Origin: Algoriphagus sp.
GTDB taxonomy: Bacteria; Bacteroidota; Bacteroidia; Cytophagales; Cyclobacteriaceae
NCBI GenBank assembly: GCA_017858365.1
Contig: JAFMBQ010000004.1
Coordinates: 1 to 33,781, forward strand
Direction of reading: 5' to 3'
DNA: 33,781 nucleotides
Positions 1 through 33,781 of the stretch are shown piece by piece. How positions within the stretch are numbered: position 1 is the first letter of the stretch; the number at the start of each line of letters is the position of its first letter. Under the pieces are notes generated by a model, which ran no database searches, was not told where the DNA came from, and saw only the letters and a list, made by a program, of their open reading frames with translations. The position numbers and the translations under genes were made by a program.

Positions 1-30
1 AGCAGATAAAATGTATATCTCAAATATGAT

Positions 31-837
31 ATGATATTAAGAGGACACCTCTATAAGATGAATACAAATACTACTAATTCTTGGTTGAATAAGATCATTG
101 ATTCATTTGCATCTTTAATCATTTTGATTCTTCTTTTTCCATTGTTGTTGTTGTTGGTGATTCTTATAATGCTAGAATCCAAAGGACCAGTTTTTTGTTA
201 TTCTTATCGAGTGGGAATGAATTATCACATCTTTAAATTCTACAAATTCAGAACTATGTATACAGAAGATTATCTTTTGAAAAACCAGCACAATCATATT
301 AATGCAAATCAAAAGAGGATAGTTGTTTCTGAAGTTATAAAGCCATTAAGCAGAGAGTTAATACTCTCCCTAAATTCTGATAAAATTAGGATTAAAGACA
401 CCGGGTTCGTTGATGAATCTAAATACGAATCAATGAAGAAAGATTTAAACCCACAAGTAATCAATAATTTAACAAATGACTCTCGCCTTACTCGTGTAGG
501 ACGTTGGATACAAAATATGAATGTTCATGAGCTACCACAACTATTCAATATTTTAAAAGGTGATATATCATTGATTGGAGATAGGCCCTTGCCAATTAAT
601 GAAGCGGAGAGGCTAGTTTCAGATGAATTGATTGATCACCTCATCAGGCCAATTGGATTTATTAGATTTTGGAATGTGACTGGATCGGAGAAGAAGGAAA
701 GACATTTTTCGAAAAGTAGTAAATTCGGGAATCGGATTTTTCAGGAATATGTTTTTTTACAATATTTAAATATCCTGCCTAGAGCCTCTTTTTACGTGGT
801 ACCCCTCTCGAGAAAACTTGATTCTGATGAATCCTAA
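31..837 (+). CDS. Bacterial sugar transferase (exopolysaccharide initiation-type); start may be the internal ATG at 58
   Basis: N-terminal hydrophobic helix, then GPVFCYSYRVG...FKFYKFRTM and RLTRVGRWIQNMNVHELPQLFNILKGDISLIGDRP, typical of the Bac_transf family. Confidence 0.9.
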   Translation: MILRGHLYKMNTNTTNSWLNKIIDSFASLIILILLFPLLLLLVILIMLESKGPVFCYSYRVGMNYHIFKFYKFRTMYTEDYLLKNQHNHINANQKRIVVSEVIKPLSRELILSLNSDKIRIKDTGFVDESKYESMKKDLNPQVINNLTNDSRLTRVGRWIQNMNVHELPQLFNILKGDISLIGDRPLPINEAERLVSDELIDHLIRPIGFIRFWNVTGSEKKERHFSKSSKFGNRIFQEYVFLQYLNILPRASFYVVPLSRKLDSDES

Positions 838-1023
838 TCCTTTTTTAGTACATTTTATTCTTGAGAATGCTTTCATATTTCAGGCACCAATATCAATTTC
901 TAGTAAATAAGAAATATCACGTATTAGTTGGAATACTTTCAGAACCTGATCTTTTGTTTGACAGGATAGAAAAGGAAATTTGTTTTAAGGTGATGCCTAC
1001 TGTCACAAGTAAAATTGAAATAA

Positions 1024-1414
1024 GGAGAGCCGATTTACTCCTTGAAGATAAGATTAAGAGTAGTCGTTGATAGGTATGCATACCTGACATTAAAGACGTT
1101 TCATTATGCACAAATAAGAACAGAGTATGAATATAGTATTCCTTTAACAGACTTGGATGAATTGTACGCTAGTTCAAAAGTTAAATTAATATACGCTATT
1201 TAATGAAAATAGTGTTGACATTGATATTTATTTAAAGGACATGTCTGTATTAGAAATTGAATACGAAGATGAGTTAACTGAACTGCCTGAATATTGTATA
1301 GAGGAACTAACAGCGGTTAATAAATACTCAAATTTTTCTCTTGCATCATTTGATTTTGTAAAAAGTGTTTTGAAACTAATGAGTCCAAAGAGAAATGGGA
1401 CATTAATAACTTAA
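1024..1414 (+). pseudogene. Decayed CYTH-domain (triphosphate tunnel metalloenzyme-like) gene
   Basis: Hand translation gives LKIRLRVVVDRYAYLTLKTFHYAQIRTEYEYSIPLTDLDELYASSKVKLIYAI** in one frame (to about 1206), then NENSVDIDIYLKDMSVLEIEYEDELTELPEYCIEELTAVNKYSNFSLASFDF in another frame (1202-1414). Together these resemble the CYTH pattern RVRV..AFLTVK..RAEFEYEIP...AEIEL...EVT.D.RYSN.SLA. Confidence 0.7.
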
Positions 1415-1655
1415 GAATACCTATTTTGTCAATAAACATTAAGTCAATTAATTAAGAGCCAGTTGAAGAACAGAAAAAATTATTATAATTGAGTAGTGTT
1501 AAATTAACGTAGGTCGTTTGTAAAAAACGAATGAGTTGTGTTTTCTTTAGACCATTTTTTATTTTTGAAGGAATTCTTGGATTTTTTTCAAACTGAAGAT
1601 CGTTGGAAATTTTGTCTTGATTTAAGTTTTGAAAAATGTAATGGGACAATTTTTA

Positions 1656-2393
1656 TCAAAGGAGGTTAAGTCTCTTAAATAAAGACTCTCTATTAGCTCT
1701 AGAAATGGGGATAACCTTGTCTTCAATCAGTAAGTTGGATTCTTCAATATCGATTATTTTGGAAAGGTTGATGATGAATGATCGGTGGATTTTTTGAAAC
1801 CAAAAAGGACTAAGTTTTTTTTCCACATGCTTCATCGAAGTTTGGACGATGTAACCCTTAGACTTGGTTTTAAACAAGGCGTAATCTCCTTTAGCTTCCA
1901 CATAAAGAATGTCCTCTATTTTCACTTTGATAAGTTTGGAGTCTACTTTTAGAAAAATGCTATTGTCTACTATTTTGGATAGGTTAATAGCAGCTTTTTC
2001 AGCAGTTTTTAGTCGGTCGAATGAAGCTTTTGCTATTTGGATTGCTGCATTGACTTCTTTTATACCATAGGGTTTTACCAAATAGCCAAAAGGGCCTTTG
2101 TCTCGGGCTCGGAGCACGGTTTCATTGTCCGCATAGGCCGTGGTAAAAATAAAAGGGATGTCGAATTGGTCTCGTATGATCTCTGCAAGATCTACCCCAT
2201 CAATATCTCCGCTGATCTGGATATCAAGTAAAGCCAAGTCAGGAAGGTCTTTGTTGCAAAGCTCGATGGCTTCGTCAGCATTATCCGCGACACCGACAAC
2301 TTTGTGATTTAAGATTCTAAGGATATCTTTTAAGCTCTCAGAGATCATTAAATCATCTTCGACAATCACAACTTTCAGTTGGCTCATTTCCAT
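1656..2393 (-). CDS. LytTR-family response regulator (REC + LytTR DNA-binding domain)
   Basis: REC motifs VVIVEDD, LALLDIQ, FTTAY, LVKPYG; C-terminal LytTR pattern DILYVEAKGDYALFKT...FQKIHRSFIINLSKI. Confidence 0.95.
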   Translation of the reverse strand: MEMSQLKVVIVEDDLMISESLKDILRILNHKVVGVADNADEAIELCNKDLPDLALLDIQISGDIDGVDLAEIIRDQFDIPFIFTTAYADNETVLRARDKGPFGYLVKPYGIKEVNAAIQIAKASFDRLKTAEKAAINLSKIVDNSIFLKVDSKLIKVKIEDILYVEAKGDYALFKTKSKGYIVQTSMKHVEKKLSPFWFQKIHRSFIINLSKIIDIEESNLLIEDKVIPISRANRESLFKRLNLL

Positions 2394-2433
2394 AGCTAAA
2401 AGAACAAATTAATTTGCAATTATGCCTAATTAA

Positions 2434-4842
2434 CTAAGCCGAAGGAAGCGTAATTATAAATTTTGACCCTTTATTGGTGTCGCTTTTCACTGAGATTGTC
2501 CCTTGATGCATTAGTACAAACTCTTTCATAATAGATAGCCCAAGACCAGTTCCTTGAATATTTTTAACATTGGTAGCCCGATAAAAAGAAGAGAAAAGTC
2601 CTTGTTGATCCTTTTTTGGAATCCCTATGCCGAAGTCTTTACAGGTAATGATTACCTCAGAAAGTTTATTAAAGGAGATTATTAAGATCGGATCTTTGGT
2701 ATCCGGTGAATATTTTAAAGAATTAGAAAGGACATTAGTGAGTACGTGCTCTATCAAAAGAGGGTCAATAGAGATAGATCTGGGGACTCCAGCTAATTCC
2801 AATTTCACCATTCGTGCGTCTAATCTGCCTTGACATATTTTTTGGATAGCCAATTCTGCAAGTTGAACAAGGTCTGTCTGACGCTTGGAAATTTCCACCT
2901 TTCCGGCTTCAATTTTTCCAAGTAAAAGAATATCATGCATCAGGTTAGTGACTCGTCCTATTTCGGAATCGATCCGTTTGAAATATTTTCCATAAACTTC
3001 TATCGAATTTGGATTCTCCATTTCAAGTTGGAAGTTGATTAGATCTACATTTTGTTTAATGGTCGTCAATGGGGTTCGAAATTCATGGGATGTCATGGAG
3101 ACAAATCTAGATTTCAACTCATTTAGGTCCCGCTCCTTTGCCAGTGACTTTTCCATTTCGTCTCGAGTTGATTTTGCCAAGGTGATATCTCTAATAAATG
3201 CAGTAAAAGAGTGAATACCTCCTTGGACTATGGGGATGATGGTAAGTTCAATTGGAAATTCTTCCTTAGTTTTTCGCTTGGCGGTAAGTTCTAACCGTTG
3301 GTTTAGGGCAGGCCCAACTCCAATAGAATTGAACTTCTTCATTCCGTTTTCATGTGACTGATGATGGTGAGAAGGAATGATATTTTCGGTGAGATACTTT
3401 CCTATGACTTCGTTACTTTTCCATCCGAAAATTTCTTCTGCTCTTGGATTCCATTCTTGAATCTTTCCGCCCTCATCGATAGTGATTATAGCGTCCAGTG
3501 CGGATTCAATTACTGTCCTCAGCTTTTTCTCGCTTTCTCGTAACTCGTTTTCAGCAATTTCTTGTCGCCGCTTAGTTTTTGCATTTTTAATTCGAGATGC
3601 AGAAAGGTTTGCTATAATTTGAAGTGTTTCTACATGCCTCGAGTTGAAAAAGTAGATTTCTTTATGCTCACAGTTGATTATACCAATCACTTGGTTTTCG
3701 GCTTTGATTGGAACGGCTAACTCTGATCCATAGGGCATTTTTTGAACGATATAGCGCGGATCCAAAGCGGTATTCGAAATAATTTCCACGGACCCTGACT
3801 TTGCCACAGATCCGATAATTCCTTCCCCAAACTTCCAACTTTCTCCTCCTTCACTCACCTCGTGCTGGGTATTTAGACTTGCTTTAAGCTCAAGGATATT
3901 TTTGTCCAAATTCAGAATATAAATCTCTGCGTTGTCAAACCCGAATGTGTTCACTACATGCGAAACCACTTCTGAGGCAATTCCATTTACTGTGTCTTCT
4001 TCAAGCAGTTTGATTACAAATTGATTGATTAAGTAGAGAAATTGTTGGCTTTCGAAAAGCTCTATTTCTTTGGCTTTTCGATCCGAAATATCTAAATGAA
4101 TGCCTATGGAGCCAATTTGTGTGCCCTTGGAGTCAAATGTTGGAGCTCCTGAAATTAAGGCATAAATAGCCTTACCTGATTTGGTAAGAATTTGAGCTTC
4201 ATATACACTGGATTGGTTTTTCTCGCGAAGTTTATTTTGTTTTTTTATTTCAGCTCGCATCTCCTCATTGGTGAGGACTTCTGAAGCTATTTTTCCCATC
4301 AATTCCTCACGAGCATAGCCAGATATCTCACACATCGCATCATTGATATAGGTAATGCGTTCATCTTTATCCACTTCGATCAGACCGAATTGGAGATTTT
4401 GGATGATTCCTCGATATTTTTCTTCGGATTGAATCAACATATCGGTGGCTAGGTATTTTTCAGTGATTACTCTAGCCACAGCCATTGCCCCTTTTACCTC
4501 TTTCCCAACGAAAAGTAATTGAACATTTTGCCCAAGCCAGATTGTTTTTCCATCTGCTGAGGCTACAGGAAATTCCAAATAAGTGATTTTTGTTTTTTTC
4601 TCAAATTGATCTCTGTAGAAACTGCGAACCCGATCCAGATGATCTGGATGTACCAATTCGGTATATTTCATTTCTAGTAGTTTAGATCTAGAATATCCAA
4701 GGATCTCCTGGGCACGAATATTTCCAAAAGTAAAATGGCCAGTTAAATCAGTCTCATAAATAATATCATGAGCACGCTCCACTAAAAGTCGATAACGATC
4801 TATGGAGAAGCTGGGAAAGTCGACTAAATCTTCTTTACTCAA
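2434..4842 (-). CDS. Multi-PAS/GAF sensor histidine kinase
   Basis: Several PAS repeats (HDIIYETDLTGHFTFGN, ERITYINDAMCEISGY, DAIITIDEGGKIQEWNPRAEEIFGW), a GAF-like segment, H-box SMTSHEFRTPLTTIKQ, and ATPase motifs CKDFGIGIP and GTGLGLSI. Confidence 0.95.
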   Translation of the reverse strand: MSKEDLVDFPSFSIDRYRLLVERAHDIIYETDLTGHFTFGNIRAQEILGYSRSKLLEMKYTELVHPDHLDRVRSFYRDQFEKKTKITYLEFPVASADGKTIWLGQNVQLLFVGKEVKGAMAVARVITEKYLATDMLIQSEEKYRGIIQNLQFGLIEVDKDERITYINDAMCEISGYAREELMGKIASEVLTNEEMRAEIKKQNKLREKNQSSVYEAQILTKSGKAIYALISGAPTFDSKGTQIGSIGIHLDISDRKAKEIELFESQQFLYLINQFVIKLLEEDTVNGIASEVVSHVVNTFGFDNAEIYILNLDKNILELKASLNTQHEVSEGGESWKFGEGIIGSVAKSGSVEIISNTALDPRYIVQKMPYGSELAVPIKAENQVIGIINCEHKEIYFFNSRHVETLQIIANLSASRIKNAKTKRRQEIAENELRESEKKLRTVIESALDAIITIDEGGKIQEWNPRAEEIFGWKSNEVIGKYLTENIIPSHHHQSHENGMKKFNSIGVGPALNQRLELTAKRKTKEEFPIELTIIPIVQGGIHSFTAFIRDITLAKSTRDEMEKSLAKERDLNELKSRFVSMTSHEFRTPLTTIKQNVDLINFQLEMENPNSIEVYGKYFKRIDSEIGRVTNLMHDILLLGKIEAGKVEISKRQTDLVQLAELAIQKICQGRLDARMVKLELAGVPRSISIDPLLIEHVLTNVLSNSLKYSPDTKDPILIISFNKLSEVIITCKDFGIGIPKKDQQGLFSSFYRATNVKNIQGTGLGLSIMKEFVLMHQGTISVKSDTNKGSKFIITLPSA

Positions 4843-5048
4843 GGGGTCTAGCGTTATAGGGACACATTCATTCCTATTTTAACACAAATCAAATAATTAA
4901 GTACATTAGTTTCAAGTCAACTGTCAAAATGATATCGAATTCTTTTTGAGGAAAGCCTGAAAGGAAGCCTGATTTATTCTGTTGGTTTCCCAAATCCAAG
5001 AAGAATTCGGATATTATCAGCTAATCCTATGCGCTTATCTTCTTTCGT

Positions 5049-6725
5049 ATGAATTTTCGTTTTGCTTACACTCCGCTACTGTTTCTCATTTTCGCAGCGT
5101 GTTCTTCTCCAGAAGAAAAATTATTCGGTGAAGAGATTTCCACCTCCTCTGAGCAGATATTAGCTGGAAGAATGCTTTTCGAACAGAATTGTTCCACCTG
5201 TCATAATTTCAATGAGAATGCAATCGGGCCAAATCTAAGTGGCTTGACTCGACAAGTAGAAACAGATTGGATCAAAAGATTTATCAAAAATCCTTCAGAG
5301 TTTTTTCTTGCCAAAGATGAAAGAGCTTTGAAGCTATTGGCTATTTATAAGACTGAAATGCCAGCTAATCCTAACTTTTCGGATTCAGATCTTAATTCCA
5401 TCCTCAGTTACCTGCATACCTTCGAGTCGCTTCCAATTGAAATATTGGGAGATACGACTTCTAACCTTATTCCAGAAAAAATTCAAGAATCAGGGATACG
5501 TTTTGAATTGGAGTTTTATGCCCAGTTACCGGCATCTGACACTTCGCCAGCTTTAGCCAAAATGACTAAAATGGAGCCAATCCCTGGCACAAACCGCTTG
5601 ATGATTAATGATCAGCGCATTGGGATTTATGAATTGGTGGACCAAAAACCACAACTCTATTTAGACTTATTGCAGCACAAATCGGATATGGTCAGCAAGC
5701 CAGGATGGGGTACTGGAGTAGGGAGTTTTGCCTTTCATCCAGAATTCGAGAAGAATGGACTTTTCTATACTGCCCATACCGAGCCGGGAGGAACCCAACC
5801 ACCGGATTTTGGCTATACCGATAGTTTAGCGGTCTTCATGCAATGGGTCTTGACGGAATGGAAAGCAGATTCTCCAAATGCTAAAATCTTCAAAGGAACC
5901 AATCGAGAAGTCCTTCGAATTGATAATTCCTCCCAAGCCCATGGAATGCAAGAGCTGACCTTCAATCCAAATTCGAAGAAAGGCGATCCTGATTTTGGAT
6001 TGCTCTATATCGGATATGGAGATGGCGGAACAGCTGAAAAACGATTTGCCCATATTTCTAACCATGGAGGCGCGGGAATTTATAGTAGCATTTTGCGAAT
6101 CGATCCAACTGGAAAAGATGGAAAAAATGGGAAATACGGAATACCTAAAATCAATCCTTTCGCAGGTGTTCTAGGAAAAGCTGGCGAAGTATTGGCCTTT
6201 GGATTCCGAAATCCAAACCGAATCTTTTGGGATGAAAATGGAAATCTATTTGCTACTGATATCGGTCAGCATAGCATTGAAGAAATTAATATGATTGAGC
6301 CCGGGAAATTTTATGGTTGGCCTATTCGAGAAGGAAGATTTATGATCAATCCTTTTGGAAGTTTCCGAAGTCTTTATCCTTTACCAAAGGATGATGCCGA
6401 GAAAGGAGTCACTTATCCACTAATTCAGCTGGAACATGATGAGACAGTGGCTGTGATCGGTGGTTATTTTCTTCCAGCAGGGAAATTGAAAGGCAATTTT
6501 CTTTTTGGAGATATTCCGACAGGCAGGTTGTTTTTCGCTGACTTAAATGAAAAACCAAGTCCAGCAGTGAAAAGTCTGAAAGTCATTTTCGAAGGAAAAG
6601 AAATGACCATGGAGGAGCTTGTCGGAGGGCGAGTGGATTTGAAGTTTGGAATTGACGCTGAAAAGCAAGTTTATATCATGAGCAAGAATCAAGGAAAGAT
6701 TTACAAAATCATTAATACCCTATGA
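5049..6725 (+). CDS. Lipoprotein with N-terminal cytochrome c domain fused to a sugar dehydrogenase (glucose/sorbosone, PQQ-type) beta-propeller
   Basis: Lipobox-like FAACSS; heme motif CSTCH; possible axial Met in TEMPANP; GSDH-like GVGSFAFHPEFEKNGLFY, FGFRNPNRIFWDENGNLFATDIGQ. Confidence 0.88.
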   Translation: MNFRFAYTPLLFLIFAACSSPEEKLFGEEISTSSEQILAGRMLFEQNCSTCHNFNENAIGPNLSGLTRQVETDWIKRFIKNPSEFFLAKDERALKLLAIYKTEMPANPNFSDSDLNSILSYLHTFESLPIEILGDTTSNLIPEKIQESGIRFELEFYAQLPASDTSPALAKMTKMEPIPGTNRLMINDQRIGIYELVDQKPQLYLDLLQHKSDMVSKPGWGTGVGSFAFHPEFEKNGLFYTAHTEPGGTQPPDFGYTDSLAVFMQWVLTEWKADSPNAKIFKGTNREVLRIDNSSQAHGMQELTFNPNSKKGDPDFGLLYIGYGDGGTAEKRFAHISNHGGAGIYSSILRIDPTGKDGKNGKYGIPKINPFAGVLGKAGEVLAFGFRNPNRIFWDENGNLFATDIGQHSIEEINMIEPGKFYGWPIREGRFMINPFGSFRSLYPLPKDDAEKGVTYPLIQLEHDETVAVIGGYFLPAGKLKGNFLFGDIPTGRLFFADLNEKPSPAVKSLKVIFEGKEMTMEELVGGRVDLKFGIDAEKQVYIMSKNQGKIYKIINTL

Positions 6726-8005
6726 ATAAGTCATTGAAAATCCTTCCGGCAATCGCCCTTGGGTTAGTAGTGTTCGTCACTTCCTGTCAACAGCCGGAAG
6801 AAAAAGTGGCTTTTATAGTCAATGAAAGTGCCATCGCCAGACTAGATTCTACGCTTCAGAGCTATGTCAACACAGGAAATGTTGCTGGAATTTCTGCGCT
6901 TATTTTCGAAAAAGATCAGGAAGTTTATTTCAATGCGTTTGGCTTTGCCAATCAAGAGAAACAAATCCCGATGGATCGTAATACCATAGTGCAGATCTAT
7001 TCGATGACTAAGCCGATCACAGGCACCGCATTGATGACACTTTGGGAAGAAGGAAAATTTCAGTTGGACGATCCCTTGGAGAAATACGCACCGGAGTTTG
7101 CCAATATGAAAGTCTATCAAGGGGTGGATGAAAAAGGAGAAATGATTCTGGTGGATGCCGATCGCCCGGTGACAATTCGCGATATCACCCGACATACAGC
7201 AGGATTTCCGAACCGAAATGATATTCCAGGATTGAGTGAGCTAATGGCTAAAAAAGATGCTCGAAGTTTTGAAAATACATTAACGCAAATGGCTGAAAAG
7301 ATTGGAAGTACGCCATTGTGGTTTCAGCCTGGCACGCAATGGGAATACGGGCAATCAGTAGACGTCCAGGCTTTTTTGGTTGAGCGAATTTCAGGAATTC
7401 CTTATGGGGAATATGTTCAAGACCATGTTTTGGGTCCCTTGAAAATGAATAATACCCGCTATGTAGTTCCATCCGAAGATTTAAATCGGTTTTCTGCTGC
7501 CTATCAGCGAACTGCGGAAGGTGAATTGACACAAATGCCAGACTCTTCTGCACATGCTTTTAATTTGAAAAAATGGCCACTTACACCCGGCGGTTTTGGG
7601 CTGACTTCCACCTTGGATGATTACATGACCTTTGCTAGAATGCTTGTCAGAAAGGGAGAAATCAATGGAACTCAGATTTTAAAACCAGAGACAATCGAGT
7701 TAATGGCAACGAATCACCTTCCAGATTCAGTTACTGTTAGATCTTGGCTTCCAAGTAAAGGAAGAGTCGGATTTGGGATTGACTTTGCTGTCCGGACTGA
7801 TCCGCCAGCTACTGTGGAAGAAATGAATGGTATTGTTGGTGAATTTTTCTGGGATGGAGCAGCCAGTACGCTTTTCTGGGTTGACCCTAAAAATGAATTG
7901 GTCGCAGTACTTTTCGTCCAATTATTCCCATATGATGGAATCGGACTTCATAAAAACTTCCGGGATGCTGTTTATGGTAAAATCACTGTGAAGCCCACTC
8001 AATAG
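6722..8005 (+). CDS. Serine hydrolase, beta-lactamase/penicillin-binding (class C-like) family lipoprotein
   Basis: Lipobox-like VTSCQ; SMTK (SxxK) motif; RDITRHTAGFP; overlaps the upstream stop by ATGA. Confidence 0.9.
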   Translation: MNKSLKILPAIALGLVVFVTSCQQPEEKVAFIVNESAIARLDSTLQSYVNTGNVAGISALIFEKDQEVYFNAFGFANQEKQIPMDRNTIVQIYSMTKPITGTALMTLWEEGKFQLDDPLEKYAPEFANMKVYQGVDEKGEMILVDADRPVTIRDITRHTAGFPNRNDIPGLSELMAKKDARSFENTLTQMAEKIGSTPLWFQPGTQWEYGQSVDVQAFLVERISGIPYGEYVQDHVLGPLKMNNTRYVVPSEDLNRFSAAYQRTAEGELTQMPDSSAHAFNLKKWPLTPGGFGLTSTLDDYMTFARMLVRKGEINGTQILKPETIELMATNHLPDSVTVRSWLPSKGRVGFGIDFAVRTDPPATVEEMNGIVGEFFWDGAASTLFWVDPKNELVAVLFVQLFPYDGIGLHKNFRDAVYGKITVKPTQ

Positions 8006-8019
8006 ATAAAATCCAAAAA

Positions 8020-10449
8020 ATGATGAAGAAATTTTTTAATAAAATAGGAACCTGGATTAAAGGAAAACTGAACCTGATCAAGCCAGGTGCTTTTGCCATT
8101 AAAGGAGCAGTCATTGGATTGTTGGTTCTAACCTTGATCATGTTTGTGATCGAAGTGGTAGGAATGAGCATCAATGGCAAAGATTCTTGGATTCTGGTTT
8201 TTGCGCTACTTATCCTACTTGCCGTTTCGCTCATTGCTTTCCTTTCGGCGAAGCTGATCAAGTTGATTTTTGAAATCCCTCGGAGTTATAAGTTGGCGTT
8301 GATTGCTTGTGCTATTTTACTTTCATTAATTCGGTTAAATGATGAGCGCTTTACGGTTTTTCTAATCGTAGTTTTCTCTCTTTTTGGTGCTGGGATTGCC
8401 ATGTTTTGGAAAGGGCATTTCAAGAAGCTAACCACTCCAAAAAAAGTGGTGGCTAGTTTAGGCTCCTTCTTGGGTCTTGCGGGAATAAGCTGTTTGATCT
8501 ATTTTGGAAGTATCCGTGGATTAGAAATCGATGAACAGATTAACGCTGCCAAACTCACCGAAGATAGGGTTTCATCAATAGAAGCAGCCTCTCCAGCGGC
8601 GGATGGAAACTTTCAGTTTACCACCTTTACCTATGGCTCTGGAAAAGACATTCGAAGAGAAGAATTTGCCGAAGGCGCTACCTACCAAACCGAGTCTGTG
8701 GATGGGCGAGCTTTTCTGGACAATTGGAAAAAGCTTGGAGGCTGGTGGAGGGAGAAGTATTGGGGATTTGGAGCAAAGGAATTGCCGCTCAATGCACGAG
8801 TATGGATGCCAGAGGGCAAAGGCCCTTTTCCTTTGGTTTTGGTCGTACATGGCAATCACTTGATGCAAGACTTTTCGGATCCAGGTTATGATTACTTAGG
8901 TGAGTTTTTAGCTTCCCGAGGGATGATTTTAGCCTCCGTCGATGAGAATTTCATCAATGCATCTTGGACGGATCTTTTTGGTCGATTGGAAAAAGAGAAT
9001 GATGCCCGTGGTTGGATTTTGCTTGAGCATTTAAGAGTTTGGGATGAATGGAATAAAGATGAATCCCATCCACTTTTTGGCAAAGCCGATATGGATAAAA
9101 TTGCTTTGATGGGGCATTCTCGTGGTGGGGAAGCGGTAGGTCATGCAGCGATGCTCAATGACTTGGAATATTATCCGGATGACGCATCTATCAAACTGGG
9201 GTACCATTTCAACATCAAAGGCATTGTGGCTATAGCTCCTGTAGACGGGCAGTACAAGCCAGGAGGTTCAGGGACGAAATTTGAAAACGTGAATTACTTG
9301 ACTTTTCATGGAGCTCAGGATGCCGATGTGACTTCTTTTGCTGGAGCAATGCAATATGAGCGAATCAAATTCACTGATAGCGCCTACCATTTCAAATCGG
9401 CAGTCTACATCTCTGGAGCTAATCATGGGCAATTCAACACTTCTTGGGGTGACAATGATTATGGGGTGACTTTCAAAGGCATTCTCAACCGAGAACAATT
9501 AATGCCAGTTGCTGAACAAGAGGAAGTAGCAAAAGTATTTATCGGAGCCTTTTTGGAGGTAAGTTTGAATAATCGAGCTGAGTATTTACCGTTATTTACC
9601 GATGCCAGAAAAGGAAAAGATTGGCTTCCAGAGTCGATCTATTTAAGTCAATTTGAAGATTCAAACACTAGGATTTGGGCCGACTTTGAGGAAGATTTTG
9701 AGTTGACGAGCACTTCCACAGGAGGTGTAGCTGATGGGGAGAATTTGAGTGTCTGGAGAGAAGGTGAAATTGAAATGGAGTATGGGAAAAAGGGAAGTCG
9801 GGCAGTTTACCTCGGATGGAATTACGAGAAATTGAATGAAGGAATTGATACACTTTGGAAAGATGAAGCGAAGCCTTCTATTCCTGATTCTGCTTTGGCG
9901 AGCTACTCGATTACTCTTGATTCGATGAGTTTCAGACCGGACTCTACTTCAGTTTTGATCTTTTCTTTGGCAGAATCAACAGAAAGCTCAAATCCAAAAT
10001 CTGAGGGGAAATGGAAGAATGAAAATTCTGAGGATGATGAGGATCAGAATAATGCTACTAATTCAAGCGAAGTGCTAAACAATGAGCTTGACGAAAAGGA
10101 AGAGGACGGAGACGAAATTAAGAAACCTCAAGCACCTTTAGATTTCACAATTATACTTTCAGATTCGACTGGGGAAAAGTTAACTTTTCTGCTTTCTGAA
10201 TTTTCTCATCTCCAGAGGCAGATCAAGTCTAGGGTAATGAAAATCGACTTTTTGGATGAGAATGATCATTCAGAAAATATCTTTCAAACCTTCTTTTTTG
10301 ATCTGGAGAAAATCCGTGTCCTGAATCCAAAATTCAGATTTACTTCACTTCTTGAGATTCGCTTTGAGTTTGATCAAAATGAAAGCGGAGTCATCATTGT
10401 GGATAAGATTGGGCACATGAAAAATTTGAATATTGCAAAGCTTAATTAA
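8020..10449 (+). CDS. Membrane-anchored alpha/beta hydrolase with long C-terminal extension
   Basis: Several N-terminal hydrophobic helices; PLVLVVHGNH; nucleophile elbow GHSRGGE; later ISGANHGQF; acidic low-complexity stretch before the C-terminus. Confidence 0.82.
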   Translation: MMKKFFNKIGTWIKGKLNLIKPGAFAIKGAVIGLLVLTLIMFVIEVVGMSINGKDSWILVFALLILLAVSLIAFLSAKLIKLIFEIPRSYKLALIACAILLSLIRLNDERFTVFLIVVFSLFGAGIAMFWKGHFKKLTTPKKVVASLGSFLGLAGISCLIYFGSIRGLEIDEQINAAKLTEDRVSSIEAASPAADGNFQFTTFTYGSGKDIRREEFAEGATYQTESVDGRAFLDNWKKLGGWWREKYWGFGAKELPLNARVWMPEGKGPFPLVLVVHGNHLMQDFSDPGYDYLGEFLASRGMILASVDENFINASWTDLFGRLEKENDARGWILLEHLRVWDEWNKDESHPLFGKADMDKIALMGHSRGGEAVGHAAMLNDLEYYPDDASIKLGYHFNIKGIVAIAPVDGQYKPGGSGTKFENVNYLTFHGAQDADVTSFAGAMQYERIKFTDSAYHFKSAVYISGANHGQFNTSWGDNDYGVTFKGILNREQLMPVAEQEEVAKVFIGAFLEVSLNNRAEYLPLFTDARKGKDWLPESIYLSQFEDSNTRIWADFEEDFELTSTSTGGVADGENLSVWREGEIEMEYGKKGSRAVYLGWNYEKLNEGIDTLWKDEAKPSIPDSALASYSITLDSMSFRPDSTSVLIFSLAESTESSNPKSEGKWKNENSEDDEDQNNATNSSEVLNNELDEKEEDGDEIKKPQAPLDFTIILSDSTGEKLTFLLSEFSHLQRQIKSRVMKIDFLDENDHSENIFQTFFFDLEKIRVLNPKFRFTSLLEIRFEFDQNESGVIIVDKIGHMKNLNIAKLN

Positions 10450-10581
10450 GTCTCTATTAAACAAATGTATGCACTCTATCAAAATCATCACAAGATATTT
10501 ACTTCGTTAATGCGATTAGCCCTTGAAAATTCAACAATTTGTAAGAACTTTATTTTTAATAAATAACACACAATTTTTTTT

Positions 10582-13350
10582 ATGAATAATTTTGAGAGTA
10601 AAATATGGAGGATTTTATCCTTCATTTTCTTAGTAGTAGCTGCAAGTGCTTGTCAAAAACCTGAGGGGTTCACAAAAGTGGTCTTGATAGAAGGAATTGA
10701 TGAGCCAATGGCAATGACATTTCTTCCAGATAATCGAATTCTTTTTGTGGAAAGAAAAGGTGCTGTGAAGATTTTGGATCAAAAAACCAGAAAAATTTGG
10801 CTAGCTGCTACGATTCCGGTTTCTACCAAATACACCAATAAAGAAGGACTCGTAATCGAATCTGAAGAAGGAATAATGGGAGTGGTCGTTGATCCAGATT
10901 TTGAAAAAACCCCATGGGTGTATATTTATTTTGCAGACCCTGAAGAGCCCCAACATGTGTTGGCGAGATATGATCTAAATGGGAGTACCATAGATGAGGC
11001 ATCGAAAAAAATTCTTTTGGTTGTTCCAATACAAAGGGGTGTTAATCATACTGGAGGTAAAATGGTTTTCGATCAAGAAGGAAATCTTTACCTAACTATT
11101 GGAAATAACACGATAAACCCGAGATCAGGAACTTCCAGCTTGGATGAACGACCAGGATTTGAAAAGGCCGATGATCAAAGAACTGCCGGGAATACCAATG
11201 ATTTGAGAGGTAAAATTCTAAGAATCCATCCTGAAGACGATGGAACTTACACGATTCCAAAAGGGAATTTATTCCCAGAGGGTACTGAAAGGACCAGACC
11301 TGAAATTTATACTATGGGTCATAGAAACCCTTGGAAGGTTAGCCTGGATAGTGAAACGGGATATATGTATTGGGGAGAAATAGGGCCTGACTCTGATGCT
11401 GATTCGATTGGGGGATCTAAGGGGTATGATGAATTTAATCAGGCCAAAGGACCTGGCTTTTTTGGATGGCCATATTTCATTGGAGATAATCAGGCGTACA
11501 AGAGACATGACTTTTCTACGGGCACATATGGCGAGCCATTTGATGTGAATAATCCAGTGAATGAATCTGTAAATAACACGGGTATAAGAGAGTTGCCTAC
11601 TCCTGTGGTACCTGCTTTTATCTGGTATCCTTATGATGTTTCGGAAGACTTTCCATTGTTGGAAAGCTCTTCAAGAAGTGCCACTGGAGGTCCGGTGTTC
11701 AGAAGGAAAGATTTTGATAAAGAAGCTCCCTATGTTTTTCCAGCCTACTACGAGGGAAAATGGTTAATCGTAGATTTTATGCGAGGCTGGATTATGTCTG
11801 TGAGCATGGATGATAATGGAGATTATAAATCTATGGAGAGATTCCTTCCAGAGGAGACATTTAGTTCCGCAATTGACATGGATTTTGGTCCAGATGGAGC
11901 GCTGTATATTCTTGAATATGGCGAAGGTTGGTTCAAAAGAAATCGCGATTCTAGAATAGTGAAAATCGAATATAATAGAGGAAATAGAAGACCAAATGTG
12001 AATGTAAGGGCTGATAAATTAGCTGGTGCCGTTCCATTTACTGTAAACCTCACCTCAGAGGGAACCAATGATGATGATAATTATGATAAGGGGAAACTTA
12101 CCTACAGTTGGGAGATTACTTCTGATAATGGAACTGCAATAAATCTAAAGGGAGCAGATGTGTCTTATATTTTTAAGGCAGCTGGCGCTTATAAAGTAAC
12201 ACTGACTGTTACGGATACTAAGGGGATATCTAATTCGGCAAGCCTTGACTTAGTGGCTGGAAATGATCAGCCTGCGGTAAGTATTGATTTCAAAGGGAAA
12301 AATAAGACCTTCTATTTTGGAGAGAAGTCATTTGATTATAAAGTAATAGTGACTGATAAAGAGGATGGTAGTACGGCCAATGGCTCCATCAAGAAAGAGG
12401 AAGTAGCCATTACTTTTGATTATGTTCCAGCTGGCTTTGATCCAATCGAGCTGGCATCAAAACATAGTGGAGCTGAAACAAATGCTGTTCTAAATATTGG
12501 ACGTAACCTCATCGAATCAAGTCGTTGTACATCTTGTCATCAATTTGATTCGACTTCAGTTGGTCCAAGCTATGCTGCAGTTGCCAAAAAGTATCCAAAT
12601 ACTCCTGCAAATGTCAACATGTTGGTAAAGAAGATAATTAATGGAGGAAGCGGTGTTTGGGGAGAATATGCTATGAGTGCCCACCCACAGCTTTCTGAAG
12701 CTGACGCAAAGCGTATGGTGAAGTATATTTTTAGCTTAAATGAGGATCAGTCCACCGTATCATCACTTTCATTGGAGGGAAAAATTTACCCTGAGGTACC
12801 AGAAGGAGAAGATGGTCAGGGAGGATATTTACTCAGAGCTTATTATTCAGATAAAGGATCGGGAAATGTCACCTCTTTATCCGGTGAAGATTTTGTGGCT
12901 TTGAGAAATCCATACCTAGACCCTCAGCTAGCTGAAATAAGGAAAGGCGTTCAATTAGTGACAAAACCTAGCGTCAATTTCTTTATGGTGGGAGATCAAT
13001 CCCACATTGGGTTCAAAGAAATCGATATGACAGGCATCAAAGAAATCATGCTCTATCTAGGAATTAGTGACCGTGATCTAGCTAAAGGAGCTTCGGTTGA
13101 AATCCGATTGGACTCCCCTACTGGCAAATTAATTGGCCAGACTGACAAAGTCACTGAAGCTCCAAATAGTAGTTTTAGACCAGCTGCTGGTGTTTCAAAA
13201 TTTGAGTGGAGAAGACAAAATTCTGCAAAATCATCAGCCACCGTATCTCCTGTAAGCGGTAAACATGATATTTACTTTGTTTTCAAAAATCCAAAAGCGA
13301 AAGCCGAAGAAGTCTTGGTTTCTGTTAATGAAATTCAATTCAAAAACTAG
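10582..13350 (+). CDS. Lipoprotein: sugar dehydrogenase (GSDH/PQQ-type) - PKD domain - cytochrome c - C-terminal CBM6-like region
   Basis: Lipobox-like SACQK; GSDH-like GIMGVVVDPDFEKTPWVYIYFA, MGHRNPWKVSLD; PKD-like YSWEITSDNG...AGAYKVTLTVTDTKG; heme motif CTSCHQFD; beta-rich C-terminus. Confidence 0.88.
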   Translation: MNNFESKIWRILSFIFLVVAASACQKPEGFTKVVLIEGIDEPMAMTFLPDNRILFVERKGAVKILDQKTRKIWLAATIPVSTKYTNKEGLVIESEEGIMGVVVDPDFEKTPWVYIYFADPEEPQHVLARYDLNGSTIDEASKKILLVVPIQRGVNHTGGKMVFDQEGNLYLTIGNNTINPRSGTSSLDERPGFEKADDQRTAGNTNDLRGKILRIHPEDDGTYTIPKGNLFPEGTERTRPEIYTMGHRNPWKVSLDSETGYMYWGEIGPDSDADSIGGSKGYDEFNQAKGPGFFGWPYFIGDNQAYKRHDFSTGTYGEPFDVNNPVNESVNNTGIRELPTPVVPAFIWYPYDVSEDFPLLESSSRSATGGPVFRRKDFDKEAPYVFPAYYEGKWLIVDFMRGWIMSVSMDDNGDYKSMERFLPEETFSSAIDMDFGPDGALYILEYGEGWFKRNRDSRIVKIEYNRGNRRPNVNVRADKLAGAVPFTVNLTSEGTNDDDNYDKGKLTYSWEITSDNGTAINLKGADVSYIFKAAGAYKVTLTVTDTKGISNSASLDLVAGNDQPAVSIDFKGKNKTFYFGEKSFDYKVIVTDKEDGSTANGSIKKEEVAITFDYVPAGFDPIELASKHSGAETNAVLNIGRNLIESSRCTSCHQFDSTSVGPSYAAVAKKYPNTPANVNMLVKKIINGGSGVWGEYAMSAHPQLSEADAKRMVKYIFSLNEDQSTVSSLSLEGKIYPEVPEGEDGQGGYLLRAYYSDKGSGNVTSLSGEDFVALRNPYLDPQLAEIRKGVQLVTKPSVNFFMVGDQSHIGFKEIDMTGIKEIMLYLGISDRDLAKGASVEIRLDSPTGKLIGQTDKVTEAPNSSFRPAAGVSKFEWRRQNSAKSSATVSPVSGKHDIYFVFKNPKAKAEEVLVSVNEIQFKN

Positions 13351-13425
13351 TTTAAATAAAGTTGAATCTACTCCCTTTGGAGTTTCTTGCGATCTGGTGG
13401 ATGCTTGAAGGAGATGGATTGTAAA

Positions 13426-13465
13426 CCAAAAAAGTCTCAGACCATTCGGTCTGAGACTTTTTTGG
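13426..13465. terminator. Bidirectional intrinsic terminator between convergent genes
   Basis: CCAAAAAAGTCTCAGACC-ATTC-GGTCTGAGACTTTTTTGG: perfect 18-bp inverted repeat with 4-nt loop and A/T tracts on both sides, located between convergent ORFs. Confidence 0.93.
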
Positions 13466-13467
13466 AC

Positions 13468-16400
13468 TTAGTTTTCATTGATTCTAGTGGTGTCAGGCTT
13501 TGCCGGTGTTTTGGTTTTGGGCAAGAATCCTTTTAGTAATTTCTTAGCCTCTTCCACGGCCTTATCTTTAGATCCACTCACTTGCTGCTGTAGTTCCTTT
13601 TTTACACTATCCTGAATCAATTCAGCTTTAAGTTTTAGCTCCTGTTTGATGCTATCCTGTGCAACATTGAATTGCTCTGTAGCTTTTGATTGAAGGGACT
13701 GAGTTTCGCCGGATATCCGGGCTTTGAGCGCATTGCTCAGTAGCGCTTCCATACTATTTCCTCCAGCCAAAGCTATTTTCGGAGAATTATAATTTCCTGT
13801 TAGATTTAATGCTAAAGGAATCATTGAGTTTTCATCCATTTGCGTTCCCGATATAGTAGCTAAGATTGCATTGGCTTGTGCTCCAAACTTACCAGCTGGT
13901 ACCAGCATATTGATTAGGTAATTTAAGGAGCCATCAAAGCCTGCAGAGCCTTGAATGTTGGCTTGATAATCCCACAGTTTGACATCAAACGGGCGGACAT
14001 CCATTACCCCATTTTCGATCGAGATTGGAATGGAGATATTTTTGAGCTGAAGTGTATTGACATCTTTCAATCGGGTAAGACTAGTAATTCCCTCCAGAAT
14101 TTTACTGTCTTTCAACGCCGTCTCTGCCACTTTCAAAAGCCCTTTACCATCCAAACTGGAAAGAATAGGCATCATATCCTGACCTAATATTCCTGATAGA
14201 TTAATATTGGTATTGAACCGTCCCGAAAGATTCTGAGCAATTGGCGCAAAAGCCTTAATGGTATTGAATGCGATAAAAGACTCTGCTATACTGAGGTCTG
14301 CTATAGACAAATCAAAGTCGAATTTTGGATTACTTAGGTCTCTTGGATCATAGCTGCCATTCAACCCTATCGTTCCACCTAACGTCGTCATGCTCGCATC
14401 TGAAAAAGTCAGGACACCTTCACGTAGCAAAATTTTCCCCTTAATATTTTTCAAGGTCATTTTTTCATACAGAACCTCATCGGCAGTTGCCGCCATTGTG
14501 AAATCAACGTTTTTTGGAAGTTCGATTACACTAAGGCTAGATGTAGTATCCGTGGTTGCGCCTTCGGTCATCCATTCATTTGCATTGAATCGAGGACTTT
14601 TTACCGTTAATTGACCCTGGAGAGTTCCCTCATCGGTGAGGAAATAATTCATGTAGTTCGAAAGTGTGCCGCTGGCCTGAACAGGACTTTGGCCAAGTCT
14701 GGAGTCAAACTCGATTAAGTCGATTCGATCAGGGCTGAAGCTTGCTCGAGCTTTTGAAATCTCCACTCCTTGTGGAACTTCGGTTGAGGAAAATTTGAAC
14801 TGATCTACAGCTAGTGCCCCCCGAGTTTCCAATTGATTATATTTTTTGGCTTCGATGGCTGCATAAGACCCTTTTGTCTTCAAGTCCGCCTGAATTTTAC
14901 CTTCCATTTGAAGCCCATCCATTGGGAAAATTGCTAGGATTTTTTTCAAATCTACTGCTCCTATGATTTCCCCATCCCAGACGAGTTGATCAAAATTCCG
15001 GATTTTCAATTTTCCGCTGATTTTTTCCTCTTCCAGTACGAAACCAAATTGGCTTAAATCAACCAAAAAATCAGACATGTTTCCACTTTGATTTTGAATG
15101 CTTGCATTAATATTCATTTGCTCGATCGGCGCTGGATAATCCGCACTTTTCGCATAGCCATTAGTCAGTAAAAGCTTGGCATCAATGGCCGGGATAACTT
15201 TTGCTACCGAATCATATCTTCCTTTTGCCGAGGCATCCAGAGCTAGATTGCCCTTTAGCGCGAGCCCTTCAATCGGAAAAATAGTGGTGAGCTCTTCTAG
15301 GTTTAATTCACCTTTCAAAGTTCCGTCCATGGTGTAGCTGATCAAATCTTGTAGAAAGAATCTCCCTGAGATCGGATTGCTACCAAAATCCAACTTGAAC
15401 GTAGGAATACTAATTGAAGTATTATCCAAGTTGCTGGTCTCATTTTTTGCCCGAAAGTCAAGATTGATATTTTTCACAGGAAGAGGGAGATCAGGATATT
15501 TGAACATCCCGTCGCTGATGGTCATTCCAATATCGAATGCAGGGAATTTCTCATCGTTGTAAATTCCTTTGACAAACCCTTGAAAAGCCATTGTACCTGA
15601 GGTCTCCAAGCTGGAAAAACTTTCGGTATAAATCCCAGGAACCAAGGAAAGAAGACTTTTAAACGAATTCTCTTTGCCGTCAAAAGCCAAATCGAGCTCA
15701 ATATCATCAGTAGGCATAGCGACATATCCTTTCAAGTCGAAAAGGAAATCGTTGAGTTGGAAATTACCCTCGTCGAAGGAGAATTTCATCTTGTCCATAT
15801 CGACCTGAACGAGTGCATTGCCTTTGAAATCCTTGTTGCTGAGGTAGCTAATTCCTTCATAGCTGATATCTGCTATTGTGGAACTTAGCTCGAGTGGAAG
15901 TGCATAAACTGTACTGGTGAATTCACCAGATCCGCTGGCTTTCAATCCTCCCAAAGCCATAAAATAGTCTAGCTCGCGGTCATCATAGACAAAGTTCAAG
16001 TTATTAACCTCGATGAGGTTAGCCGCGATTTTTAAATTGCTTTCTTCAGCGCTACTTTCATCTTCTGAGGGATTGGTAATGTCATAATTAGCACGACCAT
16101 CTTCTAAAACTTTGACATAAAGGCTTCCCCCATTGAGGTGAATACCCGTCAGAGTGGGATACTCATCAAACAGAACCGATTTGAGATTAAAATCGATCTG
16201 AAGTTCGTTTAGAGCAAGTAAGGTATCTCCTTCGAAAGGCGCATTTCCCACAATTTTGAAATCTTCTACTCCCGCAGAAATATTGGGAAATCTTCTGAAG
16301 AAGCTGAGACTAATATTATCCAAATCATAAATAACCTGAGCATTGATGGACTTGGAGATTTCCTGATCGATCCGTGCAGCGATTTTGTCTTTGTATATGA

Positions 16401-16491
16401 AAGGCAAAGCAAGGGCTGAGATCAAAAGGAAGCCGATAATTCCCGATAGGATAAGAACTGTTTTTTTCATGAATATGTAATTTGAAGCCAT
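13468..16491 (-). CDS. AsmA-like outer-membrane biogenesis/intermembrane transport family protein (likely start MKKTV at about 16470)
   Basis: N-terminal TM helix MKKTVLILSGIIGFLLISALALPFIY, then long beta-rich repeats of the AsmA type, with a C-terminal SGTQMDENSMIPLALNLTGNYNSPKI segment. Confidence 0.85.
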   Translation of the reverse strand: MASNYIFMKKTVLILSGIIGFLLISALALPFIYKDKIAARIDQEISKSINAQVIYDLDNISLSFFRRFPNISAGVEDFKIVGNAPFEGDTLLALNELQIDFNLKSVLFDEYPTLTGIHLNGGSLYVKVLEDGRANYDITNPSEDESSAEESNLKIAANLIEVNNLNFVYDDRELDYFMALGGLKASGSGEFTSTVYALPLELSSTIADISYEGISYLSNKDFKGNALVQVDMDKMKFSFDEGNFQLNDFLFDLKGYVAMPTDDIELDLAFDGKENSFKSLLSLVPGIYTESFSSLETSGTMAFQGFVKGIYNDEKFPAFDIGMTISDGMFKYPDLPLPVKNINLDFRAKNETSNLDNTSISIPTFKLDFGSNPISGRFFLQDLISYTMDGTLKGELNLEELTTIFPIEGLALKGNLALDASAKGRYDSVAKVIPAIDAKLLLTNGYAKSADYPAPIEQMNINASIQNQSGNMSDFLVDLSQFGFVLEEEKISGKLKIRNFDQLVWDGEIIGAVDLKKILAIFPMDGLQMEGKIQADLKTKGSYAAIEAKKYNQLETRGALAVDQFKFSSTEVPQGVEISKARASFSPDRIDLIEFDSRLGQSPVQASGTLSNYMNYFLTDEGTLQGQLTVKSPRFNANEWMTEGATTDTTSSLSVIELPKNVDFTMAATADEVLYEKMTLKNIKGKILLREGVLTFSDASMTTLGGTIGLNGSYDPRDLSNPKFDFDLSIADLSIAESFIAFNTIKAFAPIAQNLSGRFNTNINLSGILGQDMMPILSSLDGKGLLKVAETALKDSKILEGITSLTRLKDVNTLQLKNISIPISIENGVMDVRPFDVKLWDYQANIQGSAGFDGSLNYLINMLVPAGKFGAQANAILATISGTQMDENSMIPLALNLTGNYNSPKIALAGGNSMEALLSNALKARISGETQSLQSKATEQFNVAQDSIKQELKLKAELIQDSVKKELQQQVSGSKDKAVEEAKKLLKGFLPKTKTPAKPDTTRINEN

Positions 16492-16657
16492 TCGAGGATG
16501 GAACTGTAATTATTCCGATCAACAGGGAGCATGTTAAGTATCTACGCAGGATTTAAGAATGAGGACTTATTTCCTAACAAGATTTAAGCCGAATTAGTAG
16601 CATTTTCCTTCAAGAAAAATGTCAATGCCTATCCTTTCGAAGATACAATGCCAAATT

Positions 16658-18010
16658 TTATGACCCTGGAAATGAGATTCCATTCACTCTTCGGTAGAGA
16701 TTGAGTGCATACTTGTCCGTCATTCCGGAAATGAAATCAACTAATGCACGAAGTATGGGGTAAGGATTTACTTCAGCACCCCAACCTTTAAGTGGAAAAT
16801 CCTCCGGAAGTAGCCTTAATATGCTTTTGTCCTGTCCAGAAAAACGCTCCGGAAGGTAGAATTGATGATAAAGAGCTTTTGAAAACACCGAAAGCAATCC
16901 TTCCAAGACTTGAAACCCTGCAGCTTCTTTTTCCAACACAATCTTTGATCGATAAATCAGCCGGACTGATACTTCCGTGATCTTTTGTAAAGCTTTTGCC
17001 GAAGGAATAATATCGGTAAGCGACTTATCAAAATTTCCCTTGCACATGCTTTCCTCATACTGGGCAAACACTTCCACCGTTTCTTGAATTAGCTCGCCGA
17101 TCGCCAGGGCGCGAAGGGCGCCTAGATTTTGGGCATTACTTCGCCCCTCCATTTTTTTACGGTCAAACTTGTCTTTCAAAATTGGTGAAAGGAGCTTTAC
17201 CGTTTCATCAAATCCAACCAGGCCAAGCGTGCATCCGTCCTCCAAGTCGATGATGCTGTAACAAATATCATCTGCAGCCTCAACCAAAAATGCCAGAGGG
17301 TGTCTAAACCAGCATTCTGAACTGGATCGCTCCATGCCTAGTACGGCGGCAAGCTGTTCAAAATCTGTAGCTTGATTTGCAAAATAGCCATACTTTTTTT
17401 GACTTCGTCGGGCGAAATCACGCTGCTGGATCAAACTTGGTCTCGGGTATTTTGTAAATGCTGCCAAAGTAGCATGGGTGAGTTTTAAGCCAAATTGCTT
17501 AGAAGTCAACATTCGAAAGCCCTGAGCATTTCCCTCAAAATTGCAGAGATCGAATAATTGCTCTGGACGGATGTGAGATTCCCAATATTTTCCTGCCGGG
17601 TGAAATTTGAAAAAATCGGAGATTGCCTCCTCTCCAGCATGTCCAAATGGTGGGTTTCCAATGTCATGCGTTAAGGCAGCTGCAGCTACGATGGCACCAA
17701 TATCATAAGCAGTAATGCCTCTATTGCTCAGGTTTGGATATTTTTTGAGTAAAAACTCCCCAGCTATTTTCCCAAGAGATCTTCCTACACTTGACACTTC
17801 AAGACTATGCGTGAGTCTTGTATGAACAAAAGCCTGCTCTGGAAGGGGGAAAACCTGAGTTTTATCTTGAAGATTACGAAAGGGAGCTGAAAAAATAATT
17901 CGATCGTAATCTACTTCAAATTCACTTCGTGTATCCTGAGGCTGTTGTTTGTTCGGAGTATCACCAAATCTCCCCTTGGTGAGGAGGTATTCCCATTTCA
18001 TCATCCCCAA
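16658..18010 (-). CDS. dgt: Deoxyguanosinetriphosphate triphosphohydrolase (dGTPase), HD superfamily
   Basis: RTRSEFEVDYDRIIFSAPFRNLQDKTQVFPL-like N-terminus; VHTRLTHSLEVSSVGRSLG; LTHDIGNPPFGHAGEEAI HD motif; ADDICYSIIDLEDG. Confidence 0.95.
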   Translation of the reverse strand: MGMMKWEYLLTKGRFGDTPNKQQPQDTRSEFEVDYDRIIFSAPFRNLQDKTQVFPLPEQAFVHTRLTHSLEVSSVGRSLGKIAGEFLLKKYPNLSNRGITAYDIGAIVAAAALTHDIGNPPFGHAGEEAISDFFKFHPAGKYWESHIRPEQLFDLCNFEGNAQGFRMLTSKQFGLKLTHATLAAFTKYPRPSLIQQRDFARRSQKKYGYFANQATDFEQLAAVLGMERSSSECWFRHPLAFLVEAADDICYSIIDLEDGCTLGLVGFDETVKLLSPILKDKFDRKKMEGRSNAQNLGALRALAIGELIQETVEVFAQYEESMCKGNFDKSLTDIIPSAKALQKITEVSVRLIYRSKIVLEKEAAGFQVLEGLLSVFSKALYHQFYLPERFSGQDKSILRLLPEDFPLKGWGAEVNPYPILRALVDFISGMTDKYALNLYRRVNGISFPGS

Positions 18011-18105
18011 AAATAAGAAGGTCCTAGCATTATCCCTTACTATAGCAAAGAATCATGCTGGCATGGACCTTGCCTATACCGTAGCAGACTAAACCAACTA
18101 TTTCT

Positions 18106-18939
18106 ATGAAGACTATTTTGAATTATTTTATGCTTGCACTCATCGCAGTTGTCGGGTTTTCCTGCAATAATGATGACGAACTCCTTGTTGGATCCGCTAA
18201 AGTTGATTTTTACCTAGTTGATGCTCCGGGAGATTTCGATCAAGTCTGGATTGAAGTCATTGCTTTGCGCATTAAAGCTGATGACAATGACCAAAATGAC
18301 GACGATGATCTTCAAGACGATTCTGACGAATCTTCATGGGTGGAGATTCCATTCGAAGAAGGAAGTAGATATGTAAATCTTTTGGATTTGACAGGAGAGA
18401 ATTCGCAGTTTTTAGGATCAGAGATTTTTCCAGAAGGCGAAATCGATCAGCTGAGATTAGTATTAGGCGATGACAATTATGTGGTAATAGACGGGAAACG
18501 CTCAGAACTAAAAACTCCAAGTGCACAGCAAAGTGGCCTGAAGATCAAGCTGAATGAGTCTATCGACGGAGGAAGGGCTTATGATATCGTAATAGACTTT
18601 GACGTCGAAAAGTCAATTGTTGTAGCTGGAAACTCAGGCAACATTATTTTGAAGCCAGTGCTGAGAGCATATGTGAGGGAAGCTGCATCTGGAATCATGG
18701 GTCAGGTATTTCCAAAAGGAGCTCAGCCTGTTACTGTAAATGCAACTAAAGGAGACGATGTATATAATACGAGTGTAGACGTGAATGGTAATTTTAAAAT
18801 TCAGGGAATGGATGATGGGTTATATACGTTGATCTTTACTCCTAATTCAGGATATACCGCTGTTACAAAAACCGGAATCCTTGTCGAAGAGGGAAAAATG
18901 AAAACAATCGATCCGATCACCCTCTTACCTAAGCAGTAA
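18106..18939 (+). CDS. DUF4382-type lipoprotein
   Basis: Lipobox-like GFSCNN; KVDFYLVDAPGDFDQVWIEVIAL followed by YVNLLDLTGE..., typical of DUF4382; C-terminal carboxypeptidase-regulatory-like beta-sandwich. Confidence 0.85.
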   Translation: MKTILNYFMLALIAVVGFSCNNDDELLVGSAKVDFYLVDAPGDFDQVWIEVIALRIKADDNDQNDDDDLQDDSDESSWVEIPFEEGSRYVNLLDLTGENSQFLGSEIFPEGEIDQLRLVLGDDNYVVIDGKRSELKTPSAQQSGLKIKLNESIDGGRAYDIVIDFDVEKSIVVAGNSGNIILKPVLRAYVREAASGIMGQVFPKGAQPVTVNATKGDDVYNTSVDVNGNFKIQGMDDGLYTLIFTPNSGYTAVTKTGILVEEGKMKTIDPITLLPKQ

Positions 18940-18943
18940 ATTT

Positions 18944-18971
18944 AAAGCCGGTTTAGACCGGCTTTTTTTTT
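18944..18971 (+). terminator. Rho-independent terminator
   Basis: AAAGCCGGT-TTAG-ACCGGCTTT followed by a T run. Confidence 0.92.
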
Positions 18972-19000
18972 GCCTTATTTTTTGAGCTAAATTTGCCTCT

Positions 19001-19798
19001 GTGAATAAAACCATTTTACTCTTTTTGCTTTTTGGATTCTGTTTGATCTATTCCTGCGAACAGGCAGATTCGGGGCCAAAGTCCTTGATCAATTTGGTTT
19101 TGGTGGATACTCCTGCGAAGTGGGACTCAGTTCTGGTAGAGATTGAAGGAGTAGAATTAGAAATTTTGGTTCAGGGAAGGGAAACCGAGAGCCAGATCTT
19201 TTACCTTGAATATAAAACGGGAGATAAGCAGATTAGGGTTAGCGACCTGATAGGAGGCCAAGGTTTAATCATCGGCAGAGAAGAACTTCCTGCAGGAAAA
19301 GTAATTGGACTCAGGGTTCAAATGGGTAAAAATCATATTCTTTATCAAGAAAAAAAGGGCTATGCTATGCCCTTGGTGGATCCGAACAATGTTTTTGTCC
19401 CATTAGTAGCAGAACTGGATTTGGAAGCAGGAATCGCCTACGATGTGATCTTGGACATGGACTTGGAAAAATCAATACTTCAGAAAACTACATCTCCATT
19501 AAGTTTTCAATTAGCCCCCTTTTTTACGCTTATTGAAGGAGCTTCATCAGGAGAACTTCAAGGAACGGTCTCTCCATTGACACTGAAACCAGCCATCTTT
19601 TTAATTCAAGGAACAGATTCCATCAGTACTCATCCGACGACTTCAGGAGGTTATTTATTCAGGGCAGATCCAGGAAATTATTCGCTTTATTTTGATCCAA
19701 AAGACGTTAGATATGTTGGTGAGATGGCATCTAACGTGATAATAGAGGAAGGAAAAACTACAACTTTCCCAGTTCATACCTTCAAGATCAAGCCATGA
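19001..19798 (+). CDS. DUF4382-type lipoprotein, divergent paralogue of the preceding gene (GTG start)
   Basis: Lipobox-like YSCEQ; LINLVLVDTPAKWDSVLVEIEGVEL...IRVSDLIGGQGLIIGREELPAGKVIGLRVQMG parallels the previous protein. Confidence 0.8.
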   Translation: MNKTILLFLLFGFCLIYSCEQADSGPKSLINLVLVDTPAKWDSVLVEIEGVELEILVQGRETESQIFYLEYKTGDKQIRVSDLIGGQGLIIGREELPAGKVIGLRVQMGKNHILYQEKKGYAMPLVDPNNVFVPLVAELDLEAGIAYDVILDMDLEKSILQKTTSPLSFQLAPFFTLIEGASSGELQGTVSPLTLKPAIFLIQGTDSISTHPTTSGGYLFRADPGNYSLYFDPKDVRYVGEMASNVIIEEGKTTTFPVHTFKIKP

Positions 19799-20823
19799 GC
19801 CCTATTGATGAGCGATATATGCAGCGAGCGCTGGAGCTTGCAGCAATGGGTTTAGGTAGTGTTAGTCCCAATCCCATGGTGGGTTGTGTGATTGTCCATG
19901 AGGATCAAATCATTGGAGAAGGCTACCACCAAAAATACGGCGAGGCACATGCGGAAGTCAATGCGATCAATTCAGTGAAAGACCAGTCCTTACTTCAAAA
20001 TGCGACTGCTTATGTGACTTTGGAGCCTTGTGCCCATTGGGGGAAAACACCTCCTTGTGCAAATCTTTTGGTTGAAAAAAAGATTGCCCGTGTAGTGATC
20101 GCGGCAGTAGACTCCAATCCTTTGGTTGGTGGAAAAGGAATCGAGATTCTTGAAAGCGCAGGAATAACCTTGATTTCAGGAGTTTTAGAAAAAGAGGCTA
20201 GGATTCAAAACAAGCGGTTTTTTACTCAAATAGAGAAAAAAAGACCGTATGTGATTTTGAAGTGGGCTCAGACTGCCGATGGTTTTGTGGCTAGATCAGA
20301 CTTTTCTTCCAAATGGATCAGTAATTCAGCAAGCAGGCAATTGGTTCATAAGTGGAGGTCAGAAGAAGATGGAATTTTGGTTGGGAAAAATACAGCAACC
20401 TACGACGATCCTTCCTTGAATGTCAGAGAATGGGTCGGTGAAAATCCAACTCGCTTGGTCATTGATTCTAGATTGGAATTGCCCCAAACGCTCAAGCTTT
20501 TTGATCAAACCATTCCTACGATTTGCTTTAATACTTTGAAGTCAGAAAAGCTGGAAAATTTAGAATATGTCAAGCTTAGCGAGTCTTTTGAGATTTCAGA
20601 ACTGCTTGATGAAGTGGCTAAACGAAATATTCAAAGTATTATCGTGGAAGGAGGAAGTTTTCTCCTTTCTAAATTTATAGCGGCCGAACTTTGGGATGAG
20701 GCTCGTGTGTTTACAAGTCAAAATAAGTTTGAGGCAGGAATTCCTGCTCCAACATTGAATCAAATCAGTGCTGAATCCTATCAAATCCAATCGGATTTAC
20801 TCCAAATCTATTACCATGTCTGA
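19795..20823 (+). CDS. ribD: Bifunctional diaminohydroxyphosphoribosylaminopyrimidine deaminase / 5-amino-6-(5-phosphoribosylamino)uracil reductase
   Basis: MQRALELAAMGLGSVSPNPMVGCVIV; HAEVNAI; TLEPCAHWGKTPPCANLL; reductase domain LKWAQTADGF...ILVGKNTATYDDPSLNVR. Confidence 0.97.
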   Translation: MSPIDERYMQRALELAAMGLGSVSPNPMVGCVIVHEDQIIGEGYHQKYGEAHAEVNAINSVKDQSLLQNATAYVTLEPCAHWGKTPPCANLLVEKKIARVVIAAVDSNPLVGGKGIEILESAGITLISGVLEKEARIQNKRFFTQIEKKRPYVILKWAQTADGFVARSDFSSKWISNSASRQLVHKWRSEEDGILVGKNTATYDDPSLNVREWVGENPTRLVIDSRLELPQTLKLFDQTIPTICFNTLKSEKLENLEYVKLSESFEISELLDEVAKRNIQSIIVEGGSFLLSKFIAAELWDEARVFTSQNKFEAGIPAPTLNQISAESYQIQSDLLQIYYHV

Positions 20824-21298
20824 AAACCTTTATATCTCTGTTTCTGCTAGCAAATCGGAAAAATACGAAACCATCCTTCCACAAATCGAGGCTTTGATTT
20901 CTGGAGAACCAGATCTCTATGCAAACCTTGCAAATATTTCTGCTGCCCTGAAGGAAGCTTTTGGTTTTTTCTGGGTGGGATTTTACCTCGTAAAAGGGGA
21001 TCAATTAGTGCTAGGACCCTTTCAAGGCCCAATAGCTTGTACCCGAATCAATCCGGGCAAAGGAGTCTGTGGCACAGCCTGGGTAGAAAAGAAAACACAA
21101 TTAGTGCCCGATGTCGAGGTTTTTCCTGGACATATTGCTTGCAGTGCAGCTTCTAAATCCGAGGTAGTTGTTCCTGTATTTAAGGGAGGCGAAGTGGTAA
21201 TGGTCTTGGATGTGGACAGTGATCAGCTGGATGATTTTGATTCGGTGGATCAAGAATATTTAGAGAAGTTGATGGGGATGCTCGAAAGTACTTTTTGA
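20816..21298 (+). CDS. msrC: Free methionine-(R)-sulfoxide reductase, GAF-domain (fRMsr)
   Basis: FWVGFYLVKGDQLVLGPFQGPIACTRINPGKGVCGTAW...GHIACSAASKSEVVVPVF...VLDVDSD. ATG at 20816 chosen over 20768; it overlaps the end of ribD by 8 bp. Confidence 0.93.
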   Translation: MSENLYISVSASKSEKYETILPQIEALISGEPDLYANLANISAALKEAFGFFWVGFYLVKGDQLVLGPFQGPIACTRINPGKGVCGTAWVEKKTQLVPDVEVFPGHIACSAASKSEVVVPVFKGGEVVMVLDVDSDQLDDFDSVDQEYLEKLMGMLESTF

Positions 21299-21308
21299 TT
21301 CTGAATCC

Positions 21309-21589
21309 GTGGAAGCATTTATGTATGTTTTGAAATGTGGTAATGGAGATTATTATAAAGGAAGTACTAAAATCTAGAAAGAAGAATTGAAGAGCACCAA
21401 TTGGGGCTAGGCGCTAATTTTACAAAGAAACACCTGCCCGTTAAACTTGTATATTTTGAAGTATTTGATAGGATTGACCTAGCGTTCTTAAGGGAAAAGC
21501 AAGTTCAAAAATAGTCCAAAGCTAAAAAGGAGGCTTTAATCGATAAAGATTTTGAAAAATTGAAGTCGCTAAGTAAAGGAAAATCTTAA
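21309..21589 (+). pseudogene. Decayed GIY-YIG endonuclease gene
   Basis: Hand translation: VEAFMYVLKCGNGDYYKGSTKI*, then after a 1-nt shift LERRIEEHQLGLGANFTKKHLPVKLVYFEVFDRIDLAFLREKQVQK*SKAKKEALIDKDFEKLKSLSKGKS*. Restoring one A in the AAAA run gives GSTKNLERRIEEHQ; the internal TAG falls where Trp is expected (QVQ.WSKAKKEAL). Confidence 0.85.
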
Positions 21590-21590
21590 C

Positions 21591-21725
21591 CCCTCGACTT
21601 CGCTCAGGGTCCATTTAGTATAAGTAAAGTGAAGGGTAGAGAGATTGAAAAGCGTAAGCGCTTTTCAATCTCTCTACCCTTCTCACTAATGTAAATTTCC
21701 TCTGGCCGAGCGAAGTCGAGGCCAG
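21591..21725. repeat. 135-nt nested palindromic repeat (REP/MITE-like)
   Basis: Inner perfect 24-bp arms 21631-21654 and 21659-21682 with TAAG loop; outer arms CCTCGACTTCGCTC 21592-21605 and GAGCGAAGTCGAGG 21708-21721. Both pairs are centred on 21656.5. Each end also forms its own small hairpin. Confidence 0.9.
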
Positions 21726-21839
21726 TTAGATTTATTGTTAGAGATCGGCACAACTTAGTTTAATATCATAAAAAATTGTTCCCCGCTTAACTCTAAGATG
21801 AAAATGAAATCAGACCCTTTAGACTGTTTTATTCTTGGA

Positions 21840-22607
21840 TTATAGAGAATTCATGATAAACCCCCTCAAAACCTCAATAACCTCTTTTTTTCGCTCGACT
21901 TGACCCATATGACCAACGCCTTCTAATTCATAATATGAAGAGAAAGCTTCTTTCTGTAGTCGGCTTGCTTCAATTTTTACGGCACCGTCCTCCGTTCCTG
22001 CAATCAATAATTTTGGGCCTTTATAGTCCTCAAGAATCTGAAGTCGTGATTTTCGATCACGCATGGCTTCTGAGTATGCGATCAATCCGACAAGGCTGGA
22101 TTCTTTGGATTGGGTCACGGCTGAATCTATTTCCTTTTCAAAATGAGCTCGGGTGGAAGCCGTAAAAAGTTGCGGGACGAAGGCAGTTACGAATTTGTCA
22201 ACGCCTTGCTTTTTGATAAAGGTGATGGTTTTGTTTCGAGAATGCTTTTTCTCTTTATCATCATCAAAAGCAGTCGAATGGATCAAACCGATTCCTTTAA
22301 TTCGATTACCCATAAGTTCTAAAAGTGCCAATGCTACATACCCGCCTAAGGAATGGCCGATTACAACAGGACTTTCAATCTTCTGCTCCTCCATCCATTC
22401 TTCAAGTAGGACAGCGACCTCTTCCAAGGTGACTTGATTCGAGGAGATTGGGGATTTACCAAATCCTGGCAAGTCAGGATAAAAGACATGAAAATCTGAA
22501 GCAAGTGTGGACGCAATATCATCCCACATGGCTCCGATTTCACAAAACCCGTGAATAAAGACAACAGGATTCCCCTTCCCTTTTTCAGAAAAATGAATTA
22601 CCGACAT
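21840..22607 (-). CDS. Alpha/beta hydrolase
   Basis: VVFIHGFCEIGAMWDD; PDLPGFGKS; nucleophile elbow GHSLGGYVAL; C-terminal LEGVGHMGQVE. Confidence 0.92.
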   Translation of the reverse strand: MSVIHFSEKGKGNPVVFIHGFCEIGAMWDDIASTLASDFHVFYPDLPGFGKSPISSNQVTLEEVAVLLEEWMEEQKIESPVVIGHSLGGYVALALLELMGNRIKGIGLIHSTAFDDDKEKKHSRNKTITFIKKQGVDKFVTAFVPQLFTASTRAHFEKEIDSAVTQSKESSLVGLIAYSEAMRDRKSRLQILEDYKGPKLLIAGTEDGAVKIEASRLQKEAFSSYYELEGVGHMGQVERKKEVIEVLRGFIMNSL

Positions 22608-22621
22608 CTACGAAATTTTAA

Positions 22622-24535
22622 TTAGAATATTTTGGATACTTCAGCAAGGTTTCTGACAGCATCTGCGATACCTTCTGGATCAAACCCACATTCATGATGA
22701 AGTTCAATCTGCTCGCCATGCTCAATAACTTCGTCAGGAATACCCAGTCTTTTCACCTGAGCCTGATAGCCATGATCTGTCATCCACTCAATTACTGCAG
22801 AACCGAATCCACCCATTAGGCAACCATCCTCTACAGTGATTACTTTTTTGAATTTACCAAAGATCTCGTGGAGCAATTCTCCGTCCAAAGGCTTTACAAA
22901 TCGCATGTCATAATGTGCGGGATTTAAGCCTTCTTTTTCAAGATTTTCACACGCTTCTACGACATAATTACCAATGTGTCCAATCGTCAAAATAGCAACT
23001 CCTTCACCTTCTCTCACTATTCGACCTTGTCCTGTTGGAATCTGCTCAAATGGAGTTCGCCACTCTGGCATCACTCCTGCACCTCTTGGATATCGGATCG
23101 AATAAGGTCCTTGGTGAAGTGAACCAGAATACATCATGTTTCGAAGCTCTTCTTCGTTCATCGGGGCGGCTACCACTAGATTTGGAATACATCTAAAATA
23201 GGCAATATCGTAAGCACCATGATGTGTTGGTCCATCAGCTCCGGCAAACCCCGCCCGATCTAGGCAAAGTACGACGGGTAGATTCTGAAGGCAAACATCA
23301 TGTACGACCTGGTCATAGGCCCGCTGCATGAAAGTAGAATAGATATTACAGAATGGAATTAATCCCTGAGTGGCCAATCCTGCTGAAAAAGTTACTGCAT
23401 GCTGCTCAGCGATACCTACGTCAAAAGCACGATCAGGCATTGCCTTCATCATGATATTCATAGACGATCCAGATGGCATCGCAGGAGTTACTCCCATGAT
23501 TTTATCATTCATTTCCGCTAGCTCTACCAAGGTATGGCCGAAGACATCTTGATATTTTGGTGCTTGTGGTGTACTTGGAGTTTTCTTGAAAATCACCCCG
23601 GTTACTTTATCGAAAGTTCCTGGAGCATGCCAGGTGGTTTTGTTTCCGTTTTCTGCAGGAGCGTAGCCTTTTCCTTTTACTGTGACACAGTGTAGGATTT
23701 TGGGACCGGGAATGTCTTTTAGATCTTTCAAAATCTCCGCCAAATGATTTACATCGTGCCCATCAACTGGACCGAAATAACGCAAATTCAATGATTCAAA
23801 AAGATTACTCTGATTGAGTAATGCAGATTTGATTCCCCCTTCTACTTTGGAAATAACTTCCTGGGCGCTACTGCCAAACTTGCTGAATTTGCCTAATATT
23901 TTCCATACCTCATCCTTCACCTTATTATAGGTATGTGATGTGGTGATATCTGTTAAATAGTCCTTCAAGGCACCCACATTCGGGTCGATGGACATACAGT
24001 TATCATTGAGAATGATCAAAAGGTTAGTATCACTGACACCGGCATGATTCATGGCTTCGAAGGCCATTCCGCCCGTCATGGATCCATCTCCAATCACTGC
24101 TACATGCTGAATTCCTGATTTTTTGTATTTGGAAGCTACAGCCATTCCTAAGGCTGCTGAAATCGAAGTGCTGGAATGACCTACTCCAAAGGTATCATAA
24201 TCACTTTCTTTCCGCTTGGGAAAGCCAGAAAGCCCACCATAAACGCGATTGGTATGGAATTGGTCTCTTCTGCCAGTAAGGATTTTGTGTCCGTATGCCT
24301 GATGGCCTACGTCCCAAACGAGTTGATCTTCTGGCGTATTTAAAATGTAATGAAGCGCAACAGTCAATTCTACTACTCCCAAACTTGCTCCAAAATGTCC
24401 TCCATAGACGGAGACATTGTCAACGATAAATTGACGCAATTCATCACAAATTTGAACCAACTTATCCTTATCAAATTTCTTAAGGTCAGCTGGGCTATTA
24501 ATTTGAGCTAATAATTCTCCTGGTTGGATCAGCAT
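22622..24535 (-). CDS. dxs: 1-deoxy-D-xylulose-5-phosphate synthase
   Basis: VWDVGHQAYGHKILTGRRDQF; GDGSMTGGMAFEAMNHAG TPP-binding motif; DRAGFAGADGPTHHGAYDIAYFRCIPN. Confidence 0.97.
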   Translation of the reverse strand: MLIQPGELLAQINSPADLKKFDKDKLVQICDELRQFIVDNVSVYGGHFGASLGVVELTVALHYILNTPEDQLVWDVGHQAYGHKILTGRRDQFHTNRVYGGLSGFPKRKESDYDTFGVGHSSTSISAALGMAVASKYKKSGIQHVAVIGDGSMTGGMAFEAMNHAGVSDTNLLIILNDNCMSIDPNVGALKDYLTDITTSHTYNKVKDEVWKILGKFSKFGSSAQEVISKVEGGIKSALLNQSNLFESLNLRYFGPVDGHDVNHLAEILKDLKDIPGPKILHCVTVKGKGYAPAENGNKTTWHAPGTFDKVTGVIFKKTPSTPQAPKYQDVFGHTLVELAEMNDKIMGVTPAMPSGSSMNIMMKAMPDRAFDVGIAEQHAVTFSAGLATQGLIPFCNIYSTFMQRAYDQVVHDVCLQNLPVVLCLDRAGFAGADGPTHHGAYDIAYFRCIPNLVVAAPMNEEELRNMMYSGSLHQGPYSIRYPRGAGVMPEWRTPFEQIPTGQGRIVREGEGVAILTIGHIGNYVVEACENLEKEGLNPAHYDMRFVKPLDGELLHEIFGKFKKVITVEDGCLMGGFGSAVIEWMTDHGYQAQVKRLGIPDEVIEHGEQIELHHECGFDPEGIADAVRNLAEVSKIF

Positions 24536-24706
24536 TCTGATTTTTCAATTTCACAAAAAGATAACATTACTATCGGGTCTTTGTTTTCCCGTTAGTGTAA
24601 TCATACAGAGTCTTTGCTCTTACAACAGTCATTCCAAAGAATTTTTACCTTTATTAGATATCTTTGGCTGTCACTAGGCAAAATTAACCATTAATTTAAA
24701 TATTCT

Positions 24707-25456
24707 TTGAGTTTCGAAATCAAATTACCCCTCTTCGAAGGCCCATTCGACTTGATGCTGTTCTTTATTGAGCGGGATGAATTGGATATTTATGATATTC
24801 CTATCTCCAAGATTACTAATGATTTTCTGGATTATATTCATCATTTGGAGAAAATGGAAATTGAAGTTGCAAGCGACTTTATCCTCTTTGCAGCTACTCT
24901 GATGAAGATAAAGTCTCGAATGCTTCTTCCTAGGCCTGAACTAAATGAAACAGGAGAGGAGGTTGATCCTCGTGAGGAATTGATCAGAAATCTATTGGAG
25001 TACAAGAAATATAAATCTGTAGTTGGAGATTTAGCTACATTGGAATGGGAGCGTCTTTCGAAAGAAAAGCGAGGAAACATCGCCGCGGAGCTCCATGCCT
25101 TGACCAAAGTAGAAGACGTAGATGCAGAGATGCAGCATGTGGATTTGTATAAATTGCTGAAGGTTTTCCAGCGAACGATAGCAAAAATGGCGTCGAGAGA
25201 AGAGCAGACTACTCACACTGTGATCCAGTATCCTTATACCATCACTCAACAAAAAGACTTTGTCTTGGAAAAAATAAGCTTCAAAAAGCAAGTCCCTTTT
25301 ACTGATTTCATCGCCTACAAGGCCGACAAAATATTTGTGATCTATACCTTTTTGGCAATTCTCGAGCTGCTTCAACTTGAATTGGTTACCATTGTGATCG
25401 GTGAAGGATTTAATAATTTTTGGGTAGAAAAGACTGAACCGTTGGCGATAGCTTAG
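24707..25456 (+). CDS. scpA: Segregation and condensation protein A (TTG start)
   Basis: LPLFEGPFDLMLFFIERDELDIYDIPISKITNDFLDYI; DFILFAATLMKIKSRMLLPR; C-terminal winged-helix-like FLAILELLQLELVTI. Confidence 0.93.
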   Translation: MSFEIKLPLFEGPFDLMLFFIERDELDIYDIPISKITNDFLDYIHHLEKMEIEVASDFILFAATLMKIKSRMLLPRPELNETGEEVDPREELIRNLLEYKKYKSVVGDLATLEWERLSKEKRGNIAAELHALTKVEDVDAEMQHVDLYKLLKVFQRTIAKMASREEQTTHTVIQYPYTITQQKDFVLEKISFKKQVPFTDFIAYKADKIFVIYTFLAILELLQLELVTIVIGEGFNNFWVEKTEPLAIA

Positions 25457-25458
25457 GT

Positions 25459-26541
25459 ATGAAGTTGGACAACAAAAAAATCTTTCAAACACTCAACCCG
25501 AATAAGGTCTGGGTACCAGTTCTAATAGGACTCGCAATTGTATTTGCGATGTTTTACTTCGACCCTTCCATTAATGCGAATAGCCTCAAGGTCATAAAGG
25601 ATGCTTCCATTTCCTGGATTATTGTTGCAGCCTTGTTTATCCTGATTAGAGATACTGGATATGTCTTTCGGATTCGAGAGATTACCGGTAAGCAGCTTAC
25701 ATGGACTAGGGCGATCTATGTGATTATTCTCTGGGAGTTTGCATCAGCAGTTACGCCTTCTGTCGTAGGTGGGACTGCAGTAGCAATGTTTATTCTCAAT
25801 AAAGAAGGAATCAAGCTTGGTCGAGCGATTGCGTATGTAATGGTTACTGCGATTTTGGACAATCTTTTCTTTGTGATCGGGGCACCGATTATTCTTTTTT
25901 TTGCACAAGGAAATATTTTTCCTACCGGCAAAGTCTTAGAGTCTCAGCTTCAGAATAGTCTAGAGGCGATTTTTTGGATAAGTTATGCACTTTATGCCTC
26001 CTATAGCTTGGTCATGGCTTTGGCGCTCTTTTATCGACCGCGCGTTTTCAAATGGATCTTAATGAAGATTTTCTCCATCAAATTTCTCAGAAAGTGGAAG
26101 CATGATGCAGACGAATATGGAAATCAAATCATAGAGGCTGCTAAAGAATTATCAGGTAAAAGCCTGCGCTGGTGGATCCCTCTAATTCTTGCTACTATCT
26201 TGATTTGGTCATCGAGGTACTTTATGTTGAATGCGTTGATTTCAGCTTTTGTACCACTCAGCATTGAACAAAACATAATCGTTTTTGCCAGACAGGTGAT
26301 CATGTGGATCGTGATGATGATCTCGCCGACCCCGGGAAGTAGCGGGACTGCTGAGTTTTTCTTCGCCCAGTTCTTCACTCAATTCTTAGAAGGATATACC
26401 TTTATCACCAGTATCCTTTGGAGATTGCTCTCCTATTATCCTTACTTGGTTTTAGGAGCAGTGTTCTTACCTAGATGGATTAAACAGGTCTTTTTTAAGA
26501 AAAAGAAAAAAAAATCATCCACTGATGCTCCATTATCTTAG
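25459..26541 (+). CDS. Flippase-like (UPF0104/lysylphosphatidylglycerol synthase TM region) membrane protein
   Basis: Multiple TM helices; ALFILIRDTGYVFRIREITG, EFASAVTPSVVGGTAVAMFIL, ISPTPGSSGTAEFFFAQFF are family-typical. Confidence 0.88.
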   Translation: MKLDNKKIFQTLNPNKVWVPVLIGLAIVFAMFYFDPSINANSLKVIKDASISWIIVAALFILIRDTGYVFRIREITGKQLTWTRAIYVIILWEFASAVTPSVVGGTAVAMFILNKEGIKLGRAIAYVMVTAILDNLFFVIGAPIILFFAQGNIFPTGKVLESQLQNSLEAIFWISYALYASYSLVMALALFYRPRVFKWILMKIFSIKFLRKWKHDADEYGNQIIEAAKELSGKSLRWWIPLILATILIWSSRYFMLNALISAFVPLSIEQNIIVFARQVIMWIVMMISPTPGSSGTAEFFFAQFFTQFLEGYTFITSILWRLLSYYPYLVLGAVFLPRWIKQVFFKKKKKKSSTDAPLS

Positions 26542-28996
26542 TGTCGATCAACTTGTAAAAATCACCGGGGGGAAGCTAATCAATAGCGGTAAAAATCTAT
26601 GGATCGATCAAATCAGTATTGATTCGAGACAGATTTATAATCCTAGTAAAACGCTCTTCGTTGCACTTCAAGGAGCAAAAGCAAAAGGAGAAAGCTTTAT
26701 TCCGGCTTTGGTCGAATTAGGTATAGAAGTCTATTTGGTACCTATAGAAGCGGTAGAAAAACTGGCAGAAACCTTCGAAAAGGCATCCTTCATTGGCGTA
26801 CCGGACGCGAGAAAAGCACTTCAACAAATCGCAAAATACACGCGGGAGCAATTCAAAGCACCCGTCGTTGGGATCACCGGAAGTAATGGAAAGACCATTG
26901 TCAAGGAGTGGCTGGCGCAAATCTTAAGTCAAAGCTTTGCGGTAGCAAAAAGTCCAAAAAGCTACAACTCACAAGTCGGTGTACCACTTTCAATTTTTGG
27001 AATCAAGGCCGCTCACCAAGTGGCGATCCTAGAAGCTGGCATTTCCCATTTGGGAGAAATGGATGCTCTGGCAAAGATGATTCAACCAAATCTTGGGATT
27101 TTCACAAATATCGGAACCGCTCATCAGGAGGGATTTTCTGACTTGAAGTCCAAGCTAACTGAAAAATTAGCCCTATTTCAGTCTGCGGATTTGATTATTT
27201 ATTGTCAAGATCAAGAATTTGTCAAGCAGCAAATGGAGGAGATTTTTCCTTTTGATCGAAGAATAGCTTGGTCTGACCTTCCTGGAGCCACATTTACCAG
27301 ATCCTTAAAGTTGGGAATAGGTAACTCTAGGATGATTCTAATAAAGCAAGACTTGAGTACGTATACTTTCAATTTGCCCTTTTCTGATGTCGCATCGGTA
27401 GAAAATATTACCCATGTAATTATCGCAGCACTTACTTTGGGACAAGACCCCGCATTAATTCAATTAGGCATCAGTCACCTCAAGCCCGTGGATATGCGCC
27501 TTACCTTGAAACCCGGCATCAATGATTCCTTGATTATCGATGATACTTATACCAATGATTTGGCGGGATTGAAAGTGGCGCTTGACTTTATGCAGCAGCA
27601 GCGGCCAAAGCGTAAAAGGGTCATCATCTTGTCGGACATGCTTCAGCAGGGCGATCCAGAATCGCTATATCAAGAAGTTTTAGCATTGATCGATCGCTAT
27701 CAATTCGATGAAATCTATGGTGTGGGAAATGAAATAAAGCTTTTGGGAAAAGGACTCGGCGCAAAATTTAACTTCTTCAACTCCACAGAAGGGCTACTTT
27801 CTGAGCTAGACCCAAATTCATTTGCCAATGATTTAATTCTGATCACTGGAGCTAGAGCCTTTGGTTTTGAACGAATCGTGAATCGCCTGCAGCAACGAGT
27901 TCACGGGACTTCTTTGGAAATCAACCTGAATGCGCTTACCCATAATTTCAATTTTTATAAGCGAAAGCTTAACCCCACCACGAAAGTCATGGTGATGGTA
28001 AAGGCATTTGCCTATGGAGGAGGTGCGGCTGAGATCGCGAATCACCTTCAGACTTTGGGGGCAGATTACCTTGCAGTAGCATTTACCGACGAGGGAGTCG
28101 CCCTAAGAAAAGAAGGAATTCATCTGCCTATTATGGTGCTGAATCCAGCTGAAGAGTCATTCGCATTATGTCAAGAGTTTAATTTGGAGCCCGTTGTATT
28201 TTCGCTCACTTTTTTCCAGAATCTGGCGAATTGGTGTGAAATACAAAATGCCTGGCTGAAAATTCATTTGGACTTGGATACGGGGATGCATCGCCTGGGA
28301 TTTGAATCGAAAGACTTGCCTGAGCTAGCCGAATTGATTCAGTCCTATCCTAAATTAGAAATTGCCTCCATGTATACGCATTTGGTTGGTGCGGATGAGA
28401 TGGTTCACCAAGATTTCAGCTTAAGACAGTTCGAGATTTTTAATCTAATGAAGGAAAAAATTCTTGAATTGCTGACCTATACCCCCCTTTGTCATACTTT
28501 GAATTCTGCTGGAATAATCGCTTTTCCACAATTTCAGTTTGACATGGTTCGATTGGGAATCGGGCTCTATGGGGTGGAGGTTACGGGCCGATTTGGGACA
28601 GCACTTCAATCAATCTCAACGTTAAAGACTACGATCTCTCAGGTTAAAACCTTAGCGGCAGGTGAAACAGTCGGATATTCTCGAAAGGGAAGTCTGCCGA
28701 ATGGAGGGAAAATAGCAACCCTTTCTATCGGATACGCTGATGGCTATGATCGGCGATTTAGTAATGGAAAGGGGTATGTCTTGATTCAGGGTAAAAAGGC
28801 TCCGGTAATAGGCAATGTCTGTATGGATATGGTGATGGTAGATATTTCTGAAATCGAGGCTCAGGCAGGAGATGAAGCGATTATCTATGGGCCAGATATT
28901 CCGCTTAAGGATTTGGCGGATCGAATCGGCACTATTCCATATGAGTTGCTTACCAATATTAGCACGAGGGTGAAGCGAGTTTATTACCTGGATTAG
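26525..28996 (+). CDS. murF-alr: Bifunctional UDP-MurNAc-tripeptide:D-Ala-D-Ala ligase / alanine racemase
   Basis: N-terminal Mur ligase with GITGSNGKTIVKEW and SYNSQVGVPLS; C-terminal Alr with VMVMVKAFAYGGGA (PLP Lys) and GNVCMDMVMVDI. Confidence 0.95.
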   Translation: MLHYLSVDQLVKITGGKLINSGKNLWIDQISIDSRQIYNPSKTLFVALQGAKAKGESFIPALVELGIEVYLVPIEAVEKLAETFEKASFIGVPDARKALQQIAKYTREQFKAPVVGITGSNGKTIVKEWLAQILSQSFAVAKSPKSYNSQVGVPLSIFGIKAAHQVAILEAGISHLGEMDALAKMIQPNLGIFTNIGTAHQEGFSDLKSKLTEKLALFQSADLIIYCQDQEFVKQQMEEIFPFDRRIAWSDLPGATFTRSLKLGIGNSRMILIKQDLSTYTFNLPFSDVASVENITHVIIAALTLGQDPALIQLGISHLKPVDMRLTLKPGINDSLIIDDTYTNDLAGLKVALDFMQQQRPKRKRVIILSDMLQQGDPESLYQEVLALIDRYQFDEIYGVGNEIKLLGKGLGAKFNFFNSTEGLLSELDPNSFANDLILITGARAFGFERIVNRLQQRVHGTSLEINLNALTHNFNFYKRKLNPTTKVMVMVKAFAYGGGAAEIANHLQTLGADYLAVAFTDEGVALRKEGIHLPIMVLNPAEESFALCQEFNLEPVVFSLTFFQNLANWCEIQNAWLKIHLDLDTGMHRLGFESKDLPELAELIQSYPKLEIASMYTHLVGADEMVHQDFSLRQFEIFNLMKEKILELLTYTPLCHTLNSAGIIAFPQFQFDMVRLGIGLYGVEVTGRFGTALQSISTLKTTISQVKTLAAGETVGYSRKGSLPNGGKIATLSIGYADGYDRRFSNGKGYVLIQGKKAPVIGNVCMDMVMVDISEIEAQAGDEAIIYGPDIPLKDLADRIGTIPYELLTNISTRVKRVYYLD

Positions 28997-29026
28997 CAGA
29001 AAGAATAATATTTTCTAAATTAAAGC

Positions 29027-29836
29027 ATGAAAATCACCAAAAAACGACTGGCCCATATCGTATTTGAGTCAGATGATTGGGCTTCTCGGACATTTGATAT
29101 CATACTACTGATATTGATTTTTGGAAGTATTCTCATCGTGATTTTAGACTCGGTGGCAAGCCTCCGTGCAGAATACGGTGAGTTGTTTTTAACACTAGAA
29201 TGGGTCTCCACTGCACTTTTTACTATTGAGTATTTATTACGAATCTGGCTGTCTCGAAAGCCAAAAGGTTATATTTTCAGCTTTTACGGAGTAGTGGATT
29301 TACTTGCAATCCTGCCCTCATACTTGAGTTTCTTTGTCCTGAATTCCCAATTACTCTCTGTAGTTCGAGCGCTCCGTTTGCTTCGAGTAATTCGAATTTT
29401 GAAATTGGGTAGATATGTGGTTGAAGCAGAATTTCTTACCCGCTCACTGAAAGCCAGCTTTCACAAAATCCTGATTTTTATCGGCTTTGTGATTACCATT
29501 GTCCTCATTATGGGAACGCTAATGTTTATCATCGAAGGACCAGAGCATGGATTCACAAGTATCCCCGTTGGGATGTATTGGGCGATTGTTACACTAACTA
29601 CGGTCGGTTTTGGAGATATTTACCCAGTCACAGCTTTAGGTCAGTTTGTGAGTTCGCTCATCATGTTATTGGGCTATGCGATTATAGCGGTGCCAACAGG
29701 AATTGTGACCTCCGAGATGGCAAAAAACGCATCTTCCAAAAAATCAGAAAATTTAAGAACCTGTGCATTTTGCGGAAAAGATGGGTTAGATTTTCAGGAT
29801 AATTTTTGTAAAAATTGCGGATCAAAGTTCCATTAA
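29027..29836 (+). CDS. Voltage-gated-like K+ channel (ion transporter family) with C-terminal zinc-ribbon-like tail
   Basis: S4-like VVRALRLLRVIRILKLGR; pore TLTTVGFGDIYP; C-terminal CAFCGKDGLDFQDNFCKNCGSKFH. Confidence 0.93.
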   Translation: MKITKKRLAHIVFESDDWASRTFDIILLILIFGSILIVILDSVASLRAEYGELFLTLEWVSTALFTIEYLLRIWLSRKPKGYIFSFYGVVDLLAILPSYLSFFVLNSQLLSVVRALRLLRVIRILKLGRYVVEAEFLTRSLKASFHKILIFIGFVITIVLIMGTLMFIIEGPEHGFTSIPVGMYWAIVTLTTVGFGDIYPVTALGQFVSSLIMLLGYAIIAVPTGIVTSEMAKNASSKKSENLRTCAFCGKDGLDFQDNFCKNCGSKFH

Positions 29837-30522
29837 CTTTCCAAATCCAGAAATTTTTGGATGTCTTTGACCATTCCAAAAATTAGGAGGATATCCTCTT
29901 GTGTAAATTTATAATCTGGCTTGATTACTCCGTCTACCTCCTTTTTTAGGGTCTTCATTCCTAGAAGATTTGACTTTTCTTTCATTTTGATAGTAGAAAG
30001 AATGTTGAGAGAAAATTCATCTCGGATGTTCGATTCGACAATGCTAAGGCCAATATATCTTTTGGGCAACTTCACTTCTACAATATTGTAGTCCTCCGAA
30101 ATTTCAAGAGAATCCAATACCCCTTTTAGCTCAAGTCTTGTTGCAAGTCGCTGAGCTGTTTCCTCCTCAGGATGGATTATTTCATCCACTCCAATAGCCC
30201 GGATAACGGTTTCATGAAGTGCATTTATTGCGCGGCCGATAATGCGTTTAGGATTCATTTGTTTGAATATAGCGGTCGTCATGATTGATGCTCCAACATC
30301 TTCTCCAATGGCGATAATTACCACGTCACAATCTTTCATGGGAAGAGTTTTTACGGCTTGAAGGTCGGTCGCATCCAACACTACTGCGTGAGTGATTTTG
30401 TTCTGAATCAACTCGATTCTGTTTGGACTACTATCCACACCGATTACTTCATGTCCTAATTCGGTCAATCTCTGTGCGAGATAAGCTCCGAAGTTTCCCA
30501 TTCCTACGATTGTATATTTCAT
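29833..30522 (-). CDS. TrkA/KtrA-like K+ transport regulatory subunit (RCK N + C domains)
   Basis: KYTIVGMGNFGAYLAQRLTELGHEVIGVDSSPNRIE Rossmann start; C-terminal RCK_C-like VEVKLPKRYIGLSIVESNIRDEF. Confidence 0.92.
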   Translation of the reverse strand: MKYTIVGMGNFGAYLAQRLTELGHEVIGVDSSPNRIELIQNKITHAVVLDATDLQAVKTLPMKDCDVVIIAIGEDVGASIMTTAIFKQMNPKRIIGRAINALHETVIRAIGVDEIIHPEEETAQRLATRLELKGVLDSLEISEDYNIVEVKLPKRYIGLSIVESNIRDEFSLNILSTIKMKEKSNLLGMKTLKKEVDGVIKPDYKFTQEDILLIFGMVKDIQKFLDLES

Positions 30523-30624
30523 GTGTTTATAATTTGTTTTTTAAAGGTCACATGGAATCTCGTATGACTTAGAATCATTCCAGTGTTTGTCGCTGGTGAC
30601 ATGCTCGATTTCATGTTGATTTAA

Positions 30625-32460
30625 TTAAGAAACGATTATTGATTCTTCGGGGTATCGATACCGCTGTTCTCCTATTTTTCGGGAAATGGCAACCAAAATG
30701 GTAATAGTCCCGACTCTACCCAAAAACATAACAAGCATAATCACAATTTTGCTTGCCGAACTGAGTTTTGCCGTGATTCCCAGACTTAGGCCTACAGTTG
30801 CAAATGCACTAAATACTTCAAAAGCTACATCAATAAGCTCCAGTTCAGGATTGAAAATCATGATTAGAAACACGCCCAATCCGATCACAAGAAATGAAAG
30901 TGCAATTGCTGCAAAAGATTTTCTGAGAGTTTCTCCGCTTATTTCTCTTCCGAAAACTTCAACTCGCCTCCTTCCGGTCGCTACACTCCAAGTATTGAGA
31001 ATGGCTACGGCAAAAGTTGTCGTCTTTAATCCTCCTCCCGTAGAACCTGGTGAGGCGCCAATCCACATCAGGATCAGGTAAAAAAGAACGGTAGGCACAG
31101 CCAAATTAGTCATATCTACTGTATTGAATCCTGCAGTTCTTGGCGTTACAGCCCCAAAAAAAGAGGTGACGATTTTTCCGTAAGTGCTTAATCCTTTCAG
31201 TGAGTTTTCCTGTTCAAATACCCAATAACCAAGAAATCCAATCACCAAAAGTAAACCGGTGGTGTACATCACAAGCCTCGTGTTGATATTGGAAACTCTA
31301 GAGGTATGCTTATATTTTTCTAATCCAATAAATTGTCTTATCCCTCCACTGATCACGCGGTGGAAATAATTGTAGTAATTGATGAAGACAGGAAAACCGA
31401 TCCCTCCCAGAATAATGGAAACAGCAATTACTAAATGCATATTGTAAAGTTCACGGAATCCCGGCTCATAAAGTCCGTTGTAAAGCGTGGAAAAACCAGC
31501 ATTGCAGAATGCTGAAATAGAATGGAAAAGGGCAAAAAAGAAACGGGAGGTGTTATTTGTAAACAACTCAGGACTGGTCAATTGGTACACTAAGATGGTG
31601 CCTATCAATTCGATACAAATTGTAAAAATGATAATTTTTACGAGGGTCGACCCGATTACTCCTATATTATTTTCATTGATGTAATCTTTCAGATAGAGGC
31701 TATTTTCTATGGATAAACTGCCTTTGAAAAAGAACCCGAAGAAGCTGGTAAAGGTCATCATTCCCAATCCTCCAATTTGGAATAAGGTCATGATGATGGT
31801 CTGACCAAACACGGTGAATACAGATGAAGTGTCTACAACTATCAATCCTGTGACGCAAACTGCACTAGTCGCAGTAAATAGTGCATCAATAAAGGTAATA
31901 GGTACAGTAGTCGACTTGGGAAGGCTAAGTAAAGCAGCGCCAATGAAGATTAAGATTATGAAACTAAGGATGAAAACGACTGAAGGACTGATTTTCAGTT
32001 TGTTTACCATCAAACTTAGCTTTCCTAGCTCCATGAAAAAGAGGACGATGATAAGGATGTTTAGAACAAAAAAACGTTTGGAAATATTGAGAGCCTCTTC
32101 AGAAAGATCACCACCAAAGATTTTCCAGCGGAATAGGGCCATCATAACTAAGAAAAAAGCGATAATTAGTTCATAAATGGGCCTACGGTTTTTGATTGAC
32201 TCATTCGACATTAGTATTTTGAGAGCCATCAAAATTCCAAGAAGAAACAAAAACAAAGAGAAAACCTTAGAAGTTATTTTTAAACTTTCTATGCTTGGGG
32301 AGTACCCTAGGTGATAGACAAATAATCCAAATGCACCGAAGCTCAGATATCGGATCAGTGGCTCAATTAGATTCTTTAACCTTTTGTTAAGAATTAGATT
32401 CTTATCAGGATTAGATAAAATTTGAAAGACTTTTTTCATTCGGTTCTTTGTGAGAGACAA
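30625..32460 (-). CDS. TrkH/KtrB-like K+ transporter with extra N-terminal membrane region
   Basis: Repeated pore motifs ATSAVCVTGLIVVDT, SAFCNAGFSTLYNG, TPRTAGFNTVDMT, FATVGLSLGIT; GASPGSTGGGLKTTT. Confidence 0.94.
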   Translation of the reverse strand: MSLTKNRMKKVFQILSNPDKNLILNKRLKNLIEPLIRYLSFGAFGLFVYHLGYSPSIESLKITSKVFSLFLFLLGILMALKILMSNESIKNRRPIYELIIAFFLVMMALFRWKIFGGDLSEEALNISKRFFVLNILIIVLFFMELGKLSLMVNKLKISPSVVFILSFIILIFIGAALLSLPKSTTVPITFIDALFTATSAVCVTGLIVVDTSSVFTVFGQTIIMTLFQIGGLGMMTFTSFFGFFFKGSLSIENSLYLKDYINENNIGVIGSTLVKIIIFTICIELIGTILVYQLTSPELFTNNTSRFFFALFHSISAFCNAGFSTLYNGLYEPGFRELYNMHLVIAVSIILGGIGFPVFINYYNYFHRVISGGIRQFIGLEKYKHTSRVSNINTRLVMYTTGLLLVIGFLGYWVFEQENSLKGLSTYGKIVTSFFGAVTPRTAGFNTVDMTNLAVPTVLFYLILMWIGASPGSTGGGLKTTTFAVAILNTWSVATGRRRVEVFGREISGETLRKSFAAIALSFLVIGLGVFLIMIFNPELELIDVAFEVFSAFATVGLSLGITAKLSSASKIVIMLVMFLGRVGTITILVAISRKIGEQRYRYPEESIIVS

Positions 32461-32473
32461 AGTTGAAACCTCC

Positions 32474-33739
32474 TCATTTTGCCCGCTTGAAGTGTTTTTT
32501 CAAGGCCGAAATGTAGTTCTTTTCTGGTAGTAGAAAGAATTTACTTTCTAAATTTTGTGAGTTGTAAATACTCGATTTTCCGCTAAAAAAGTATGCTATC
32601 AGACAAGCTAGTCCTAGGAATATCCCAGATTCATATCCAAATAATTCCATTCCCATTACGGTACAAGCCAAGGGCGTATTAGTTGCGCCAGAGAAAACAG
32701 CTACAAAGCCCATTCCTGCCATTAATGCCAATGGTAAAGGAATCCAGCCAGCCAAAGCATTGCCCAGAGTAGCACCAGTAAAGAAAAGTGGCGTCACTTC
32801 CCCACCTTTGAATCCAGCCCCGAGAGTAAACCCTGTCAAGCCGGTTTTTGCCAGCCAGTCGTACCAAGGAAGAGGTGTCTCGAAAGCCTCCAATATTCTT
32901 GGCACTCCCAATCCGATGTAAGTAGTGCTGTCCGAATACCACACAAGTAAGGCAATGATTAGTCCGCCAATGACCGGTCTCAGTGGAGGGTAGGAAATCC
33001 ACTTTGTAAATTGATGAGAAAAAAAATGGGTAGTTTGGGCAAATAATCTCCCCGATAATCCAAAGGCGATACCGGCAGGAATAATCCAAAGTAAATTAGT
33101 GAAGGTATGAGGAGCGACTTCTGGGATGGAATAGGCCGTATGGCCTACTCCCCATAAATACATACAAACCCAATGGGCAATAAATGCAGTCCAGAATGCA
33201 GGGAAAAGGGATTTCCATTGAAACTCACGATGAAGCATCCATTCTAATGCAAAAATTGCCCCTGCGAGCGGTGTTCCAAAAACTGAGGCGAATCCGCCTG
33301 CGACTCCGGCGATTAGGATAAGCCTTCGGTCGGTTTCGTTAAGAGAAAAAAGCTTGGTCAGTTGGTCTGCTAGCGATCCTCCCATCTGTACGGCGGTACC
33401 TTCCCGGCCTGCTGATCCTCCAAATAAATGAGTCAAGATGGTTCCAAAAAGTACCAAAGGGGTCATTCGAAGAGGAATTGGGGTTTGGCTTTGATATAAC
33501 TCTTCAAGCAAAAGGTTATTCCCCTTCACTGATTTTTCTCCATATTTGTAGTAGGTCCAGCCTATTACAAGTCCTGCTATGGGAAGGAAGGCGATAATCC
33601 AAAGATTATTTTCCCGGTAATTTGTGGCCCATTCCAACCCTATCAAAAAAACTGCAGAAGCAGATCCGGAAAGAAGACCTACTAGTCCTCCTAGGCCAAT
33701 CCAGCGTAATACATTTTTAATTAAAATTTGGATATTCAA
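32474..33739 (-). CDS. CLC-family anion transporter, fluoride-exporter (CLC-F)-like
   Basis: GGSAGREGTAVQMGGSLADQ, GAGFKGGEVTPLFFTGATLGN, FSGATNTPLACTVMGMELFG: CLC family with GREGT and GGEVTP variants and GNNLL where GSGIP is expected. Confidence 0.9.
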   Translation of the reverse strand: MNIQILIKNVLRWIGLGGLVGLLSGSASAVFLIGLEWATNYRENNLWIIAFLPIAGLVIGWTYYKYGEKSVKGNNLLLEELYQSQTPIPLRMTPLVLFGTILTHLFGGSAGREGTAVQMGGSLADQLTKLFSLNETDRRLILIAGVAGGFASVFGTPLAGAIFALEWMLHREFQWKSLFPAFWTAFIAHWVCMYLWGVGHTAYSIPEVAPHTFTNLLWIIPAGIAFGLSGRLFAQTTHFFSHQFTKWISYPPLRPVIGGLIIALLVWYSDSTTYIGLGVPRILEAFETPLPWYDWLAKTGLTGFTLGAGFKGGEVTPLFFTGATLGNALAGWIPLPLALMAGMGFVAVFSGATNTPLACTVMGMELFGYESGIFLGLACLIAYFFSGKSSIYNSQNLESKFFLLPEKNYISALKKHFKRAK

Positions 33740-33781
33740 TACCGCTTTTTTAAAGTTTGAGCCAAATTAGGAATAGAAATT

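Follow-up and report, generated by a model that had tools for sequence, protein, structure and literature searches.

Two REP-like repeats, paired tail to tail, form a nested palindrome beside a small GIY-YIG nuclease pseudogene in Algoriphagus

The nested palindrome at positions 21590–21725 of the stretch of Algoriphagus sp. DNA analysed here (33,781 nt, ‘the window’) consists of two REP-like repeats (core TCGACTTCGCTC) set tail to tail around a purine-rich palindrome (Table 1). We consider it probable (roughly 0.6) that this pair belongs to a unit of gene and repeats that is the counterpart of a REPtron with a GIY-YIG enzyme, the action of that nuclease being inferred. The inserted unit would consist of a small GIY-YIG nuclease gene followed by REP–palindrome–REP, with the window palindrome as its 3′ part and the GIY-YIG nuclease in the place that a RAYT tyrosine transposase occupies in a REPtron. 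A GIY-YIG gene that is regularly flanked by such repeats is a concrete candidate enzyme for the CGTC-tagged REPs, and this candidate opens the question of their mobiliser to assays that need a single small protein and hairpin substrates.

Table 1. Features of the nested palindrome and the adjoining gene (window coordinates).
Feature	Position	Strand	Basis or remark
Small GIY-YIG nuclease pseudogene, with frameshift and in-frame stop	21309..21589	+	Three-frame translation; 72% identity to the G218 protein, stops inside
Left REP-like hairpin, CCCC-TCGACTTCGCTC-AGGG	21590..21609		Sequence and family covariation
Whole tail-to-tail dimer with outer 14-bp arms	21592..21721		Position conserved in G222 (locus 75% identical)
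Inner palindrome, 5′ arm, purine-rich	21631..21654		Perfect 24-bp match with 3′ arm
Inner palindrome, loop TAAG, 4 nt	21655..21658		
Inner palindrome, 3′ arm, pyrimidine-rich	21659..21682		
Right REP-like hairpin, CTGGCC-GAGCGAAGTCGA-GGCCAG	21702..21725		Sequence and family covariation

The preliminary description of this DNA had proposed concentric arms separated by two equal spacers, and this geometry is exact: the inner arms match at 24 of 24 positions and the outer arms (21592–21605 and 21708–21721) at 14 of 14, around the common centre 21656.5, with spacers of 25 nt each (21606–21630 and 21683–21707). Constant spacer length, which it named as a point to check, is not found among other copies: lengths run from about 21 to 29 nt on the left and from 12 to 29 nt on the right (one decayed copy excluded), and the equal spacers of the window are a single case within this narrow range. 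Both spacers are partly occupied by the stems of the end hairpins (the left one given elsewhere as CCCT-core-AGGG). Allowing one mismatch, the core occurs twice in the window, against 0.08 occurrences expected, and the pair satisfies the criterion for a REPIN (two REPs in inverted orientation with a short spacer). The 142-nt strand folds 11–13 SD below dinucleotide shuffles, both as RNA and as DNA.

The stop codon TAA (21587–21589) of the GIY-YIG pseudogene is followed immediately by the repeat dimer. This gene is intact in the orthologues of genomes G222, G218, and G225, and the intact G218 protein matches Pfam GIY-YIG (PF01541; E = 5.9e-18); as the gene is broken in the window genome, the window copy is a relic. 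At this GAF–abhydrolase locus, the unit of gene and repeats is present in five Algoriphagus genomes (G000, G222, G218, G225, and G216; intergenic gaps of 547–936 nt) and missing in three (G214, G180, and G235; gaps of 27, 8, and 32), with a remnant in G232. Elsewhere in the window (26525–28996), an open reading frame fuses Mur ligase domains with alanine racemase.

The inner stem covaries, even between orthologues: three paired changes separate the window from G222, G218 carries a different perfect purine-rich palindrome at the same position of the locus, and G225 has a purine-rich palindrome there too (read off its sequence by eye); the G216 orthologue has both repeats and no inner palindrome. 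This single-locus comparison is stronger evidence than the figure from 26 chosen inner stems, of which 98% of cells pair versus 60% with the 3′ arms reshuffled, because those stems were picked for being palindromic and the 98% is biased upward. Strong inner palindromes occur mainly in Cyclobacteriaceae copies; hence, the repeat family at large does not need one. Joint change of the arms, seen even between orthologues, would also fit a mutational process, namely template switching that corrects imperfect palindromes and so keeps them perfect without selection. That process, however, explains neither the variable end stems around a common core nor the association with a nuclease gene, and we regard it as unlikely.

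The same genome (675 contigs) holds a second complete pair (C494) and a shorter one (C472). Pattern searches of related and public genomes found the identical layout in three genera, Algoriphagus, Cognataquiflexum, and Aquiflexum. They also found repeat pairs in Sphingomonadales, Cyanobacteria, Flavobacteriia, and others, most of which lack a strong inner palindrome; a 17-bp palindrome is present, off centre, in one Flavobacterium pair. The 131 distinct pairs bear 44 different 4-nt end stems, with four of four Watson–Crick pairs at 203 of the 262 ends; local pairing of the 4 nt on each side of the core is seen in 90.2% of cells versus 43.5% ± 1.4 when reshuffled. For the 91 elements with differing ends, local pairing stands at 90.8% versus 50% for long-range pairing across the element. 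Cyclobacteriaceae elements usually have one GGCC-type end and one CACC-type end. The claim that selection acts on the end hairpins, for which copies with covarying stems had been sought, is thus supported by the 131 pairs. Folded alone, the left hairpin of the window is weak (z −0.6) and the right one stronger (z −2 to −2.8); the evidence for end hairpins is the comparison across copies, not the folding energies of these two ends. Conservation may extend from the stems to the core sequence; the search pattern required TCGACTTCGCTC, so the 131-pair set cannot test this. Relaxed core forms (TCGAC-N2/3-GCTC) recur beside GIY-YIG genes that were located by protein. Around position 4205 of locus L102 (minus strand), repeat hairpins are nested to a depth of three, one within the loop of the next. 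Copy counts and the association counts given below are uncorrected for relatedness.

One clade of small GIY-YIG genes is physically associated with these repeats in several phyla. The 117 loci fetched by repeat pattern alone contain 16 GIY-YIG open reading frames—from Bacteroidota, Cyanobacteria, Alphaproteobacteria, and a Gottesmanbacteria MAG—of which 15 lie within about 650 nt of a core; often a pair precedes the start codon and one repeat stands at the 3′ end. Conversely, when loci were fetched by protein, genes of the clade had a core within 300 nt at 13 of 14 Algoriphagus loci and at 21 of 22 loci in a second group, compared with 0/13 and 0/6 for other GIY-YIG genes. The second group consists of genomes already known to hold repeats, and its internal control is the 0/6 together with the distance profile. 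A repeat-blind test, based on the longest word common to both 300-nt flanks of a gene, found shared flanks at 19 of 25 loci versus 0 of 25 controls and, in a second draw hand-picked from lower-scoring matches of the same protein search, at 27 of 39 versus 1 of 39. Repeats such as GTCATTGCGAG...GCAATCTC or adjoining tRNA genes can also yield shared flank words, and a literature search for GTCATTGCGAG returned no relevant paper.

Three observations on other GIY-YIG genes are recorded here in their own right. A more distant second group in Algoriphagus (L264–L268 and L270) has clustered repeats of the type GTCAYTGCGA...GCAATCTC on its flanks; the small GIY-YIG genes of L269, L271, L272, and L274–L279 have tRNA genes close by; and some GIY-YIG matches stand in regular tandem (G218:C1 at 5553167, 5553536, and 5553905; G212:C15 at 50544, 50922, and 51300).

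Around the second GIY-YIG set, the leading unselected hairpin tags are CGTC (15) and TGTC (14), NGTC tags number 38 near the genes versus 2 far from them, and the flanking hairpins have A–T or A–C next to the CGTC/TGTC tag. In the first phylum draw, just 13 of 29 loci had a TCGAC core within 500 nt. Where the clade is present, an Algoriphagus genome holds 10–102 cores, against a median of about 1.5 where it is not; the count tracks clade presence (p = 5e-5), more weakly for genomes of at least 3.8 Mb (p = 0.007), and several genomes without a detected clade member are still rich in cores (28, 46, and 57). On the GIY-YIG protein tree, the TCGAC label clusters (10 changes, equally low in 1 of 500 shuffles); the tree has too few columns for a good test of co-inheritance, most of its forks are unresolved, and a motif filter dropped part of the set. 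Dispersed ends match repeats of their own genome in 25 of 60 cases versus 4.6 expected, a figure on which we do not rely, as descent and function are confounded in it and some of the pattern hits are due to chance.

The same proximity counts bear on the possibility that the window holds a REP/REPIN-type doublet moved by a RAYT, an IS200/IS605-like tyrosine transposase, with the GIY-YIG gene as a bystander. Inverted REP pairs are indeed the REPIN layout, and Y1 transposase genes were found in all 10 genomes searched; nevertheless, of the 27 full Y1 loci just one has a core within 300 nt (1 core in about 96 kb), in contrast to the 13/14 and 21/22 core-flanked loci of the GIY-YIG clade, and we deem this origin very improbable. 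Linkage to RAYT genes was tested at these 27 tyrosine transposase loci and none was found. Two Y1 loci have features of their own: one region (G174:C1:281349–283525) gives three equal-scoring Y1 matches spaced by 916 nt, and in another (L185:1101–2600) a Y1 gene is surrounded by an array of numerous short hairpins, and one of these has a TCGAC-type core in place of the usual loop.

For the preferred REPtron-like unit, we propose that the GIY-YIG protein would recognise and nick extruded hairpins, so that repeat pairs are copied to new sites, and that the inner palindrome would help the pair to extrude as a single cruciform or hairpin; both steps are inferred. A wider suggestion, for which the odds seem to us somewhat less than even, is that small GIY-YIG nucleases are dedicated mobilisers of TCGAC-core and CGTC-tagged REPs, acting via extruded hairpins beside the HUH and DDE routes; here, too, mobilisation is an inference. 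Four Blastomonas genomes share an orthologous pair. In two species a 51-nt hairpin is inserted into it at the same loop point, TCGACTTC^GCTC—in the left repeat in one and in the right repeat in the other—and the remaining sites are empty. When all split points of the core were scanned for inserts, tandem copies dominated the result and no clean site preference emerged; the one insertion relied on is that in Blastomonas, with its empty orthologous sites. The association could instead mean that the repeats settle near GIY-YIG genes, and no nuclease-driven movement has been shown. No paper linking GIY-YIG with REP sequences was found in a literature search that omitted most subscription journals, and a search for the core sequence yielded no relevant paper.

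The setting of the palindrome, between a plus-strand gene and a minus-strand gene, with a strong and covarying inner stem and terminator-like matches on the minus strand, would suit a structural RNA, i.e. a bidirectional terminator or an mRNA 3′-end stabiliser between convergent genes. Yet the tail after the stem (TTCACTTTAC) has no T run, leaving the criterion for an intrinsic terminator unmet, and repeats of the same family also occur upstream of start codons and inside MITEs. An RNA element is, in our assessment, a distinctly unlikely account of the palindrome, and a secondary RNA role is not excluded. Rfam yielded no family above the gathering score, its only matches being sub-threshold ones, mostly to microRNA models.

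The occurrence of repeats inside MITEs raises the possibility that the palindrome forms the central part of a miniature transposon of the DDE type, bounded by IS1595-like ends. The copies at C494 and C472, as well as other Cyclobacteriaceae copies, have outer ends TATCCGC-N5-TGCCAGTAG, an element of about 1 kb with identical ends encodes an IS1595 transposase, and direct repeats of 8–9 nt are legible by eye at some flanks (AAAGTAAAT in L068 and AAGCATATT in L122). Those direct repeats, however, are A+T-rich and come from comparison of sister copies by eye, with no chance estimate, and none is assigned to the window copy; neither the window copy nor its G222 orthologue has IS1595-type ends, and the left repeat of the window copy abuts a coding region. 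MITEs that have IS1595-type ends can carry sister copies along; that the window palindrome is itself the middle of one we hold to be improbable. Two IS1595-family elements of about 1.03 kb were noted in locus L241 of G000:C562 (3919–4947 and 316–1341), one with an open frame and one with a broken frame, both with ends common to many short MITE-like elements.

Among known systems, the CGTC-tagged REPs were described from five phyla, including Bacteroidetes, as short hairpins with varying stems, often dimeric, mostly intergenic, and with some structured spacers, which ‘apparently lack a dedicated transposase’ and for which a tail-to-tail layout is called rare (Di Nocera et al. 2013; PMC3733652). 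The window repeats resemble them in being short hairpins with varying stems, often dimeric and mostly intergenic, some with structured spacers, and differ in their tail-to-tail pairing, their asymmetric core, and the lack of a CGTC tag. No CGTC or TGTC tag stands at the stem boundary used here for the window: the 4 nt inside the end stems are TGGA on the minus strand of the left end, and the CCTC-T that precedes GGCC is no such tag; TGTC-type tags are present beside other GIY-YIG genes. The stem criterion of CGTC REPs (8–9 bp, A–T first pairs, loop of 4–5 nt) is likewise unmet by window stems of 4–6 bp around a 12-nt core. The IS1595 family is connected with the module through sister copies enclosed in MITEs that have its ends; the window copy is without such ends. 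From REPINs and REPtrons with a RAYT (PMC3116915 and PMC2817692), the window differs in that the associated gene is GIY-YIG rather than an HUH tyrosine transposase and in that neither hairpin end has a GTAG tag in its sequence; it shares with them inverted REP pairs, dispersed copies, and repeats flanking a nuclease-type gene.
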